In this document: positions 1 through 64,000 of the stretch, one piece after another | Layout of the letters: every line of letters begins with the position of its first letter | How positions within the stretch are numbered: position 1 is the first letter of the stretch | Source: Lichenibacterium dinghuense | Lineage (GTDB): Bacteria > Pseudomonadota > Alphaproteobacteria > Rhizobiales > Beijerinckiaceae | Length of the DNA stretch: 64,000 bases | Direction: 5' to 3' | Assembly (NCBI RefSeq): GCF_021730615.1 | Contig: NZ_JAJLMN010000001.1 | Coordinates: forward strand, 4,989,501-5,053,500 | Notes under the pieces: generated by a model | The model's input: the letters and a program-made list of their open reading frames with translations, nothing else | The model's database searches: none | What the model was told of the DNA's origin: nothing | Translations under genes and position numbers: made by a program

Positions 1-345
1 CCCCGCCAAGCCGACGACGAGCAGGACGGCCTGTAGCCGACCTGCCACAGGCAGGGCGAGCGAGAGCAGCGACATCGTCCCGCCCTCGCCCCCGTTGTCG
101 GCCCGCATGACGAAGACGACGTACTTCACGGCGACGATCAGGAAGATGGCCCAGAATATCATCGACAGGACGCCGAGCACGGTAGCCTCGGTGGAAGCGT
201 CCCCGGCGGCCTTCAGCGACTCGCGGAACGCGTAGATGGGGCTGGTCCCGATGTCGCCGAAGACGACGCCCAGCGCCCCGAGAAGAAGCGCCGCCCGGGC
301 GGGATGTGTCGTGACCGCAGGCGTCGACGTAACCGAGCCGTCCAT
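1..345 (-). CDS. kup: KUP-family potassium uptake transporter, N-terminal part (runs off left edge)
   Basis: Inner-membrane proton-coupled K+ importer of the KUP/HAK/KT family. Only the first 115 residues are in the window; the rest lies beyond position 1. The ATG at 345 opens a reading frame with the family signature [13 protein letters not shown] at residues 30-42, inside the first membrane segment, followed by a second hydrophobic segment (about residues 58-80) and the NGGEGG loop typical of the family. It heads a run of minus-strand ion-transport genes. Identification is confident from the signature; nothing can be said about the C-terminal cytoplasmic domain. Confidence 0.9.
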
Positions 346-526
346 GAGCGAGCCTCGTCCGTCCTCGGTGACGGCACCGAAACCCACGTCCACGAACCCC
401 GACGGTCCTCGCGATATGAGGCACTTCGGATGGCCGGGGTCAACGCGGGCGACGTCGCAGCCCGGATGGCCGCGATCGTTGCGCTTCGCCTTCGGACGAC
501 ACCATCGCCGCCCCGGCCCCGCGCCC

Positions 527-1774
527 TCACGTCCCCACGGTGCGGCGCGCCAGCCATCCCAGGGTGGATCCCTGCACGGCGATGCTGAACAGGACCACGG
601 CGTAGGTTGCGACCAGGATGATGGACTTCGACGGGCCGTCCGGGACCGCCAGGGCCAGGGCGACCGAGATCCCGCCCCGGACGCCAGCCCAGGTCAGGAA
701 CGGCATATTGCGGGCCGAGAAGTGCCCGCTCCGCGCGAACACCGCGACGGGGACGGCCAGCGCCAGGCCGCGCGCCGCGATCACGAGCGGCACGGCCAAC
801 AGGGCCAGGGCGACGTCGCCGCGGTCGAAGGCGACGAGCAGAACCTCCAGGCCGATCAGCAGGAACAGCACGGAATTCAGCACCTCGTCGATGAGCGTCC
901 ACAGCGCGAGGACGTATCTCTTCGTGGTGTCGCTCATCGCCAAGCGCAGGCCCCGGTCGCCGATGAGCAGCCCCGCCGCGACCATCGCCAGGGGGCCGCT
1001 GACGTGGATCGCCTCGGCCACCGCGTAGGTGGCCGTGACCAGCGCCAGCGTGATCAGGACCTCGACGGGATAATCGTCGATGGCCCGCATGGCGCGGTAG
1101 GCCACATAGCCGGCCGCCGTCCCGAGCAACAGGCCGCCGCCGGCTTCGAGCAGCAGCAGCTCCGCGATGGCCGTTGGCGTCGTCTCGGCCGCGGGCGCGC
1201 CGGTGGCGTAGCGCAACAGCACGGTGAAGATCACGATGCTGACGCCGTCGTTGAACAGCGACTCGCCCTGGAGCTGCACTTCCAGCTTCGCGGGGATGCT
1301 CACCGTCTTCAGCGTGCTCATCACGGCCACGGGATCTGTGGGGCTGATCAGCGCCCCGAACACCAGCGCCCAGACCAGCGGGAGCGGGTGGTCGAGTTGA
1401 CGGGCGATCACCCAGAAGCCGCAACCGACGATGGCCGTCGAGATCGCGGTTCCGACGATCGCCAGCACGACGACCGGGACGGCGTGGCTCCGCAGCTTGC
1501 CGACGTCGACGTGGAGGGCGCCGGCGAAGATCAGGAAGGCCAGCATGCCGTCCATCACCACGGCGCTGAAGTCGATCTGGTGCAGGACCCGGCCCAGCGC
1601 CCCGGACGCGCGGTGGCCGGGCACGACGGCGTCGACAGCGACGAGCACCAGCGAGGCCGCGACCCCCATCAGCAGGAGACCGATGGCATGAGGCAGGAGA
1701 TCGACCTTGCGGTTCAGCCAGCCGAACACGGCCGACAGGGTGAGGAGGATCGCAGACAGATCGAGGATGGACAT
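527..1774 (-). CDS. CPA1-family Na+(K+)/H+ antiporter
   Basis: Inner-membrane cation:proton antiporter of 415 residues. About twelve hydrophobic segments run through the chain. The hallmark motifs are visible: ISPTDPVAV at residues 143-151, with the paired acidic site region, and GESLFNDG at 170-177, containing the essential Asp of the CPA1 ion site. The ATG at 1774 gives an N-terminus starting directly in the first membrane segment, as usual. There is no long cytoplasmic C-terminal tail, so this is a short CPA1 type. It sits between kup and a DUF2254 gene, consistent with a pH or cation homeostasis cluster. Ion specificity cannot be read from the sequence. Confidence 0.9.
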
Positions 1775-1822
1775 CGGAGCCTCACCCCGTTCCGGACCGA
1801 AGGCGGGCCGAAGGACGGGCCG

Positions 1823-3139
1823 TCACGACTGGAGCACGTCCGCGAAGGCCCGGAACTGCGCCTCGCAATCGGCGAGGCCCGCGGGATCGCTCACCCCCTG
1901 ACGGGCTACCGCCATCGCGAGGTCGGCGTGGCGCCGTAGGGTGGCGCGCCGGTCGATGAGGCGCTCGACCTCAGCGACGCGGCAGAGCACTTCCAGGAGC
2001 CGGATCAGCACGTAGGCCGAGCCTGAGCCGTTCTGTCGGACCGTGTGGAACATGCCGTCGCAGAGCCCGTCGTAGCTCACCACGTCAAGCGTCAGCACGA
2101 CGCGGCCGTCGCGGTCCACGGCGCCCCGCGGCAGGTGGCGGGGCGCGATGCGGCACAGGGCGTCCCCGAAACGGTCGACCACGCTCCCCGCCGTGAACGG
2201 ATCGTTGATGCCCGGCGACAGCGCCCGTACGGCGATCTCGTTGAGCTGCCGCACCGGATATTCGAGGTCCTGCAAGGCGGCCTGCCGTCGGCCGAAGGTC
2301 ATCGCCTTGTCGAAGATGTCGCGCGCGTCGTCGACCGCCGCCGACACGGTCGCGATCGGTGCGCCGAGCGGAACGAAGGCGCCGGGGCGCACCCGCAGGA
2401 CGATCGTCACCCCGTGCTGGTGAGCCCAGTCGGCCAGGATCTCGCTGTCTACGGCCTGCAGGAAGCCGCTGCCCGACACCGTCACAGCCTCACCGGCCAA
2501 AGGCACGGCGGGTGGCATGAGGTCGGCGGCGTCGAGCGTCTTGCCCGCGATGGCCTCGACGAGGTCCTGGTGGACGACGTCCACCACCATCTCGACGTTG
2601 ATGGATGTCGCGATGTGGTGGACGTACCAGACCAGCGTGCCGATGCAGACCAGCGCCAGCGCCATGGCGCCAGTCACCCCGACATGGGGCACGAACTTGC
2701 CCTCATCAACTGTGCGCACCGTGCGCAGCACGGTCAGGGCATAGGCGAAGGTGCCGAGGAAGATGCCGAGGGCGACCTGGTTTCGCACGTCGCGCACGAA
2801 GTTGCGCAGCAGGCGCGGCCCCATCTGCCCCGATGCGAGGGATAGGGCCGCGATGGTGATGGAGAAGATCGTGCCCGCGACGCCGATGCTCGACGACGCC
2901 ACGGCCGACAACAGGCTGCGCGCTCCCTCGCCGCCGCCCGAGTAGCCCCAGGAGCCCGACGACGGATCTGAGCCAGCCGTGTCGTGATCGTACCAAGTGG
3001 CGAGGAGCGCCAAACCGACGCACAAAGCCACGACCAGCGCCGGCCGCAACCAGAACTGGTCGCCGAGGTCCTCGATCCAGGCGCGGACGCGCGTGTTGCT
3101 GCCGAAGTCGGCGATCCACGCCCGGAAACGGCCGATCAC
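1823..3139 (-). CDS. DUF2254 family membrane protein
   Basis: A 438-residue predicted membrane protein matching the DUF2254 pattern: two N-terminal hydrophobic segments, the SSSIGVAGTIFSITIAALSLASGQ stretch (start and centre of the signature), then further membrane segments and a soluble C-terminal half. Biochemical function is unknown; family members are often beside ion channels. The start is GTG at 3139. In the ancestral sequence (IS5 removed) this GTG overlaps the TGA of the upstream mscS gene as GTGA, so the two were translationally coupled. The IS5 insertion at 3179-4093 now separates them and probably changes expression of this gene. Confidence 0.85.
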   Translation of the reverse strand: MIGRFRAWIADFGSNTRVRAWIEDLGDQFWLRPALVVALCVGLALLATWYDHDTAGSDPSSGSWGYSGGGEGARSLLSAVASSSIGVAGTIFSITIAALSLASGQMGPRLLRNFVRDVRNQVALGIFLGTFAYALTVLRTVRTVDEGKFVPHVGVTGAMALALVCIGTLVWYVHHIATSINVEMVVDVVHQDLVEAIAGKTLDAADLMPPAVPLAGEAVTVSGSGFLQAVDSEILADWAHQHGVTIVLRVRPGAFVPLGAPIATVSAAVDDARDIFDKAMTFGRRQAALQDLEYPVRQLNEIAVRALSPGINDPFTAGSVVDRFGDALCRIAPRHLPRGAVDRDGRVVLTLDVVSYDGLCDGMFHTVRQNGSGSAYVLIRLLEVLCRVAEVERLIDRRATLRRHADLAMAVARQGVSDPAGLADCEAQFRAFADVLQS

Positions 3140-3178
3140 GACGATGGGCCCGCGGTATCGAAGGCGTCCCGCGCCTCA

Positions 3179-4093
3179 GAGTCCGTCCGGGAAGTCAGGC
3201 TGCGCAACCTATGCGACGTAGCAGCATCATGACGGACGCAGCGTAGAGGAAGGCCTTTGCGGATGCGATTGTGGCCTCCGGATCCTTCCAGAGGCGTCGA
3301 TTGCGGCTGATCCAGGCGAAGAAGCGCTCAACCACCCATCGCCGGGGGTGAACCACGAAGCCGACCTGCCCGGGTGGTTTGCGGACGATCTCGACGGCGA
3401 TGAGCGTGGCGCTGTCCGGCTTGTCGCCGGCGTAGCCCGCGTCGGCGAAGGCCTTGGCGATGAAAGGATATGAACGGCGTGACTGCTTGAGCACCGGCAC
3501 GGCCCCGTCGCGGTCCTGCACGTCGGCCGGCTGCGGGTCGAGCACCAGGGCGCGGCCGTCCGTGTCGACCAGGGCCTGGCGCTTGCGACCCTTCACCTTC
3601 TTGCCCGCGTCGTAGCCCCGCGGACCGCCGCTCTCCGTGGTCTTCACGCTCTGGCTGTCGAGCACGGCCGCGGTGGGCGAAGCCTCTCGCCCGGCCCGCT
3701 CGCGATCCAGCATGACGAGATGGTGGTTGATGCCGGCGAACAGGCCCTCATCGCGCCACGCGCTGAAGTAGCCGTACACCGTGCTCTTCGGGGGCAGGTC
3801 CTTCGGCAACAGGCGCCAGGGAACGCCGCCCCGCAGCACATAGAAAATGCCGTTCACAATCTCCCGCAACGACCACAGCCGGGGCCGTCCGAGCGGGTTG
3901 CCGGGCGGCAACAGCGGTTCGATGACGGCCCATTCGGCGTCGGTCAGATCGGTTGAGTAGCGGAGTTCGGAGCGGCTATGCTGCTCGCGGGTGGCCGGGG
4001 TCCACATGGCGGTTCCAGATCAGGTTTCAGCACCCTCCTGGAATCATCTCAGCCCCGGCCACTCAACCCCACGTGCCCTTATCGGACGGACAC
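3179..4093. mobile_element. IS5-family insertion sequence (IS1031-like), complete with target duplication
   Basis: A 915-bp element. The ends are imperfect inverted repeats: GAGTCCGTCCGGGAA at the left and, read inward from the right, GTGTCCGTCCGATAA. It is flanked by the 3-bp direct repeat TCA (3176-3178 and 4094-4096), as expected for the TNA target of IS1031-type members. It encodes one transposase. Removing the element and one TCA restores a continuous mscS reading frame into the DUF2254 start, so the insertion site is well supported. Confidence 0.9.
3195..4007 (-). CDS. IS5-family transposase
   Basis: A 270-residue DDE transposase in a single frame. The N-terminal part has the DUF4096-type segment (LTDAEWAVIEPLLPP near residue 22), the catalytic core shows LDSQSVKTTESGG (first Asp), DAGYAGDK (second Asp) and the RWVVERFFAWISRNRR signature near the C-terminus containing the catalytic Glu. 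The length is typical of a complete IS5 transposase and no frameshift is needed. The gene fills the IS5 element. Confidence 0.95.
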   Translation of the reverse strand: MWTPATREQHSRSELRYSTDLTDAEWAVIEPLLPPGNPLGRPRLWSLREIVNGIFYVLRGGVPWRLLPKDLPPKSTVYGYFSAWRDEGLFAGINHHLVMLDRERAGREASPTAAVLDSQSVKTTESGGPRGYDAGKKVKGRKRQALVDTDGRALVLDPQPADVQDRDGAVPVLKQSRRSYPFIAKAFADAGYAGDKPDSATLIAVEIVRKPPGQVGFVVHPRRWVVERFFAWISRNRRLWKDPEATIASAKAFLYAASVMMLLRRIGCAA

Positions 4094-5052
4094 TCAGAGC
4101 CGCGGACGCGCATGCCGCGCTCGATGCGGAGCTTGGGCATCCCCACGATGTCGTAGGTCGCCGAGGCGATGCCGATCCCCGCCTCGTCGAGCTTGCCGAT
4201 GATATGGCGCGTCATTGCGTCCTTGGCGCCACGGATCTGATGCGTGCCGACGATGAACCGAACCGTCAGTTCCATCCAGTTGTCGGTGATGCGCCAGTAG
4301 ACGCGGGGTTGTAGATCGATCGGCTCAACCCCGAAGGTGCGCTGGAGGTGCTCCTTCGCGCCGATCGCCATCGTGTCGGGGTCGGTCGCGTGGAGGCGTG
4401 CCGCCTCGATCAGCGTGCGTTCGACGTAGGCACGGTCCGCTTGGTAGGTGATGGGGATCACCATCTCCTCCCAAATGAAGGGGAAGTCGCGGGAATAGTT
4501 GTAGACCGGCTCGGAAAAGATCTGGCTGTTCGACACCGTGACGATGCGGCCCGTGAACTGGCGGCTCTTGACCCACATGGCAGGATCGGAGCCCTGCACG
4601 GAGGGGGGTTGGCCCATCTCCATGATGGTGGTCTGGATAAAGCCGAGCCGCATCACGTCGCCGCGCACGCCGCCCATCGAGATGCGGTCGCCGACCGTGA
4701 AGGTGTTGCCGCGCAGAATGACGAGATAGCCGGCCAGCGACGTGATGACCTGCTGCAGCGCGAAGGCGACGCCGGCCGACACGAGGCCGAAAGCCGTGGC
4801 GAGGCGCGTCGGGTCGTTGAACCAGATCGACAGCAGGCCCAGCACCAGAACAACTGCGGCGAGCAGGCTGATGCCCTGGCGCGACCAGAAGCGGAGCTGG
4901 GTCGTGGCGAAGGACTTCCCGGCGACGCGGCCGATCAGCGCCCTGAGCCCGATCCGGAGCGCCACCACGACGGCGATGAACACGAGCGAAAGGAGGAGCT
5001 TTCGCCCATTCTCCGCGTTGACCCCGACCCAATCGATCCCGAATAGGTTCAC
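4063..5052 (-). CDS. MscS-family mechanosensitive channel, C-terminus altered by IS5 insertion
   Basis: Small-conductance mechanosensitive channel, inner membrane. Three to four hydrophobic segments are followed by the MscS beta-domain (GNTFTVGDRISMGGVRGDV and VVTVSNSQIFSEPVYNYSR regions) and the C-terminal alpha/beta domain. I place the start at GTG 5052, preceded by GGAGA at a 6-base spacing; a longer TTG start at 5139 is possible but adds an Arg-rich leader. The last native codon context is MRVRGSE; IS5 then supplies CPSDKGTWG and a stop at 4063. The ancestral gene would have ended about 14 residues later at TGA 3136-3138, overlapping the DUF2254 start. The loss is limited to the extreme tail, so the channel may still work. 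Confidence 0.85.
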   Translation of the reverse strand: MNLFGIDWVGVNAENGRKLLLSLVFIAVVVALRIGLRALIGRVAGKSFATTQLRFWSRQGISLLAAVVLVLGLLSIWFNDPTRLATAFGLVSAGVAFALQQVITSLAGYLVILRGNTFTVGDRISMGGVRGDVMRLGFIQTTIMEMGQPPSVQGSDPAMWVKSRQFTGRIVTVSNSQIFSEPVYNYSRDFPFIWEEMVIPITYQADRAYVERTLIEAARLHATDPDTMAIGAKEHLQRTFGVEPIDLQPRVYWRITDNWMELTVRFIVGTHQIRGAKDAMTRHIIGKLDEAGIGIASATYDIVGMPKLRIERGMRVRGSECPSDKGTWG

Positions 5053-5238
5053 TCCGCGTCTCCATCGGAGACGCCTCGCCGAGAGCAACGGCACCCGGGG
5101 CGTCGAGGTCCACCCGTCGACTTCGCTCCGAGCGGGCAATCTTTGGCGCCGGATGAAAGTTCGCCTCCCGGCGGTTCACACAGGCTCCGATGACGGTTTT
5201 ATACGTGACCCACTGGATCAGACCGGAGTCCTCCGCTC

Positions 5239-5571
5239 ATGACGAGATCCAAGGTGATCCAGCGGATCCCACATCAGAACGAAACCGCCATCCGCCCCGC
5301 TTTGTCCGACAAGCAGGGAGAGGATCCGGCCTTCATCCAAGCCTACGCGATCGTGCTCGGCCGACCACCGGTCGAAGCCGATCTACAACGCCCCTTCCGC
5401 GTGACGCCGCCCTTTGTCCATCAGATGGTCCTCGCCTTTGAACGATGGAGCTTCATCAGCCGCACGCCCGGCGCTGCCCGATCCATCTGCCTCGTCGTCG
5501 AGTCCGATACCCTGCCAGCTCCTGCAATGGCACAGGACCCAACCGTCAGATCCCCAGTGCAGCGCCACTAG
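5239..5571 (+). CDS. Small winged-helix (LexA/MarR-like) DNA-binding protein
   Basis: A 110-residue protein. Residues about 28-80 match the widespread small family with the pattern RPPxEADxQRxFxVTPPxVHQMVLxFERxxxIxRTPGxxRSI, a winged-helix fold like the LexA N-terminal domain. Here the readable core is GRPPVEADLQRPFRVTPP. DNA-binding target is unknown; these genes are often annotated as MarR-like or LexA-binding-domain proteins. It lies alone between mscS and the sulfite oxidase gene, on the opposite strand to both. The C-terminal 25 residues look non-conserved and may be additional. Confidence 0.6.
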   Translation: MTRSKVIQRIPHQNETAIRPALSDKQGEDPAFIQAYAIVLGRPPVEADLQRPFRVTPPFVHQMVLAFERWSFISRTPGAARSICLVVESDTLPAPAMAQDPTVRSPVQRH

Positions 5572-5675
5572 CGGGCCGGCGGCGAAGCCCGTAGCGTCCC
5601 CAGTGACGGGCACCGAGCACCAGAATCGCCAGCCGAGCCCGTCGTCGCCCGAGGCGTTGGGCTGGGGTGTGGCGC

Positions 5676-6764
5676 TCACGCTGCCGTCACGCGGACGCGA
5701 TGCCAGGCGGCGCTGAGGTAGCCCTTGAAGTTCCAGGTGTCATCGGGCAAGGCCGGCTGGGTCTGGCCGGCCGCGTCCCAGGCGCGGACGCAGATCTCGT
5801 GCTCGCCGGGGGGCAGGTCCAGCGTGCCGTGCCAGAGGGTCCAACCCCAGCGCGAGGTCCCCTGGTCCTCGATCCTCGCCTGCACCCACGTGCGTCCGCC
5901 GTCGCCCGACAGGTCGACGCGGACGATATGGCGGTCGGTCGCGACCGCGTAGCCGTTGACCGCCACGCGCCCCGCCTTCATCTCGGCGCCCGCCGCGGGT
6001 TCCGTGATGGCGCTGTTGAGCGGCATGGCCTCGATGGTGATGCCGCGCGTCAGGTCTTCCGTGTCGGGCCGCATGTCGGGCGGGAACAGCTTGTAGTCGC
6101 CGGCCTGCTGGTGAGCGTCGGAGGGCCGGTCCTGCACCGTGACGGCACTGAGCCACTTCGGGCTGCGCACCCCCGCCCAGCCCGGCGCCACGATGCGCAG
6201 CGGGAAGCCGTGCTCGGTGGCGAGCGGCTCGCCGTTCATGGCGAAGGCCACGAGCGTGTCGGGGTCGAGCGCCTTCGCCATGGGGATCGACACGCCGAAA
6301 TGCGCGCCGCCGTCGCTCGGCTGGCAGGTGTCGGCGCCCGTGAAGGCGACGTGCAACGCCTCGCCGGTCTCGGCACCCGCGGCCTCCAGCACGGCGGCCA
6401 GCGGCGCGCCGGTCCAGTCGGCGCAGCCGATGGCACCCGCCGCCCAGGGGTCGCCCTTGACGGGGCGCACGGCGCGCATGTCGGCGCGGCGATTGCCGGC
6501 GCATTGCATCACGGCCCGCACGGTGCGGGACGGCAGGGCTCGCACGTCGGCGAGCGACAGCGACAGCGGACGTGACACCCGGCCCTCGACCGCGACGCGG
6601 TGGGTCGCGCCGTCGAGCTCGGGAAGGTCGCCGTGCGAGCGGACGTAGAGCAGGTCTCGCGGAGTCAGGTAGCTGCCGCGCAGCTTCGCCAGCGGCGGCT
6701 CGGCGTTGAGCGGGTGGGCGCCGTGGACGATCAGTTCGGGATGTTTGCGGAACGGGTTGAGCAC
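5676..6764 (-). CDS. Molybdenum-dependent sulfite oxidase (cytoplasmic-type)
   Basis: Oxidises sulfite to sulfate using a molybdopterin cofactor. The 362-residue chain has the sulfite oxidase Moco domain, with the molybdenum-ligating cysteine in VMQCAGNRR (Cys88), followed by the C-terminal dimerisation domain (VNGYAVATDRHIVRVDLS onward). No signal peptide or twin-arginine motif is visible, unlike the second oxidase at 12.2 kb. The start is GTG at 6764, preceded by a strong GAGGAGGA. A broken secreted-protein gene and a sulfate exporter gene follow upstream on the same strand, which fits sulfite detoxification. The natural electron acceptor is not shown. Confidence 0.88.
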   Translation of the reverse strand: MLNPFRKHPELIVHGAHPLNAEPPLAKLRGSYLTPRDLLYVRSHGDLPELDGATHRVAVEGRVSRPLSLSLADVRALPSRTVRAVMQCAGNRRADMRAVRPVKGDPWAAGAIGCADWTGAPLAAVLEAAGAETGEALHVAFTGADTCQPSDGGAHFGVSIPMAKALDPDTLVAFAMNGEPLATEHGFPLRIVAPGWAGVRSPKWLSAVTVQDRPSDAHQQAGDYKLFPPDMRPDTEDLTRGITIEAMPLNSAITEPAAGAEMKAGRVAVNGYAVATDRHIVRVDLSGDGGRTWVQARIEDQGTSRWGWTLWHGTLDLPPGEHEICVRAWDAAGQTQPALPDDTWNFKGYLSAAWHRVRVTAA

Positions 6765-6830
6765 GGCGTCCTCCTCATGTCTGTATCCGCAATCGATGGG
6801 GAGGACCGCGGTTGCGGCCCTCCCTGGTTC

Positions 6831-7256
6831 TCAGGACTTGCCGTTGGGGTCGACCTGCCAGATCTCGTCGGACAGCTTGCCGTCCGTATAGAGCATCACG
6901 TAGCGGACCTTGACGGTGTTCTTGCCGGCGAAGACCACATTGGCCGTGACGGTCGCGCCCTTCGGGTTGGCGGCCTCGGCGAGGTCCGACACGGTCGCTT
7001 TCTGCTCGCCCTGCGCCATCGTGAACTTGGTCCAGATGCCCTACTGCGTGTCGGCGCCCGCATAGGTGCCGTCGAGCGGGCCGCCGACCCAGTGCAGCGC
7101 CGCGTTCGGCGCCGTGGAGGCCGTGATGGCGGCGACGTCGCCCTTGGCGATGGCGGCGATGTGGGCCTGCGCCATCTCGGCGGCCGGGCCGGCCAGCGCC
7201 GGGGTGGCCAGGGCCGCGAGTGCGGCGGGCAGCAGGGCGATGTGCGAGATCTTCAT
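6831..7256 (-). pseudogene. NTF2-like/SnoaL-like secreted protein, interrupted by an in-frame TAG
   Basis: The ATG at 7256 opens a signal peptide (MKISHIALLPAALAALATPA, Ala-Gly cleavage region) followed by HIAAIAKGDVAAI and LHWVGGPLDGTYAG, typical of NTF2/SnoaL-like folds. The frame hits TAG at 7041-7043 and then continues in the same frame as GIWTKFTMAQGEQ to WQVDPNGKS, ending at 6831. A single base change (for example from CAG/TGG-type codons) would restore one protein of about 140 residues. Family members act as small cone-shaped binding or enzyme domains in the periplasm; the role here is unknown. It lies between the sulfite oxidase and yeiH genes, all minus strand. A sequencing error is the alternative. 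Confidence 0.75.
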
Positions 7257-7329
7257 GGTTCGTCTCCGGGGGTGAGTTCGAAGGTGCGGTGGCTCCCCGG
7301 GCCGCTCGCGCCCTATTCGTCGTCGCGGC

Positions 7330-8445
7330 TCAGGCGAGGCCGAGGACGCGGATCAGCCCGAGGCTCAGCGCGCCGAGGGCGGCGAGGGACAGCGTCACGG
7401 CGCCGGTGACGCGCAGGCCGGCCCTGGCCACCACCCGGACGTCGACGCCGAGGCCGAGCGCCGCCATGGACAGAATGGTGAGCACCTCGGCGACGGTGGC
7501 CGTGGGGGCGAGGGCGGCGGCGGGCACGAGGCCGGCCGAGCGCAGCGTGGCGAAGGCGAGGAAGGCCAGGATGAAGGGCGGCACCATGCGGTGGACCGGG
7601 ACGTGGCCGGGCTTCGGGCGGTCGCCGGCCGTGACGTTCGGGGCGGGCTCGTCCGTCTCGTCGCGCAGGCGGCTCGCCAGCATGGACAGGACGAGGACCA
7701 CCGGCCCGAGCATCAGCACGCGCACCAGCTTGACGAGCGTGCCGATCTGCACCGCGGCGGGGCCCACGGGGGCGGCGGCAGCCAGCACCTGCGGCACGGC
7801 GTAGACGGTGAGGCCGGCCAGCGCGCCGAAGCGGAGCTGGCTCAGGCCGAGGGCGGCGCCGAAGAAGGGCAGGCCGAGCACGACCAGCACGCCCAGCACG
7901 GCCGTGAAGGCGATGGAGGCCGCCACGTCGTCGCCGTCGGCGCCGATGGTGGGCGCCACCGCCGCGATGGCGGAGTTGCCGCAGATGGAGTTGCCGCAGG
8001 CCACCAGCACGGCCATGCGCTTGGGCAGGCCGAGCAGACGGCAGATGCCGAAGCTGGTGGGGATGGCCAGGACCACGACGCCGGCGATCCCGAACAGCAG
8101 GCCCGGGCCGACATCGGCGAGGGTGCGGAACGAGATGGACACGCCGAGCAGCGCGACGGCCACCTCCAGCATCTGCTTGGCGCCGAAGGTGATGCCGGGG
8201 CGGAACCGCGTGCCGGGCGTCCAGACGGTGCGGACGGCGGTGCCGACCAGGATGGCGAGCACAAGGGCCTCGAGCCAGGCGCGGCCGAACAGGTGGGCCT
8301 CGCCGGCTTCGAACCCATAGGCCGCGGCCGTGACGCCGCCGCAGAGCGCCAGGCCTGGCAGCACGCGGAGGGCGCCGCGGCCGAGGCCGGCCAGCGGCAC
8401 GGGGTGGGCAGCGATCCGCTGCGGGATGAGGGGCTGGTCCGACAT
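7330..8445 (-). CDS. yeiH: YeiH-family putative sulfate/sulfite exporter
   Basis: Inner-membrane protein of 371 residues from the preferred ATG at 8445 (GAGGA four bases upstream); a longer frame to 8571 lacks support. About ten hydrophobic segments and the family motif ACGNSICGNSAIAAVAPTIG are present. The family (UPF0324, YeiH) is associated with sulfur metabolism and proposed to export sulfate or a related anion. Its place next to sulfite oxidases supports removal of the oxidation product. A second, broken copy lies at 13.8 kb with the same ACGNSICGNSAIAAVAP motif. The 145-bp region upstream was the divergent promoter shared with the sorA-like gene before a transposon inserted. Confidence 0.85.
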   Translation of the reverse strand: MSDQPLIPQRIAAHPVPLAGLGRGALRVLPGLALCGGVTAAAYGFEAGEAHLFGRAWLEALVLAILVGTAVRTVWTPGTRFRPGITFGAKQMLEVAVALLGVSISFRTLADVGPGLLFGIAGVVVLAIPTSFGICRLLGLPKRMAVLVACGNSICGNSAIAAVAPTIGADGDDVAASIAFTAVLGVLVVLGLPFFGAALGLSQLRFGALAGLTVYAVPQVLAAAAPVGPAAVQIGTLVKLVRVLMLGPVVLVLSMLASRLRDETDEPAPNVTAGDRPKPGHVPVHRMVPPFILAFLAFATLRSAGLVPAAALAPTATVAEVLTILSMAALGLGVDVRVVARAGLRVTGAVTLSLAALGALSLGLIRVLGLA

Positions 8446-8590
8446 GACATCCTCGCTGTCTCGATGACGGCAATGTCGGCCGGCCGAACCGTTCGATCCA
8501 ACGCGGGATATCGAATGAAACGATCTACAAATTCGATCTGTCAGAGGCTGGCTTCGAGCCTCTCTGGTCACCCCTCACCCCTCAAATGAA

Positions 8591-8616
8591 GGCGATTATA
8601 TACCTTGCGAACCACG
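8591..8616 (+). repeat. Left terminal inverted repeat of the IS1595 transposon
   Basis: Starts GGCGATTATATACCTTGCGA. It matches the right end at 25 of 26 positions and is preceded by the target duplicate CAAATGAA. Confidence 0.92.
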
Positions 8617-8687
8617 CGATTTGAGGTAGCATGCCATTGCTTCCCTTCGCGTGATGGTGCGCTTTGGGTTTAACGAGTGGGACTTCC

Positions 8688-9563
8688 ATGGTCACAGCCC
8701 CTTCAGCAATTACACATACAGCAGATTCGACCTCTGCGTTTATTGACGTGATTAAAACCATCTCTGCAAGTGATAATAGCTTCTTCACTTTTCGAGGTGA
8801 GGCCAAGATCGAATGGCAGCGTTTGCCCACCATAATGAGACCTCAATATACCAATCTTCTTAGACACGAGCGAGATGCTACGCGCGATCTAGTATCAGTG
8901 CATCCTCATGAGTTTGACAGCGATAAAACGATGTTCGACCGACTTGTGCGAATGCAGCATTATGGACTTCCGACGAGATTGATGGATGTGACCGGCAATC
9001 CATTGGTCGCACTCTTTAATGCTTCTGAGGAATTTTTAGGAAAAGACAAGAAAGCAAAAGATGGTCGCGTTTATTACATTGAAGTCCCTAACAGCAGAAG
9101 GAAGTACTATGACAGCGACACAATTAGCTGCGTAGCAAATCTGTGTAATTTGACGAGCGAGGAAAAGGATGAGCTATTTTCAAACAAAAATTTATCAATT
9201 TCAGACTTCAACAACGGTACAACCAACCCTGCTGCAGACCGGCTGCTTCAGTTTATTCGAGAGGAAAAATCAGCTTTCAGGGGGATCATTAACGGCAAAG
9301 ATCTTGACCGACTTTGGTACGTTGTACCCAAGCTCAGCAATCGTAGAATCATAGCCCAGAATGGCGCTTTCATGATTTTCGGATTATCAGATACACCGAG
9401 AAGGCCAGTAACTATGGATAAGATCTCATTTCAGTCAATAAAAATTCCAGAACTAGCAAAGGGTCCCATTCGTAAGGAACTTGCGACACTCGGGATTACT
9501 GAAAGTGCATTGTTTCCAGAAATTGACAAGGCTGCATCGTTCATAAAACAACGTTATCAATAG
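8688..9563 (+). CDS. FRG domain-containing protein (transposon passenger)
   Basis: A 291-residue protein from ATG 8688. The FRG domain is in the N-terminal half: FFTFRGEAKIEWQRLPTIMR (with the Phe-Arg-Gly that names the domain), then RMQHYGLPTRLMDVTGNPLVALFNA, the second conserved block. The molecular activity of FRG domains is unsettled; they recur in mobile and defence-associated loci. Codon use is AT-rich relative to the flanks, in keeping with transfer on the transposon. The gene ends 5 bp from the convergent end of the passenger operon. A TTG at 8664 would add eight residues. No partner enzyme domain is fused. Confidence 0.85.
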   Translation: MVTAPSAITHTADSTSAFIDVIKTISASDNSFFTFRGEAKIEWQRLPTIMRPQYTNLLRHERDATRDLVSVHPHEFDSDKTMFDRLVRMQHYGLPTRLMDVTGNPLVALFNASEEFLGKDKKAKDGRVYYIEVPNSRRKYYDSDTISCVANLCNLTSEEKDELFSNKNLSISDFNNGTTNPAADRLLQFIREEKSAFRGIINGKDLDRLWYVVPKLSNRRIIAQNGAFMIFGLSDTPRRPVTMDKISFQSIKIPELAKGPIRKELATLGITESALFPEIDKAASFIKQRYQ

Positions 9564-9568
9564 TTTTC

Positions 9569-9745
9569 TTATTCTTTCTTCCTCTGGTTCTTGGATTTGA
9601 TTGGTGAATTTCGCACTACGGGAGCTGAGCCGACTTTCTTCACCGCAGCCTCAAAGGCGTCCGGGGACTCGTCACAGCCGAGTTCGCGGGCGGCTTCGAT
9701 GAAGCGGGCGGATTGAGCTGCGGCATCCTCTCTCGGCTTCTTCAA
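9569..9745 (-). CDS. Small basic-ended hypothetical protein, third gene of passenger operon
   Basis: A 58-residue protein read from TTG 9745, which overlaps the stop of the DUF1828 gene as TTGA (9742-9745). The start of the protein reads KKPREDAAAQSARFIEAARE, an amphipathic helix, and it ends in a Lys/Arg-rich tail. A 94-bp upstream ATG at 9835 is also in frame but lies inside the DUF1828 gene. The tight overlap argues for translational coupling with the upstream gene. I do not recognise the family; an accessory or antitoxin-like role would be a guess. Confidence 0.6.
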   Translation of the reverse strand: MKKPREDAAAQSARFIEAARELGCDESPDAFEAAVKKVGSAPVVRNSPIKSKNQRKKE

Positions 9746-10506
9746 TTGAGCACCCTGTCTAAATGCGCTTGCGCTGTGGTAAACGGTATAATCGCACTTA
9801 CATCCTGTAAAAGTATGATGTCTCCAGATCGCCATTGATGGCGATCGTCATACACTGACAGGCGACGAACATCCCGAAGATTTTCATTCTTCTGAATATC
9901 ATAAAATGCACGGAATGGCGCGTTTACAGCTTTCTGCTCAGAAACAGTTTCTACAAACGCCTGCGGTGCAGTCTTATGCTCGTTAAGCAGAACAATCTTC
10001 ATTTTATATTCGATTCCGCTGTCTCCGAGCACACCATCATCTACTCTGACACGGTCCTCGCCGAGAGTTACCCGCATCAAGTGGGCGACTTCCTTCTTGA
10101 AGTCTGTCGTAACGATAGTTTTCTGGTCGGCTGATTGATCGCCAACAAGCTTGGATGCGTTCGCTACCATGACAACGCCGATGGCAGCCTTGGCTTTGGA
10201 GCACCGGAGCCACATACGATTCTGGGTGAACTCACAGCCGAAGATCATTGCACGTCGCGCGAGTTGAACACGCATCTTCTCACTGACACCTATCCCTGCT
10301 AATTCGATCTCCATTGCGCCAAAGCCGGCGTCGTGGATCAAGCAAGTGTCGCCTTCATCGACTACGACAACCGTCACACCGTTGCCGGACGGATAGATGA
10401 GGGGCATCTGCACCTCAACGCCAAGATTTGTTGTACGGGCGCAAATCAGGCTGCGGCTAGCCGCTTCGATCTCTCGCGGGTCGATGGGCGGTAGCGTGTT
10501 GCTCAT
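9742..10506 (-). CDS. DUF1828-like protein (transposon passenger)
   Basis: A 254-residue protein from ATG 10506, whose first bases overlap the stop of the upstream gene (ATGA, 10503-10506). The N-terminal domain has the DUF1828 pattern: VEVQMPLIYPSGNGVTVVVV, then DEGDTCLIHDAGFGAMEIE, a beta-rich unit ending in a small helix. The C-terminal half (IEYKMKIVLLNEHKTAPQAF onward) resembles the DUF1829-type partner segment. Function is unknown in this family; such genes occur in mobile and phage-linked regions. The gene is the middle member of a three-gene coupled operon. Confidence 0.6.
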   Translation of the reverse strand: MSNTLPPIDPREIEAASRSLICARTTNLGVEVQMPLIYPSGNGVTVVVVDEGDTCLIHDAGFGAMEIELAGIGVSEKMRVQLARRAMIFGCEFTQNRMWLRCSKAKAAIGVVMVANASKLVGDQSADQKTIVTTDFKKEVAHLMRVTLGEDRVRVDDGVLGDSGIEYKMKIVLLNEHKTAPQAFVETVSEQKAVNAPFRAFYDIQKNENLRDVRRLSVYDDRHQWRSGDIILLQDVSAIIPFTTAQAHLDRVLN

Positions 10507-10967
10507 AGGAGTGGTAGCTGAGGGTCCTGGTAGGGCGGCGTGACGTACACGCCACGATACCATATTTTCGAGCGCCGCAAGAACTCATCGAGCCACTGCC
10601 GATGGCTCCGACTTGCACTTTCCGGTTGAGCCTCCATATCTGGCCAGATTTGCCAATGGGTTCCTTCAACTCTCGTCATATTAGAGAGATTGAAGTGCGT
10701 TCGCGCAGGATCGACGTCTAGTCGAAATACTGGTATGTCTCCAATTAGGAGCACCATAGCATATTTTCTAGGATTTCTGTTGCAGTGCGCAGTAAGAACG
10801 ACCTTGCTATTTATTGTCGGGTACTGAGTGCATATGACAGGAAAAATTGCTCTGCTGTAATCAGGATGAGAGCCATTCTTCCAAGCTATAGCACCGACAG
10901 CCGTCTTGTCAGCCGCCAAGAAGGCGGGCACCAGAAGCGCGAATTCCGAATCAGTCAGCGTAGGCAC
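10503..10967 (-). CDS. Hypothetical protein, first gene of passenger operon
   Basis: A 154-residue protein from GTG 10967. It starts PTLTDSEFALLVPAFLAADK, then has a beta-rich central part (SKVVLTAHCNRNPRKYAMVL, then DIPVFRLDVDPARTHFN) and an HWQIWPDMEAQ segment. This order recalls small proteins of the DUF6978 type that accompany DUF1828 genes, but I cannot confirm the family by eye. It lies 32 bp downstream of the transposase stop on the same strand, so it could be co-transcribed with the transposase. Its stop overlaps the next start. Confidence 0.5.
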   Translation of the reverse strand: MPTLTDSEFALLVPAFLAADKTAVGAIAWKNGSHPDYSRAIFPVICTQYPTINSKVVLTAHCNRNPRKYAMVLLIGDIPVFRLDVDPARTHFNLSNMTRVEGTHWQIWPDMEAQPESASRSHRQWLDEFLRRSKIWYRGVYVTPPYQDPQLPLL

Positions 10968-10999
10968 GCTGAGAACGTGCCCTACAACGTCAAGTGCGT

Positions 11000-11911
11000 C
11001 TAGGCTTGCCGATCAAGCCCATGATAGGTCAACCGCTTGCCGACGATGCCCTTCAAGGCCGCTTCGGTGCGCTCGGCATCGCCGCAGCCAAGCGCGATCC
11101 GGTGATTGTACCGGAAATCGAATTCGGCAACGTAGCGGTGCAGGTGCTTCTCGGCGCAGTGCTGATAGACACCCTTCATGCCGCGCTTGAAGATGCTGTA
11201 GTAGCCCTCGACGGTGTTCGTGTGGACCTCGCCGCGGACGTACTCCTTGGCGCTGTGGACTGTGAAGTCGTGGGAGGCGAAGTGATCGCCGAGTTTGCCG
11301 TACTGGCCGGCCTCGTCGGTCATGATCGCTGTCTCCTTGGCGATGTTCGCGCGGAGGATCGGCACGAGCTGCGCCGCCGCGGTGCCGTCCACATGGAAAG
11401 ACCGAACCATGCCGCCGCGCTCCACCAGGGACAGGATCGCACGCTTGTGGGCGTAGCCTCGGCGCTTGGTGGCGCCTTCCTTGGTGCCGATGAACGTCTC
11501 GTCCACCTCGACCACGGCGCCCTCACCACCCATCGGCGCCAGATCACCGGAGCGCAGCGCCTCGCGGATGCGGTGCGTCAGGAACCACGCGCTCTTGTAA
11601 GTGATGCCGAGGGTGCGGTGGATCTGGTGGGAGCTGCAACCCTTCTTGGAGGCGCACAGGAGATAGACCGCCTGAAGCATGAGGTGCAGCGGGATCTTGG
11701 CGCACTCAAAGACGGTGCCGACCTTGACCGTGAACTGCTTGCGGCAGTCGGAGCACTTGCGAAGGCCGACGCGAGTTTTGCGGAGATCGTAGTGCTTGCC
11801 GCTCAGGGAGCCGCAGTGAGGGCACACCGGACCCTCGGGCCAGAGAAGGCGCTCGACCTCTGCGAAGGCGGCGCCTTCGTCGTGGAAGTGAGGGGCGGAC
11901 AGGGCGGACAT
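11000..11911 (-). CDS. IS1595-family transposase
   Basis: A 303-residue transposase from ATG 11911 (a TTG at 11932 is an alternative). An N-terminal zinc ribbon is visible, CPHCG then CSDCRKQF, followed by the ISXO2-like DDE core: VVEVDETFIGTKEG (first Asp), MTDEAGQYGKLG (second Asp), and HTNTVEGYYSIFKRG, with the Asn/Glu of the third site. All expected features are intact, so the element may be active. Confidence 0.93.
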   Translation of the reverse strand: MSALSAPHFHDEGAAFAEVERLLWPEGPVCPHCGSLSGKHYDLRKTRVGLRKCSDCRKQFTVKVGTVFECAKIPLHLMLQAVYLLCASKKGCSSHQIHRTLGITYKSAWFLTHRIREALRSGDLAPMGGEGAVVEVDETFIGTKEGATKRRGYAHKRAILSLVERGGMVRSFHVDGTAAAQLVPILRANIAKETAIMTDEAGQYGKLGDHFASHDFTVHSAKEYVRGEVHTNTVEGYYSIFKRGMKGVYQHCAEKHLHRYVAEFDFRYNHRIALGCGDAERTEAALKGIVGKRLTYHGLDRQA

Positions 11912-11949
11912 GGGCTTGGCTCCGATGTCCAAACCCTACCCTGGATCGC

Positions 11950-11975
11950 CGTGGTTTGCAAGGTATATAATCGCC
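11950..11975 (-). repeat. Right terminal inverted repeat of the IS1595 transposon
   Basis: Read on the minus strand it starts GGCGATTATATACCTTGCAA. It is followed on the plus strand by the second copy of CAAATGAA. Confidence 0.92.
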
Positions 11976-12153
11976 CAAATGAACGGCTGTCGCGGCGTCG
12001 CTGGGTCGCGCCGCCCGACTGTCGCTCCGCGGGCGCCCGGGATACGGGCCGCGATCGTTCGTCTCCATCGATCGTTTCACGCGAGAAGGACGATGAGTCA
12101 CCGCGGTCGATGCGGTCTAACGTGGGAACAGAAACACGAGGGAGAGGATCGAC

Positions 12154-13389
12154 ATGTCGGGCGACCACATCGCGACGGGGACCACGCGACGCCGCGTCCT
12201 GCAGGGGCTCGGGGTCGGCGCCCTCGCGCTCGGGGCGGCCCGCGCCCGAGCGGCGGACGTGCGCCTGCCGCTGCCGAGCGACCCGCGCGACCGGCAGATG
12301 ACGGGCGCCTTCCCGCAGAAAGGGCAGATGATCCTCCAGCGCACCCGCCCGCCGCTGCTGGAAACGCCATTCGACGTCTTCGACCAGGGCGTGTTCACCC
12401 CCAACGAACGCTTCTTCGTGCGCTGGCACTGGGCCGTGATCCCCGAAAGCGTCGATGCCGCCAAGTTTCGTCTCGCCGTGCGAGGGAACGTGCAGCGCGC
12501 GCTGAGCCTCACACTGGCCGACGTGCTGGCCATGCCGCGCGTGGAGCTCGCCGCCGTCAACCAGTGTTCTGGCAACTCGCGCGGCCTGTTCGAGCCCCGC
12601 GTGGCCGGCGCGCAGTGGTCCCACGGCTCCATGGGCAACGCCAAATGGGTGGGCGTGCGACTCAGGGACGTGCTCGACCGCGCCGGCGTGAAGGCGGGCT
12701 CGGTGGCGGTGCGCTTCAACGGGCTGGACGAGCCCGTTGTGCCGGACGCACCCGACTTCATGAAGAGCCTCTCGGTCGACCACGCCCGCGACGGCGAGGT
12801 GATGATCGCCTACCAGATGAACGGCGAGCAACTGCCGCTGCTCAACGGCTTCCCGCTGCGCCTCATCGTGCCGGGCTGGTACTCGACCTACTGGGTCAAG
12901 ATGGTCACCGACATCGAGGTGCTGGACGCGCCGGACGAGAGCTTCTGGATGAAGACGGCCTACCGCATCCCGGACACGCCCCACGCCAGCGTCAAGCCCG
13001 GCGAGACCGGCTTCAAGACGGTGCCGATCAACCGCATGGTGCCGCGAAGCTGGTTCACCGGACTCGCCAGCGGCGCCAAGGTCGAGGCCGGCGCGCTGGT
13101 GCCCCTGCGCGGCATCGCGCTCGGCGGCGACCGGGGCGTCAAGGCCGTCGACCTGTCGACCGACGGCGGCGCCACCTGGGCGGCGGCGAAGCTCGGCCCC
13201 GACGAGGGCACCTACTCGTTCCGCCGCTGGACCTTCGACGCCGCATCCGCGCCGGCGGCGGGGGGAAGGCTCGCCGCCCTGGTGCGCTGCACCAACGCGG
13301 ACGGCGTCGTGCAGCCGATGCAGCAGCCCTGGAACCCGAACGGTTTCATGCGCAACGGGGTCGAGGCGCTCGACCTCGCCGTGGCCTGA
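12154..13389 (+). CDS. Periplasmic sulfite dehydrogenase, molybdenum subunit (SorA-like)
   Basis: Oxidises sulfite in the periplasm and passes electrons to a cytochrome c. The 411-residue precursor has a twin-arginine signal (TRRRVLQGLGVGALALG, residues 11-27). The Moco domain carries the ligand cysteine in VNQCSGNSRG (Cys138), and the C-terminal dimerisation domain follows. The start at 12154 is preceded by GAGGGAGAGGA. The gene directly downstream encodes a membrane-anchored monohaem cytochrome, the SorB arrangement. Its upstream region was split from yeiH by the IS1595 transposon, whose right end lies about 170 bp away. Confidence 0.88.
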   Translation: MSGDHIATGTTRRRVLQGLGVGALALGAARARAADVRLPLPSDPRDRQMTGAFPQKGQMILQRTRPPLLETPFDVFDQGVFTPNERFFVRWHWAVIPESVDAAKFRLAVRGNVQRALSLTLADVLAMPRVELAAVNQCSGNSRGLFEPRVAGAQWSHGSMGNAKWVGVRLRDVLDRAGVKAGSVAVRFNGLDEPVVPDAPDFMKSLSVDHARDGEVMIAYQMNGEQLPLLNGFPLRLIVPGWYSTYWVKMVTDIEVLDAPDESFWMKTAYRIPDTPHASVKPGETGFKTVPINRMVPRSWFTGLASGAKVEAGALVPLRGIALGGDRGVKAVDLSTDGGATWAAAKLGPDEGTYSFRRWTFDAASAPAAGGRLAALVRCTNADGVVQPMQQPWNPNGFMRNGVEALDLAVA

Positions 13390-13400
13390 AGGAGGCGACC

Positions 13401-13829
13401 ATGCAGATCTCGCTCGGAACCGTCGCGTTCGGCCTCGTGGTCGCGGCCGGCATCACCCTCGCGATCGTCGGTTCGCCCGAGAGCCGCGGCCGGCAGCAGG
13501 CGGCCGAAACGCGTGCCGCCGCTGCGGCTGCGGCGGCCGAAGCCGCGGCGCCCAAGACAGCTTCGGCCGACGGCGTGACGCTGACCAGCGTGTCCTTCAC
13601 CCTGCCGACCAACGACCGCGAGTACCCGGCCGGCCCGCACGCGGACGCAATCAACGGCAACTGCCTGTCCTGCCATTCGGCCGGCATGGTCCTGACCCAA
13701 CCGGAGCTCAGCCGCGCCGAGTGGCAGGGCGAGGTCAACAAGATGGTGAAGGTTTACAAGGCGCCGGTGTCGCCCGAGGACGCCGCGGCGGTGGTCGAGT
13801 ACCTTGCGCAACTGAAGCCCGGCCGTTGA
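13401..13829 (+). CDS. Monohaem cytochrome c subunit of sulfite dehydrogenase (SorB-like)
   Basis: A 142-residue protein from ATG 13401 with GGAGG six bases upstream. One N-terminal hydrophobic segment (residues 3-24, signal or anchor) leads into an Ala-rich linker, then a small haem domain with CLSCH (Cys88, Cys91, His92) and a following SAGM that may supply the axial methionine. It lies 11 bp after the SorA-like gene and is its likely electron acceptor. Its stop overlaps a TTG start of the broken second yeiH copy. Confidence 0.85.
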   Translation: MQISLGTVAFGLVVAAGITLAIVGSPESRGRQQAAETRAAAAAAAAEAAAPKTASADGVTLTSVSFTLPTNDREYPAGPHADAINGNCLSCHSAGMVLTQPELSRAEWQGEVNKMVKVYKAPVSPEDAAAVVEYLAQLKPGR

Positions 13830-14412
13830 TCGACCCTCCCTTGGACGCGGCCGGTCCGCTCCGCCTGCTGCCGGGCCTCGCGCTCTGCGTCGCGGTCACG
13901 CTCGTGGCCTAGGCGCTGCAGGGCGTCGAGACGCGGTTCGTCGGCGAGCCCTACCTCGAAGCCCTGGTGCTGGCGATCCTGCTCGGCGTCGCCGTCCGGT
14001 CGGCCTGGACGCCGGGCTCGCGATGGGCGCCCGGCATCGCCTTCTCGGCCAAGGTGTTGCTGGAGGTCGCCGTGGTGCTGCTCGGCGCCTCGGTCAGCGC
14101 CGCCACCGTGCTGGCGCTCGGCCCGGCGCTCATCGGCGGCATCGCGCTCGTGGTCGCGCTCGCCATTGCGTCGAGCTACGGGCTGTGCCGGCTGCTCGGG
14201 ATGCCCAAGCGCATGGCGGTGCTGGTGGCATGCGGCAACTCTATTTGCGGCAACTCCGCCATCGCGGCGGTCGCGCCGGTGATCGGCGCGGACGGCGACG
14301 ACGTCGCCTCCTCGATCGCCTTCACGGCGGTGCTGGGCGTCGTCGTCGTGCTGCTCCTGCCGCTGCTGGTGCCGGTGCTGCCCCTGTCGCTGACGCAATA
14401 CGGCGTGCTGGC
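13826..14412 (+). pseudogene. Second yeiH-like gene, with in-frame stop and 3' truncation by IS21
   Basis: From TTG 13826 (TTGA overlap with the cytochrome stop) the frame reads RLLPGLALCVAVTLVA, meets TAG at 13910-13912, then continues in the same frame as VGEPYLEALVLAILLGVAVR through ACGNSICGNSAIAAVAPVIG. This parallels the intact yeiH at 7.3-8.4 kb throughout. Homology stops after about 195 codons where the IS21 end begins at 14413. The gene is doubly inactivated. A TCGTGGCC(T)AG error could explain the stop, but not the truncation. Confidence 0.85.
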
Positions 14413-14545
14413 TGTCAATCGGCGTTGAAATTTGACCCCCTATCGGCGTCCAATGTTGACCCCCTTGCTGCAATCTGAGGCGGTAGCGGCCGCCCGGCGA
14501 AGCGGGTCAGGGTTGCGCAGCCGGGCGGCTGCGGTGGCGTGATGC

Positions 14546-15283
14546 TCAGGCCGAGGCGCGGTTTTTGAAGCGCCAACTCTCGTTGCCGGTCTCGACGATC
14601 TCGCAATGGTGGGTGAGCCGGTCCAGCAGTGCGGTCGTCATCTTGGCATCGCCGAACACGTTCGGCCATTCACCGAAGGCCAGGTTGGTCGTCACGATGA
14701 CGGAGGTCTGCTCGTAGAGGCGGCTGATGAGATGGAAGAGGAGTTGCCCGCCAGACTGGGCAAAGGGCAGATAGCCGAGTTCGTCGAGCACGATGAAGTC
14801 CATGCGCGACAGGTAGTCGGCCATGCGGCCGTGGCGGCCGGCGCGGCCTTCGGCTTCGAGCCGGTTCACGAGGTCGACGACGTTGAAATAGCGGCCACGG
14901 GCGCCGTTGCGGATGCAGGCTCGGGCGATCCCGATGGCGAGGTGAGTCTTGCCGGTCCCGGTGCCGCCCACCAGGACAGCGTTGCGCTGGTGAGCAAGGA
15001 ACTCGCCGCCGGCGAGATCGCGCACCAGCATCTCGTTGATGAGCGTGCCTTCGAACCGGAAATCCTCGATGTCCTTGGCTAAAGGCAGCTTGGAGATGGT
15101 GATCTGATACTTGATCGAGCGCGCCTGTTTCTCGGCGATCTCGGCCTGCAGCAGATCACCGACGATGCGTTGCGGCTCGTGCTGGCGCTTCAACGCCGTG
15201 GTGATGATCTCGTCGTAGCCGGCCTTCATGCCGTAAAGCTTCAGGTCCACCATCGTGGCCAGGATTTCGGAACGTTCCATCAC
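14546..15283 (-). CDS. istB: IstB-like ATPase, IS21 helper of transposition
   Basis: DnaC-like AAA+ ATPase of 245 residues that assists IstA in IS21 transposition. Walker A is GGTGTGKT at residues 106-113 and Walker B is [14 protein letters not shown]. Length and motif order are normal. The start (GTG 15283 or ATG 15280) overlaps the end of istA, the usual coupling. Confidence 0.93.
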
Positions 15284-16777
15284 ATGATGCTCCTCAGAGT
15301 GTCATAGCGCGCGCAGTCGGCGACGGGCTCGTGCTGCAGGCGCAGCGCGTCAGGGGTATCGATGGTGATGACGCGCGCGGGTTCGCGGCGTCGGGCCAGG
15401 ATGTTGAGGATGATGTCGGCCGAGTGGACGCCGGCTTCGAGCGCCTCCAGGCAGGCAGCCTCGACGGCCTCCAGCCCGTCGTCCATGGCGGCCGTCAGCA
15501 GGCCCACCATCTGGCGATCGCCATCGTCGGCGCCGGCGAGCTTGCGCCGGACGCGCTCGAAGGCGGGCGGCAGCACCAATCCTGAACGGCGCCCCGTTAC
15601 GCAGGGCGCCGGGCTTGCGGGCCAGCACCGGCACATAATGCCAGGGCTCGAATACGGTCTCGTTGCGGCCGAACCTGCGAACATGCTCGCCCACGACATG
15701 GCCGCCCTGGCGCAACTCGATCCGCTCCGCATAGGCCCGCACTTCGACGGGGCGGCCGACGGCGCTCGCCATCACCGAGTAACGGTTGTTGTCGAAGCGG
15801 ATCAGGCACGTCTTGGACACCGAGACCGGCACGGCGTGGAAACCGTCGAAGGCGCCGACATAGGGCACGAGGCTCGGCCGCTCCGCCTCGAACGCCTGCC
15901 AGACCGTGATCTCCTTGTTCTCGGGATGGGGATGGCCCTTGGCGTAAGCGACGCACTGATCGAGGAGCCACCTGTTCAGCTCCTCGATGCTCTTCACGCG
16001 CAGGCGGGGCGTGAAGAAGCGCTCGCGCACCAGGCCGACCTGGTTCTCGACTTGGCCCTTCTCCCATCCCGACGCCGGCGTGCAGGCGACGGGATCGACG
16101 AGATAGTGAGCGCACATCTGCTGAAAACGGCGGTTATATTGTCGTTCCTTGCCGACGAGGATCGTTTCGACTGCCGTCTTCATGTTGTCGTAGATGCCGC
16201 GGCGGCAGGCGCCCTCGAAGAAGGCGAAGGCCTTGTCGTGGGCGTCGAACACCATCTCCTGGCTTTCGCGCGGATAGGCCCGCGCAAACAGCATGCGGCT
16301 GTGGCAGAGCCGGACGTGGGCCACCTTGATGGTGACGGTGGTGCCGTTGATCAGCACGATCTCGTGGCTCCAGTCGAACTGGTAGGCCTCGCCCGGATCA
16401 AAGCTCAGCGGCACGTGGGCGGCGGCCGTCACCGCGACCCGCTCGCGCCGCCAGCCCCGGGCGTAGCGCCGGACAGCGTCGTAGCCGCCCGCATAGCCGC
16501 GGCCGCGCAGATCCTCGAACACGCGGATCATGGTGAGCCGCTCGCGGGCCGCCTTGCTGTCGTTGGCGGCCAGCATCTCGTCCAGATCAGCCCGCCACTG
16601 CCCGAGCTTGGGCATCGGCTGGACCTCACGCTCGTACTCGAACGCGGTGCGGCCGGTGCGCACCACCTTGCGCACGGTGTTCCGGGACACGTGCAGATCC
16701 CGGACGATCTCCTTGATGGACCGGCCTCGAATGAAGAACTCGCGCCTGATGCGCGCAATCGTGTCCACGCCTTTCAT
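15280..16777 (-). pseudogene. istA: IstA transposase with frameshift near 15580
   Basis: From ATG 16777 the frame encodes an HTH (RGRSIKEIVRDLHVSRNTVR) and the rve-type DDE integrase core (YQFDWSHEIVLING, first Asp; GWEKGQVENQVG, catalytic Glu region). Near 15580 the frame leaves the conserved sequence after RNGAPF and the true C-terminus (LPPAFERVRRKLAGADDGDR to the stop at 15280) continues in another frame. The expected FRDWVLPPAF is restored by adding two G residues, so the net change is a 2-base loss in G runs. Either a real lesion or a homopolymer sequencing error; IS21 is not known to need frameshifting here. Confidence 0.8.
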
Positions 16778-16861
16778 CCCCCCCACCGCCCGTCCCGCAA
16801 CAAGGACGTGCAGCTTGCTCGAATTGCACTCGAGGGGGTCAAAGTTGGACGCCGATCCCCC

Positions 16862-17218
16862 TCACATGGGGGTCAAAATTCCACGCCTAATCACAACCTG
16901 CTCACCGTGCCGCACCAGGCCCTTGATGAAATCGTCCATCTCAGATCCCGTTAAAATGAAAATCGGGATGCCGGGGCAAACCTTAATTGCTTCGTAGAAC
17001 ACCGCTTGACCATGCACCGGCGCGATATCTAAATCCCCTTCGTTTGCGGGAATGGCGAGGTCAAGAATAAGCAGGTCATAAAAATCTTGCGACAACATCA
17101 CCAATGCCACAGCTTTAGTGCGGCATAGGTCCACGCGCTCGACCCCAGCAATTCCGCGCAAGATCTCCGCCATCGACGGGCCAAAGCTCAGATGGTCTTC
17201 AACGAATAAGATTTTCAT
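16862..17218 (-). CDS. Response regulator receiver protein, C-terminus cut by IS21
   Basis: CheY-like receiver domain from ATG 17218. Visible features are the acidic pair in FVEDHLSF, the phospho-acceptor aspartate in LLILDLAIP and the Thr position in IFILTGS. The conserved Lys region near the C-terminus is missing because the IS21 end (to 16895) replaces it; the last residues RRGILTPM come from the insertion sequence. The ATG overlaps the histidine kinase gene by 20 bp, so this was the output partner of that kinase. Very likely non-functional. Confidence 0.75.
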   Translation of the reverse strand: MKILFVEDHLSFGPSMAEILRGIAGVERVDLCRTKAVALVMLSQDFYDLLILDLAIPANEGDLDIAPVHGQAVFYEAIKVCPGIPIFILTGSEMDDFIKGLVRHGEQVVIRRGILTPM

Positions 17219-18104
17219 TGTCTCTGAACCAGCGAATTTCGAAGTGAGCGCCGTCCTCATCGTTCTTCAGCGCGATATCGCCTTGCATAGACAACATCGC
17301 CTGCTGAGCGAGCGCGAGGCCAAACCCAACGTGGCCATTCTTGCTCGTAGCGCCCAACTTCAATGCGGCGGCAGGGTCGCCATTAAAGCCAGGACCAGTG
17401 TCTTTGATGACGACGTAGTTCTCGCTCTGGGTCGCGCCCCAGGTAACGACGACTTTAGGCGGCTTCGCGATCGAATGGAGCTGCACCGCCTCTAGAGCGT
17501 TTCGGAGGCCGTTGCTAATCGCCAGACGTAGTTGGTCCTTGTCGGCCGAGACAATCAGCCGGCTGATTCCTGCCGGCTGGATTGTAGCGCCCCCAGGATT
17601 GGGGACAGCCTCGATAACTTCAGCAATGAGTTCGGCGAGCGTGAACTGCTTGTAAGTGGGCACCGCGTTCGCGCGTTTGAGGTCGCGGATTGCAGTCATC
17701 AGACCATGAAGCTGATCGAGGTAGCGTCGGGACTGTGAAGACTCATAAGCTCCATCCAACTCTTTGGGCAAGACGACCCGCAGAAGGCCGACGACCGGCG
17801 CGAGCTCGTGAATGAGGCTATCGGCGACCTCCTCTGCCGCTTTCGCGAATATCTGCTGAGCGTCGAGACCACCCAAGTCATCTGCGCTAGGTAGCTGCGC
17901 GACCTGCTGAGGGGGAGCTTGTTCGGCCCGTGCCACGGCCGACAGCAGCGCTCGCCTAATCCACGGAACCGTTTCTCGTCTCAATGCCGCTTTGATACGT
18001 TGTAGGTCATCAGTCTCAGAGATCCGCGAAAAGAAGCGCGCACCCTGCAAGCGCACTTCGGTTGCGTTCGAATCGAGGGCAGTCGCTGCTTCTTCGCGGG
18101 TCAT
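17199..18104 (-). CDS. Histidine kinase with N-terminal helical (HEAT-like) region
   Basis: A 301-residue soluble kinase. Residues about 1-75 form a helical repeat-like segment rather than a membrane sensor. The dimerisation/phospho-acceptor helix has SLIHELAPVVG (His99), followed by a HATPase domain: N box NGLRNALEAV (Asn202), G1 DTGPGF (235-240) and G2 GHVGFGLALA (257-266). The ATG at 18104 overlaps the stop of the upstream ATPase gene as ATGA, and its own end overlaps the response regulator. The input is therefore probably the SMC-like ATPase, an unusual arrangement. The gene itself looks intact although both partners are broken. Confidence 0.85.
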   Translation of the reverse strand: MTREEAATALDSNATEVRLQGARFFSRISETDDLQRIKAALRRETVPWIRRALLSAVARAEQAPPQQVAQLPSADDLGGLDAQQIFAKAAEEVADSLIHELAPVVGLLRVVLPKELDGAYESSQSRRYLDQLHGLMTAIRDLKRANAVPTYKQFTLAELIAEVIEAVPNPGGATIQPAGISRLIVSADKDQLRLAISNGLRNALEAVQLHSIAKPPKVVVTWGATQSENYVVIKDTGPGFNGDPAAALKLGATSKNGHVGFGLALAQQAMLSMQGDIALKNDEDGAHFEIRWFRDNENLIR

Positions 18105-18431
18105 AAAAGGTGCGCATCGTAGAAGGCTGCGCGGTTCCGGAACGCCTCGATTCCGCCTTCCATTAGAGAGGTGATCGCGTCCACTGCCGCGTCGTCGTCC
18201 AGCGGCTTGCAGACCTCAACGGACCCGTTGCGGCCATCCGATGTAAGCTGAACAACCAACTTCGCGTCTCCTAGCACGGGGATGTTGGCATTATGGGTCG
18301 AAACGATGAGCTGAGAATGTGGCGCCCGCGCTCGGATTGCCTTAGAGCTGCTGCCGCTCAGGTTGGCTCGGGCGAGGTAGCGCAGGGGGCGGTGCTGTGA
18401 TTCGGTGGTGGCCGGATCACGGAGAAGACCG

Positions 18432-18815
18432 ATGCCCCGAGCTTTGTCGCTGGACCTGCGCGAGCGGGTGATTGCCGCCATCGAGGAGGGCGCGTCCTGC
18501 CGCGAGGCGGCGGAGCGCTTCAGCGTCGGGGTGGCGACGGCCATCCGGTGGCGCGCACGCTTCCGGGCCGAGGGCGAGATCGCGGCCAAGCCGATGGGTG
18601 GGGACCGGCACTCCCACCGAACTGAGGCCCATTCGGCCGCCATCCTGAAGGCCTACGAGGCGCGCCCGCAGATCTATCTGCGCGAGGTGAGGGACGTGCT
18701 GGGGGAAAGCGGCGCCACGGCAAGCCTGAGCGGGCTGTCCCGCTTCTTCCGGCGTCACGGCATCACCCGTAAAAAGGGGATCTGCACGCCGCCGAACAGG
18801 ACAGGCCCGACGTGA
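18432..18815 (+). CDS. IS630 transposase, first frame (helix-turn-helix part)
   Basis: From ATG 18432 the frame reads MPRALSLDLRERVIAAIEEG, the paired HTH/Homeodomain-like region (ASCREAAERFSVGVATAIRW) and a second winged-helix segment ending RRHGITRKK. Right after this is the heptamer-like run TAAAAAGGGG. A -1 slip there enters the second frame at GDLHAAEQDRPDV, the normal continuation of IS630 transposases. This programmed frameshift is known in the family; here it is inferred from the frames. Confidence 0.88.
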   Translation: MPRALSLDLRERVIAAIEEGASCREAAERFSVGVATAIRWRARFRAEGEIAAKPMGGDRHSHRTEAHSAAILKAYEARPQIYLREVRDVLGESGATASLSGLSRFFRRHGITRKKGICTPPNRTGPT

Positions 18816-19387
18816 TGGAGGCACGCGAGGCCTGGTTCGAGGGGCAACTCGACATCGACCCTGATCGCGTCGTGTTCCTGGACGAGACCGCCACCGCCAC
18901 CAACATGGAGCGGCGTTACGGGCGGGCTCCGCGGGGCGAGCGCTGCCGCATCGCGGTGCCCCACGGCCACTACAAGACCACCACCGTCACGGCCGCCCTG
19001 CGGGCGAGCGGTCCCTTCGCGATCGACCTCATGGACGGGGCCACAAACGGGACGCGGTTCCTATGCTACGTCACCGGCACGCTCGTGCCCGCGCTCAAAC
19101 CAGGTGACACGGTCGTCATGGACAACCTCGCGGCCCACAAGGTGACCGGCGTCCGGCAGGCCATCAAAGCGGCGGGGGCGAAGCTGCTCTACCTTCCGGC
19201 CTACAGCCCGGACTTCAACCCGATCGAGCAAGCCTTCGCAAAGCTGAAGGCCCTGCTGCGCACCGCGGCGGCCCGCACTGTCCCCGACCTGTGGGCTGCC
19301 ATCCGCGACGCCTTCACGCGCTTCAGACCCGATGAGTGCCGAAACTATCTCGCTGCAGCAGGCTACGATGCCTATGACCCAACCTGA
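18812..19387 (+). CDS. IS630 transposase, second frame (DDE catalytic part)
   Basis: Contains the three catalytic acidic sites: VVFLDETATATNM (first Asp), TVVMDNLAAHK (second Asp) and YSPDFNPIEQAFAKLK (Glu). It is probably made mainly as a fusion with the first frame through -1 frameshifting near 18770. The ATG shown gives only the catalytic half. Intact, so the element could still move. Confidence 0.88.
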   Translation: MMEAREAWFEGQLDIDPDRVVFLDETATATNMERRYGRAPRGERCRIAVPHGHYKTTTVTAALRASGPFAIDLMDGATNGTRFLCYVTGTLVPALKPGDTVVMDNLAAHKVTGVRQAIKAAGAKLLYLPAYSPDFNPIEQAFAKLKALLRTAAARTVPDLWAAIRDAFTRFRPDECRNYLAAAGYDAYDPT

Positions 19388-21211
19388 GCGGCAACAGCTC
19401 TAATCAGGCTGTCTGTTATGAATGCGTTGTCGATGTGATCCTCCGGTTGGTCGATTACCAGCACCCGTTCGTCATGCTGAAGGACGATGGGTAGGATAAC
19501 CGTGCATCGCTGGCCGGCCGACAACGTGGCGATGTCTTTGTACTCGGTGCCGTCCAAGAGCCTTAGCCGGACATTGTCTTCAATTGCGCAGGTCACGATC
19601 TCGCCAAGTCCGAACTCTTGGAGCACACCCAGAGCTCGCGCAGCTCGGTCGCGCGGCAGGCCTGCGGCTTGGGCCAACTCGGAAAATGCCTGTTCCTCTA
19701 CAAAGCGCACAAGTTCACGAGGGCTGACTGCTTCCGCGATAGCGGCCGCTAGATTGTTGTATTTAAGACCGCTGCCTCTAAAAGCTTCGGTTAGGGCACG
19801 GGTGTACTCTGCATATTGGCCGAATTTCTCGACGGCGACGCCGATTCGTGGCCCAAGCGCGGCATTCATCTTGTCTGCCACAGTGACGCGTGCGCGAAAG
19901 CGCTTGTCCCGAACCGCTTCAAGAGAATTCAGCAGTTAATCGCGGCGATGGCGCAAGGAGGCCAGCCGGCTACGTCGATCAACAATAACCTTCTCAATCG
20001 CCTCGAGTTGGGCGATCCCACTACGGGAGGCCGCGAGCTGTCGAGTAATTGCGCCGGCACCTTCCACCAGCTTTTCTACTTCTCCGCGAAGCAAGCGCGC
20101 TTCGCCTTCCACTTTTTGCCGTTCCCCCGCAGCAACCAAGCATGCAGTCTCAACTTGACTCATCAAGGCCTTAAATTCTGAACTGGCGAATTTGACGTGA
20201 CCGATAGCCTCATCGTAGCCAGCTCGGAATGGCCCTAGGGGATCAATGGCTGCTTCGCCTTCCCATGGCTCAGGTCCGAAGTCCTCTTCCATGTGTTCAT
20301 CGAGCGCATCGGCCCATTCCCTTAGGCGTACTTCAAAGCGCTCAAGGGTATCGACCCTAACTGCAATAGCCGTTATTTTCGATGCAAAAGTATCGAGGCG
20401 AGCTGACTTTTCCGCAGTGACGGCCGATGTTGCGCTGATATCCGCCGCCCGTGTTTCCAAACTCAGGATCTGAGCACGAAGGCTAGGTAGCTCCGCCAAC
20501 CTAGTCGAGGTTCGGGCGATCTCGCTTTCAAGGTTGGCGATCTCGCGGTAAAGAGACCTAATAGCGTTGGCTATCTCCGCCTCTTCAGCGCGAAGCTTGG
20601 CTCGATCCCGAACGAAGCCATCCAGCAGGCTCAGCCGACCTATCTCACTCAGGCCGATGGTCTCAATCTCCTTCTGAGAGAAGATGATCGGTGGCTGGAA
20701 AGCCTCGGTCGCTCTAGGCTCGTTGTCCTCTGCGCTTCGGGAAACGACGATGTCATCGAAGATATCGTCGATCGTGATGGTGATCTCGCCACCATCCAGC
20801 GTGTTTTTGGCGTGCTCCGTTGACTCGGTCGTGGCCTCGGACGTGTGGTTGCGAGCACCGAGGCCGAAGCGAATGGCCTCGATCAGCGATGTCTTACCCG
20901 TTCCACGCGCACCGATAACAGCGACCAGCCCTGACGGCAGGCGTAAGTCAAGCCCACTGAGGAAGCCTTCTTCGATCTGGATTCGCTTGATGTGCACGCC
21001 GGTTCTCCGAGCTAACCTTAGCGCGAGAGAACGGGCGGTTGGAAGGGCCGCTCCAGCGCTTAATGTGGGGCGAACAGCTGACAGCCTGACCCCAGCGCCT
21101 CATTTAACGCGCCGAAAGAAAGCCTGCTTTCGGGCAAGGCGCCAAAGCCGGCTTTTGGCGCGATGCTGACCTCACAGAAGGCCGGATCGCCAAGTGCATG
21201 GACAACTCCTG

Positions 21212-23242
21212 TCAAGCAGCCTTGATCAGTTCCGGCCGATGTAGGTGCGATAGCTCAAGGCCGTCCACGCGCACCTTCTGGAGCGCCTCGTGCAAGACTG
21301 CGACGGGAAACAGAGTGCCGTCGACCACGCCGTAGCCGGCCGTTACGTCCTTGTTGGCGTGTCCGACAAGCGCCTTGATAATGTCCCGGTCCACGCCCGC
21401 TGCGCGCAGCCGCGCCACGAACAGGTGTCGAAAGCTGTGGAACGTCTTCCGGGGCGACTTGGTCACGTGCTCGTCCGTGTGCCGCGCCCAGAACGTGCTC
21501 CAAGCCTTCGTAATTCGGCCGCGGTAGGCCTTCAGCTCGGGAAACAGGCGCTTGAAGCCGTCGCGCCTGCGCCGCGCCACGAAGTCCAGAAAGCCGCACC
21601 GCACCAGTTCGGCGTGGACCGGCACGTAACGCCGTGCAGCCGCCGTCTTCACTGCCTTTTCCGGTTCCTTCTCGCCCCACCAAGCCTTTCGGTCCGCCGC
21701 GTCGTCCTCGTCTGGGAGGTCGGTTATATGGATGCACCACAAGCTGTCGACCTGCTTGACGTCACCGACCAGCAGTTGCCCGAGTTCCTCCAGCCGCGCT
21801 CCGGTGAACAGCGCCAAGAGCGGCAGCCAGTGCGCCGCAGACCCGCAGCCGCTGATCGGGATGTCGATCGGGGCCACGTAGACCGACGTCGAGAAGATGC
21901 GCCGGAGGTCCTCCAGGCCGTACGGCTCGCGCTTGATCACGTCCGCCTCGGTGATCTTCAGGCCCATCTTGCTGCAGGGGTTGACGGCGATGTGGCCGAG
22001 CTTCTCGGCCATCGTCAGCGCGGCCGAGATCGACCCCAATCCCTTGGCGTTGACCGTGCGTCGGGCGAGCCTGGGCTGCTTCAAGTTGGCCGGCTTCTCG
22101 CCCCACGCGATCCGCTCCGCGAGCGACGCCCGGCGAATGGCATGGGGCACGTTGCGGGGGCAGCGTTCCAGCAGGTCCATGAAATCCTTTAAGACCGGTT
22201 TGGTGATCTGGTCGACCGGCAGGTCGCCGAACTTGCCGATGAAGTACCCCGTGTAGAGAGCGTTGTCGTCCTGCTGCTTGCCGAGCGGCCTCTCCTCTTT
22301 GATCCAGCGTTCGCGCATCGCGGACAGGAGCGGCATCGGGGCAGCAGCCGTCTCGGGCCTCGGAACGGGCGCCATCACAGGCGGACGCTCCGGCGTGTCG
22401 ATGGCGGCGCCGGCGTCCCTCGCCTTCACGGCCTCGACCCCGTTGACGGTGGTCCTGAGCAGCGCCAGCGCCAGGGCGCGGCGGTCGGTGTGGCCCTGCG
22501 GCAGATCGAGGCCGTTCTCCGCCAGGCGGAGATCTAGTTCGCTGGGGATGGTCGACGTGGTGCAGGCGGCGGTGAGGGCCGCGTTCTGCTCAGGCGTGAG
22601 CCGCACGACGCGCCCCGCCGCCAAGTCGCTGATGGCGGCGATGAGATGCGGGTCGGTGACCTCGCCCTCCTTGATCTCCCCATCGAGCGTGCCGGACCGG
22701 CGGGAGACGAGGGCTGCCTTGGCATCGCGCAACCTGAGATCGTCGGCGAAGCGGCGGGCGTCATCGACCGGGTCGAGAGAGGCGGTGCGGCTAGCGTTCA
22801 TCATCAGTCGCACGACGACGCCCGTCAGGGGCGAGGTGAAGGTCGGGTCGATCCAGCACTGATCGTGTTCCGCCAGGAGATCGTGCCTGGCCTGCGCCGC
22901 GATCGTGCCGACCGCGCCGACGGGCAACCGCTGCACCGTGTTGCGCTCACGGCCTCGCTGTTCCTTCTCCGCGGCCAGCACCTGTCCCATCTGGACCAGC
23001 GCCTCGACCTGTTCGTGAACGCGGTTCCAGCGCACCCGAGCCGTGGCCTCGTCGCCCGTCGCGAGCGACACCTTCACGGTCGGCCGGCCCTCGAGCTTGT
23101 GGATGCCCTCCTTCCAGGGCAGCACCACCTCGCCCGTGATGAAGGCGGCGACGGCAGCCGGCACGTCGCGGTGATAGCAGAACTTGCCCGTGTCGGTCCG
23201 ACGGACCAGGAAGGGCAGACCGGTGGTGCTCGACCGCGGCAT
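21212..23242 (-). CDS. Site-specific tyrosine integrase with DUF6538-type N-terminus, next to tRNA-Gly
   Basis: A 676-residue integrase. The N-terminal part (FLVRRTDTGKFCYHRDVPAA) matches the DUF6538 leader of large alphaproteobacterial integrases; a core-binding domain lies around residues 300-380 and the catalytic domain in the last 250. Catalytic residues seen: Arg in LFTGARLEELGQL, HSFRHLFVARL (His-x-x-Arg), GHANKDVTAGYG with the nucleophilic Tyr. It starts 119 bp from the 3' end of tRNA-Gly and points away from it, the layout of islands inserted in tRNA genes, so an island should extend to the left. No second attachment copy is visible on that side. Confidence 0.92.
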   Translation of the reverse strand: MPRSSTTGLPFLVRRTDTGKFCYHRDVPAAVAAFITGEVVLPWKEGIHKLEGRPTVKVSLATGDEATARVRWNRVHEQVEALVQMGQVLAAEKEQRGRERNTVQRLPVGAVGTIAAQARHDLLAEHDQCWIDPTFTSPLTGVVVRLMMNASRTASLDPVDDARRFADDLRLRDAKAALVSRRSGTLDGEIKEGEVTDPHLIAAISDLAAGRVVRLTPEQNAALTAACTTSTIPSELDLRLAENGLDLPQGHTDRRALALALLRTTVNGVEAVKARDAGAAIDTPERPPVMAPVPRPETAAAPMPLLSAMRERWIKEERPLGKQQDDNALYTGYFIGKFGDLPVDQITKPVLKDFMDLLERCPRNVPHAIRRASLAERIAWGEKPANLKQPRLARRTVNAKGLGSISAALTMAEKLGHIAVNPCSKMGLKITEADVIKREPYGLEDLRRIFSTSVYVAPIDIPISGCGSAAHWLPLLALFTGARLEELGQLLVGDVKQVDSLWCIHITDLPDEDDAADRKAWWGEKEPEKAVKTAAARRYVPVHAELVRCGFLDFVARRRRDGFKRLFPELKAYRGRITKAWSTFWARHTDEHVTKSPRKTFHSFRHLFVARLRAAGVDRDIIKALVGHANKDVTAGYGVVDGTLFPVAVLHEALQKVRVDGLELSHLHRPELIKAA

Positions 23243-23357
23243 GGGGGCGCCTCACGCTGGATTCTTACCAGGATTCTTACCGGTTTCCGCCCGGAATCGG
23301 CGGTCTGCGGCGAGAACGTGAGGGGACCGTAGGGAAATCAGCGCTCTGGCGCAAAAA

Positions 23358-23378
23358 TGGAGCGGGTGAAGGGAATCG
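23358..23378 (+). repeat. 21-bp repeat (tRNA-Gly 3' end, candidate att core)
   Basis: The plus-strand sequence begins TGGAGCGGGTGAAGGGAATC and is identical for 21 bp to 35140-35160, in the same orientation. It covers the CCA end and T-arm of tRNA-Gly, a standard integrase target. Confidence 0.85.
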
Positions 23379-23431
23379 AACCCTCGTATGCAGCTTGGGA
23401 AGCTGCCGTTCTACCATTGAACTACACCCGC
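23358..23431 (-). tRNA. tRNA-Gly (anticodon CCC)
   Basis: Acceptor GCGGGTG pairs with CACCCGC, D-arm GTTCAATGGTAGAAC, anticodon stem GCAGC/GCTGC around loop TTCCCAA (anticodon CCC), T-arm with GGGTTCGATTCCC, discriminator T and encoded CCA. A run of T follows the CCA and may serve as terminator. The 3' 21 bp are repeated at 35140. Confidence 0.95.
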
Positions 23432-23477
23432 GTCCAATTCGTTATAGCCGAGTTGCGCCGCGCCGGCAAGCCCTACC

Positions 23478-24652
23478 CCGCAGCCGAGCAGGGTCATTCA
23501 AAGAAGCCATTGCTGGCAGCTTTGATGGTTTGAAGCCGGTCTTCGGCTTTTGCGGCCCGTCGTGAGCGCAAGGCCCCTTTCTGTCCGCGGAGCATGAACA
23601 GCGTAGTGTTGCGGACGGCCGCCACTGCCTGGGGGGCGGAGCGGGAGCGCAGGCGGCTGTGGTCTTCGCGGGCCACCACGTCGCGCCGCCAGTGCAGACG
23701 GTTCTCGATCAGCCAATGGTCACGCCACAGCCCGAGCAGCCGGTCTGGCCCGGCCTGTTCGGGCGTCAGGCTCGTCACCGCGTCGGCGACCTCGCGGCTG
23801 ACGCGCCCGCCGATCTCGCGGGTGCGTTCGATGCGGCACACCTGCCGGGCTCCGGGCCAGCCCAGGTGTGCGACGCGTTTGTGGCTGGCCGACAGCCTGC
23901 GGATCTCGATGCGGCCGTGGCCTTTCTCGACCGTGCCGGCCGTGCGCAGGTCCGGCGGCGAAGCCGGCTCAGGCGGCGTCGGCGCCCGCCGGAGCGCGCG
24001 GGTGAGCTCCGGGGGCGAAAAGCGTCGCCGAAGGCCGTGGCGATGTCGGCCATCAGCTCCGGCTGGTCGGCTTTGACGGCGAACAGGTAGGCGCCGTCGC
24101 GGTCGCGGATTGTCTGGCAGATCGCCCGCTGGCAGAAGGCGGCGTCGCCGGCCACCACCGTGCCGGCGAGGGGCAGCCCCTTGAGCAGGGCCAGGGCCGC
24201 GGTGATCTCGTTGCCGTCCGGCGGCACCCGCAACTGGCCCACCATGTCCTTGAGGCGGCTGGCGAAGGCCGACACGAGGTGGACGCCCTCGCGTCCGTCG
24301 TGGCCGCCGGGCGCCGAGCCGCGCAGGCGCTTGCCGTCGAGCGCCAGGTGACCGCCCGGCCCGTGCTCGTTCACCCAGGCGCCCAGCACCTGCTCGACCG
24401 CAACCACGTCCAGAGCTTTGAAGACGTCATGGTAGGCTGCGTGACACGGGGCCCGCTCCAGCCCCAGAAGAAACAGCGCCTCGGGCGGCAGGCGCCGGCC
24501 CCACGAAACGTCGCCATCACGTCGTCGGCCCCCGACAGCGAGGCCGGAAGCGCCAGCATCAGAATCGACGGCAGGGCATACTGGCGCCCCTTGCGGCCGC
24601 GTCGGTCAGGGATGCGGCACAGCCGGTCCCACAGGATCTCCGGCCCACATGT
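23478..24652 (-). mobile_element. ISAs1-family element remnant, 5' part cut by IS3
   Basis: The inner end near 23478 (CAGGGTCATTCAAAGAAG) resembles an ISAs1 terminus. The other end is lost where the IS3 element starts at 24653. It contains the frameshifted transposase. Confidence 0.65.
23494..24640 (-). pseudogene. ISAs1-family transposase, frameshifted and truncated
   Basis: The minus strand reads IPDRRGRKGRQYALPSILML (N-terminal conserved block), a frame change near 24480, then HLALDGKRLRGSA with the first catalytic Asp and VVAGDAAFCQRA with the second, another frame change near 23970 and the C-terminal block WLIENRLHWRRDVVAREDHS containing the catalytic Glu. At least two frameshifts and the missing N-terminus make it inactive. 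Confidence 0.82.
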
Positions 24653-24693
24653 TGAACCGCGCCGGGTTTCTCGGAGGCTGGTTGGCTTGGACG

Positions 24694-25610
<917 letters not shown>

Positions 25611-25614
<4 letters not shown>

Positions 25615-25937
25615 GTCCGTGAGCGGCGGTCGAGCTCCGCCATGGCAAAATAGGCGCTCGCTTTGCGCAGGATCTCGTTCGCCTGACGCAGCTCGCGGAC
25701 TTCGCGCTCCAGCGCTTTGATGCGCTCGCGTTCGTCCGATGCAGGGCCGAGCCTCGCACCTTTGCTGTTCTCGGTTTCCTCGATCCAGTTGCGCAGGGTT
25801 TCCCCCGAACAGCCAATCTTGGACGCGATCGACCGGATGGCCGCGTGCCGCGAGCTATGCTCGCCCTGGTGCTCCTGCACCATCCGGACCGCACGCTCGC
25901 GGACCTCGGGGGAAAATGGGGGTGTGCGCTTCGTCAT
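25611..25937 (-). CDS. IS3 transposase orfA
   Basis: A 108-residue HTH_Tnp_1 protein: [20 protein letters not shown], then [14 protein letters not shown], then a leucine-zipper helix ([20 protein letters not shown]). The ATGA-type overlap with orfB (25611-25614) supports the usual frameshift fusion. Confidence 0.92.
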
Positions 25938-25987
25938 GGCTCCACTCTCGCAAGATCAGGAGCCTCCGGGAAACCCGGCGCGGTTCA

Positions 25988-26329
25988 GTCGTGGGCGGCG
26001 TGACTATCCTGTCGGTCTGGGCCGACAGCTCGGCCTTCGAACCCTGGCCCGTGGATGTCGCGGCGGAAGCGGTCTCGCCCTCGTCACCGCCGGCCGCATG
26101 CTCGAACGAGCAGGCCACCGCTTTCGCGGGCGCGCGCGCGGCCAGCGTCATGGCCGGCGAGGTCTCCCTGGCCTCGATGCGCGACGCCGTCGGCTTCCTG
26201 CTGGTGACCCACTGGACGATCGAGGTCCCGGCCGATCTCGACGACGCGGTCGAGGCGCGCCGGGCCGCGATCCGCATGATCGAGGACCGCGGCCGCCGCG
26301 CCACTTCGTTTCGGGAGCCGCGCCGGTGA
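25988..26329 (+). CDS. Hypothetical protein, 5' end removed by IS3
   Basis: The frame enters from the IS3 edge and reads VTILSVWADSSAFEPWPVDV, then EVSLASMRDAVGFLLVTHWT and DLDDAVEARRAAIRMIEDRG to the stop at 26327. No family is recognised. Its stop overlaps the next start as GTGA (26326-26329), showing it was the upstream gene of this operon before truncation. Confidence 0.55.
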   Translation, partial: VVGGVTILSVWADSSAFEPWPVDVAAEAVSPSSPPAACSNEQATAFAGARAASVMAGEVSLASMRDAVGFLLVTHWTIEVPADLDDAVEARRAAIRMIEDRGRRATSFREPRR

Positions 26330-26529
26330 GCCTCGCGGCGCTCCTCACGCCCGCGGTCGGCTTCGTCGAGCTCGCGCTCGCGGGCCTGTCGGTCTCGGCG
26401 ATCGGCTGGTCGGGCTTCAGCTATCGCCACGACGACGTCGTTGAGGCGACCGTGCTCGTCGGCCTCGCCGTGGTCGGCGCCTTCAGCCTCGTGGCGCTCG
26501 ACGCCGCGCGCCGGGGGGCGGGGCTGTGA
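26326..26529 (+). CDS. Small membrane protein (67 residues)
   Basis: Starts at GTG 26326 inside the preceding stop. Two hydrophobic segments are evident (LTPAVGFVELALAGLSVSAI and VEATVLVGLAVVGAFSLVAL) separated by a short SYRHDD turn, so it is likely a two-pass inner-membrane hairpin. No family recognised. Its stop overlaps the next gene as GTGA. The chain of overlaps is the main support for reality. Confidence 0.55.
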   Translation: MSLAALLTPAVGFVELALAGLSVSAIGWSGFSYRHDDVVEATVLVGLAVVGAFSLVALDAARRGAGL

Positions 26530-26885
26530 CGGCCCCCGCGTCCCGCCTCGGCGCCTCCATGGCGCAGACGCTCGGCCTCGCGCTCTGCGACGCCGCCTTT
26601 AAGCGCGTGGTGCCGCTGAGCGACTTCATCGGCGGCGAGCGCCACCTGCGGCTGACATGGCTCACGGTGAGCCTCAACGCCGTCGCGGACGGCCGCCACA
26701 TCGCGATCGACCTCGCGGTGGACGCGGCCCGCCACCCGGACGCGCGGCCCGTGCGGGCCCTGCGGGCCGCGGCCGACCTCTTCGAGCGCGCCCTGACCCA
26801 CGCGCAGTCGGAGGACGATCACCTGACGGCGTGGCGCCGCCTGTCCGAGCTGCTCGACCGCGCGCTCGCCGGAGTCGCGCCGTGA
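26526..26885 (+). CDS. Hypothetical helical protein (119 residues)
   Basis: GTG 26526 overlaps the previous stop. The sequence is mostly helical (SMAQTLGLALCDAAFKRVVP, then AADLFERALTHAQSEDDHLT) with a central strand pair (LRLTWLTVSLNAVADGRHIA). No recognised domain. Part of the GTGA-coupled series, probably island-specific accessory function. Confidence 0.5.
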   Translation: MTAPASRLGASMAQTLGLALCDAAFKRVVPLSDFIGGERHLRLTWLTVSLNAVADGRHIAIDLAVDAARHPDARPVRALRAAADLFERALTHAQSEDDHLTAWRRLSELLDRALAGVAP

Positions 26886-27268
26886 GCGCTCCCGCGCGCC
26901 GCACCCCGCCCGCCGCGGCGGCTCCAGCCGGGCCGGTGCCGGTCTCGGCCGCGGCGCAGCTTCACGCCGTCCGGCAGATCCTCGGCCGGCCGGGCATGTG
27001 GCTGCCGGCCGAGTCCTTCCGCGCCGTCGACGCGGCCGGGCAGCGCCTGCCGTGCCGGCGCCCCCAGGCGGTGCGCTTCGGCGTGCTGGCCGCCCTGGTC
27101 CGGCTCGCCGGGCCCGAGGACGGGCGGCAGCACGCGATCGCGTGCCTCGTGGCGGCCGGCGCCAAGCCCTTCCTCTCGGCCTGGGATGCCGAGCCCGCCC
27201 GCACTGAGGACGAGGTCCTCGCCCTCCTCGACGCCGCCATCGGCCTCGCCGCCCGCGGCGGCCCGTGA
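26882..27268 (+). CDS. Hypothetical protein (128 residues)
   Basis: GTG 26882 overlaps the previous stop. A Pro/Ala-rich N-terminus is followed by AQLHAVRQILGRPGMWLPAE and a helical C-terminal half (RFGVLAALVRLAGPEDGRQH). I do not recognise it. Ends 25 bp before the XRE regulator start. Confidence 0.5.
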   Translation: MSAPARRTPPAAAAPAGPVPVSAAAQLHAVRQILGRPGMWLPAESFRAVDAAGQRLPCRRPQAVRFGVLAALVRLAGPEDGRQHAIACLVAAGAKPFLSAWDAEPARTEDEVLALLDAAIGLAARGGP

Positions 27269-27293
27269 CGCCCATCACCGGGAGATCAGGACC

Positions 27294-27716
27294 ATGAGCA
27301 TTATGAAGGACCACGACTTCGACCGCGCCATGGGCGCCCGCATTCGCGAGGCGCGCACCGTCGCCAAGCTCAGCCAGGGCGCCCTGGGCGAGACGATCGG
27401 CTGCTCGTTCCAGCAGGTCCAGAAGTACGAGCTGGGCCGGGACCGCGTGTCGGCCCAGGTGCTGGCCCGGATCGCCGCGGCGCTCGGGCGGGAGCCAGGC
27501 GAGTTCTTCGAGGGCGTGCAGGTCGACACCAAAGTCGTGCCGATGTCCCCGGCGACGATCCGCCGTCACCTGTCGGTCGCGGAGCAGATCGAGGGCCTGA
27601 CGCCCGACGCGCGCCGCCGCGTGATGGACCTCGTCGCCCTTCTGCCGCGCACGGCCGCCGAAGAGCCTGCTGGGCCGGCCGAGCACGCCGACGCCGCCCT
27701 GCCACACGCCGCCTGA
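27294..27716 (+). CDS. XRE-family helix-turn-helix regulator
   Basis: A 140-residue regulator from ATG 27294, preceded by GGGAGATCAGGA. The HTH_3 domain covers residues 12-68: IREARTVAKLSQGALGETIG then CSFQQVQKYELGRDRVS, a classic Cro/CI fold with the second helix at Gln-Gln-Val-Gln. The C-terminal half is Ala/Pro-rich. Regulators with FQQVQKYE are common in alphaproteobacterial prophages and islands. It may control this operon; no operator is evident. Confidence 0.85.
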   Translation: MSIMKDHDFDRAMGARIREARTVAKLSQGALGETIGCSFQQVQKYELGRDRVSAQVLARIAAALGREPGEFFEGVQVDTKVVPMSPATIRRHLSVAEQIEGLTPDARRRVMDLVALLPRTAAEEPAGPAEHADAALPHAA

Positions 27717-27842
27717 CCCCGCCCGGCCCGGCCGCGCGCCGGGCCCCCTTCGCGACGCTCCTCCCGGCCGATCGCCTCCCCCGAGGGCCCGCGACGAGCG
27801 CCCCTCCCCGCCAGCGCTCCCTCCCGCCAGGAGCACGTCCCC

Positions 27843-28554
27843 ATGCTCAACCTCGACCACGAACTGCACCTCCGCGCCCTCACGCGCCCACTCCGCAACG
27901 TCGCGGCCCTGCGCGATCCGCACGCGCGTCGCTCGGCCTTCCACCGCGCCGGCTTCGTCGACGTCGCGCCGCAGGACGCGCACCGGGCCGCCGACATCGT
28001 GCGCCACCAGCGCCGCGCCCTGCTGGCCGACGCCCGCGCCATGCCGACGGCCGCCCCCGTGCCGCGGCCGCAGCCGTCCGACGACGACCTGGTCGCGCTG
28101 ATGGCCGCGGCGCTCGTGCGCGCGGCCCGCTTCGACGGGCTCGACCTCGACGATGCCCTCGCGGTCGAGACGGGGCTGATCGGCCTCGGCTTCGCGCCGC
28201 TCGACGCCGGGCGCGCCGACCTCGTCCGCCCCGCGACCGCGCGGGCCCGCGCCCGGATGCGCCGCGCTGCTCGACCACGCGGCCGACGGGTCGGCCTTCG
28301 CCATGCTGATCCTGGCCTGGACGGCCGGCTACTGCCTGCTCTGCCTCCCGGCCCACGCCGCGGTGCTCGGCCCCGTGCTGACCGACGAGCGGCTGTTCAG
28401 CTTCTTCACTTGGGCGCCCTTCCTGATCGTCGCACTCCTGCTGCTCGCCTTCTGCTGGCGCGAGCGCGGCACCGCGAAGGTGACCGGCGACGAGACGGCC
28501 GTCGCCTCCGGCGCCGAGGTCCCGGTCCGCCGCCGCACCGCCGACCGCGGCTGA
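27843..28554 (+). CDS. Hypothetical protein with C-terminal membrane segments, probable frameshift near 28260
   Basis: From ATG 27843 (behind GGAGCACG) the frame reads LNLDHELHLRALTRPLRNVA and DDDLVALMAAALVRAARFDG up to about 28255, then degenerates into an Arg-rich string that runs through the next gene and is not credible. In the +1 frame, ALLDHAADGSAFAMLILAWT continues into two hydrophobic segments (GYCLLCLPAHAAVLGPVL and WAPFLIVALLLLAFCW), ending at 28554. I read it as one gene with a one-base error or mutation. Alternatively 28303-28554 is a separate small membrane protein, but no ribosome site precedes its ATG. Confidence 0.45.
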
Positions 28555-28575
28555 CCCGCCCGTCAGGAGACCGCC

Positions 28576-29130
28576 ATGTCAGACCCGGACGACTTCGCCC
28601 GCGCGGCCGACCGCACCGTCGGCGCCGCGCTCCGCGCTCGCCGCGAGGATCTCCACCTGTCGCAGGAGGACCTCGCCGCCGAACTCGGCGTCACCCACCA
28701 GCAGCTCTCGAAGTACGAGAGCGGGCGGGACCGCATCACCGCCGGCCGGCTCGCGGCGGCGGCGCGCTTCCTCGGATGCGATGTCGCGTGGTTCTTCGAC
28801 CCCGAGAACACGGTGGCGCAGCGGCGCAAGCACTGCGAGCTGCTGCCGCTGGAAGCCCTTCTGCCGAGCTTCGCCGGCGAGGGACTGACCGTGCGCGTGC
28901 TGTTCACGGTCGACGCCGAGGCGGGGGAGGCGGGCGAGCCGATCCTGTCGATCGACGTCGTCGCGCTCGTCGACACGGCTTCGCTGCGGGCGCCGCTTCC
29001 GCTGCCGCGCGCGCTGTACCCCGCCATGCTTCGCCACGGCGCGCCCGCGCTGCTCACCGTCGCGGCCGCCGAGCCCGGCTCCGTCCCGCTCGCCGACGCC
29101 GCGCCCCGCGCCGGCGCGGCGCTGAACTGA
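28576..29130 (+). CDS. XRE-family helix-turn-helix regulator
   Basis: A 184-residue regulator; ATG 28576 follows CAGGAGACCGCC. The HTH lies at residues 13-70: LRARREDLHLSQEDLAAELG then VTHQQLSKYESGRDRITAGR. The C-terminal domain of about 100 residues is beta-rich (LTVRVLFTVDAEAGE, EPILSIDVVALVDTA) and not recognised. It is the second Cro/CI-type protein within 1.3 kb, a sign of phage-like control. Confidence 0.85.
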   Translation: MSDPDDFARAADRTVGAALRARREDLHLSQEDLAAELGVTHQQLSKYESGRDRITAGRLAAAARFLGCDVAWFFDPENTVAQRRKHCELLPLEALLPSFAGEGLTVRVLFTVDAEAGEAGEPILSIDVVALVDTASLRAPLPLPRALYPAMLRHGAPALLTVAAAEPGSVPLADAAPRAGAALN

Positions 29131-29140
29131 GGGGGCCGGC

Positions 29141-29614
29141 ATGGCCTTCTCGGAGGAGATCAGGGCCGCGGTGATCGCCGCCTGCGCCCGCGGCGAGAAG
29201 CGGGGCGACATCGCGCGCCGGCACGGCCTGTCGAAGAACCAGGTGCTCGGCATCTATCACCGCCGCGACTGCCCCGAGCCGTCGCCCCTCCCGCCGTCCG
29301 TCGCACCGCGCGAGCCGGTCGGCGCGGCCGTGTTCACGGGCGCCGCACGAGAGGTCGACCGCCTGAAGCGCAACTGCTGCCGGTGGCCGATCGGCGACGT
29401 CGGGGAAGAGGATTTCCGCTTCTGCGCCGCGGTGGTCGAGAGGCCCGTCGTCGTCGGGCACACCGGCGTCGAGGTCCCCAACAGCTACTGCGAGATCCAT
29501 CGCGAGCAGGCGAAGGGCAGGCGCCAGCCCGCGCCGCCCGCCCTCGGGCAACGCTCCGCGCAGGGCTTCGGGGTGGGCCAGCCGACCGGCCGCTTGAGGG
29601 GCCGCGCCGCATGA
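29141..29614 (+). CDS. GcrA-family cell-cycle regulator (island copy)
   Basis: GcrA proteins bind RNA polymerase sigma70 and methylated promoters in alphaproteobacteria. This 157-residue protein has an N-terminal HTH-like region (EEIRAAVIAACARGEKRGDI) and the diagnostic C-terminal block NCCRWPIGD (residues 78-86), DFRFC and YCEIH, which form the Cys-containing sigma-interaction domain. It is shorter and more divergent than chromosomal GcrA and lies among phage-like genes, so it may be a mobile-element mimic redirecting host transcription. Its stop overlaps the next start. Confidence 0.78.
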   Translation: MAFSEEIRAAVIAACARGEKRGDIARRHGLSKNQVLGIYHRRDCPEPSPLPPSVAPREPVGAAVFTGAAREVDRLKRNCCRWPIGDVGEEDFRFCAAVVERPVVVGHTGVEVPNSYCEIHREQAKGRRQPAPPALGQRSAQGFGVGQPTGRLRGRAA

Positions 29615-29925
29615 GCGCCTACTGGCTGCCCCGCACGCGCCGGCTCGCCGCCGCCGGCCTGTCGCTCAGCGAGATCGGCGAGGCCGTGGGCCGCAGCAAG
29701 GTCGCGGTCTGGCAGCAGCTGAACGGCGTGCGCTCGTCGCGGGCCAGGAGCGGGCACAAGCCGCCGGCCCGCGATCCCGAGGTCGCGAAGCGCTCCCGCC
29801 TCCGGGCCGCGGCGCGGGCCGAAGCGGCCGAGACGAGGGACGACCTCGCGGCGCTATACCGCCGCTGGGGCGTCGAGCGGCTCGACCAGAGCGGTCTCTG
29901 GGACATCCGGAGGAACGCGCCATGA
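29611..29925 (+). CDS. Small DNA-binding-like protein (104 residues)
   Basis: ATG 29611 overlaps the gcrA-like stop (ATGA). The N-terminal part TRRLAAAGLSLSEIGEAVGR then SKVAVWQQLNGVR is a helix-turn-helix pattern of the resolvase/sigma-like type. The rest is charged and helical (RSRLRAAARAEAAETRDDLA). Function unknown; probably a regulator of the island. Its own stop overlaps the HerA-like gene. Confidence 0.6.
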   Translation: MSAYWLPRTRRLAAAGLSLSEIGEAVGRSKVAVWQQLNGVRSSRARSGHKPPARDPEVAKRSRLRAAARAEAAETRDDLAALYRRWGVERLDQSGLWDIRRNAP

Positions 29926-31145
29926 CGACCCGCGCCCTGGCCCGCGCACACCGCACCGCGCCGGCCGACCTCGACGCCGCTGCCCTGGACGGCGAGGTAG
30001 CGGTCCGGCCCGCGCCTGTCAAGGTCGGCCGCGGCGACACCGGCGACGCGATCGAGCTCACCCTCGGGGCGCTGCTCGACGGGCGCCTGCTCATCCAGGG
30101 CATGTCGGGCGCAGGGAAGTCCTGGCTGCTCCGCCGCCTGCTGGAGACCACGGCCCTCGCGATCCAGCAAGTGGTGCTGGACCCGGAAGGGGAGTTCGGT
30201 TCGCTGGCCGAGCGCTACGGCCACGTCCACCTCGACGCGGCCCGGCTCGACCCCGAGGCCCTGGCCGAGGCCGCCGGCCAGGCGCGCGTGCTGCAGCTGT
30301 CGCTGTGGGTCGACCTCAGCCAGCTGGAGCGCGGGCCGCAGATGGCGGCGGTGGCGGCCGTGCTGCGCGCGCTGGTGCTGGCCGGGCCCGACCACTGGCA
30401 CCCCTGCCTCGTTACGGTCGACGAGGCCCACCTCTTCGCGCCCCAGGCCGGCGGCGCCGGCGCGTCCCGCCAGGAGCGGCGCGCCTCGCTCGAGGCCGTC
30501 GCCGACCTGATGGGCCGCGGCCGCAAGCGTGGCCTCTGCGGCGTGCTGGCGACGCAGCGGTTGGTGAACCTCGCGAAGTCGGTCGCGTCCGAGGCCGGCA
30601 ACGTGCTGATCGGACGCAACGCGCTGGAGCTCGACATCGCCCGCGCTGCCCAGGCGATCGGCTGGACCCGGGACAAGGCGGAGGGCCATCTGCCCCACCT
30701 GCGGCCCGGCTCCTTCATCGCCGTCGGCACGGCCTTCAGCCGTTCGCCCGTGGTGGTGCACGTCGGCCCGGTGGTGACGCGCCACCGCGGCTCGACGCCC
30801 CGCCTCAGCCTGCCGCCCCCGCGGGGCGGCGACGGCGCCGCGATGCTCGACGTCGAGGACCTCGCCTCCGCCACAGCGTCGCGCCTCGCCGCGCTCCGCA
30901 GCGGCTGCCTGCCTGCGGAGGCCACGGCTGTGCGCCGCTTCATGCGCGAGCCGGGGGCCGCCGCGGCCGCGCTCGCCTACGACGAGCTGTGGCGCATCCG
31001 GCCTCTGCCGCGCCTCGTCTCCGGCCTCGCCCGCCAGCTCGGCCTCGGCGCCGCCGCGGTCGAGGTCGCCCTGTCGCTGCTCGACGGCTACGGCCTCGTC
31101 CGCCGCGGGCAGGGCGCGGACGGCCCAACCGTGGAGGCGATATGA
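29922..31145 (+). CDS. HerA/FtsK-like ATPase (DUF87 type)
   Basis: A 407-residue P-loop ATPase. Walker A is GMSGAGKS (60-67), a DPEGEFGSL segment follows, and Walker B is LVTVDEAH (163-170); ATQR with the sensor Gln is in VLATQRLVNL. This order is that of HerA-type helicase/translocases, though the N-terminal HAS barrel is short. A C-terminal winged-helix-like part (VEVALSLLDGYGLVRRGQ) may bind DNA. Such proteins pump DNA in repair, conjugation or defence. No NurA nuclease neighbour is present. ATG 29922 overlaps the previous stop. Confidence 0.8.
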   Translation: MTTRALARAHRTAPADLDAAALDGEVAVRPAPVKVGRGDTGDAIELTLGALLDGRLLIQGMSGAGKSWLLRRLLETTALAIQQVVLDPEGEFGSLAERYGHVHLDAARLDPEALAEAAGQARVLQLSLWVDLSQLERGPQMAAVAAVLRALVLAGPDHWHPCLVTVDEAHLFAPQAGGAGASRQERRASLEAVADLMGRGRKRGLCGVLATQRLVNLAKSVASEAGNVLIGRNALELDIARAAQAIGWTRDKAEGHLPHLRPGSFIAVGTAFSRSPVVVHVGPVVTRHRGSTPRLSLPPPRGGDGAAMLDVEDLASATASRLAALRSGCLPAEATAVRRFMREPGAAAAALAYDELWRIRPLPRLVSGLARQLGLGAAAVEVALSLLDGYGLVRRGQGADGPTVEAI

Positions 31146-31318
31146 CCGAGGGCACCCGCCACCTCCTGGGCCAGCCGCGCGACATGGCGCGCACCGGCCG
31201 CCACCCCTTCACGGGCGGGCCGGTCGGCGCGCTCCTGGCGGCCCGCCTGCCGCGGCTGATCGCCTGCGCGGCGCGCCTCGTCGAGGCCGGCGCCGCGGTC
31301 CGGGCGGTGCGGCCGTGA
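31142..31318 (+). CDS. Small hypothetical protein (58 residues)
   Basis: ATG 31142 overlaps the HerA-like stop (ATGA) and its stop overlaps the next GTG. The sequence TRHLLGQPRDMARTGRHPFT leads into a helix GALLAARLPRLIACAARLVE. No family recognised; coupling at both ends is the support. Confidence 0.45.
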   Translation: MTEGTRHLLGQPRDMARTGRHPFTGGPVGALLAARLPRLIACAARLVEAGAAVRAVRP

Positions 31319-31749
31319 GCCGGCCCGCCCTCACGCCGCGCGCCGTGTCGGCCGCCATGGCGGCGACCGCGGCGCTGCTCGGCCCGGAGCTCCGCGGCGG
31401 GGCGGGGCTGGCCGGCTCGCTGCGGCTGCGCGCCCACGCGGTCGAGGCCGTGCTTCAGGTTCACCCCGCGGTCGGCCCGGACGCCGCGCTCGTGCTGTGC
31501 GGCGTCGCCGGCGCCGATGCGGCGCTGCGCGTCGCCGCGGTGATGTCGGGCGAGGGCTGGCAACCGCGCCTCGCCGCCGAGCTCGCCCGGTTGCTGCGCC
31601 TGCTCGACGCCCATCCGGCGGTCGGCCGGCCGGTCGACCGATCCCCCGCCGGCGTCGACCTCGCACCGGCGCTGATGGGCGACCCGGAGCCGGGCCGCTC
31701 GGCCCGGGGCCTCCGAAGCGCTGGACCACATGAGGCCCGGAATGGCTGA
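31315..31749 (+). CDS. Hypothetical Ala-rich protein (144 residues)
   Basis: GTG 31315 overlaps the previous stop. Mostly helical and Ala/Leu-rich (AVSAAMAATAALLGPELRGG, then LAAELARLLRLLDAHPAVGR). No domain recognised. The end overlaps the DUF5131 start by a few bases. Confidence 0.45.
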   Translation: MSRPALTPRAVSAAMAATAALLGPELRGGAGLAGSLRLRAHAVEAVLQVHPAVGPDAALVLCGVAGADAALRVAAVMSGEGWQPRLAAELARLLRLLDAHPAVGRPVDRSPAGVDLAPALMGDPEPGRSARGLRSAGPHEARNG

Positions 31750-32908
31750 GACCAGTACCATCGAGTGGACCGATGCGACCTGGACGCCGATCCGCGCCCG
31801 GCACCGCGTTACGGGCGAGGTCGGCTGGCACTGCGAGCACGCGTCGCCGGGCTGCTCGAACTGCTACAGCGAGACATTCAACGAGCTACGCCTCGGTACC
31901 GGCTTGCCTTTCAAGCCGGGCCACCGCGGCGACGTCGAGCACTTCCTCGACGAGGCCATGCTGCTCGCCCCGCTCCGCTGGCGACGGTCGCGTCGGATCT
32001 TCGTTTGCTCGATCACGGACCTGTTCGGCGATTGGGTGTCGGACGCCTGGATCGACCGCGTGTTCGCCGTGATGGCGCTTTGCTCACGGCACACGTTTCA
32101 GGTGCTGACAAAACGCAGCGCACGGATGCGGGACTACGCCTCGCGATGGTTCGAACGGCTCGCGACCGGCGACGTCCGCGTGGACCACCCCACCGGGCCG
32201 GCGTGCTTCTCCGACCACGTCGACTGGACCATACTTCCGAGCGTCCTCCCCAACGTCTGGCTCGGCATCTCAGCCGAGGACCAGCGCCGGGCGGATGAGC
32301 GCGTGCCCGACCTGCTCGACACGCCTGCGGCGGTGCGGTTCGTGTCGGCCGAGCCGCTGCTCGGGTCGATCGACCTGTCCACGTACTTCCGCGATCCGAA
32401 TTACCATTGTCCGGACTGCGGCGGACACCTCGATATGAACGACGAGTGTCCCGGCTGGCACGAGTTCGGTGTTCCGCTCCGTCCTCACCCAGGCCTTGAC
32501 TGGGTCGTCGTCGGCGGCGAGAGCGGACCGGACGCGCGGCCGATGCACCCCGATTGGGCTCGGACCCTGCGCGACCAATGCGCAGCCGCGGGCGTGCCGT
32601 TCCTGTTCAAGCAGTGGGGGGCCTGGAAGCCGATCTGCACCATGACGGAAGCCGAGAGCGACACGCTCTATCGCTCCAACCGGATCGCGCGGGAAGGGGA
32701 GAGCCAGGGCACCCTCGACGAGTTCCACGGCCGCACCTGCAGGGTGCCAGACCTCGCCCTGGGGTACGGCGGGGCGACCGGCTTCGACGCCTACCGCGTC
32801 GTCGACGGCCACGGCGGCATGCTCATGTTCCGGGTGGGCAAAGCCGCAGCCGGCCGTCTCCTCGACGGCGTCGAGCACGACGCCATGCCGGAAGTCGGCC
32901 ATGGCTGA
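31742..32908 (+). CDS. DUF5131 (phage Gp37/Gp68-like) protein
   Basis: A 388-residue protein from ATG 31742. The family signature is complete: STIEWTDATWTPIRARHRVT, then CEHASPGCSNCYSETF (Cys cluster CxxxxxGCxxCY) and RRIFVCSITDLFG, and late VVVGGESGPDARPMHPDW with FLFKQWG. The Cys triad resembles a radical-SAM-like metal site. Such genes are frequent in phages and islands; activity is not established. It is followed with overlap by a DUF4326 gene. Confidence 0.88.
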   Translation: MAETSTIEWTDATWTPIRARHRVTGEVGWHCEHASPGCSNCYSETFNELRLGTGLPFKPGHRGDVEHFLDEAMLLAPLRWRRSRRIFVCSITDLFGDWVSDAWIDRVFAVMALCSRHTFQVLTKRSARMRDYASRWFERLATGDVRVDHPTGPACFSDHVDWTILPSVLPNVWLGISAEDQRRADERVPDLLDTPAAVRFVSAEPLLGSIDLSTYFRDPNYHCPDCGGHLDMNDECPGWHEFGVPLRPHPGLDWVVVGGESGPDARPMHPDWARTLRDQCAAAGVPFLFKQWGAWKPICTMTEAESDTLYRSNRIAREGESQGTLDEFHGRTCRVPDLALGYGGATGFDAYRVVDGHGGMLMFRVGKAAAGRLLDGVEHDAMPEVGHG

Positions 32909-33266
32909 GCCGGTCCGCATTCGCCTGTCTCGCGCCCGCGGGTTCGGCCTGCAGGCACTCAGCCGCGCCACGAACGGCCTTCCGGCGATCGTCGTGGCGC
33001 GGCCGTCGCGTTGGGGCAACCCGCACCGGTGGCAGTCCTGCCCGGCCGACATCGGCCCTGCCAACTGGGCGCGGGGCGCGGCCGTCGACGCGTTCCAAGA
33101 GGACCTGCGCGCGGGCCGCCTGCGCTTCACCTGTGAGGAGGTGAGGGCGGAGCTTGCCGGGCACAATATCGCCTGTTGGTGCCCCCTCGACGGGCCGTGC
33201 CACGGCGACGTGCTGCTGGACATCGCGCGGTGGGCGGCGCTCGCTAGAGAGGCGGCCCATGCCTGA
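32901..33266 (+). CDS. DUF4326 domain protein
   Basis: A 121-residue protein; ATG 32901 lies inside the DUF5131 tail. The DUF4326 pattern is visible: VVARPSRWGNPHRW near the start and HNIACWCPLDGPCHGDVLLD near the end (WC-C-CHGDVLL). The family is phage-associated and thought to relate to nucleotide or nucleic acid processing; no activity is proven. Confidence 0.85.
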   Translation: MAEPVRIRLSRARGFGLQALSRATNGLPAIVVARPSRWGNPHRWQSCPADIGPANWARGAAVDAFQEDLRAGRLRFTCEEVRAELAGHNIACWCPLDGPCHGDVLLDIARWAALAREAAHA

Positions 33267-33618
33267 CCGCCTCCCCTGCATCGTCCCGTTCTGCCGCCGC
33301 ACGGTGCCGGCCGATCGCACCCCAGCCGGCTGGGAGATCATCTGTGCCGCGCACTGGCGCGCCGTGCCGACGGCGCTGAAGGCCGCTCGCCGGCGGGCCA
33401 AGGCGACTGTCCGCAGGCTCGCGGCCGAGGACGAGGCGGCGCGCCTGCGCTTCCTCGCCTGCCCGGAGGCGCAGGTCTTCCGGCCGGACGGCATGCACCC
33501 GCTGGAGGCGGCGCGCTTGCATGCCGTGCACCGCCTCGTGTCGGCGGAGAACCGCAACGCCCGCCTGTGGCGCATCTGCAAACGCCGCGCGACCGAGGCC
33601 GCCGGAGGGATCGGCTGA
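33259..33618 (+). CDS. Hypothetical phage-type protein with Cys pair (119 residues)
   Basis: ATG 33259 overlaps the previous stop. It begins PDRLPCIVPFCRRTVPADRT and contains IICAAHWRAVP, a small CxxxxC...CxxH metal-site-like pattern, then a long charged helix. Similar short proteins occur in alphaproteobacterial phages. Function unknown. Confidence 0.6.
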   Translation: MPDRLPCIVPFCRRTVPADRTPAGWEIICAAHWRAVPTALKAARRRAKATVRRLAAEDEAARLRFLACPEAQVFRPDGMHPLEAARLHAVHRLVSAENRNARLWRICKRRATEAAGGIG

Positions 33619-33917
33619 TGGGAGCCCCGCAGACGACGGCCGTCCGCTTCCGCGTCGATCCGCGCGACGTGCCGCCCGTGAAGGCTGCGCGCCTGCTCGG
33701 CCTCACCCTGCCCAGCTTCGAGGACGTGCTGCCGCGCCTGCGCGAACGTGGCTTCCCGGTGCCCGATCCAGACACCGGCCACTTCGACGTCAAGGCGATC
33801 GAGGACTGGATGGATCGGCGGTCGGGACTCGCCAAGGTTGTGGAAGCGCGTGATGCTGACGCCGGCGACTTCTCGTCGAGGCTGGGACGCATCCGTGGGA
33901 CAGGCAGGCAGCGGTAG
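33618..33917 (+). CDS. Excisionase-like small protein
   Basis: A 99-residue protein whose ATG shares a base with the previous stop (TGATG). PVKAARLLGLTLPSFEDVLP then LRERGFPVPDPDTGHFDVKA is a MerR/excisionase-like winged-helix pattern, and VKAIEDWMDRRSG ends the domain. Its position 4 bp before an integrase gene supports a recombination-directionality role. Confidence 0.65.
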   Translation: MGAPQTTAVRFRVDPRDVPPVKAARLLGLTLPSFEDVLPRLRERGFPVPDPDTGHFDVKAIEDWMDRRSGLAKVVEARDADAGDFSSRLGRIRGTGRQR

Positions 33918-33921
33918 GACC

Positions 33922-35028
33922 GTGAGGATCCCCTACACGAGCGTGCGCGGCGGCAAGCGGTTCTTCGAGCCGCGCGGCCGCATGGTGGCGGAGGGCTTCC
34001 GACCGCGCTCCCTCGGCCCCGACGACGAGCGGGCCCGGCGTGAGGCGTGGCGCCTCTACGAGGACAGGATGGCGACCCGGGACGGGCGCGCGCCCGCGCC
34101 GGAGCCGGCAGCGTCGGGCCGCGCGTCGAAGGAGGCCGTCAGCCTCGGCCGACGCTACCCGCGCGGCTCGATCGGCGCCGCTTGGCAGGAGTGGATCCGC
34201 ACGGAGGAGTGGGGAGCGCTCGCGCTGTCGAACCGGACGAAGATCTGGTGGCCGGCCTGGGAGAAGCGCATCGAGCCGGTATTCGGCGACGTGCGACCCG
34301 ACAGCATCGCATGGCGCGCGACCGTCGCCGGCGAGTTCGGCGTCGACGCGGCCCACAAGGCCATGAAGGTGTGGCGCGCCCTCTGGGGCGTGCTGCAGGC
34401 GCTGCGCTACACGCAGCTGACCGACCCTTCGAAGAAGGTCACCAACACGGCGCCGAAGCCTCGCAACGTCCGCCACGAGTTCGCCAGCGCGCTCCACCTC
34501 GCGAAAACAGCGTGGCGGCGGGGTATCGCGGACTGGCCTGCATCATCATCGTCTGCTGGGACACCGGCTTTCAGCCGGGCGACGCCCGCACTGCTCTGGC
34601 GCGGCACCTCGGCACCGACCCGGTCAACGGCCGCCTCATCATCGACCGTTCGGCGGACGGCCGCGGCAAGACCGGCGCGCCGGTGATCCGGCACGCTGTC
34701 GCGCCTGGGCGACGCCATGGTCCGGACCTACCTGCGCGAGCTCGGCATCGAGATGATGGGCGAGGCCCTGCTCTTCCGCACCCGCCGCAAGCAGCCCTAC
34801 CGCGACACGGTCCTGTCGCACGACTTCGCCGACGTGCGGGCCATGGTGGATCCGGAGGACCATCGCCAGCTGCGCGACATGCGCCGCTCCGCCACGACGG
34901 AAGCGTTCCGCGGCGGCGCCGACTCGAAGGCCGTCTCGCAGAAGTTTGGCAACTCGATCGACCGCTCGGCCTTCCTCTTCAAGACCTACAATCCAGTCGA
35001 CCTGGAGCAGGTGCAGCAGACCGACTAG
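33922..35028 (+). pseudogene. Tyrosine integrase, broken by several frameshifts
   Basis: GTG 33922 reads RIPYTSVRGGKRFFEPRGRM, then a core-binding-like region (RGSIGAAWQEWIRTEEWGAL). After about 34510 the frame must change to follow LACIIIVCWDTGFQPGDART, again near 34605 (RHLGTDPVNGRLIIDRS) and near 34690 to MVRTYLRELGIEMMGEALLF and the catalytic tail LRDMRRSATTEAF, AVSQKFGNSIDRS and FLFKTYNPVD. Three lesions in GC-rich DNA suggest decay, though indel errors are possible. It closes the 26-35 kb gene string next to the 21-bp repeat. Confidence 0.8.
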
Positions 35029-35139
35029 GCGCGCGTGCGAGGACGTCGGAAAGGGAACAGCGGGTGAACCGTTTTCCGAATTCAGCAGCCCGTTTTTCCG
35101 AATGGAGCGGCGCGGAGCGCGCTGAGTCTCTCAGATTGT

Positions 35140-35160
35140 TGGAGCGGGTGAAGGGAATCG
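35140..35160 (+). repeat. Second copy of the 21-bp tRNA-Gly 3'-end repeat
   Basis: Identical to 23358-23378, 112 bp after the broken integrase. A further short shared stretch (ACCAGGATTCTTACC) occurs near 35214 and near 23268. Confidence 0.8.
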
Positions 35161-35380
35161 GCTCCGAAGCTCATTCCCCAGAGGAGCTTGGCTCCGATAC
35201 ACCGCCGGTTCTGACCAGGATTCTTACCAGTTTTCCGACCAGAAAATCGCTTCACGGGCGACGCCTGCCCGCCCGCACCGACGGGGCCGCGAACGGCAAA
35301 AGTGGGTGGAAACCTGTCAGTCCGCTTCCGGGCGTGACGTGTGCCGAAGCGGACATTATGTTTATGCAGCGCCAGGCTAG

Positions 35381-36786
35381 CACTACAGTTGCGGTTTTGT
35401 CCTGGCCTCTTACCTGATCCGTCGTGAGGAGGCGGCACGGGTTGGCGGCATCGATCGAGACGACGCTTGAGCTCTGGGCATCGTCGTTGCGGGACGTGAA
35501 GGGGCGGATCCGCCCGCTGTTCACGCAGGAGCGGGTGGCATTGTCGGCTGGCCAGTTCCTGGATGGCCTGCTGGGCGGAGAGCAACGCAAGACCGGCTGG
35601 TCGCGCGCGGAGGCGGCGGGCGATCCGGGCCCCTGGCGCCAGCAGGCCATCCTGGGGCGAGGCCGATGGGAGGCGGACGCCCTGCGCGATGTCGTGCGCG
35701 ACTATGTGGTGGAGCACTTGGCCGATGACGATGCCGTGCTGGTGATCGATGAGACTGGCTTTCTCAAGCAGGGCAAAGCGTCGTGTGGCGTCGGACGGCA
35801 GTATACAGGCTCAGCAGGCAAGATCACCAACTGCCAGATCGGCGTCTTCGCCGACTATGTTTCGCGCCACGGCCACGCCTTCATCGACCGTGCCCTGTAC
35901 CTGCCGAAGAGCTGGACGACGGACAAGGATCGACTGGCCAAGGCGCACGTGCCGCCCGAGACCGCGTTCGCGACGAAGCCGCAGATCGCGCAGGCCATGG
36001 TGGCGCGCGCCATCGCGGCTGGCGTGCCGTTTCGGTGGGTGGCGGCCGACAGCGTGTACGGCGTGGGCGCGCTGGAGATGGCGCTGCGCCGGGCCGGAAA
36101 GGGCTACGTGCTGGGCGTGAACGCCAACAGCGAGTTCCACTCCTGGGGCAAGCTTCCCTCCGTCGATGGCCGTGCCGAGGACATCGCTGCGGAGATCGAC
36201 GAGGTCGACTGGCGGCGCCTGTCCGCGGGCGAGGGCACCAAGGGGCCGAGGCTGCACGACTGGGCCTACTTCGAACTCGCGGACCTCGACGGGGCCGAGT
36301 TCGGAGTGACGCCGGCCTCGCCCTGGACGCGCGGCCTGCTGATCCGCCGCGCCATCGCCGACGGCGCCCTGGCCTACTTCACCACATGGTGTCCGCAAGG
36401 AACGAGCATCGAAACGTTGGTGACGGTGGAGGGCCATCGCTGGTCTGTCGAGGACGACTTCGAGACGGGGAAGAACGAGTTCGGCCTCGACCACAATGAA
36501 ACGCGGTCCTGGCACGGCTGGCACCGCCACGTGTCGCTCAGCATGTTGGCGCTCGCCATGATGGCGACTGTTCGCCACCGGGCCAATCTGGCCGAACACC
36601 CAAAAAAACTCCTACGGCAGCGTCTGCTGACCTGATCTGCTGGTCCGTGCAGGAGATCCGTCGCCTGGCGATGCGGCTGCGAGCCCGGCGGGTCGCTCCG
36701 GCTCACATCATCGCCTGGTCGTGCTGGAGGCGCGCTCACCAAGCGCGGGCCCGGAGAGCTCACCTGCAAAAGATGCAACTGTAGTG
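35381..36786. mobile_element. IS701-family insertion sequence, complete
   Basis: A 1406-bp element with 12-bp perfect inverted ends CACTACAGTTGC and the target duplicate CTAG at 35377-35380 and 36787-36790. It holds one transposase. Confidence 0.92.
35424..36635 (+). CDS. IS701-family transposase
   Basis: A 403-residue DDE_5 transposase from GTG 35424. The catalytic features are LVIDETGFLKQG (first Asp), WVAADSVYGVG (second Asp) and WSVEDDFETGKNEFGLDH (Glu region). QYTGSAGKITNCQIGVF is the family's conserved block. Full length, no frameshift. Confidence 0.95.
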   Translation: MRRRHGLAASIETTLELWASSLRDVKGRIRPLFTQERVALSAGQFLDGLLGGEQRKTGWSRAEAAGDPGPWRQQAILGRGRWEADALRDVVRDYVVEHLADDDAVLVIDETGFLKQGKASCGVGRQYTGSAGKITNCQIGVFADYVSRHGHAFIDRALYLPKSWTTDKDRLAKAHVPPETAFATKPQIAQAMVARAIAAGVPFRWVAADSVYGVGALEMALRRAGKGYVLGVNANSEFHSWGKLPSVDGRAEDIAAEIDEVDWRRLSAGEGTKGPRLHDWAYFELADLDGAEFGVTPASPWTRGLLIRRAIADGALAYFTTWCPQGTSIETLVTVEGHRWSVEDDFETGKNEFGLDHNETRSWHGWHRHVSLSMLALAMMATVRHRANLAEHPKKLLRQRLLT

Positions 36787-37341
36787 CTAGATCGTGTCGC
36801 ATGCCTAAACCCGAGGTTCTGCCTAGCTCAATAGACTTGAGTTCGCCTGACGGGAGACCCATCGTGGCACTCAGATGCAGAGATCAGGAGCTATCCACCT
36901 CATCTGCTTTTGAGATCGTTGCCGCTTGAAGCAGACACTAATATGCTTCTATCCATGTTGAGGACGCTCGACCAAATGATTTCTGAAGTCGCGAGTACCA
37001 AGTAACCGACATATACGGCAGCTCCCTCAGATTATTACTTTTTTATTAAGAAGAATTGGGCTACCAATCATCAATTGATCTATAATAATCGAATTTCGAC
37101 AAGCAGTTATATTATAGCCTCACATACAATGTGATATTTATTGCATGATATTGCGCATTATGCACAATTATTATTAGAGACAATAGTATTTTATCGAATT
37201 CCCTGGAACTGACTACGGTTGAATTAAGGCGATGTAACGGGAATACGCTACAATAAGGGGCGCATAGCAAGCGTTGGCCTGTTCTCAGACGAGTAGAATC
37301 GACGATAGAGGTCATAAAATCTCATTTGGGCGAAAGCACAT
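36787..37341. other. Gene-free stretch, AT-rich from about 36960 to 37250
   Basis: No convincing coding region; a 43-codon frame near 36801 and a 67-codon minus frame at 37112-37315 lack family likeness or ribosome sites. The centre is strikingly AT-rich (for example TTATTAAGAAGAATTGG and CAATTGATCTATAATAATCG) against a GC-rich background. It could be foreign DNA or an upstream regulatory region. Confidence 0.6.
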
Positions 37342-38283
37342 TCACTCGTCCATGTCGGCTACGCCCATAGACAGTTGAACGAGGAAGCGTTTGATTGTGT
37401 CCGATAACCCCAATCCTCGTCGCGTAATAACCTCATAGGGCTCGCTTTTCGACGAAAGATGCATCGGCAAAACGCGCGCCATTCCGAAGTTGACGAAGAA
37501 GCCGGCCACGTCGCTGGAGAGGAGCGCGACCGTGTTCGGGTCGGCCTGGATCAGCGATATCGTGGTCAGCGCCGAGCGCGTCTCCAGAAGCGCGACGGGG
37601 AAGCCGAGTCCGGCATGTTCGAACTCCCGTTCGAGCAGGACGCGCATCGGCATGGCCGCCGTGTAGACGATCCAGCGCGAATCGGTGAGGTCCTGCAGCG
37701 AGACGCGCTTTCGCCGCACGAGCGGATGGGCCTGGTTCGCGACGACCGACAGCGTCTCGTCGTGGAATGCTTTCACGTTATAGTGTTGCGGCGTCGCGGT
37801 CACCGAGCTGCGGCCGATGACGAGGTCGAGCAGACCCCTGTCGAGCAGGCGCAGAAGCTCCACGCTCGTGTCCTCGACGATCTCGATCCGGGTGCGGGGA
37901 AAGCGGCGCAGATAGGCGCTGATCGTCTCCGTGACGTAAGGGACGGCGCCCATGATGGTGCCGATCCGCAACTGGCTCCACTCGACTTCCGAAAGCCCCT
38001 GAATTTCCTCTTCGAGCGAGGAGAGCTGCGCTAAAAGGGTGGTGGCGTGCCGGATCATGCAGTCGCCCGCGACCGTCGGCAGAAGCCCGCGATTGGTGCG
38101 CGTGAAGAGGGTTCGTGACGTCAGCTCCTCTACCTCGCGCAGCGCCTTCGTGGCGCGGGGCTGGCTCATGCCGATCTTCTGCGAGGCTCGCTTCAGCGAG
38201 CCCGTGCCGTCGATCGCGGCGATCAGCATAATCTGACGCAGCGACAGGCGGGAAAACGCGGCCGTCGGCCACCGTGCGCTCAT
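37342..38283 (-). CDS. LysR-family transcriptional regulator
   Basis: A 313-residue LTTR. The N-terminal winged HTH reads LRQIMLIAAIDGTGSLKRAS then QKIGMSQPRATKALREVEEL; the effector domain (from about residue 95, LRIGTIMGAVPYVTETISAY) follows. It resembles the GbpR/PcaQ group that regulates aromatic or sugar catabolism. Divergent from the Fe-alcohol dehydrogenase gene with a 205-bp gap, the standard layout for an LTTR controlling its neighbour. Confidence 0.9.
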   Translation of the reverse strand: MSARWPTAAFSRLSLRQIMLIAAIDGTGSLKRASQKIGMSQPRATKALREVEELTSRTLFTRTNRGLLPTVAGDCMIRHATTLLAQLSSLEEEIQGLSEVEWSQLRIGTIMGAVPYVTETISAYLRRFPRTRIEIVEDTSVELLRLLDRGLLDLVIGRSSVTATPQHYNVKAFHDETLSVVANQAHPLVRRKRVSLQDLTDSRWIVYTAAMPMRVLLEREFEHAGLGFPVALLETRSALTTISLIQADPNTVALLSSDVAGFFVNFGMARVLPMHLSSKSEPYEVITRRGLGLSDTIKRFLVQLSMGVADMDE

Positions 38284-38488
38284 TCCAGGTCTTCCCTCGC
38301 GTTATACCTGTATCGCCCAATAGCGGATTTACAGCGTCTCCGCGCCCGATAGTTTGCCGCGACTGTCCAGGATGTCGGCATAAGAACCTGGCCCGGTTTT
38401 CGCGACGACCGATCCTGGAATCGAATAGGTGGGGCGATCCCATGTGTCCGGACGGATGCAGGGCGCTGCGAATGCTCGGGGGGAGCGA

Positions 38489-39625
38489 ATGGGTCTCATC
38501 AACTACGTCACGCGTGTGCAGTTCGGTTACGGAGAAATCCGCGTTCTCGCCGACGAGCTTCGCCTCGCGGGCATCGCGCGACCGATGGTCGTGACCGACA
38601 AGGGCGTGCTCGCCCTCGGCGTGATCGAGCGGGTCGAGGCACTGCTGCCGTCTGGCTTCGCCGCGGTCTACGACGAGACGCCCGGCAACCCCACCGAGGC
38701 CGCGGCCAAGGCCGCGACGCAGCGCTTCAGGGAAGCCGGAGCCGACGGCATCGTCGCGGTCGGCGGCGGTTCGGCGCTCGATCTCGCTAAGGCTGTGGCC
38801 GTGATGGCGGCCCATGACGGGCCGCTCAAAACCTTCGCCGCTATCGAAGGCGGACTCGCGAAGATCACCGCGCGGACCTATCCGACGCTGGCCGTGCCGA
38901 CGACGGCGGGCACCGGCAGCGAGGTCGGCCGCGCCGCCATCATCATCCTCGACGACGGGCGAAAGGTGGGCCTGCTCTCGCCCTTCCTGGTGCCGAAGGC
39001 CGCCATTGTGGATCCCGAGTTGACGCTGAGCTTGCCGCCACATCTGACGGCCGCGACGGGCATGGACGCGATCTCGCACTGCATCGAGACCTTCATCGCG
39101 CCCTCCTTCAACCCGCCCGCCGATGGTATCGCGCTGGAGGGGCTGCGCCTCGGCTGGAAGAGCCTTCCCCAGGCCGTCGCGGAGCCGGGCGACCGGCAGG
39201 CACGTGCCGACATGGCGATCGCCGCCACCATGGGCGCCATGGCGTTCCAGAAGGGGCTTGGCTGCGTCCACAGCCTCAGCCATTCGCTGGGCGGGCTCAA
39301 CCCGAAGCTGCACCACGGCACCTTGAACGCGATCTTTATGCCGTCGGTCCTGTCCTTCAACAGCCAAGCCGAAAGCGTCGTCGCGCAGGACAAGTACGCC
39401 CGCCTCGCCGACACGATGGGGCTGGACCGTTCGGCGGACATCAGCGAGGCGGTGGAGGCGGCGACGCGCGCCATCGGCCTGCCCGCGCGCCTGTCCGAGG
39501 TCGGCGTGACGCGGGCGATGTTCGAGCCGATCGTCTCGGGCGCGCTGCGGGACCACAGCCACCTCACCAACCCACGCGAGGCAACGGCGAAGGACTATCA
39601 CGCCATGCTGGACGCGGCGTTCTGA
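38489..39625 (+). CDS. Iron-containing alcohol dehydrogenase (maleylacetate reductase-like superfamily)
   Basis: A 378-residue NAD(P)-dependent dehydrogenase from ATG 38489 (GGGGGGAGCGA upstream). The nucleotide site is GADGIVAVGGGSALDLAK, followed by PTTAGTGSEVGRAAII. Metal ligands match the group III pattern: Asp/His in GMDAISHCIET, and His in GCVHSLSHSLGG and KLHHGTLNAI. The substrate is unknown; the adjacent LysR and aromatic cluster suggest a catabolic alcohol or aldehyde step. Followed by a transporter-like gene start that an IS3 element truncates. Confidence 0.9.
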   Translation: MGLINYVTRVQFGYGEIRVLADELRLAGIARPMVVTDKGVLALGVIERVEALLPSGFAAVYDETPGNPTEAAAKAATQRFREAGADGIVAVGGGSALDLAKAVAVMAAHDGPLKTFAAIEGGLAKITARTYPTLAVPTTAGTGSEVGRAAIIILDDGRKVGLLSPFLVPKAAIVDPELTLSLPPHLTAATGMDAISHCIETFIAPSFNPPADGIALEGLRLGWKSLPQAVAEPGDRQARADMAIAATMGAMAFQKGLGCVHSLSHSLGGLNPKLHHGTLNAIFMPSVLSFNSQAESVVAQDKYARLADTMGLDRSADISEAVEAATRAIGLPARLSEVGVTRAMFEPIVSGALRDHSHLTNPREATAKDYHAMLDAAF

Positions 39626-39738
39626 AGGGGTAACGAGGGCGCCGTCACGGCGCGGACCGGGCGACGGCGGGCGGAGGAGCCCTGCCGCAAATGCCTGCAT
39701 TGTTCTCGAGGCGAGATTTCAACAGGAGGAGAACCATT

Positions 39739-39783
39739 ATGACAGGATCTAACATTCTTCGCGCCGCGATGCTGGCGGGCCTA
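39739..39783 (+). pseudogene. First 15 codons of a truncated secreted-protein gene
   Basis: AGGAGGAGAACCATT precedes an ATG reading TGSNILRAAMLAGL, the start of a signal peptide, cut by the IS3 end at 39784, which supplies a TGA at once. Most likely the first gene downstream of the dehydrogenase, for example a solute-binding protein; the rest is not in the window. Confidence 0.6.
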
Positions 39784-39848
39784 TGATCCGCCCCCACTGA
39801 AGTGGTCCGCCCTGAGGTATGGCTTCCGAGCCCCGGAGGACGGACGAG

Positions 39849-40124
39849 ATGGCGAAACGGCACACACCCGAGGAGATCATCACCAAGCTGCGTCAGGTGG
39901 ACGTGCTGGTATCGCAGGGGTCCAGCGTTGCGGACGCGGTCCGCAGCATCGCAGTGACGGAGGTGACGTACTATCGCTGGCGACAGGAGTATGGCGGCCT
40001 GAAGTCGGACCAGGTCAAGCGGATGAAGGAGCTCGAGACCGAGAACGGCCGGCTGCGCAAGGCCATCGCTGATCTCACGCTCGACAAGCTGATCCTGCAG
40101 GAGGCTGCACGGGGAAACTTCTGA
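39849..40124 (+). CDS. IS3 transposase orfA (copy A)
   Basis: A 91-residue HTH_Tnp_1 protein: AKRHTPEEIITKLRQVDVLV, VTEVTYYRWRQEYGG, and a zipper ETENGRLRKAIADLTLDKLI. Ends at ARGNF before TGA; orfB is in the -1 frame. Five residue differences from copy B. Confidence 0.92.
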   Translation: MAKRHTPEEIITKLRQVDVLVSQGSSVADAVRSIAVTEVTYYRWRQEYGGLKSDQVKRMKELETENGRLRKAIADLTLDKLILQEAARGNF

Positions 40125-41029
40125 GCCCCGCGCGCCGTCGCCAGTGTGTCGATCATGTCCGTGCTGTTCTGCTTATCTCCGAGCGCCGGGCCTGCCGCGC
40201 GCTCGGCCAGCACCGGTCGACACAGAGGAAGGTGCCGCGGGGCCGAGACGACGAAGAGGCCCTGACGGCTGACCTTGTAGAGCTGGCGCGCCAGTACGGC
40301 CGCTACGGCTATCGCAAGATCTCGGCCCTGCTCCGCGGAGCCGGGTGGATCGTCAACGACAAACGCGTGGAACGGATCTGGCGTCAGGAGGGTCTGAAGG
40401 TGCCGGCACGCCAGCCCAAGCGCTCTCGTCTGTGGCTGAACGACGGCTCGTGTATCCGCCTGCGGCCGGAGCGTCGCAATCACGTGTGGGCCTACGACTT
40501 CGTCGAGGACCGCACGCATGACGGCCGCAAGTTCCGCATGCTGAACGTCGTCGACGAGTATACCCATGAGTGCCTGTCGATCCGGGTCAGCCGCAAGCTG
40601 AAAGCGGCTGACGTCATCGACGTGCTGTCCGATCTGTTCATCATGCGCGGCGTGCCGGAGCACATTCGCTCCGACAACGGCCCGGAGTTCATCGCTGTGG
40701 CCGTGCAGAGGTGGATCAAGGCCGTCGGCGCAAAGACCGCATACATCATGCCCGGTTCACCTTGGGAAAACGGCTCTGTCGAAAGCTTCAACGCTCGGCT
40801 CCGTGATGAGCTGCTCGACGGCGAGATCTTCTACTCCCTCCGGGAGGCCGAGATCATCATCGAGAGCTGGCGGCGGCACTACAACACTGTACGCCCGCAC
40901 GCCTCGCTCGGCTACAGACCGCCGGCCCCGGAAGTGGTGGTGCCCACTCACGCCGCCTGGCCGGCTGCGCTGACCCGACCTGCTCCGCCGGCCAGGCTAC
41001 ACGTGGCGCCACGGCCGACGGTGCACTAA
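40121..41029 (+). CDS. IS3 transposase orfB (copy A)
   Basis: In the -1 frame relative to orfA and open from the orfA end. The HTH_21 part (YGRYGYRKISALLRGAGWIV) precedes the rve core: VWAYDFVEDRTHDG (first Asp), IRSDNGPEFIA (second Asp), GSVESFNARLRDELL (Glu). All catalytic residues intact. The first independent start is at 40232, so frameshift fusion with orfA is expected. Confidence 0.9.
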   Translation: MSPARRRQCVDHVRAVLLISERRACRALGQHRSTQRKVPRGRDDEEALTADLVELARQYGRYGYRKISALLRGAGWIVNDKRVERIWRQEGLKVPARQPKRSRLWLNDGSCIRLRPERRNHVWAYDFVEDRTHDGRKFRMLNVVDEYTHECLSIRVSRKLKAADVIDVLSDLFIMRGVPEHIRSDNGPEFIAVAVQRWIKAVGAKTAYIMPGSPWENGSVESFNARLRDELLDGEIFYSLREAEIIIESWRRHYNTVRPHASLGYRPPAPEVVVPTHAAWPAALTRPAPPARLHVAPRPTVH

Positions 41030-41063
41030 CATTTACACCGGACCACCCACTGGGGGCCGATCA

Positions 41064-41284
41064 CTCCAAGGCGGATGCGGAGGCGGTCTTCTATGTTGGC
41101 TCGAACGACCCGGCCGAGCTCCAGTCCATCCGCCGGCACATCCTGCGGGACCTCCGCTCCCTGCCGATCGCGGGCGAATACATGCACCGCGACGCCTTCC
41201 GCGCCGCGCAAGTCTGGGGCAAGGACCTCTATCTCTTCATCCACGCCTTCGGCACGATCAACGTGCCGCGCGCCTTCGCGGCTA
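41064..41284 (+). pseudogene. Fragment of quinone-dependent D-lactate dehydrogenase (C-terminal part)
   Basis: The frame starting at 41066 reads KADAEAVFYVGSNDPAELQS, IRRHILRDLRSLPIAGEYMH and RDAFRAAQVWGKDLYLFIHA, the membrane-binding domain pattern of Dld (peripheral respiratory D-lactate dehydrogenase). It is cut on the left by IS3 and on the right by IS427, leaving about 73 codons. Confidence 0.75.
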
Positions 41285-42131
41285 AGAGCACCTAACAAAA
41301 CCGCTTGATCTGGTTGAGGCAGATCAGGGCGCATCCGAGCGTGACGAAGGCGAGGTGGATGTCGGCGCGCCGCTCGTAACGGACCGTGAGACGGCGAAAG
41401 CGGTTCAGCCAGGCCAGGGTGCGCTCGACGACCCAGCGGTGGCGGCCGAGACTGTCGCTGCGCTCGACGCCGCGGCGCGCGATGCGGGGCTTGACCGAGC
41501 GGGCGCGGCACTCGGCCCGGCAGCGGCGGTTGTCGTAAGCCTTGTCGGCGTGGAGCTTGGTCGGGCGCCGTCTCGGCCGGCCTCGCCCGTGGCGCACGCC
41601 CGGCACGGCGTCGAGCGTGGGCGCCAGCATGCGGCTGTCGTGGCGGTTGGCCCCGCTCAGCGTGACGCCGAGCGGCGTGCCGGCCCGGTCGACCACGATG
41701 TGGCGTTTGGTGCCCGGCTTGCCGCGGTCGGTCGGGTTGGGGCCGGTCTCCTCGCCCCCCTTTTGGCCGGCACGGACGCGCTGTCGAGAGAAGCCCGGCT
41801 CCAGTCCAGCGCGCCCGTGTCGTTGAGTTGCTCCAGCAACACCCGGTGCAGCCGCGCCCACACACCGGCCGCGTGCCAGTCGCGCAGCCTTCGCCAGCAT
41901 GTCATGCCCGAGCAGCCGAACTGCCGCGGCAGCAACTCCCACGCCGTGCCCGAGCGCAGCACGAAGACGATGCCGGTCAGAGCGCTGCGGTCGTCACACC
42001 GCGGTCGACCACCCTTCGGCCTGGGCAGTTCCGGTGGCAGCAGGGGCGCGATGGCAGACCATAGCGCGTCGGTGACCAAGGGCTCGCTCATCGCCCTTGA
42101 ACGCGCTCACGCCGGTTTTGTTAGGTGCTCT
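41285..42131. mobile_element. IS5-family (IS427-like) insertion sequence, complete
   Basis: An 847-bp element with perfect inverted ends AGAGCACCTAACAAAACC and TA target duplicates (41283-41284, 42132-42133). It has a two-frame transposase. Confidence 0.88.
41292..42091 (-). CDS. IS427-like transposase in two frames (-1 frameshift)
   Basis: The first frame (42091 to 41657) starts SEPLVTDALWSAIAPLLPPE and reaches LDSASVPAK. There CCAAAAGGGGGG allows a -1 slip into the second frame, GGEETGPNPTDRGKPGTKRH, then the second Asp region LHADKAYDNRRCR and the Glu signature HRWVVERTLAWLNRFRRL, ending at 41292. The split is typical of IS427-group elements, so the transposase is probably functional. Confidence 0.9.
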
Positions 42132-42216
42132 TAGAAGGCGACCGCCTTCGCTCGCAGAAGAGCCGCGCTGGCTTGAAGGCAGCGGGCAGTTTCGCCTGAG
42201 TTGACCCACCTCGACC

Positions 42217-42909
42217 CTACTCGGTCCGATGCCGTTCCAGCATGGTGCCGAGACGGCGCTTGGCGGTTTCGCTGCCGTAACCATGCACGACAATCCGCAT
42301 GCAGGCCAAGTACAAATGCTCGAGCCGGGCGAAGGACCCGGCATCCTGTGTGATCGGTCCCGCGCTGTCGATCACGCTGACGAATTGCACTACTATGTCA
42401 CGCACCGGCGCCGAGTCGACAAATTCCGCCCTTTCTTTCGCGGTCTCGATGCTGCGCAGCACGCAGGCTTCGACGCCGGACGAGAACAGCCGCAGATGCT
42501 GCCGCGCGCTGGGGCTCAGGAGCGCCGCGTCGAGCCGCATGCGCGAGATCAGGCTCCAGGGTGTTCCTTCAACGCCGCCCTGGTTGAAGCGAAGATAGCG
42601 CGTGCGGTTGTGCTCGATCGTGCGCAGGATCTTGCCGACGTAATCGTCGTCCGAGCGCCAGATGTCGATGATCTCGTGCAGCGACTGGGCCGTGTACTCG
42701 GCGATGACCTCGTCGGCCAGATTGCTCTTGTCGCCAAAATAATAGTGCACGTTGGCTCGCGTGATGGCGAGACTAGAAGCGATGTCGGCAAAGCGCAGGC
42801 CGCGGTAGCCATGCTTGATCAGCAGGTCGCGCGCTACATCCTTGATCCTGTCGCGCATGCTCCCCTGAGCGTCCACATCTGAGGGAACAGCTGAGCCTAC
42901 GGCGGTCAT
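42217..42909 (-). CDS. TetR-family transcriptional regulator
   Basis: A 230-residue regulator from ATG 42909. The HTH reads IKDVARDLLIKHGYRGLRFA then DIASSLAITRANVHYYFGDK, a textbook TetR N-terminus; the helical C-terminal ligand domain has no recognisable ligand signature. Divergent from the cupin gene that starts the catabolic operon, with a candidate operator at 43018-43033 between them, so it likely represses that operon until substrate binds. Confidence 0.9.
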   Translation of the reverse strand: MTAVGSAVPSDVDAQGSMRDRIKDVARDLLIKHGYRGLRFADIASSLAITRANVHYYFGDKSNLADEVIAEYTAQSLHEIIDIWRSDDDYVGKILRTIEHNRTRYLRFNQGGVEGTPWSLISRMRLDAALLSPSARQHLRLFSSGVEACVLRSIETAKERAEFVDSAPVRDIVVQFVSVIDSAGPITQDAGSFARLEHLYLACMRIVVHGYGSETAKRRLGTMLERHRTE

Positions 42910-43017
42910 TCTTGAGACTCCGGACGAGAATATGGCGGCATAGGCTGCCGCGGCGCTCTCTTCATGGCGTCCGTGCGGCGCACCCGCAACCGAAAACACC
43001 TTGCAATCCGCGGACGC

Positions 43018-43033
43018 CTGACTTACATGTCAG
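43018..43033. promoter_or_regulatory. Candidate TetR operator (inverted repeat)
   Basis: CTGAC-TTACAT-GTCAG, an inverted repeat in the 275-bp divergent gap between tetR and the cupin gene, followed by an extra TCAG. Position and symmetry suit a TetR site; not tested. Confidence 0.45.
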
Positions 43034-43184
43034 TCAGTAGGACGGCTGATCCCTTGCAACATCCGGGACAGCGTCCAAGGGAAGGAACGCCGGATTACCG
43101 CCTCGCGCGACGCGACCCGCCGACATGATGCGGGAGTTGAGCGCGGGGACCAGCGGCGCCTCCCGTATTGACGGAGGACAAGCC

Positions 43185-43730
43185 ATGACGGCCGAGACTG
43201 GCAACGCCCCGCAGCCCGGCGCCGACATCCGCACCATGCCCTACCAGCTCCCCTTTCCGAAGGAGGCGAGGGCCGAGATTGTGGTGCCGAACGCGATCCC
43301 CGAAGATGATCGACTATGGGTGCCCCAGGGCGAGAACGTTTGGTTCCGCCCGCTCTGCCTGAACGTCAGTCAGGGCTATTGGATGAACCTTCTCAAGGTC
43401 CGCAAGGCGGGCGTCCTGAGCCGGCATCGCCACCCCGGCCCGGTGCACGGCTTCGTGCTCAAGGGGCGCTGGCGCTACCTGGAACACGACTGGGTCGCGA
43501 CCGAAGGCAGCTACGTGTTCGAGCCGCCGGGCGAAACCCATACTCTGATAGTGCCTGAAGACGTCGAGGAAATGATCACCTACTTCCAGGTGAACGGCGT
43601 TATGTATTACGTCGATCCTTGGGGCAAGGGCGTAGGCTACGAAGACGTCTTCTCTAAAATCGACATGTGCCGCAAGCATTTCATGGACGTCGGCCTGGGC
43701 GAAGCCTTTGTCGACCAGTTCGTGCGGTGA
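43185..43730 (+). CDS. Cupin dioxygenase, 2,4'-dihydroxyacetophenone dioxygenase-like
   Basis: A 181-residue cupin from ATG 43185 with GGAGGA upstream. The metal site is visible: HRHPGPVHGFVLKG gives the His ligands of motif 1, and PGETHTLIVPEDVEEM gives the late His of motif 2. Overall order (FRPLCLNVSQGYWMNLLKVR first) matches the small cupin group that includes 2,4'-dihydroxyacetophenone dioxygenase, a non-haem iron C-C cleaving enzyme. Substrate is inferred only by family. First gene of the operon; its stop overlaps the reductase start. Confidence 0.78.
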   Translation: MTAETGNAPQPGADIRTMPYQLPFPKEARAEIVVPNAIPEDDRLWVPQGENVWFRPLCLNVSQGYWMNLLKVRKAGVLSRHRHPGPVHGFVLKGRWRYLEHDWVATEGSYVFEPPGETHTLIVPEDVEEMITYFQVNGVMYYVDPWGKGVGYEDVFSKIDMCRKHFMDVGLGEAFVDQFVR

Positions 43731-44692
43731 GCGTGATGATAGCGGCAGAGGGAGGGACGCTCCGCGTCCAGGTTCATGACGCTTCGCCGGAGACCGACGA
43801 TATCCGCGTGCTCGATCTTCGTGCCGACGGTGTTGAGTTGCCGCCCTTCACGCCCGGCGCCCATGTTGACCTTGTGCTGCCGGGCGGGCTCGTGCGCAGC
43901 TATTCCCTTCTCAACGCGCCCAACGAACGGCACCGTTATCTCGTCGCCGTGGCGCGGGACCGGGCGAGCCGCGGTGGCTCGACATATGTCCATGACGTGC
44001 TGATGCCTGGCATGGATATCGACCTACGGGGCCCTCGCAACACCTTTCGGCTCGACGAAACGGCGCCCCACAGCGTGCTAATCGCCGGCGGCATCGGGGT
44101 TACGCCACTGATCGCCATGGCGCACCGATTGGCCGCGCTCGATCGGCCCTGGCGTATGCACTACTGCAGCCGCAGCCGGTCCGTGGCCGGCTTCGTGCCC
44201 TTGCTGGAAGCCTTCGGCGAACGGGTCGACTTCTGGTTCGACGACTTGGCCGACGGCCAGCTGCTCGATATTGCGCAACTCGTCGCCGTGTCACCGGCGG
44301 GGAGTCACTTCTACTGCTGCGGGCCTCGTCCAATGCTGGACAGCTTCGTGGCCACGACCGCGCATCTGCCGCAAGATAGGGTCCATACCGAATCCTTCGC
44401 GCCGTCCCAGGCGGCCGCAACCGTGGGCGGCTTCGTGCTGCAACTGGCCCGCTCAGGGCTAGAACTGCCAGTGCCCTCCGGCCGTAGTATTCTCGATGTT
44501 TTGCTCGATGCTGGGATTGATGTCCCGTGTTCCTGCATGGAAGGGGTCTGCGGCACCTGCGAGACCACCGTTCTGGACGGCGTTCCGGACCACCGAGACG
44601 CCGTGCTGAGCCAAGCCGAAAAGGCGGCCAACAAGACTATGATGGTGTGCTGCTCCGGGTCGCGGTCATCGCGCTTGGTGCTGGACCTTTAA
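43727..44692 (+). CDS. Ferredoxin--NAD(P)H reductase of the phthalate dioxygenase reductase (VanB) type
   Basis: A flavoprotein of about 320 residues. The N-terminal FMN domain has the flavin motif RSYSLLNAPNE, the nucleotide domain IAGGIGVTPLIAMAHRL and YCCGPRPMLD, and the C-terminal plant-type 2Fe-2S domain CSCMEGVCGTC plus the late Cys in MVCCSGSR. It moves electrons from NAD(P)H to an oxygenase. GTG 43727 overlaps the cupin stop; ATG 43736 is also possible. A terminal oxygenase alpha subunit is not in this operon. Confidence 0.92.
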   Translation: MSVMIAAEGGTLRVQVHDASPETDDIRVLDLRADGVELPPFTPGAHVDLVLPGGLVRSYSLLNAPNERHRYLVAVARDRASRGGSTYVHDVLMPGMDIDLRGPRNTFRLDETAPHSVLIAGGIGVTPLIAMAHRLAALDRPWRMHYCSRSRSVAGFVPLLEAFGERVDFWFDDLADGQLLDIAQLVAVSPAGSHFYCCGPRPMLDSFVATTAHLPQDRVHTESFAPSQAAATVGGFVLQLARSGLELPVPSGRSILDVLLDAGIDVPCSCMEGVCGTCETTVLDGVPDHRDAVLSQAEKAANKTMMVCCSGSRSSRLVLDL

Positions 44693-44704
44693 GGACACTC
44701 GTCG

Positions 44705-45754
44705 ATGCCCAACACAAGCGTGATCGACTGCGACATCCATCCGCCGACCCCGACCATGGCGATGCTGCTGCCCTACATGGATACCTATTGGCGCGACATG
44801 GTGTCGAGCCGTGGCACCGACGGGTTGGGCCTCAACAGTTATCCGCCTGGCGCACCCATCAGCGCCCGTACGGACCGGCGCGATGCCCTGACTCTTGACC
44901 GGCTCCGTACCCAGGCACTCGAACCGTGGGGAACGCGGCTTGCCATCCTGAACCCACTCTACGGCGCCCAGGCCCTTGCCAATGCGGACCTCGCCTCGGT
45001 GTTGGCCCGCGCGGTCAATGATTGGATTGCGACTGAATGGCTCAATGCCGACAGCCGGCTGCGCGCCTCCATCGTGGTGTCGACGCAGGACATCGCACTC
45101 GCGGTCGAGGAGATCGAGCGCCGCGCTGCCGACACCCGCTTCGTCCAGGTGCTGCTGCTGGTGTCGGACGACATGCCGCTAGGCCGCCGCCGATACTGGC
45201 CGATCTTCGAGACCGCGCAGCGCCTGGGGCTGGCGGTGGGCATCCATGCCGGCTCGAACTACCACAACCCCACAACCTCCTCAGGTTGGCCGTCCTTCAT
45301 CGTCGAAGAGTATGTTAGCCAATCAGCCGCCTTCCAGAGCGCGCTGTTGAGCCTCGTCGCGGAAGGCGTCTTCTCCAAGTTCCCGGAGTTGCGCGTCGTC
45401 CTGATTGAGGCGGGCTTCACCTGGCTGCCGTCCTTCCTGTGGCGCGCCAACAAGACCTGGCGCGGCCTGCGTACCGAAGTGCCTTGGGTGGACCGGCCCC
45501 CTGCCGAGATCATCCGCCAGCACATCCGCTTCACCCTGCAGCCAGCCGATGCGCCACCTGATCCGCAGCACCTTGCTCGCGTCGTTGAGCAGATGGGGTC
45601 CGACAAACTAATCCTGTTCTCGACCGATTATCCCCATTGGCAGTTCGACGGCGACGCCGCCCTGCCGGACGGCATCGGCTCGGCGCTCGCCCGCCAGATC
45701 ACCACCGTTAATCCGCTCGACACCTACCCGCGCCTCAAGGAGACCGTGCAATGA
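44705..45754 (+). CDS. Amidohydrolase-family (ACMSD-like) enzyme, first copy
   Basis: A 349-residue TIM-barrel metal enzyme. The metal motif DCDIHP is at the N-terminus, the His of GIHAGSNYH is central and the Asp of FSTDYPHW is near the C-terminus, the pattern of amidohydrolase 2 / ACMSD-type decarboxylases. These act on aromatic carboxylates or ring-cleavage products. It is a paralogue of the next gene (shared RRYWPIF, EGVFxxFPxLxVVLIEAGF, STDYPHW). ATG 44705 follows AAGGACACTCG; its stop overlaps the next ATG (ATGA). Confidence 0.88.
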   Translation: MPNTSVIDCDIHPPTPTMAMLLPYMDTYWRDMVSSRGTDGLGLNSYPPGAPISARTDRRDALTLDRLRTQALEPWGTRLAILNPLYGAQALANADLASVLARAVNDWIATEWLNADSRLRASIVVSTQDIALAVEEIERRAADTRFVQVLLLVSDDMPLGRRRYWPIFETAQRLGLAVGIHAGSNYHNPTTSSGWPSFIVEEYVSQSAAFQSALLSLVAEGVFSKFPELRVVLIEAGFTWLPSFLWRANKTWRGLRTEVPWVDRPPAEIIRQHIRFTLQPADAPPDPQHLARVVEQMGSDKLILFSTDYPHWQFDGDAALPDGIGSALARQITTVNPLDTYPRLKETVQ

Positions 45755-46851
45755 ACGTTTCTGTATCGGACCGCGACACCGCGAGCGCGACCCGGCTCAA
45801 GGTTATCGACTGCGACATCCATCCCGCGCTGAAGTCCCGCGCCTCGCTAGACCCTTATCTGTCAGCGCAGTGGCGCTCGCACTTCCACCAATACGGGCCC
45901 TATCTGCGCCAGCCCTTCACGGCGAGCCCCACTTATCCCAAGGCCACGCCGGCCCTGGCCCGGCGCGACGCCTGGCCGGAGAACGGCAACCCGCCGGGCT
46001 CCGACCTCGACTTCATGCGCAAGCAGCACCTCGACCCGAACGGGGTGGAATACGGCATTCTTCAGGTCTTTGCCCTCACTGGCAAGGACGAGCGCAACCC
46101 CGATTTTGCCGCCGCGCTCTGCACCGCACTCAATGAATGGCAGGTAGAGGAGTTCACGCGACCCGAGCCTCGTCTCAGGGGATCGGTTGTGATCCCGGTC
46201 GAGGATTCCGAGACCTCCGTCGCCGAGATCCGGCGTCGCGCGGGCGATGAGAACTTCGCCCAGGTGCTGATGATGACGCGCAACCGCGAACCGCTGGGCC
46301 AGCGCCGCTATTGGCCGATCTACCGGACCGCCGTCGAGGCAGGCCTGCCGATCGGCATCCATGTCGGCGGCACCAGCGCGATCCCGATGACGCCGGGCGG
46401 CTGGCCCTCCTTCTATCTCGAAGACCACCACAATCATTCGATCGGCATGCAATCCGTGCTGGCTAGCCTCATCTTCGAGGGTGTGTTCGAGGAGTTTCCC
46501 ACCCTCAAAGTCATCCTGGTCGAGGGTGGTTTCGCCTGGGTGCCTCCACATGCCTGGCGCATGGACGCTCACTGGTCGCGTGGTCGAAGCGAGGTGCCGC
46601 GTGTGAAGCGGCCACCGTCCGATTATGTCCGCTCCAATGTGTGGTTCACCACCCAGCCGATGGAGGAGCCGGAGAACCGCGGCGACCTCAAGCAGACGAT
46701 GGAGTGGATCGGCTACGACCGGATCCTGTTCTCGACTGATTATCCACACTGGGACTTCGACGACCCGCGCTTTGCCTTCAAGGGCACGCTGACAGGCGAA
46801 CAGCAGCGATTGATTTATTCTGAGAACGCCCGCGGCGTGTTTGGACTCTGA
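45751..46851 (+). CDS. Amidohydrolase-family (ACMSD-like) enzyme, second copy
   Basis: A 366-residue relative of the preceding gene with the same metal sites: IDCDIHPALKSRA, GIHVGGTSA and FSTDYPHWDFDD. Being in tandem and coupled by ATGA, the two may form a heteromer or act on successive acids. Exact reaction (decarboxylase or hydrolase) cannot be told from sequence alone. Confidence 0.88.
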   Translation: MNVSVSDRDTASATRLKVIDCDIHPALKSRASLDPYLSAQWRSHFHQYGPYLRQPFTASPTYPKATPALARRDAWPENGNPPGSDLDFMRKQHLDPNGVEYGILQVFALTGKDERNPDFAAALCTALNEWQVEEFTRPEPRLRGSVVIPVEDSETSVAEIRRRAGDENFAQVLMMTRNREPLGQRRYWPIYRTAVEAGLPIGIHVGGTSAIPMTPGGWPSFYLEDHHNHSIGMQSVLASLIFEGVFEEFPTLKVILVEGGFAWVPPHAWRMDAHWSRGRSEVPRVKRPPSDYVRSNVWFTTQPMEEPENRGDLKQTMEWIGYDRILFSTDYPHWDFDDPRFAFKGTLTGEQQRLIYSENARGVFGL

Positions 46852-46856
46852 AGACG

Positions 46857-47270
46857 ATGGCGCGGTATGTCGTGGCGCGGCTGAGCGAGATTCCGCCTGG
46901 CGGTTCCAAGCTGGTCGACGTCGAAGGACGGCCGATCGGCATCTATAACGTCGATGGGAATTATTTCGCCCTGCTGGATCGCTGCCCGCACGAGGGCGCG
47001 AGCCTGTGCCGGGGCGACCGCATTGGGCTCGTGCAGTCGGATGGTCCTGGCCATTACAGCTACACGCGGTCGGGCGAAATGGTCCGTTGCCCGTGGCACG
47101 GTTGGGAGTTCGATATCCGCACCGGACAATCCTGGTGCGACCCGAAACGGATGCGGGTGCGGGCCTATGCGGCCGCAGTGGCGGCGGGCGAGGAGCTGAT
47201 CAAGGGTCCCTACGTGGCCGAAAGCTTTCCCGTGTCGGTCGACGCGAACTACATTGTGGTGGACGTGTGA
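46857..47270 (+). CDS. Rieske 2Fe-2S ferredoxin
   Basis: A 137-residue soluble Rieske protein. The cluster ligands are CPHEGASL (Cys, His) and CPWHGWEFD (Cys, His). It is longer than stand-alone BphF ferredoxins because of an insert (DRIGLVQSDGPGHYSYTRSG) between the two boxes. Likely relays electrons from the 43.7-kb reductase to an oxygenase, or serves as a component of one. Its stop shares a base with the SDR start (TGATG). Confidence 0.9.
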   Translation: MARYVVARLSEIPPGGSKLVDVEGRPIGIYNVDGNYFALLDRCPHEGASLCRGDRIGLVQSDGPGHYSYTRSGEMVRCPWHGWEFDIRTGQSWCDPKRMRVRAYAAAVAAGEELIKGPYVAESFPVSVDANYIVVDV

Positions 47271-47992
47271 TGACGGCTTTTCGGACCGACCTTTTCGCCG
47301 GGTGCACCGCGCTCGTCACAGGCGGCACGCGGGGGATCGGCGCCGGCATAGCCCAGATGCTGTGCGGGCTCGGGGCTGAGGTGGTGGCGGCAGGCCTCGG
47401 TGCCAAAGCGGCCGATCTCAGCTCGGACCTCCGCGTCGAGGAGCTCGACGTAACCCATGAGGAGGACGTATACCAGCTCATTGACGGGTTGCCGCGGCTC
47501 GACATCGTGGTGAACTGCGCCGGCATCATCGCCCGCGTGAAGGAGCACGAGCTCGACACGTTCGAGCGCGTGCTGGCCATCAATCTCACCGGCACGATGC
47601 GTCTTTGCACTCTGGCGCGGCCGAAACTGCGCGAAAGACGGGGTTGCATCGTCAACACGGCGTCCATGCTCAGCTTTTTCGGCGGCGGCCTCGTGCCTGG
47701 CTACAGTGCCAGCAAGGGTGGCGTTGCGCAGCTGACCAAGTCGCTCGCCATCGCCTATGCGCCCGATGGCATTCGGGTGAACGCAGTCGCGCCGGGCTGG
47801 ATCGCCACGCCGTTGACCCAGGCGCTCCAGGACGACCCGTCGCGCGCCAAACCCATCCTCGACCGCACGCCACTCGGGCGTTGGGGCGCGCCGGACGACG
47901 TCGCCGCGGCGGTCGCCTTCCTGTGCAGCCCGGCCGCGGCCTTCATCACGGCGACGATCCTGCCGGTCGACGGAGGCTATCTGGCCGCCTGA
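47270..47992 (+). CDS. Short-chain dehydrogenase/reductase
   Basis: A 240-residue classical SDR. NAD(P) site TGGTRGIGAGIAQ, NNAG equivalent VNCAGIIA, catalytic Ser in NTASMLSFF, YSASKGG (Tyr, Lys) and the terminal PVDGG. Substrate unknown, probably an alcohol or diol intermediate of the pathway. Confidence 0.93.
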   Translation: MTAFRTDLFAGCTALVTGGTRGIGAGIAQMLCGLGAEVVAAGLGAKAADLSSDLRVEELDVTHEEDVYQLIDGLPRLDIVVNCAGIIARVKEHELDTFERVLAINLTGTMRLCTLARPKLRERRGCIVNTASMLSFFGGGLVPGYSASKGGVAQLTKSLAIAYAPDGIRVNAVAPGWIATPLTQALQDDPSRAKPILDRTPLGRWGAPDDVAAAVAFLCSPAAAFITATILPVDGGYLAA

Positions 47993-48038
47993 CTGCAGCC
48001 CGAGGACCAACAAACCAAGAACGAAATGGGAGGACATC

Positions 48039-49391
48039 ATGGACGACGTCGGACGAACGACGCGCCTGAAACGGGTTCAAAGGACGGCACTGGCTCTTCT
48101 GGTCATCAGCGGGGTAGTGAGCTACGTCGACCGCGCCACGCTGTCGATCGCCAGCCCAATGATCCGCGAGGATCTCGGCCTGTCCATCGGCGAAATGGGC
48201 CTGCTGCTGTCGGCCTTCCTTTGGGCCTATGCGTTATCTCAGATCCCCACTGGCGCGCTGGTTGACCGGCTCGGCGCGCGGCGGCTACTGGCGCTAGGCC
48301 TCGCAGTCTGGTCGGGAGCGCAGATGCTGGGCGGGCTCGTGTCCGGCTTCGGCGCGTTCTTTTTCGCTCGGCTGCTACTCGGAGTCGGCGAAGCCCCACA
48401 GTTCCCGACGGGATCGCGCGTGGTGCGCGACTGGTTCAATCTCCGCCACCGCGGCGCCGCCACCGGCATCTTCATCTCGGCCTCGACGCTCGGCACGGCG
48501 CTGGCAGCTCCGCTGCTGACGACCTTTATGGGCTGGTTCGGCTGGCGGGGGATGTTCCTGATCATGGGAGTCTTCGGCTTCGCGATCGCGCTTCTCTGGT
48601 ACGGGCTGTACCGCAACCCCGCCGAGATCGCCCTGTCAGCAGCGGAGGACCATTACCTGTCTGAGGGCGACCCTACGTCTGCAGGCGGTAGCGTGACGCT
48701 GCACCAATGGCGGCGCCTTTTCAGCTTCGGCACTACCTGGGGCATGATCCTCGGCAGCTTCGGCGGTATCTACGTCATCTGGATATTCACGGCTTGGCTG
48801 CCGACCTACCTTGAGATGGAACGGCACTACAGCATCAAGCAGACCGGCTGGGCGGCGGCGATACCGTTCTTCTGCGGCGTGCTCGGAAGCCTCAGCGGGG
48901 GCTGGGTCGCGGACCGTTTGCAGCGGGGCGGCCTGTCTCCGGTCGATGCGAGGCGCTATCCCGTGGCGGTCGCCATGGTGGGCATGGCGCTCTGCGTCGT
49001 GCTGGCCGCCGAGTCTCAGGATCGCACGGCCGCCATCGCTTTCATCTCGGCAACGCTGTTCCTTTCCTACGTGGCCATCGCCAATCAGTGGTCAATGGTG
49101 ACGGTGGTGGCGCCCAAAAACGCTACGGGATCGCTCGGCGCCATCCAAAACTTCGGCGGCTACATCGGCGGCGCGCTGGCTCCCACGGTCACAGGCTTCA
49201 TCGTACAGGGTGCTGGCAGTTTCGCTCCGGCGCTGTGGGTCGGAGCCGGCATCACACTGACAGGCGGTCTCGCCTATTTCATCCTGGCGAGGGCGCCCAT
49301 CGAAGCTGACCTCGCGGCCGATATCCGGCAGGCTCAGTCCTCTGCTCCCGGGCAGCCGCATGCGCCGATGCTGAGTGTGGACGGGCGCTGA
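48039..49391 (+). CDS. MFS transporter, anion:cation symporter type
   Basis: A 450-residue protein with twelve predicted helices. NYVDR-like YVDRATLSIASPMI is in helix 1 and the DRLGARR motif A follows helix 2, marking the ACS (aromatic acid/hexuronate) group. It would import the organic acid degraded by the operon. It starts 46 bp after the SDR gene behind GGGAGGACATC. Confidence 0.9.
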   Translation: MDDVGRTTRLKRVQRTALALLVISGVVSYVDRATLSIASPMIREDLGLSIGEMGLLLSAFLWAYALSQIPTGALVDRLGARRLLALGLAVWSGAQMLGGLVSGFGAFFFARLLLGVGEAPQFPTGSRVVRDWFNLRHRGAATGIFISASTLGTALAAPLLTTFMGWFGWRGMFLIMGVFGFAIALLWYGLYRNPAEIALSAAEDHYLSEGDPTSAGGSVTLHQWRRLFSFGTTWGMILGSFGGIYVIWIFTAWLPTYLEMERHYSIKQTGWAAAIPFFCGVLGSLSGGWVADRLQRGGLSPVDARRYPVAVAMVGMALCVVLAAESQDRTAAIAFISATLFLSYVAIANQWSMVTVVAPKNATGSLGAIQNFGGYIGGALAPTVTGFIVQGAGSFAPALWVGAGITLTGGLAYFILARAPIEADLAADIRQAQSSAPGQPHAPMLSVDGR

Positions 49392-49461
49392 AGCAAGGCG
49401 CTGCTGAAGCGCCTATGCAGATAGGTCCGATGAGGCGATCTGGTCTGATCGGATCGCATTA

Positions 49462-49563
49462 GAGCTGCTGCCGCTCGCCTTGGCTCGTGGCTCCAGCTCT
49501 AACCTCCTGCTTCTACAAGCAGGTTCACGCGGTCAGGTGACTTCGCCTGATCGCAGTCTGCTC
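49462..49563. mobile_element. MITE-like element related to IS630 ends
   Basis: A 102-bp segment flanked by TA (49460-49461 and 49564-49565). The left end GAGCTGCTGCCGCTC is identical to the left end of the IS630 at 18345; the right end inward reads GAGCAGACTGCGATC, a degenerate match. The inside has a CCTGCTT/AAGCAGG hairpin and no coding capacity. Confidence 0.55.
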
Positions 49564-49687
49564 TAATACGGCGGAATCAATCTTGATGAAGCGTCCCGCA
49601 GACTCGTCGGCCTGGACGGGCCTGATCCTCGCCCCTTGAAGTGGTCCGCCCTGAGGTATGGCTTTTGAGCCTGGGAGGACGGACGAT

Positions 49688-49963
49688 ATGGCGAAGCGGC
49701 ACAGGCCCGAGGAGATCATCACCAAGCTGCGTCAGGTTGACGTGCTGGTGTCGCAGGGGTCGAGCGTTGCGGACGCGGTCCGCAGCGTCGCTGTGACGGA
49801 GGTCACGTACTACCGTTGGCGGCAGGAGTACGGCGGGCTGAAGTCGGACCAGGTCAAGCGGATGAAGGATCTGGAGACCGAGAACAACCGGCTTCGCAAG
49901 GCGATCGCGGATCTGACGCTCGACAAGCTCATCTTGCAGGAGGCGTCCCGGGGAAACTTCTGA
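49688..49963 (+). CDS. IS3 transposase orfA (copy B)
   Basis: A 91-residue HTH_Tnp_1 protein: AKRHRPEEIITKLRQVDVLV and the zipper ETENNRLRKAIADLTLDKLI. Nearly the same as copy A. Confidence 0.92.
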   Translation: MAKRHRPEEIITKLRQVDVLVSQGSSVADAVRSVAVTEVTYYRWRQEYGGLKSDQVKRMKDLETENNRLRKAIADLTLDKLILQEASRGNF

Positions 49964-50868
49964 GCCCCGCGCGCCGTCGTCTGTGCGTCGGCCATGTTTG
50001 TGACGTGTTGGCTGTTTCCGAGCGCCGGGCCTGCCGCGCGCTCGGCCAGCATCGGTCGACGCACAGGAAGGTGCCGCGGGGCCGGGACGACGAGGAGGCC
50101 CTCACGGCCGATCTCGTCGAGTTGGCGCGACAGTATGGCCGCTACGGTTATCGCAAGATCTCGGCCCTGCTCCGCGGGGCCGGGTGGGTGGTCAACGACA
50201 AGCGCGTCGAGCGGATCTGGCGGCAGGAAGGGCTCAAGGTGCCGGCGCGCCAGCCCAAGCGCGGTCGTTTGTGGCTGAACGACGGCTCGTGCATCCGTCT
50301 GCGGCCGGAGCGCCGCAATCACGTCTGGGCCTATGACTTCGTCGAGGACCGCACGCATGACGGACGCAAGCTTCGCATGTTGAACGTCGTCGACGAGTAC
50401 ACGCACGAATGCCTGTCGATCCGAGTCAGCCGCAAGCTGAAAGCGACTGACGTCATCGACGTGCTGTCCGACCTGTTCATCCTGCGCGGTGTGCCGGAGC
50501 ACATCCGCTCCGACAACGAGCCGGAGTTCATCGCCGCGGCCGTACGAGATTGGATCAAGGCGGTCGGCGCGAAGACCGCCTACATCATGCCCGGTTCACC
50601 CTGGGGGAACGGTTCTGTCGAAAGCTTCAACGCCCGCTTCCGGGACGAGCTGCTCAACGGGGAGATCTTCCCCTCGCTCCGTGAAGCCGAGATCATCATC
50701 GAGAGCTGGCGACGACATCACAATGCGATCAGGCCTCATGCCTCGCTCGGATATCGGCCGCCGGCCCCGGAGGTGGTGGTGCCCACCTACGCCGCTTGGC
50801 CGGCTGCGCTAACCCGACCTGCTTCGCCGGCCAAGCTGCCCGTGGCGGAACGGCCCACGGCGCACTAA
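49960..50868 (+). CDS. IS3 transposase orfB (copy B)
   Basis: The -1 frame relative to orfA. rve core with VWAYDFVEDRTHDG, IRSDNEPEFIAA (the usual DNGPEF has Gly to Glu here) and GSVESFNARFRDELL. The substitution next to the second Asp may reduce activity; copy A has the normal residue. Confidence 0.9.
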   Translation: MSPARRRLCVGHVCDVLAVSERRACRALGQHRSTHRKVPRGRDDEEALTADLVELARQYGRYGYRKISALLRGAGWVVNDKRVERIWRQEGLKVPARQPKRGRLWLNDGSCIRLRPERRNHVWAYDFVEDRTHDGRKLRMLNVVDEYTHECLSIRVSRKLKATDVIDVLSDLFILRGVPEHIRSDNEPEFIAAAVRDWIKAVGAKTAYIMPGSPWGNGSVESFNARFRDELLNGEIFPSLREAEIIIESWRRHHNAIRPHASLGYRPPAPEVVVPTYAAWPAALTRPASPAKLPVAERPTAH

Positions 50869-50902
50869 CATTCACACCGGACCACCCAATGGGGGCCGAT
50901 CA

Positions 50903-52009
50903 ATCGTGGTGCACCTGTGCACCTACGCGCCGACCGGGGCGCTCGTGGCGGCCCCGACGACATCGCTGCCCGAGCGCGTGCCCGGCACCTACAACTACGA
51001 CTACCGCTACTGCTGGATCCGCGATGGGTCGCTCACGGTCAGCCTGCTGGCGCAGCTCGGCGACGCTCGGCCCGTGTCGCGCTTCCTCGACTTCGTGGCA
51101 GCCCGTCTCCGGCCCGAGACGGACGACAAATCGAAGCTGCCGCTCCAGGTGCTCTACCGCATCGACGGGGGCGCCAAGACGTCGAAGGACGAGCGGTCCG
51201 ACATCTCAGGCTACCGCGACTGCCAGCCGGTGCAGATGGGTAACGCCGTCTACCAGATGCACGAGATCGACGGCTTCGGCTTCCTCGCCGACTGCATCCA
51301 CGGCTTCGTCGAGGCCGGGGGCGCGTTGGAGGACCGGCACTGGGAGGTGATGCGACGCCTGGCCGACTTCATCGCCCAGAACTGGGCCGAGAAGGACGCC
51401 GGCACCTGGGAACTGATGCCCTCGCAGGACTTCACCGCCACCAAGGTGATGAATTGGGTGGCGCTCGACCGAGCGATCGCGGTGGCGGAACGGACCGGCC
51501 GTCAGGCGCCGGCCCGGTGGGCGCAGTCGCGCGACCGGGTCCGCGCAGACGTGCTGGAGCACGGCTGGAGCGAGAAGGCCGGCGCCTTCCGCCAGCGCTA
51601 CGGCAGCGACGCCCTGGACGGCACCGCCCTGCTGATCCCGCTGATGGGCTTCCTGCCGCCCGACGACCCGAAGGTGCGGGCCACGGTGGAGCGCGTCGAA
51701 AAGGTGCTGAAGCTTAACGGCCTCGTCCACCGCTTCGTCCCGGAGGAGACGCCCGGCCGCCCGGATCAGCCCATGGGCGACCGCGAGGGCGCGTTCCTAA
51801 TGTGCACCATGTGGCTCGCGGAGGCGTGGCAGATGTTGGGCGAGCCCGAGAAGGCGAAGCGGGCGCTGGAGCACGCCGAGGCCTGCCGCGGCACGAACCG
51901 GCTGTTCTCCGAAGCCGGCGACGCACGCCAGTCGCCAAGTCTGCTCGGCAACATGCCCCTGCTCTTCACCGAGGCGGCCTATGCGCGCGCCGCCATGGCC
52001 GTCGGGTAA
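50903..52009 (+). CDS. Glycoside hydrolase family 15 (glucoamylase/trehalase-like), N-terminus lost to IS3
   Basis: The (alpha/alpha)6 catalytic barrel is present from LCTYAPTGALVAAPTTSLPE, with NYDYRYCWIRDGSL, the hallmark acid region, and TWELMPSQDFTATKVMNWVA then ALLIPLMGFLPPDDPKVRAT. Intact family members have some 200 or more residues before this point (a beta-sandwich domain); here the frame begins at the IS3 edge. The ATG at 50906 might still start translation of an incomplete enzyme. Annotate as partial. Confidence 0.85.
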   Translation: MVVHLCTYAPTGALVAAPTTSLPERVPGTYNYDYRYCWIRDGSLTVSLLAQLGDARPVSRFLDFVAARLRPETDDKSKLPLQVLYRIDGGAKTSKDERSDISGYRDCQPVQMGNAVYQMHEIDGFGFLADCIHGFVEAGGALEDRHWEVMRRLADFIAQNWAEKDAGTWELMPSQDFTATKVMNWVALDRAIAVAERTGRQAPARWAQSRDRVRADVLEHGWSEKAGAFRQRYGSDALDGTALLIPLMGFLPPDDPKVRATVERVEKVLKLNGLVHRFVPEETPGRPDQPMGDREGAFLMCTMWLAEAWQMLGEPEKAKRALEHAEACRGTNRLFSEAGDARQSPSLLGNMPLLFTEAAYARAAMAVG

Positions 52010-52636
52010 GGGACCTGCCTTTCTCGACTTCTCCGTGGGAAATGAGATGGGACGGCCAAGGAGGGACATCTTCGAACTTCGTCGTCGATGGGGTCGGCTC
52101 CGGGAAGATCTGGACGTTCGCGTGCCAGGTCCGGCGGGGTGTGCCGGTAAAGGGTCCTGCAGCGAATGAGCGAGACAGGGCACGAGAATAATCCGTAGCC
52201 CGATCGTCCGCTTCAGAGCACGGCGATATGCACGCGGAGCGGCAAGGTTGGGTCGACACCCGCCGGACAGCGGAAGTGGGTGGGGAGCAGTCAGTCCGCT
52301 ATCGCACGACAGAGGTGTGACTACGGACGTTCGATGGAGCCCATGCCCGAGGTCGCTCTGTATGTCCAGCACGCTACCAGCCGCCCCAAAGCGCTCGGCG
52401 GGCGTGCGATGGTCCGCCGGCCGTCGCGGGAGCCAAGGCGGGTACGAGCGCGTCAGTCTCGAGAAGGTGCTTGGGAAGCGCGCGGGTCGACGTCGGTGTC
52501 GGCCTTCAGATGACGATGGCAGACTGGGAGGTTCGCCGCTCCCGTCAGCTTCTGGCGTTCTCAGGCCTGCATAGCATCGGCGACGAGGCTCACCGTGAGG
52601 CGCCTCGCCCGAGGTCCTGGCTTCCGGCGTAGGACC
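52010..52636. other. Intergenic stretch without a recognisable gene
   Basis: Short frames on both strands overlap each other and lack family likeness. It lies between the convergent GH15 fragment and the hypothetical gene at 52637. I see no RNA gene or clear repeat. Confidence 0.5.
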
Positions 52637-53416
52637 TCACCGCATGTGGACCCTCACGGCCGACGCGATCTCCGCCAGCGCTTTCTCGAGGACGGGATCG
52701 CCCAAGGTCAGGTGGTCGGCGAAGGCGTCCGCGAACGCATACAAGTCGAGTCGCGCCTTCATCTCGGGGCTCGTCTCGATCAGGGCCAAAGTCACTCCTC
52801 GAATCGACAGATAGACCTCGCGCGTCGCCCCCCCCTGCTGACTGGGCGCGGGGAGGACGCATGCCACCCCGTCACTCCAGTGCGGCGCCAGGAAGTCTAA
52901 AAGGGCCGCCTCCGGGTCGGCGTAGCCCAGAACTCCGAAGAGCCCGACACCGTGAAGCAGCTTCCGCGGCCCCGACGCGACGCGGCGGATCGGGCGTCCC
53001 AGGAGGATCAGGTCGGCCATGGGCGACACGGGCCCGGTTTCCTCTTCCGTCATCGGGACGTCCTCGCAGAGCCGTCCGAGGCGGCGTTCGGCAAAGGGCG
53101 TGCCGCCCAGCCCGACGAGCACGCCGATTGCGGCGCCGGCGACCAGCGCATCCTCCGTCGCAGCCGTCAGCTCCCCACGCGGGAGCTTCCGTCGACGGTC
53201 GTCGACGATGACGGCGAGAGCGTCCGCGACCGCCTTGGTCGCCTGCCGATCGAACGTCCCGGCGTCGACCCGGACGGCGACGCGAACCATGGCCTTTCCG
53301 GCCTGGCGGTGGACCGCGGCGACGGCTGCATCGTCGCGCTCGTCCAAGCCGCGGAATAACGTGTCGAGGAGACGTTCCGTCCAGGACCCGTGATGCATTT
53401 TTTGACTATATTCCAT
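52637..53416 (-). CDS. Hypothetical protein (259 residues)
   Basis: From ATG 53416 (a later Met lies six codons in). A helical N-terminal half (RLLDTLFRGLDERDDAAVAA; KAVADALAVIVDDRRRKLPR) contains a Gly-rich segment AGAAIGVLVGLGGTPFAERR; the second half (PLAD-like SPMADLILLGRPIRRVASGP, YLSIRGVTLALIETSPEMKA) is mixed alpha/beta. I do not recognise it. The next gene on the same strand is the DarT-like one 250 bp upstream, so they may be functionally linked. Confidence 0.6.
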   Translation of the reverse strand: MEYSQKMHHGSWTERLLDTLFRGLDERDDAAVAAVHRQAGKAMVRVAVRVDAGTFDRQATKAVADALAVIVDDRRRKLPRGELTAATEDALVAGAAIGVLVGLGGTPFAERRLGRLCEDVPMTEEETGPVSPMADLILLGRPIRRVASGPRKLLHGVGLFGVLGYADPEAALLDFLAPHWSDGVACVLPAPSQQGGATREVYLSIRGVTLALIETSPEMKARLDLYAFADAFADHLTLGDPVLEKALAEIASAVRVHMR

Positions 53417-53667
53417 GCAATTTTCCTTCGATGCTATTTACGGTTCCACGATATTTCCACTTCGACCAGGGTCGACAGCCGCGAGTAGGACAGCATCGCT
53501 TCCGTCGCTCGGGCCAAGAGCGCCCCTTGCCTCGTCGGCTGCGCGGGTCCGACGGGCGCTCCTCCTCGAAGACGGCGGATTGCGGCCAGGGGCTGCTGGC
53601 TCTCCACGGGCATCTCGTAGCCTTCCGCTACCCGCGAGGCGGGCAGGACGCCTCCCGCCCGGGAGCC

Positions 53668-54318
53668 TCACCAGAGCAGGTCGGGCAGCGCCTCCACCCG
53701 CGTCGCCGGGAGCTGCGCCCGCACCTTGGCGGCGGTCGCCGCGTCCTTGCAGACCACCGCCGCTGCCAGAGAGGTCGGCACGGGTCCCCATACGAGCGCG
53801 CCTGCGTCGTAGCGGAACACCTCCTCGGGATCCTCGGCGGCGGCGCGCAGGTTCCGGGTCCGGATCCGCGCCCACGCGGCCGTACCGAGCAGGTCGCGGT
53901 CACCGCTGAAGTTCGCCTCGGCGCGGGTGCACATCCGATCGACGTATACAGTCGGTCGCCCGAGGGCACGGAGCGCCTCGTGGGAGATGCAGACGGCCAC
54001 GACGTCGCGACGCTCGACCCGTGCCGCGCCCGGGTGCGCGGTGACGGAGGCGAACGCGGGCCGGGTGCATGGCGTCACGTCGAAAACCACGAACTCCCCC
54101 ACCCGGCCCGTCCAGGGGACTGGCAGGGGCTGTGCCGCCCGACGCGAGTTGAAGCGATCGATGCCGATCGCGACGAGGTCGCGACCCGCGACCGTCTCCC
54201 CGAACGGCCACAGGTAATTTTCGCGCATCATAGCGATGGCAGCCTCAACGTGCAGGCATAGGTAGAGGATCGACGCGTCTGGGTTGATTTCCTTGTAGGA
54301 TTTTGGAATGTCGAGCAT
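53668..54318 (-). CDS. DarT-like (DUF4433) ADP-ribosyltransferase-fold protein, catalytic Glu apparently replaced
   Basis: A 216-residue protein from ATG 54318. Its order follows DarT, the ssDNA thymidine ADP-ribosyltransferase toxin: an N-terminal strand/helix (SILYLCLHVEAAIAMMREN), IGIDRFNSRRAAQPLPVPWT then GRVGEFVVFDVTPCTRPAF (compare the DYVPFYFxPRSPML block), VYVDRMCTRAEANF and the terminal AGALVWGPVP (compare AEFLVxxxxPW). By this alignment the catalytic Glu is Gly173. It may be an inactive relative or use another residue. No macrodomain (DarG) antitoxin is nearby. The homology is by eye and moderate. Confidence 0.5.
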   Translation of the reverse strand: MLDIPKSYKEINPDASILYLCLHVEAAIAMMRENYLWPFGETVAGRDLVAIGIDRFNSRRAAQPLPVPWTGRVGEFVVFDVTPCTRPAFASVTAHPGAARVERRDVVAVCISHEALRALGRPTVYVDRMCTRAEANFSGDRDLLGTAAWARIRTRNLRAAAEDPEEVFRYDAGALVWGPVPTSLAAAVVCKDAATAAKVRAQLPATRVEALPDLLW

Positions 54319-55218
54319 GGCGATCACGAGCGCTGGTCGGCCACGAGGGCGACGCGAGGGGCTGTTGGGAGCGCGAGCGGACGGGGCTATGGCACTAGGG
54401 CGATGGCGTGCTGCCTCTCGCGAAGGCGCTTGCCGGCTAGGCGTCCTGAACTGAAGCTGCCCCAGACGGCATCTGGTCGTCAAGTGCTACCATCTCCTAT
54501 GACTCTTTTGAGTGACCGAACGTCCGCAATGGGCGCCAAGCCGGCATGCGCCCGGCGCCATGTCGGGCCAGTTGTTGAAGGCGGGTAGATCGGGGAACCG
54601 CCGTCGCGCGATCGAGGCGCAGGGTTGATCGGCCACGCGAACGCCGGTGAGCGGCGGCCGGGGTGACAGACCGGCGAGGCACCAGTGCCGACCTTGCCGC
54701 CTGGAGTGCCAGCGGCTCAATGCATCAGGAACTCGCCGCCCAGCGGTACGGCACCCGCAGACGGGGCCGCGGTCGTCCCCTCCGTCACGGGCCACATGCT
54801 GGTCACGACGGCCGCGGCTGACCCGACGTCGATCTAGCGCCGGTCAATCCTCGTCACCGCCAAAGGCCGGGGCGCCGCCGCTTCGTCGCCGGACTGACCG
54901 ACGCGTTGTTCACCGCGCGGGAGCCGCGAGAACCGGGGCCTGCCGCCACACGGCCGTGCACCGGCGGCTGGACAGCCGAGGCCGCCTCCGCCACTCCCTG
55001 TGAGGACGCGATCATCCACCTCGTAACGCTAGACGCACCGCTCAGATGGGCGCGATCCGTGGGGTGCAGGGCCTCCACGAGGTGCCGCGCTCGGCTGTCG
55101 ACGCCCACCGTCGGCTACTCGGCCTCTACCCAGCATTCAGGCCGTCGCTGGACCGCCCTACACTGCGAATCCGTGTACATCCCTCTGATGGACACGCCCC
55201 GGTCGATGCACCCTGGAC
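54319..55218. other. Intergenic stretch, no convincing gene
   Basis: Only short mutually overlapping frames on both strands, none with recognisable domains. The stretch is GC-rich. I see no periodic repeat here, unlike the array at 56.3 kb. Confidence 0.5.
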
Positions 55219-55743
55219 CTACCGAGGAGTCGCAGGGATCGACGCGGAAGCTCTCGCGGCCTCAGCGGCCCGGCGCTCCCGGTGACCATCGGGCCAGCAG
55301 GGCTCCAGTCGATGGTCCATCGACGCCCGCCGCCTCAGCGCCGCGCAAGCGGCCCGCACGACCCGCTCCTGGACCGCGATCCGCCCCACGGCGGCGCACC
55401 CTCGCGCAGTCGCCAAGTCGACGTCACCGATCGATGGCCGTTGTCTTGGCTCCGGCGTCCAATCGCCGAAAGCGGAAGCCGACGCGCGCTCCGCTATTGC
55501 CCACACCAATCCACCATCGTCAAGTTCTGCGTTGACGCGCTCACAAATATTGACGATGACTTTCAGCATCTGCGGGAAGAGAGTCTGCTGGTCGATGAGC
55601 CCATCGCGATGCAGGTCTCTGATTATGTCTTCAATGTACTTGCGATCGGCGTTGAACACATACGCCTCTCCGTCGGCCAATCGTCGCATTCGACTTAGTC
55701 GGAATTGATGGGCAAGCTGAAGACGCCTATGGCTGCGAAGCAT
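55219..55743 (-). CDS. Hypothetical protein, second gene of array-side operon
   Basis: ATG 55743 lies 17 bp inside the end of the upstream gene. The first 100 residues look like a real helical domain (RMRRLADGEAYVFNADRKYI; DIIRDLHRDGLIDQQTLFPQ; LKVIVNICERVNAELDDGGL). The rest, ending at 55219, is Arg/Ala-rich and may be a low-quality tail. No family recognised. It is expressed away from the array. Confidence 0.55.
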   Translation of the reverse strand: MLRSHRRLQLAHQFRLSRMRRLADGEAYVFNADRKYIEDIIRDLHRDGLIDQQTLFPQMLKVIVNICERVNAELDDGGLVWAIAERASASAFGDWTPEPRQRPSIGDVDLATARGCAAVGRIAVQERVVRAACAALRRRASMDHRLEPCWPDGHRERRAAEAARASASIPATPR

Positions 55744-56245
55744 CTGACAAGCCTCCCTTGGCGAGGTCGGCTGCGAGCCGCCGAGCTGCCGCTACGTTCG
55801 GTTGGAATTGCGGTCGCAGTGGTCCCGCCGCCAGCATGGATCGGCGCATGACTTCCCAGAGCACGGTGTAGAAGCTTCTCTCAATCAGGAGATGGTACAC
55901 GGCCGCAGCGTGCGTCGCGATCTGGGCGTCGCGACGGCCCTGGTATGATTTCCCGTTCAAGAGCGTGGCGGCGAGCTCCAGGCCGAGCCTTCGACCGGGA
56001 TCAATGAGCCGATTGATCTCCGCATCGAAGAACTCCACGAGCTCTCGCTCGAATGCATCCAGTAGTCCGCACGAGTGCTCATCCAGAAGGCCGGCCTGCT
56101 CGGCCTCGGCTAGATCGACGCGGAGCTCAGGCACCACTCGCTCCAGCCTGGATTTCTCGCACGAATGCGTAGCTAGATCGGCTCGTCTGCGGCGCGCGGC
56201 CTCTCGGTCCGCCACCCGGCGATAGGAGTTCCTTATCTGATCCAT
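55727..56245 (-). CDS. Hypothetical helical protein, first gene of array-side operon
   Basis: A 172-residue protein whose ATG at 56245 lies directly beside the 19-bp array. Charged N-terminus (RNSYRRVADREAARRRRADL) and helical body (LLDAFERELVEFFDAEINRL; HAAAVYHLLIERSFYTVLWE; AARRLAADLAKGGL). I do not recognise it; four-helix-type architecture is likely. Divergent from the AAA/ExoVII operon, with which it shares the 1.36-kb upstream region. Confidence 0.6.
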   Translation of the reverse strand: MDQIRNSYRRVADREAARRRRADLATHSCEKSRLERVVPELRVDLAEAEQAGLLDEHSCGLLDAFERELVEFFDAEINRLIDPGRRLGLELAATLLNGKSYQGRRDAQIATHAAAVYHLLIERSFYTVLWEVMRRSMLAAGPLRPQFQPNVAAARRLAADLAKGGLSDASQP

Positions 56246-56281
56246 CGTGGGCTCGCGTTCTGCGATTCGTGGAAGCTCAGT

Positions 56282-56774
56282 GTAGGGGGATACACCGTCT
56301 GTCGTCCTGCGAAAGTCGGCACCTCGCAATCGAGTGCCGTTCACGCGACAAGACCCACCCCTGCGCACCGGCGTCGCGATCGAGGCAGATGGGCGTCCTC
56401 TCGACAGAGGATCGGCTCCGCGACTTGGACGAGTTCGCGCGATCGCCGGCCATTCCCGCAAACGAGGGTCGATCCCGGGGTGGGATGGCGTACCCGCAAC
56501 CCTGCGCCGCTTTCCCGACCCGGTGCCGGTCTCGCAACTGAGACCTGTCCTCACGATCCTTGTCAGTCCTCCCGACCGACGGTCGTCCACGTGATGGAAG
56601 GTGGCACCTGCGGTGCAGAGCCGTTCTCGCGATGCACGCCTGTTCCCGCGACGCACGCCCGTTCACGAAATGCAGGGTCGTTCCCGCGACGCACGCCTGT
56701 TCACGAAATGCAGGGTCGTTCCCGCGACGATAGGACGTCCACGGGATCGTGCAGCGATTCCCCGCACATCCCTC
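56282..56774. repeat. Array of degenerate 19-bp tandem units (semi-conserved head, variable tail)
   Basis: From 56395 to 56774 there are 20 units with exact 19-bp spacing; five more (56282-56376) and one of 18 bp precede them, with ragged hints back to 56250. Head consensus is GTYCNCGCGAY, for example GTTCCCGCGACGCACGCCT, GTTCACGAAATGCAGGGTC, GTCCTCACGATCCTTGTCA, GTACCCGCAACCCTGCGCC. The last 8 bases vary. Two 38-bp pairs (56642-56717) are near-identical, showing local duplication. Since 19 is not a multiple of three it is not a repeated peptide. No cas gene is near and the units are too short for CRISPR. It may be a protein-binding array, a processed RNA or an origin-type iteron set. Confidence 0.85.
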
Positions 56775-57093
56775 TCTGGAAGCGCCACCCGGCCTCTTCC
56801 AGAGAGCCTCGCGAGGTGATCCGCTCAGTCCAACAGGGAATCGCCGTCCAACGCGGAGTGAAGCCCAGGTTCACGGGACGAATTCGTCGGCATGGGCGCC
56901 GACGCCGTCCAAGCTCGCTGGACCAGCCGACGGATAGGCTTCCAGCTCCTTGTTCTGCCGTGACATTCTCTCATCCCGGCACTTCACAGCTGGCCTCAGC
57001 CACGCGGCCCGCCAATGACGCCAAAGAGTTCGACATCCACGATGTCATCGGCATATGGCCTCCTATCGAGGCGCAGGTTTCTGAAGGCACGAT
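56775..57093. other. Non-coding stretch between array and hairpin
   Basis: Contains a lone array-like head at 56869 (GTTCACGGGACGAATTCGT) and fading periodicity, otherwise nothing recognised. Small frames here have no family likeness. Confidence 0.5.
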
Positions 57094-57143
57094 ACCTCAT
57101 CTCGGGATGCAGGCCGGGGCGGCCAGCATCCTCGAGATGAGGT
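57094..57143. other. Long inverted repeat (strong hairpin) upstream of the AAA/ExoVII operon
   Basis: Left arm 57094-57110 (ACCTCATCTCGGGATGC) pairs with right arm 57126-57143 (GCATCCTCGAGATGAGGT) with one bulged base; the 15-base loop holds GGCC-GGGGC-GGCC, which extends the stem. No T-run follows, so it is not a plain terminator. Confidence 0.8.
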
Positions 57144-57605
57144 CATAGCCAGGGGGATCCATGTCGCTGGTGGCTTAGGATGGCCGAAACCAGAAGCGGC
57201 CTTCGGCCCCGACCGAGCGCCATCGCGAGCGATGTCGCGCCGCCCACCGGGCGTCTGCGGTCGAGGTACCCGCCGCCAGCGGGTACGAGGGCGTCGGACG
57301 CTGCCGACGGCACGCGCCAAATGAACACGCGCGAGGAAGAACCAGAGACGCGGCGCAACAAAGCGAAAGCGTGATCAAGCCGCGAACCAAGGTACGGGGA
57401 ACGTGGCAACCAATGGCGGTGCTCGCGGCACGGCACGCGGTCATGCCAGCTCGGGGGTGGTGTCGTCGAATGCATAGGACGGCCTGAACCGAGCGAACTC
57501 GTGGAAGACCTGCCTCGGCAGGCGAGGTGAGGTGACGGTGAAGGGCAGAGGTGTCGCGTGGTGGGCAAGGGTCGGGATGGCCTGAGACCCCATCGGGAGC
57601 GAGAC

Positions 57606-58691
57606 ATGCAGGACGAAGACTACAGCGCGGCCAACCAAGGCAGCCGCGAGGACGACCAGACTATCGGAATTTTGGATGAGATGCCGGGGCTGCATCTCAT
57701 GAGCCGCTGCGATCTCGAGGCGGCGGTCGGCGGCATGTCAGTGGATGGCGACTGGGAGGATGCGGGTGCGACATCGCGTGAGGACGCCGAGCGCAAACGT
57801 GCGCTCGCGCGATTTCTCGACGATCCCGATCTGACTTGGCGGCGGCATGTCATCGCTGATGACGCCCTTGTAGCTCGTCTCGCCCGCCTCGCCGGCGAGG
57901 CCCCGAATATGGCCCGGGCCGTCGAGGTCGTGCGTCGTGCCGCGGTGGTATCGCGCCACGCACGACGGCCGCTGCGCGTGCCTCCCATCGTCCTCGTCGG
58001 CCCACCAGGCTGCGGCAAAACGAGGTATGCCAGCTTGCTGTCTAAAGCTCTCGGCGTGACCTCGACGACAGTCGTAGGCAGCACGATAACCGACATGGGA
58101 AAGATAATCGGCTATCACCCAAGCTGGAAAGGCGCCGGACCGGGGCTCGTCGCCAAATCTTTACTAGCATGCCCAACAACTTCTCCGATTGTAATTTTCG
58201 ACGAAGCTGAGAAGATCCAGGCGATCGACAGCCTGCCATCTCCGCTCGACACCCTCCTGACCGCGCTGGAGCCCGACACGGCCTGCAGTTACCAGGACGG
58301 TTACTATGAACTGCCGATGTACGCGGCAGGCATCGTGTGGATCTTCTGCGTCAACGACCTACATGGCCTTTCCGCCCCTCTGCTTGACCGCTGCGTAGTG
58401 GTGGAGGTCGCAGCGCTGTCTGGGGCGGAGCGGCATCGGACCCTCGACGATCTCGCTGCCGATATCCTGCTCGACCACAGTGTGGTCCCGGCCGGGCTCG
58501 ACGAGGACGCTCTGGCGGTGCTGGACGGCGTGGGGCTACGCCGCGCTCGAACGCTCATCGTGTCCGCCCTCGCAGGCGCGCTCGAGGCCGGCCGCGACAC
58601 CCTCACGGCCGAGGACCTCCGCGCCGCCGCGGCCCTGCTCGGCGGCGGGGCGCCCCGCCTCCGGCAACAAGCCGGTTTCGTCCACTTCTGA
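57606..58691 (+). CDS. Lon-type AAA ATPase without protease domain
   Basis: A 361-residue ATPase, ATG 57606 behind GGGAGCGAGAC. Walker A GPPGCGKT (132-139), then GSTITDMGKIIGYHPSWKGA (compare the Lon pore region), Walker B VIFDEAEK (196-203), PLDTLLTALEPDTACSYQDG, sensor FCVNDLHGL and arginine-finger LLDRCVVVEV. These match the Lon AAA module in order; the N-terminal LON and C-terminal Ser/Lys protease domains are missing. Likely a remodelling motor or switch. It heads the operon with the ExoVII-like genes. Confidence 0.85.
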   Translation: MQDEDYSAANQGSREDDQTIGILDEMPGLHLMSRCDLEAAVGGMSVDGDWEDAGATSREDAERKRALARFLDDPDLTWRRHVIADDALVARLARLAGEAPNMARAVEVVRRAAVVSRHARRPLRVPPIVLVGPPGCGKTRYASLLSKALGVTSTTVVGSTITDMGKIIGYHPSWKGAGPGLVAKSLLACPTTSPIVIFDEAEKIQAIDSLPSPLDTLLTALEPDTACSYQDGYYELPMYAAGIVWIFCVNDLHGLSAPLLDRCVVVEVAALSGAERHRTLDDLAADILLDHSVVPAGLDEDALAVLDGVGLRRARTLIVSALAGALEAGRDTLTAEDLRAAAALLGGGAPRLRQQAGFVHF

Positions 58692-58848
58692 AGCGGCACG
58701 GGGAAGCCCAGCGGCTCCAAGCAGCGCGGTGTTGCCGCGCCGAGCGCGCGGGCGGCTCTCGGCGGCGGACGGAGCAGCTGAGTCAGTGGCGGCTTCGAGC
58801 AGACAGCATGGGGGACGAGGAGCGTACCCCCCAACGGGAGATACAACG

Positions 58849-59226
58849 ATGGATAATGACATACCAGCCGAACGTCGGTGGCGCTATGCCAATGCCGCGG
58901 CGGAGGAGAGCCGAACGGCGGACCTACTGACCACAGCCAAGACCGCCGCAGCCGATGCAAGGCTGCTGCTCGCCACCGGCGAGGTACGACTCGCAGGCGG
59001 CGCCACCACGGTGATGATACGGGCCATGCTCCTGCACGCGGCGACTCCGGCCGGCAGCGAAAGTACGCCGGCCGAGGTCGATATTCGGATCAAGAGGCGG
59101 AGCGCCAAGACACTGGAGCTCGCCGGAGCATCGCTCGCGGCCGCCATGGTGCGCGCCGCAGCCGCCGAGGACGCTGCAGCGATGGGGAGCCTGTCGGTGC
59201 GCGCGCCTCGGGAGGACGCACCGTGA
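58849..59226 (+). CDS. Hypothetical helical protein (125 residues)
   Basis: ATG 58849 follows GGGAGATACAACG. Helical, Ala-rich with RRWRYANAAAEESRTADLLT, AADARLLLATGEVRLAGGAT and IRIKRRSAKTLELAGASLAA. No family recognised. A 157-bp gap separates it from the AAA gene; its stop overlaps the next start (GTGA). Confidence 0.6.
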   Translation: MDNDIPAERRWRYANAAAEESRTADLLTTAKTAAADARLLLATGEVRLAGGATTVMIRAMLLHAATPAGSESTPAEVDIRIKRRSAKTLELAGASLAAAMVRAAAAEDAAAMGSLSVRAPREDAP

Positions 59227-59606
59227 CCGCGGGCGCCACGAGCCACCGCCGAAACTCGCCTTCCTCGGACGAACGCGCGTCGCAGCGGGCTGCGTCGGCG
59301 CCCGCGTCGCTGGCGGAGCAGATCGACCGCATCGCTCACGATCTCGCGGCCCACCGTTGGCTTACGGCCAGGGCCGACGCACTCGCCCACGGTGCTGCGC
59401 TGGCCGCGGCACAGGGCGCGCTCGCCCTCGCGACTGCATCACTGTGCTCACCCAGAGAGCGCAACCTGCGCCGCACGGCCCTCGACGCGGCCTTGCCCGC
59501 TCTGGACCGGGCGGGCCTCGCCCACGTCGCCGACCTCGTCGCTGCCGCCCTCGCGCTGGAGCAGCATACGATTACACTGACGCACACGTGCAGTGAGCTG
59601 CAATGA
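59223..59606 (+). CDS. Hypothetical helical protein (127 residues)
   Basis: GTG 59223 overlaps the previous stop. ASLAEQIDRIAHDLAAHRWL, ALAHGAALAAAQGALALATA and LDAALPALDRAGLAHVADLV suggest an all-helical bundle. No recognised domain. Stop overlaps the next ATG. Confidence 0.58.
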   Translation: MTAGATSHRRNSPSSDERASQRAASAPASLAEQIDRIAHDLAAHRWLTARADALAHGAALAAAQGALALATASLCSPRERNLRRTALDAALPALDRAGLAHVADLVAAALALEQHTITLTHTCSELQ

Positions 59607-59980
59607 GCCGGGACGAGCCGATAGGGGGCGACGGTCCGAGCGTCGCCGACCGAGACCGTTACGCGGCCGCCCTCGAAGCTGCGGCCGATCCGGAACTTAC
59701 CTTTAACTCCATCCACACGGACTTCAAGCGCCTGGAAGCCGCGGTCTGTGCCGGCGAGCTTGCCGCTATAGCGCTCGCAGCCCGCGACCTCGAGTTGCAC
59801 TCCCTTCAGCTCTGTGTCGCCCCGGCCGTGTCGGCTGCGGCGGCGGACAACCGGCGGCGGGTCGCCATCATCATCTCCGGCTGGGCTTGGCCTCGCCGGC
59901 CCGCGCTGGCCGCGAGCCTCGAGCTGAATACGAAGCAGGAGGCGCGGCGCTGGGGCGGCCCGGTCGCGGGTGAGGCGTGA
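59603..59980 (+). CDS. Hypothetical protein (125 residues)
   Basis: ATG 59603 overlaps the previous stop (ATGA). DRDRYAAALEAAADPELTFN and LEAAVCAGELAAIALAARDL are helical; VAIIISGWAWPRRPALAASL is a hydrophobic turn. No family recognised. Confidence 0.55.
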   Translation: MSRDEPIGGDGPSVADRDRYAAALEAAADPELTFNSIHTDFKRLEAAVCAGELAAIALAARDLELHSLQLCVAPAVSAAAADNRRRVAIIISGWAWPRRPALAASLELNTKQEARRWGGPVAGEA

Positions 59981-60158
59981 GGCGGTCCGACAGGCTCCGC
60001 GCGCATGTGGCTGATGCGAGCCACGCGACGCGCAATCCGCCGGGCGACACGGGTTGAGAGCCGCAGCAGCGACGGCAGCTAGGTCGGCGGAGCCGAGGGA
60101 TGATGGATCGAGGGCGCGAGGGGGCGGGCCCCGATGGGAAAGACGGGAGGAGACAAGC

Positions 60159-60980
60159 ATGGAACATAAGATGAACATGACCGAACCAAGGCTGAGCGGG
60201 GCGGCCGCCGCGGCGGTGGCGCTGCTGGCGGGGCTCGGCGCCGCGGAGCGGCGCGCAGCGCTGGAGGCGCTCGGCATGACCGAGGCTCGCCGCATCTGGA
60301 CGCCGAGGGCGCCGGGCGAGCTGCCGACCCTGACGGCACTCGCGGCAGGGCGCGACCAAGACGCGGTGTACGGGTCGGCCGCTTGGGCCGCGTCGTATCG
60401 TCGGGAGCGAACCGTGGTCGTCTACGTACTGCAGGCGCCTGGGCTCGGCGCGCTGTCGGCGAGCCTCGGAGGCCTCAGTTTGGCCAAGGTCGGCACCGCT
60501 GCGATTGAGAACCTCGCGCAACGCGTCGCTGAGCTCGGGCGGTGCGGGTACGGCGCCTGGGTGCGCGGTCCGCGTCGCTACGAGCGCGAGGCCGGGTTCG
60601 ATTTATTCGTCCCGCCGCCACGGTTGCAACTCGCGCCGCAGCACCCGGCCAGCCCGTTGCGCCTCTGCCTGCATGGGATCGAGGTGGACCTGCCGTCCGC
60701 TCTGTCACCCGAGCAGTTCGAGGCGGCGCTCAACCGTGCGCTGCTACCGCTTCGGCTGCAAACCGTGGCCGGTACGGAGGCTGGGCACGCGGTCTGCGCC
60801 CGCGCCGGCGTCGATACCGCGACCCTGCACCGCTTTTACCGGCATGGCCCGCGGATCAAGGCGGCGACTGAGATTGCCCTCCTTCGGCCCCAGGCCGACA
60901 TCGGTGCCCTCGCCCGGCTCTGTGCCGATATCGTGATCGATACCGTGATGGGGCTGTTGCAGAAGCGACCCCTCCGGTGA
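60159..60980 (+). CDS. Hypothetical protein (273 residues), partner of the XseA-like gene
   Basis: ATG 60159 behind GGGAGGAGACAAGC. Middle part is alpha/beta (RTVVVYVLQAPGLGALSASL; GGLSLAKVGTAAIENLAQRV; RYEREAGFDLFVPPPRLQLA; LCLHGIEVDLPSALSPEQFE), and the C-terminal part is helical (HRFYRHGPRIKAATEIALLR). I do not recognise it. Its stop overlaps the XseA-like GTG at 60977, so the two products are likely made together. Confidence 0.65.
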   Translation: MEHKMNMTEPRLSGAAAAAVALLAGLGAAERRAALEALGMTEARRIWTPRAPGELPTLTALAAGRDQDAVYGSAAWAASYRRERTVVVYVLQAPGLGALSASLGGLSLAKVGTAAIENLAQRVAELGRCGYGAWVRGPRRYEREAGFDLFVPPPRLQLAPQHPASPLRLCLHGIEVDLPSALSPEQFEAALNRALLPLRLQTVAGTEAGHAVCARAGVDTATLHRFYRHGPRIKAATEIALLRPQADIGALARLCADIVIDTVMGLLQKRPLR

Positions 60981-62791
60981 GCGCGGTCGATGAGCGCATC
61001 GAGCAGGCGGGGCAAGGACCCGCGCCGGCGTCTCGTGCAGCGCCGAAGCGGACCGACAGCATGGCTTCGTCAAGCCCAGATCCGGATGCCGCGATCCCGC
61101 TCGGACATCTGCTGCAGCGTGCGTCTCACGCCGTGGCGGTCGGCCTGCCGGACGCTGTCTGGGTCGTGGCGGCCGTCGCGGCGGTCAAGCCGGCGCGCGG
61201 CGGCCACTCCGTCGAGGTCGTCGAGCCGGACGTGTCCCGAGCCGTGGCGGGCCTGCTGAGGACCTATCTGCCGGACGGCGTGATCGAGAAACTGCGGCGG
61301 GGCACCGAACTGCCGATCGCCGCCGCGGACCTCGTCGGCATGACGATCGTCGTCCGCGTCGCGGTCGAACTGCATCCGCGGTGGGGGCTGTCGGGGCGCA
61401 TCCTCACCCTCGGGCCTGGGCTCGAGGAGTCTTTGGCCAAGCGGGCGCTGGACGCCACGGTCGCCCGACTTCGGCGCGATGGCCTGTTCGACCGTCAGCG
61501 ACTGCTGCCGGCGCCGCGCGACGTGACACGCGTGACGGTGGTGCATCCGCCCGCCGCGGCAGGGTGGGCCGACATCGCCCGGGAGCTCTCGCGCTGGATG
61601 GAGATTGGGCTCATCACGATGCGGTCCATACCGGTCCCTTTCGAGGGACAGGGGGCCGCAGCCGGGATCGCGGCCGCAGTTGCACGCGCCACGGCGGCCG
61701 TCGATGGCGCGAAGCCCGATCTCGTGCTGCTGTGCCGAGGCGGGGGGGCGGCTGCATCGTTGGGCTCGCTGGACGACGAGGCACTGGCTCGGGCCATCGC
61801 CACCGCTCCCGTGCCGGTCGTCACCGGTCTTGGACACGCATCGGACGGAAAGACGCTGGCCGACATGGTCTCGGCGCATCCCGTGGACACGCCGAGCAAG
61901 GCCCTATCCCTGGTTCGGGACCTGATTGTCACTCCAGCGCGGCGAGCACGGGCCGACCATGCCGCGATCCTGGCGGCCGTGTCGACCGCCGTCGAACGTC
62001 CTGCGCCGAGGCTCGCGGCGCTGGAACGGCTCGCCACGGCCGAAGCGCTGCGGCAGGTCGAGGCGACGTCGCAACGGCTCGATCGCTGCTGGGGCGCGGT
62101 GCGCGAGGCGGCCGAAGGTACCCGCGGGCGGCTGACCCGCGTCGACGACGGTCTCGACCGCATGGCGGCCGAGATTATGAGGACGTCGCCGTCGCTCGTC
62201 GCCCGGACGGCGTCGGAGCTTGCCACGCTGATGGAGGCGATCCGGGCCCGTGCCCGACGGCTTGGCGAGGGGGCGGACGACGGCGCCCGTCATATCGCCG
62301 TCGCGGCGGGTCGGGCGGCGTCGCTCGTCGACACGGCGGACGTCGAAGTTGCGACACTCGCCAGGACGGCCGGGATGGCGGCCGCCGCCCATCTCGATCG
62401 CCTCGTCGCAGAGCTGGACGGGCTCGCCCGATCGGTGCGCGAGCGCGGCCAGCAGCACGTCACCCGGGCCGACGACGGAGCTGCCGTTCTCGGCGGCATC
62501 GAGGCCTCTGTCGCCGGAACGCTCCGCGCTCAGGATGGCGCCGTCGCGCGGCTGCGCGAGACGATCGAGACCGCCGTCGACCGGCATGTCGATGCGGCCG
62601 GGGCTGCCCTGGACCATGCCCTGGCGACGCTCGACGGCGCCGACCCGGTCCGGGTCCTGCGCCTCGGCTACGCGCTGGTGATGGACGGCCAGGGCCGTGT
62701 TGTCACCTCGGTCGCGGCCGCCCAGGCGGCCTCGACCCTGATCCTCACCTTCGCGGACGGCACGATCGCCGTCCGACCCACCCAACCCTGA
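60977..62791 (+). CDS. Exonuclease VII large subunit-like nuclease (divergent XseA)
   Basis: A 604-residue protein. The N-terminal 40-160 region corresponds to the OB-fold (WVVAAVAAVKPARGGHSVEV, WGLSGRILTLGPGLEESLAK); the catalytic part follows XseA order: DGLFDRQRLLPAP, PPAAAGWADI (Asp199), CRGGGAAASLGSLDDEALAR (Arg254) and GLGHASDGKTLADMVSAHPV (His287, Asp290), then DTPSKA. Residues 310-570 are a long coiled coil, ending LRLGYALVMDGQGRVVTS, the XseA terminal strand block. All residues I can equate with the active site are kept. Canonical XseA is about 450-530 residues; the surplus is in the coiled coil. ExoVII trims single-stranded DNA from both ends. Confidence 0.88.
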   Translation: MSAVDERIEQAGQGPAPASRAAPKRTDSMASSSPDPDAAIPLGHLLQRASHAVAVGLPDAVWVVAAVAAVKPARGGHSVEVVEPDVSRAVAGLLRTYLPDGVIEKLRRGTELPIAAADLVGMTIVVRVAVELHPRWGLSGRILTLGPGLEESLAKRALDATVARLRRDGLFDRQRLLPAPRDVTRVTVVHPPAAAGWADIARELSRWMEIGLITMRSIPVPFEGQGAAAGIAAAVARATAAVDGAKPDLVLLCRGGGAAASLGSLDDEALARAIATAPVPVVTGLGHASDGKTLADMVSAHPVDTPSKALSLVRDLIVTPARRARADHAAILAAVSTAVERPAPRLAALERLATAEALRQVEATSQRLDRCWGAVREAAEGTRGRLTRVDDGLDRMAAEIMRTSPSLVARTASELATLMEAIRARARRLGEGADDGARHIAVAAGRAASLVDTADVEVATLARTAGMAAAAHLDRLVAELDGLARSVRERGQQHVTRADDGAAVLGGIEASVAGTLRAQDGAVARLRETIETAVDRHVDAAGAALDHALATLDGADPVRVLRLGYALVMDGQGRVVTSVAAAQAASTLILTFADGTIAVRPTQP

Positions 62792-62811
62792 CCCAGCAAC
62801 GGAGAACCACC

Positions 62812-63039
62812 ATGAAGCCCAACGCTCCCGCCAGCACCGAAACCTACGCGAGCGCGTATACCCGCCTCGCCTCCATCGCCGAAAAGCTCAGGAGCACCGG
62901 CGCCACGGCCAACCTCGACAGCATCGTCGACGACCTTCGGGCCGCCCGCGCCGCTCATGCCATCTGTAAGGCGCGGCTCGACGCCATCCGCCGCGAGGTC
63001 GACGCCGAGGTCGAAGCTGCCGGCGAGGTCGCGCAGTGA
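62812..63039 (+). CDS. Exonuclease VII small subunit-like protein (XseB-like)
   Basis: A 75-residue helical protein 20 bp after the XseA-like gene, GGAGAACCACC upstream. SAYTRLASIAEKLRSTGATA, NLDSIVDDLRAARAAHAICK and ARLDAIRREVDAEVEAAG match the XseB pattern (helix, charged turn, helix with CxARLDxxxxxV). The order large then small subunit in one operon supports a real ExoVII pair. Confidence 0.8.
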   Translation: MKPNAPASTETYASAYTRLASIAEKLRSTGATANLDSIVDDLRAARAAHAICKARLDAIRREVDAEVEAAGEVAQ

Positions 63040-63415
63040 CGGACACCGACGTCGTCGAGCTGCCGCGGCGGACGAAGCCGCTGTTCCGCCGCAGCCTTGG
63101 CGCTTGCACCCGGTCCATCGCCGGTCAGGCGGCACCTGCCATGCCCCGTCTCGCCCTGGTCGTGTCGACGCCGCCGCCAGCGGTGGCGCAGATGCCGCCG
63201 TGTGCGTGCCCGCGACCGCTTTCGCGTCGTGGGAGGACCATGCCGTCGAGGTGTGCGCCGATCGGGAAGCGAAATGGCTGCTCACCTTGAGCATGCAGGT
63301 CCGGCATCTCGACGAGGCCCGAGCAGACCTGCTCCACGCTGCGGCTTCGGCTCTCGTCGCTGCCGCCATCGACGGTGTCGACAACGTAGGGAGGCACGAT
63401 GACCTGACGTTCTGA
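63036..63415 (+). CDS. Hypothetical protein, probable frameshift near 63155
   Basis: GTG 63036 overlaps the XseB-like stop (GTGA) and reads TDTDVVELPRRTKPLFRRSL for about 40 codons; the plausible continuation is in the -1 frame, VDAAASGGADAAVCVPATAF to VRHLDEARADLLHAAASALV, ending at 63415. No slippery motif is evident, so a base error or mutation in GC-rich DNA is likely. No family recognised. Confidence 0.45.
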
Positions 63416-63646
63416 GCGGCTCGGTCCAAGCACGGCGGTAGACGGATGGAGCTGAGTGAATGGGGCGGAGGCGTAATCCCTGCGGGCGCCAGAGCGGCTC
63501 GGCGACGCCGTGCACGTCACGGGCGGGGCCGATGGGATCCGCCTGGAGTGGCGAACACTGCACATCGACGGTGCGGGGAGGGCGGAGAGACGACCGGGTG
63601 TGTGGGTCGGGATGGACCGACCCCGGGGTAGAAAAGGAAGGAAGAC

Positions 63647-64000
63647 ATGCACGACACGATGCAGACGTCCAACGCCATGGTTGCCGACCTCGTGCGCGCC
63701 TTCTTCGGCGTCGAGCCCGCCACCATGGCGTCGCTGGCCCACGGTGACACGGTGGTCCGCACCCGCTATGAGCCGGAAGACGGTCCGACGACCGAACCGC
63801 TTGACGGCGTGGAGGTTCTGCTGCGACGCGCGGTCGCCCTGTGCTGGAAGCTTCGCGATCATCATGGCGCCGTGATGCTCGTCACGGAACGGCAGGCGGC
63901 GGCCGCGGGCTGGCCATGCGCGGCCCTCGCCAACCGATGCGTTCTGTTCGCGTGGACGTTGTCCCTGACCATGCGGGTAGATCCGGCATCGCCGCTTCTG
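63647..64000 (+). CDS. Hypothetical protein, runs off right edge
   Basis: ATG 63647 follows AAAGGAAGGAAGAC. The frame is open to the window end (118 codons): HDTMQTSNAMVADLVRAFFG, DTVVRTRYEPEDG, GVEVLLRRAVALCWKLRDHH, RQAAAAGWPCAALANRCVLF. No family recognised. It seems to continue the ExoVII-like operon after a 231-bp gap in which I see no gene. Confidence 0.6.
   Translation, partial: MHDTMQTSNAMVADLVRAFFGVEPATMASLAHGDTVVRTRYEPEDGPTTEPLDGVEVLLRRAVALCWKLRDHHGAVMLVTERQAAAAGWPCAALANRCVLFAWTLSLTMRVDPASPLL

Follow-up and report, generated by a model that had tools for sequence, protein, structure and literature searches.

The window analysed here, a 64,000-nucleotide stretch of the Lichenibacterium dinghuense genome, contains a tandem array built on a 19-bp unit. 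The array lies upstream of two short genes, P2 and P1, which are read away from it. The first-pass annotation described a divergent pair directly beside the array. This is inexact: P2 and P1 are co-directional, both on the minus strand, and the divergence is between this pair and a plus-strand operon to the right. The array starts roughly 150 bp upstream of the pair. The features of the locus are as follows.

55219–55743, minus strand: P1, an orphan helical protein of 174 aa, overlapping P2 by 17 bp in the same operon.
55727–56245, minus strand: P2, an orphan helical protein of ~172 aa; the array begins ~150 bp upstream of its start codon.
56282–56394, plus strand: left margin between the array and the P2 start, with isolated heads, e.g. 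GTTCACGCGAC at 56339, and no 19-bp periodicity.
56395–56774, plus strand: 19-bp tandem array of ~20 units, each with the head GTTCNCGCGAY and a variable tail of 8 bp; its last unit, at 56756, is degraded.
56642–56717, plus strand: near-exact duplication of 38 bp, in which two units were copied together, at the most uniform end of the array.
56772–56806, no strand assigned: at the right edge of the array, a perfect inverted repeat with 11-bp arms, CTCTCTGGAAG and CTTCCAGAGAG, around a 13-nt loop.
57606–58691, plus strand: Lon-like AAA ATPase lacking a protease domain, first gene of the right-hand operon; context, probably with no functional link to the array.
60977–63039, plus strand: exonuclease VII-like genes, large subunit (60977–62791) and small subunit (62818–63039); context.

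The periodicity of the array is real. Printed in 19-bp steps, the units from 56395 to 56756 line up without one indel. The lag-19 identity of 56395–56774 is 0.515, while the best lag between 10 and 60 in 2000 dinucleotide shuffles is 0.377. This is the comparison with shuffled DNA that had been asked for in the first-pass annotation, and it bears out the 20 consecutive units of exactly 19 bp proposed there. With the duplicated right end removed, the identity falls to 0.478 but stays above the shuffle maximum of 0.411. Across the 20 kb surrounding the array only lag 19 and its multiples stand out, with other lags nowhere near. Period 38 is likewise strong within the array because of the 38-bp duplication. 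Heads scoring at least 6/10 fall 19 times into one register and 6 times into all remaining registers combined, and all share one orientation except for one weak minus-strand match. An earlier estimate of about 26 units, counted from 56282, is too high. The left part (56282–56394) contains only scattered single heads, the one at 56339 being 1 base off the array register, and its lag-19 identity of 0.277 is lower than the best lag in every shuffle. The array therefore has about 20 units.

Each unit is divided into a conserved and a variable part. The consensus of the 18 distinct units is GTTCCCGCGAC GGAGGGCC, with 10.0 bits of information in the first 11 columns (head) and 1.4 bits in the last 8 (tail). 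The conserved columns form a contiguous block (column permutation, p 0.003; p 0.002 for the 13 left units alone). Pairwise identity of the tails is 0.36, close to the 0.28–0.29 expected by chance, and 8–9 positions vary per unit. The array was thus rightly described as having a fixed head and a variable tail, and as something other than an ordinary perfect satellite.

Units become more uniform towards the right end of the array (trend p 0.07). The tail GCACGCC is common to the units at 56623, 56642 and 56680, and the neighbouring units at 56661 and 56699 share another. These shared tails, together with the 38-bp duplication, show that the array grew by ordinary tandem duplication and not by spacer capture; acquisition of fresh variable segments is not seen. 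The inverted repeat at the right edge has no T-run and is therefore not a classical terminator. A second perfect inverted repeat with 11-bp arms (ACCTCATCTCG/CGAGATGAGGT, loop of 28 nt) is present at 57094–57143, within the 830 bp of non-coding DNA that precede the AAA gene.

Two frames are free of stop codons across the array, one of them the frame of P2. Their GC contents by codon position are 0.65/0.71/0.62 and 0.63/0.71/0.63, in contrast to 0.72/0.47/0.71 for P2, and are also unlike those of the P1, AAA and exonuclease genes. We therefore reject the array as coding sequence in the P2 frame despite its openness, in agreement with the first-pass annotation. P2 and P1 themselves look like genuine genes. 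Pfam, PHROGs, PADLOC and NCBIfam contain no family that matches either of them, PDB sequences give no significant match, plasmids and viral contigs give none at all, and no DNA-binding domain is recognisable in either. A search of 397 genomes of the order gave no convincing relative of P2, and one of the genus none of P1; between the two themselves no relationship is detectable. Matches to P2 in family f28, at 33–39% identity over ~75 residues of large frames (E ~5e-4), have the appearance of coiled-coil noise, and an Rfam match at 55390–55501 (RF02741) is far under its gathering score and falls inside P1. Single-sequence structure models of the two proteins are too poor for use (pLDDT 53 and 47).

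The array is present in one genome only among those searched. A 57-position sequence model finds the array locus alone in its own genome, with neither a second array nor a paired head elsewhere. The model returns chance-level matches only over 298 genomes of the family, and one significant match over 398 genomes of the phylum, in a distant genome (G1288). A two-head pattern with one mismatch allowed matches 1 of 385 genomes of the class, namely its own. In viral contigs the strict pattern is absent and the loose pattern yields two isolated pairs; the array was not found there.

The plus-strand operon begins 830 bp to the right of the array and also holds several unknown genes. It recurs in relatives and once more in the same genome (L019, 9085–15467, AAA 75% identical), always without the array, which is also absent at the copy in the genus (L018) and at L020–L024. 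Of 296 family genomes, 24 encode relatives of 60156, a 274-aa unknown protein of the operon, and some of them (G005, G289, G304) encode several. In 20 neighbourhoods of these relatives (L082–L101, up to 20 kb each) no 19-bp array was found, and the 19-bp signals in L090 (the best) and elsewhere are coding, inside a reading frame, or background. In total, 27 related AAA, 60156 or exonuclease neighbourhoods, including the copy in the same genome, are without it. By the comparison with homologous operons that the first-pass annotation had itself proposed, the implied link between the array and the exonuclease operon therefore fails, while the array itself is unaffected. Relatives of the AAA protein are common on plasmids. 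Adjoining the related AAA gene in L090 (2201–7998) we also observe a gene that resembles exonuclease I by eye (2201–3607), and four paralogous proteins of ~320–385 aa in a row, with 22–36% identity to the first.

Several kinds of repeat are similar in layout. CRISPR arrays differ in having repeats of ~24–48 bp, spacers of similar size and cas genes; with a 19-bp unit and no cas family among the scanned neighbours, the array is not CRISPR, as was already noted. TIGR arrays come closer in geometry. The arrays of tasA and tasParB consist of 10-nt repeats and 9-nt spacers (PMC12045711), which add up to the 19-bp step, and like them our array is non-coding and has many units. A 38-nt period is present, and there is an inverted repeat at the 3' edge. 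An array of this type would give rise to dual-spacer guides for a Nop-domain protein. The alternation of two distinct 8–12-nt repeats, edge and loop, is, however, missing: outside the 38-bp duplication, head identity is 0.587 between units one apart and 0.591 between units two apart. The Nop family (PF01798) stays below the Pfam cut-off genome-wide, with a best E of 0.3, a cut-off that a divergent Tas domain could escape, and the neighbours match no Pfam Nop model. The tails are copied between neighbouring units, and the heads are less well conserved than the repeats of described TIGR arrays. With the alternation and Nop tests failed we reject this identity, and consider a TIGR-Tas-type guide array highly improbable. 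We consider it very unlikely that the array is an RNA made of successive small hairpins, with GNRA-like loops, that serves as a binding sponge or as a leader of P2-P1. G-N-R-A occupies head positions 7–10 in 13 of 19 units, folding within units is slightly above that of tail-permuted units (p 0.02–0.04), and perfect arms of at least 5 bp are found in 5 of 20 units against a background of 9%. The fold of the whole array is nevertheless at shuffle level on both strands (z −0.43 and −0.05). Several units have no fold, hairpin centres vary between units, and the opposite strand has a similarly weak excess. The p of ~0.03 is driven by a few units, and the hairpin array is rejected. The suggestion that the array encodes an RNA processed to short pieces is thus left with no structure beyond shuffles, weak hairpins, no alternation and no Nop protein.

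The main rival is a decaying minisatellite without function, that is, an accidental tandem expansion that drifts while its units turn over at the right end. We regard this as a serious possibility, although on balance it is improbable. Minisatellites and VNTRs also grow by tandem duplication and have one uniform and one degenerate end, as the array does, and the 38-bp duplication and shared tails are what ordinary slippage or unequal exchange produces. The restriction of the array to one genome and the lack of relatives of its associated genes fit as well. Neutral decay should, however, hit head and tail alike, whereas the contrast between them is sharp (p 0.003), with 11 of 19 positions conserved. 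It should also bring indels, whereas the step is exactly 19 over 20 units. If the heads are not bound by P1 or P2, the locus would be a degenerate minisatellite that mimics an RNA-guide array of 10-nt repeats and 9-nt spacers, a caution for TIGR-like searches that rely on geometry alone. The array could also have originated from a CGTC-type REP palindrome, one arm of which expanded in tandem and later degenerated. CGTC-tagged REPs form a known superfamily (PMC3733652), and their arm GTCGTCCCCGCG resembles the head. Such elements are intact palindromes with a CGTC tag that occur in many copies per genome. In G1288, a distant genome of the same phylum, GTCCCCGCGACCCACCGTC is repeated in exact 19-bp copies directly next to an intact REP-like palindrome, GTCGTCCCCGCGCAGGCGGGGACC (L103, ~9780–9850). 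The tandem has the head and period of our array, and the palindrome arm is identical to the copies, which shows that a REP arm can give rise to 19-bp tandems carrying this head. On the other hand, the array contains no palindrome, no such palindrome is present in the window or in ten related neighbourhoods fetched (two from the same genome), and the tails vary here while the copies in G1288 are exact. We consider this origin unlikely. Considered separately, the stretch of L103 at ~9680–9850, where REP-like palindromes GTCGTCCCCGCGCAGGCGGGGACC lie beside 19-bp arm copies, may represent a birth stage of such arrays.

The reading we favour, tentatively and at somewhat less than an even chance, is that of a lineage-specific row of directly repeated, iteron- or centromere-like protein-binding sites upstream of P2/P1 and belonging to their cassette. 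Taken together, a row of such sites or a remnant of one is probable. The favoured reading is supported by the conservation of the head alone, by the indel-free spacing over 20 units and by tails near background, as well as by the single orientation of a non-coding array upstream of an operon with a coding signature. About 20 direct sites with the core GTTCNCGCGAY at a fixed 19-bp step would then act in cis upstream of the P2-P1 operon. The heads would be bound cooperatively by a protein that recognises their sequence; P2 or P1 may be that protein, or a host factor. The head-bound protein may form a filament or a loop that controls the P2-P1 cassette. Alternatively, the bound array may serve the cassette as a partition or replication site, in the manner of plasmid iterons or parC centromeres.

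Known systems agree with these putative binding sites in unit size. Iterons are 17–22 bp long and measure 19 bp in the plasmids F and P1 (PMC4980987), while parC direct repeats are 10–20 bp long (PMC9426499); a 19-bp unit therefore suits such sites. Like the iterons of F, P1 and RK2 (17 bp), the array consists of short direct units in one orientation, but iterons number 2–7 per origin compared to 20 here. The array is also chromosomal. Its step does not equal an integral number of helical turns, which counts against the binding reading. Cooperativity of Rep at iterons is lost once sites are shifted by half a turn (PMC4980987). As in centromeres of the parC/parS type, the repeats are direct and lie in the region that controls a small operon; the array differs in its greater length, a more degenerate head and the absence of a motor gene or RHH adaptor nearby. 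The ten neighbouring proteins scanned include no recognisable Rep, ParA or ParR, and neither ParM nor an RHH protein was found among them. The absence of a recognisable DNA-binding domain in P1 and P2, of a second array in this genome and of the array in any relative searched also argues against binding. The binding array or iteron-like origin proposed earlier hence remains compatible with the data as the best reading, though without such a partner among the scanned neighbours. If P1 or P2 binds the heads, the orphan proteins would gain a function, and this defence island would hold a centromere- or iteron-like array of unusual length with proteins of an unknown kind as its partners. It is quite unlikely that the array and P2-P1 constitute an undescribed island-borne cassette, in which the helical proteins would read or polymerise on the 19-bp ruler, for partition, silencing or defence control, or process a transcript into guides. 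None of the observations marks the array as a novel kind of system.

The surroundings of the array are a defence-rich genomic island. A DarT-like ADP-ribosyltransferase is encoded at 53668–54483 on the minus strand (Pfam E 1e-9, PADLOC 3e-16); the adjacent gene (52637–53416) has no family match. Just right of the window, on the minus strand, MkoA- and MkoB-like genes (L055, 2370–7375; PADLOC E 2e-184 and 5e-86) form a predicted Mokosh-type defence system, judging by their profile matches, and are followed by a tyrosine integrase (L055, 7902–8573). On the left, a glycoside hydrolase family 15 gene (50906–52009) lacks the first 14 profile positions. It is immediately preceded by an IS3-type transposase (49658–50868), the insertion of which has possibly cut it short.

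Follow-up and report, generated by a model that had tools for sequence, protein, structure and literature searches.

We propose that an operon in a 64,000-nucleotide stretch of the Lichenibacterium dinghuense genome (hereafter the window) belongs to a mobile nuclease module controlled by an AAA ATPase, most likely an anti-phage or anti-plasmid immune system, a reading to which we give roughly even odds (about 0.5). The operon is tightly packed on the plus strand (57606-63039) and encodes the ATPase, three small proteins, a signature protein (g5) and divergent forms of the exonuclease VII (ExoVII) subunits XseA and XseB (Table 1). Because relatives of this operon swap their DNA-cutting enzyme and adjoin known virus-defence genes, it probably represents an undescribed immune or mobile-DNA system; no description of the module was found in the open-licence PMC literature. 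The original prediction had singled out the region as a candidate for such a system, acting in defence, single-stranded DNA (ssDNA) processing or element maintenance, and this is supported by separate canonical xseA and xseB genes and by a conserved neighbourhood; its function is inferred.

Table 1. Features of the operon and its flanks, in window coordinates (L numbers denote loci).
Feature	Position	Strand	Description
19/38-bp array	56621-56729		
Lon-type AAA ATPase	57606..58691	+	361 aa; without protease domain
g2	58849..59226	+	125 aa; no family in Pfam, NCBIfam or PADLOC; 68% to copy 2
g3	59223..59606	+	127 aa; no family; 60% to copy 2
g4	59603..59980	+	125 aa; no family; 63% to copy 2; weak relative L038:13051-13869
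g5 signature protein	60159..60980	+	273 aa; weak T5orf172/GIY-YIG resemblance
Divergent exonuclease VII large subunit (XseA-like)	60977..62791	+	604 aa; PF02601
Divergent exonuclease VII small subunit (XseB-like)	62812..63039	+	75 aa; NF045605 below cut-off
g8	63036..63415 (start and end approximate)	+	apparently frameshifted relative to L038:14085; relatives L038:14085-14363, L162:10150-10539
g9	63647..64000	+	start of a 348-aa protein running beyond the window end (L004:6648-7694); relative L038:15216-16052; membership uncertain

All of the genes in the predicted arrangement, an AAA ATPase with XseA-like, XseB-like and unrecognised proteins whose start and stop codons overlap, are present on the plus strand, with 4-nt stop/start overlaps (GTGA or ATGA) at g2/g3, g3/g4, g5/xseA and xseB/g8. 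Profile searches run on each protein recognised the AAA, XseA and XseB families and matched g2 to g5 to no family in Pfam, NCBIfam or PADLOC; in PHROGs, g2 matched one family of unknown kind (E = 0.014). Homology among g2, g3, g4, g8, g9, cl1, cl8 and XseB was unsupported by profile comparison (best 12.6%), and a weak link between cl8 and g3 was dropped on that basis. None of the seven operon proteins matched a PADLOC model, except for weak matches to the P-loop of the ATPase, and no known system was matched.

The ATPase, of the ring type, belongs to the AAA family (PF00004, 9.2e-11), and its Walker A (GPPGCGKT), Walker B (DE199-200), Arg262 and Arg312 are invariant, with the core residues kept in 14 of 14 aligned sequences. 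Its nearest solved structures are the AAA modules of Lon protease (7.6e-43), and it partially matches the Lon family TIGR00763 (4.3e-20), but over positions 351-528 only and at 71.8 bits against a cut-off of 608. Unlike Lon, it is a stand-alone protein of 361 aa in which neither the protease nor the Lon N-terminal domain was matched. Its P-loop also weakly resembles that of IetA from IetAS, an AAA-based defence system (3.8e-4), but the match spans just 25 P-loop residues and the partner proteins differ. A set of 119 plasmid records with an AAA match reflected the broad Lon-AAA family rather than the module; of five that were viewed, the four with annotation carried neither xseA nor the module, and the fifth was without annotation.

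The XseA-like protein retains the PF02601 catalytic domain (1.2e-49), and the original prediction that Asp199, Arg254, His287 and Asp290 are kept held across the divergent XseA proteins, in which all four are invariant (6/6). The catalytic role of these residues is known from E. coli ExoVII. As in ExoVII, a small XseB is encoded adjacent to XseA; here, however, the genes are clustered with the ATPase and g5, and the divergent XseA proteins group in a single clade that excludes 17 canonical XseA sequences (support 100/100). Against TIGR00237 (cut-off 180) the window XseA scores narrowly above the threshold (184.0/184.4), and the forms from the second operon copy described below and from genomes G086 and G111 score beneath it. 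No OB domain was detected in the window XseA with Pfam, and its arm region is longer, by an insertion, than that of E. coli ExoVII (8txr); the extra coiled coil of the original prediction corresponds to this insertion and is a putative one. The XseB-like protein falls under its family cut-offs, matching only NF045605 (9.7e-9; 35.3 bits against 40) and scoring 16.1 bits against TIGR01280 (cut-off 35). Canonical genes lie elsewhere in the genome, xseA at G000:C1:1345329-1346786 (430 bits, cut-off 180) and xseB at G000:C1:5241896-5242054 (76.8 bits, cut-off 35), so the XseA-like protein is not the sole XseA of its host.

A second, collinear copy (copy 2; AAA-g2-g3-g4-g5-xseA-xseB) is present in the same genome, with proteins 57-77% identical to those of the window. 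The operon genes are under purifying selection (pN/pS 0.32-0.59 between the two copies for the six genes measured), and this range, together with the collinearity of copy 2, indicates that the operon is more than a chance arrangement. An insertion of about 0.84 kb interrupts xseB in copy 2, where xseA remains open. A third AAA gene in the genome has no exonuclease with it.

Within the host family, 40 of 397 genomes carry g5, with up to six copies per genome; a phylum-wide set yielded it in 2 of 299 genomes, both from the host family. We examined 67 g5 genes out of 76 rows, the other nine scoring at most 92 bits and several being partial. A same-strand AAA gene lies within 8 kb of 49 of these 67, and the 18 g5 genes lacking one nearby include some at contig ends. 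SbcB is found within 10 kb in 29/67 and divergent XseA within 8 kb in 8/67, and 36/67 have both the ATPase and an ssDNA exonuclease. When six genomes were checked in full, 19 of 20 members of the AAA family (>200 bits) adjoined g5 and all 19 g5 genes had an AAA gene, the next AAA class in these genomes, true Lon included, scoring no higher than 139.8 bits. At L038, g5, xseA and xseB are present, with no AAA gene in the 20 kb read. The conserved core of the module is the AAA-g5 pair, not ExoVII: the neighbourhood conservation that had been named as a check is seen in other genomes, but ExoVII itself is often replaced.

ExoVII is found in the window's genus and ExoI/SbcB in Bosea and others. The AAA-g5 pair takes on a single ssDNA exonuclease, which is interchangeable: ExoVII in the window operon, ExoI/SbcB elsewhere. 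The enzyme at most loci is SbcB/ExoI-like, with catalytic residues intact in 5/5 aligned SbcB sequences, and some loci lack a recognised exonuclease; the g26-type loci (L122-L126, L128 and L129) have g5-AAA pairs at which neither SbcB nor XseA was found. The SbcB-like proteins match the PADLOC model RTasSbcB, the reverse transcriptase-associated SbcB of DRT defence systems (1.3e-61 to 5.2e-88). In the sister modules, however, SbcB is paired with the ATPase, g5 and tandem cl1 proteins, and the window operon is without SbcB. At L056, a PolB-like 3'-5' exonuclease adjoins AAA-g5 (1.1e-38).

These patterns bear on two other accounts of the operon. It might be an ordinary duplicated DNA-repair operon that by chance sits in a variable region: ExoVII and ExoI serve in repair, and the genome also has xseA and xseB in canonical form. 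We consider this very improbable, since the patchy distribution and multiple copies of g5 argue against vertically inherited core repair genes, the loci are linked to integrases and defence genes, and two non-homologous exonucleases exchange beside the same AAA-g5 pair. Alternatively, the operon might be an abortive device resembling a toxin-antitoxin pair, in which free XseA would be toxic, XseB and g2-g4 would neutralise it, and the ATPase and g5 would release it upon infection. The close succession of xseA and xseB fits such a device, and a 2015 paper by Jung et al. (a reference in PMC8989520) names XseA-mediated cell death of E. coli in its title. We find it doubtful: SbcB without XseB replaces the exonuclease at most loci, which leaves the module with no constant antitoxin of the XseB type, and the split xseB beside an open xseA in copy 2 ill fits strong toxicity, unless a different XseB stands in.

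The residues conserved in g5 are Y89, K110, R122, Y131, R225 and E238. The protein weakly matches T5orf172/GIY-YIG over a Y...KIG.T...R motif (Pfam E = 0.003-0.012 in three members; 44-63% by hhalign), with conserved Tyr, Lys and Arg and, further on, a conserved Glu, but it differs from these families in scoring below the Pfam threshold (best 18.5 bits against a gathering score of 20) and in aligning over only 22-33 columns, and its catalysis is putative. A single-sequence model (pLDDT 34.8) was too poor to show the fold. Among PLSDB plasmids, the window g5 matched none and a Bosea-type g5 matched pNBC550 alone; scans of IMG/VR found no relative. A Burkholderiales match of g5 (L007) was a false positive whose reading frame resembles, by sequence, an FAD monooxygenase, with no module genes near.

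The module is multi-copy and patchy, and the islands in which it lies also carry integrases and known defence genes. Tyrosine-integrase clusters occur at 28/62 loci, and a MobA/MobL relaxase (2.6e-13) immediately precedes copy 2 and falls in a cluster with genes of the Bosea-type loci L111 and L112. Together with the repABC and mob genes near g5 on pNBC550, these relaxases make a role in transfer or maintenance possible: the ATPase, g5 and the exonuclease could process or protect ssDNA while the integrative or mobilisable element that carries them is transferred, integrated or replicated. An 8.2-kb unit repeated in G111 at about 92% identity is also in keeping with this account, although no terminal repeats were found at the unit's ends. 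Relaxases and integrases are not constant, however, with integrase clusters c5/c12 absent from 34/62 loci, and known defence genes adjoin 7 of 10 loci tested with PADLOC (neighbours chosen by eye, with no control set). We consider a maintenance role possible but unlikely. The defence neighbours comprise Mokosh (MkoA 6e-176, MkoB 5e-86), DarT (3e-16), a type III-like Druantia DruE (0), Gabija (GajA 2e-257, GajB 5e-237) type I restriction-modification at two loci, and an HsdR-like protein (3e-49). Proteins of 800 aa and 1563 aa at L056 and L122 look relaxase-like but had no solved-structure match, and L125:1118-3472 matched no relaxase family; none was counted as a relaxase.

If the module is an immune system, as we favour, g5 may act in the manner of GIY-YIG/T5orf172 proteins to recognise or nick invading or replicating DNA, the ATPase would remodel the complex or load it onto the DNA that g5 recognises, and the exonuclease would then degrade the exposed strand, with XseB and g2-g4 perhaps restraining or scaffolding the nuclease until a trigger arrives. 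More tentatively, at less than even odds, the undescribed system may be modular in a specific sense, with a fixed core of the ATPase and a GIY-YIG-like protein armed with domesticated ExoVII or ExoI, two unrelated ssDNA exonucleases, each with its own small helical partners (g2-g4 or tandem, diversified cl1 proteins). ExoVII, viewed as a housekeeping repair enzyme, here serves as a movable component within a module of several genes, and ExoI replaces it in the sister modules. If its function is immune, the module would directly illustrate how ssDNA repair nucleases can be co-opted as effectors, and the exonuclease swap would make the roles of the motor and g5 testable.

The repeat array beside the operon, which had earlier been grouped with it, is not part of it. 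The 19/38-bp array had no other match in the genome at 0-1 mismatches and is a local feature unrelated to the operon.

At the place where the original prediction had put an operon joining a Lon-type AAA ATPase to ExoVII-like genes, the operon was confirmed and its genes delimited, with 4-nt overlaps at four junctions. Family-profile and solved-structure searches identify the AAA protein as a stand-alone Lon-type module. The XseA-like protein matches PF02601 (1.2e-49) and, among solved structures, 8txr (ExoVII of E. coli), and the XseB-like protein is recognisable, with scores under the curated cut-offs. The 273-aa protein g5 and the small proteins g2, g3 and g4, thought to be unrecognised, indeed found no match in Pfam, NCBIfam or PADLOC. 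Contrary to the first refuting condition set with the prediction, the XseA-like protein is not the genome's only XseA: a profile search found canonical xseA and xseB elsewhere in the genome, and canonical xseA was present in 6/6 searched genomes of the genus. In a tree of 23 XseA sequences the six divergent ones form a single clade on a long branch (support 100/100), under a tool warning that long branches meet. Across 249 genomes of the order, the divergent-XseA profile exceeded 200 bits in the window's genome only (next best 89 bits). When six members of the genus were searched on their own, G086 and G111 also proved to carry the divergent form.

The conserved core of the system is the AAA-g5 pair. 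The g5 profile matched 40/397 genomes of the family (11/43 genera), 3/397 in an order-wide draw and 2/299 across the phylum (both in the host family, one the window's own), with a first-look filter that scores few candidates per genome and may miss distant members. Neighbourhood counts cover 67 of the 76 family-search matches, in 62 loci: a same-strand AAA gene lies within 8 kb of g5 in 49/67, an SbcB-like (ExoI-type) exonuclease accompanies 29/67 and divergent XseA 8/67, and the 18/67 lacking a nearby AAA do so in part through contig ends. AAA and an exonuclease occur together with 36/67 g5 genes. The second refuting condition did not hold either: the operon's neighbours are conserved in other genomes, with the emphasis on the AAA-g5 core. 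In six genomes searched in full, 19 of 20 AAA matches above 200 bits adjoin one of those genomes' 19 g5 genes; because the profile was built from g5-adjacent AAA genes, the evidence lies in the sharp gap to the next AAA class (at most 139.8 bits) and not in the bare count.

Gene order and exonuclease type vary around this core. Both copies in the window's genus read AAA-g2-g3-g4-g5-xseA-xseB, G111 has g5-xseA-xseB-AAA, and G086 keeps g5-xseA-xseB with no AAA within 20 kb. Most loci of genus g12, which we infer to be Bosea, read cl8-SbcB-(one to six cl1)-AAA-g5, and g5 occupies the same place on plasmid pNBC550 (580,662 bp) and contig G712:C2. The SbcB-like proteins match Exonuc_X-T_C, RNase_T and PADLOC RTasSbcB, and keep the catalytic DEDDh residues in 5/5 aligned sequences; at L056 a PolB-like exonuclease adjoins AAA-g5. 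Over 27 loci, distances correlate between g5 and AAA (r 0.43) and g5 and SbcB (r 0.36), with 0/2000 permutations as high for either, and between AAA and SbcB (r 0.23; 2/2000), which points to co-inheritance of the three with reshuffling. The cl1 proteins between SbcB and AAA are tandem and diverged (about 316-333 aa; L050:4379-7574 and many other loci); the cluster has 98 members in 31 loci and no family by profile search.

For g5 itself, the nuclease family T5orf172 was the best Pfam match of three g26-type members (E 0.003-0.012, under the cut-off); it was not the best match of six others scanned alongside, and set A4 (23 members) gave no T5orf172 match. Aligning g5 with the T5orf172 profile by hhalign gave 44-63% (E ~1e-4, 22-33 columns), with controls at 2% or less. 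Conservation over 67 sequences is high at Y89 (0.90), K110 (0.91), R122 (0.93), Y131 (0.95), R225 (1.0) and E238 (0.95), and no PDB match was found. These data are consistent with a GIY-YIG-like domain, and are not proof of one.

A collinear second copy of the operon lies 1.6 Mb away on the same 5.86-Mb contig (L005), with identities to the window's proteins of 76% (AAA), 68% (g2), 60% (g3), 63% (g4), 77% (g5) and 57% (XseA) and pN/pS between the copies of 0.32, 0.47, 0.50, 0.49, 0.38 and 0.59, respectively, values that speak for genuine coding sequence under purifying selection. At the locus of the third AAA member (L162), a weak g5 relative lies 9 kb away and there is no exonuclease.

Coordinates of features in the window and at related loci
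Feature	Position	Strand	Observation
Insertion splitting second-copy xseB	L005:11010-11853		~0.84 kb, inverted ends, transposase-like ORFs (judged from sequence)
Third AAA family member, same genome	L162:7961-10539		g4-like and g8-like relatives adjoining
MkoB and MkoA homologues (Mokosh type)	L004:9270-14275		~1.6 kb past g9 end, just beyond window
DarT-like ADP-ribosyltransferase	window 53668-54483	-	Pfam 1.4e-9, PADLOC 2.7e-16
g8, gene after xseB	window 63036-63415		apparent frameshift relative to L038:14085-14363

The operon's anatomy suggests a scheme in which AAA would be the motor, g5 a DNA-recognition or nicking partner, and the ssDNA exonuclease the destructive part. Such a module could also, with low probability, be read as a toxin-antitoxin device, a reading that rests on XseA-mediated death, reportedly seen in E. 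coli. Defence-gene neighbours and mobility lead us to favour immunity against phages or plasmids, at a probability of roughly 0.5. The Mokosh homologues score 4.7e-86 (MkoB) and 6.1e-176 (MkoA), and other loci carry DruE, a type III-like restriction enzyme, type I R-M (at two loci), an HsdR-like protein and GajA/GajB. Known defence genes flank 7/10 loci tested, with neighbours picked by eye and no control set; tested neighbours gave no defence-gene match at L039 and L118, and nothing beyond a GajB-like helicase match at L127. Mobility also bears on the main rival, element maintenance or transfer, which we consider rather unlikely. Clusters named integrase-like from sequence occur in 28/62 loci (L047:7080 and L049:4043 proved to be Phage_integrase on testing), and a MobA/MobL relaxase upstream of the second copy clusters with genes at L111 and L112. 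An 8.2-kb unit of G111 holding two g5, xseA, xseB and AAA is repeated at ~92% identity with differing flanks (L042, L044, L130); no terminal repeats were found at its ends. For the immunity reading, work on DRT9 (PMC12483538) shows an immune system being gated by the ExoI of its host. There is thus precedent for an immune role of ssDNA exonucleases, although one opposite to that proposed here. Among open-licence papers we found no description of an AAA-g5-exonuclease module; the enzymes are of known kinds, and their combination, with ExoVII/ExoI exchange around an AAA-g5 core, is new relative to that searchable literature.

The apparent g8 frameshift, called against a locus with g5-xseA-xseB and no AAA in 20 kb, may reflect either gene decay or an error in the sequence. 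The 259-aa neighbour of the DarT-like gene (52637-53416) matched no family. A 38-bp tandem repeat of 19-bp units (2.3 copies, 98%) lies at window 56621-56729, with no other copy in the genome at 0-1 mismatches, and an ORF that by its sequence resembles an IS3-type transposase (window 49816-50868, + strand) lies near the region's upstream end.
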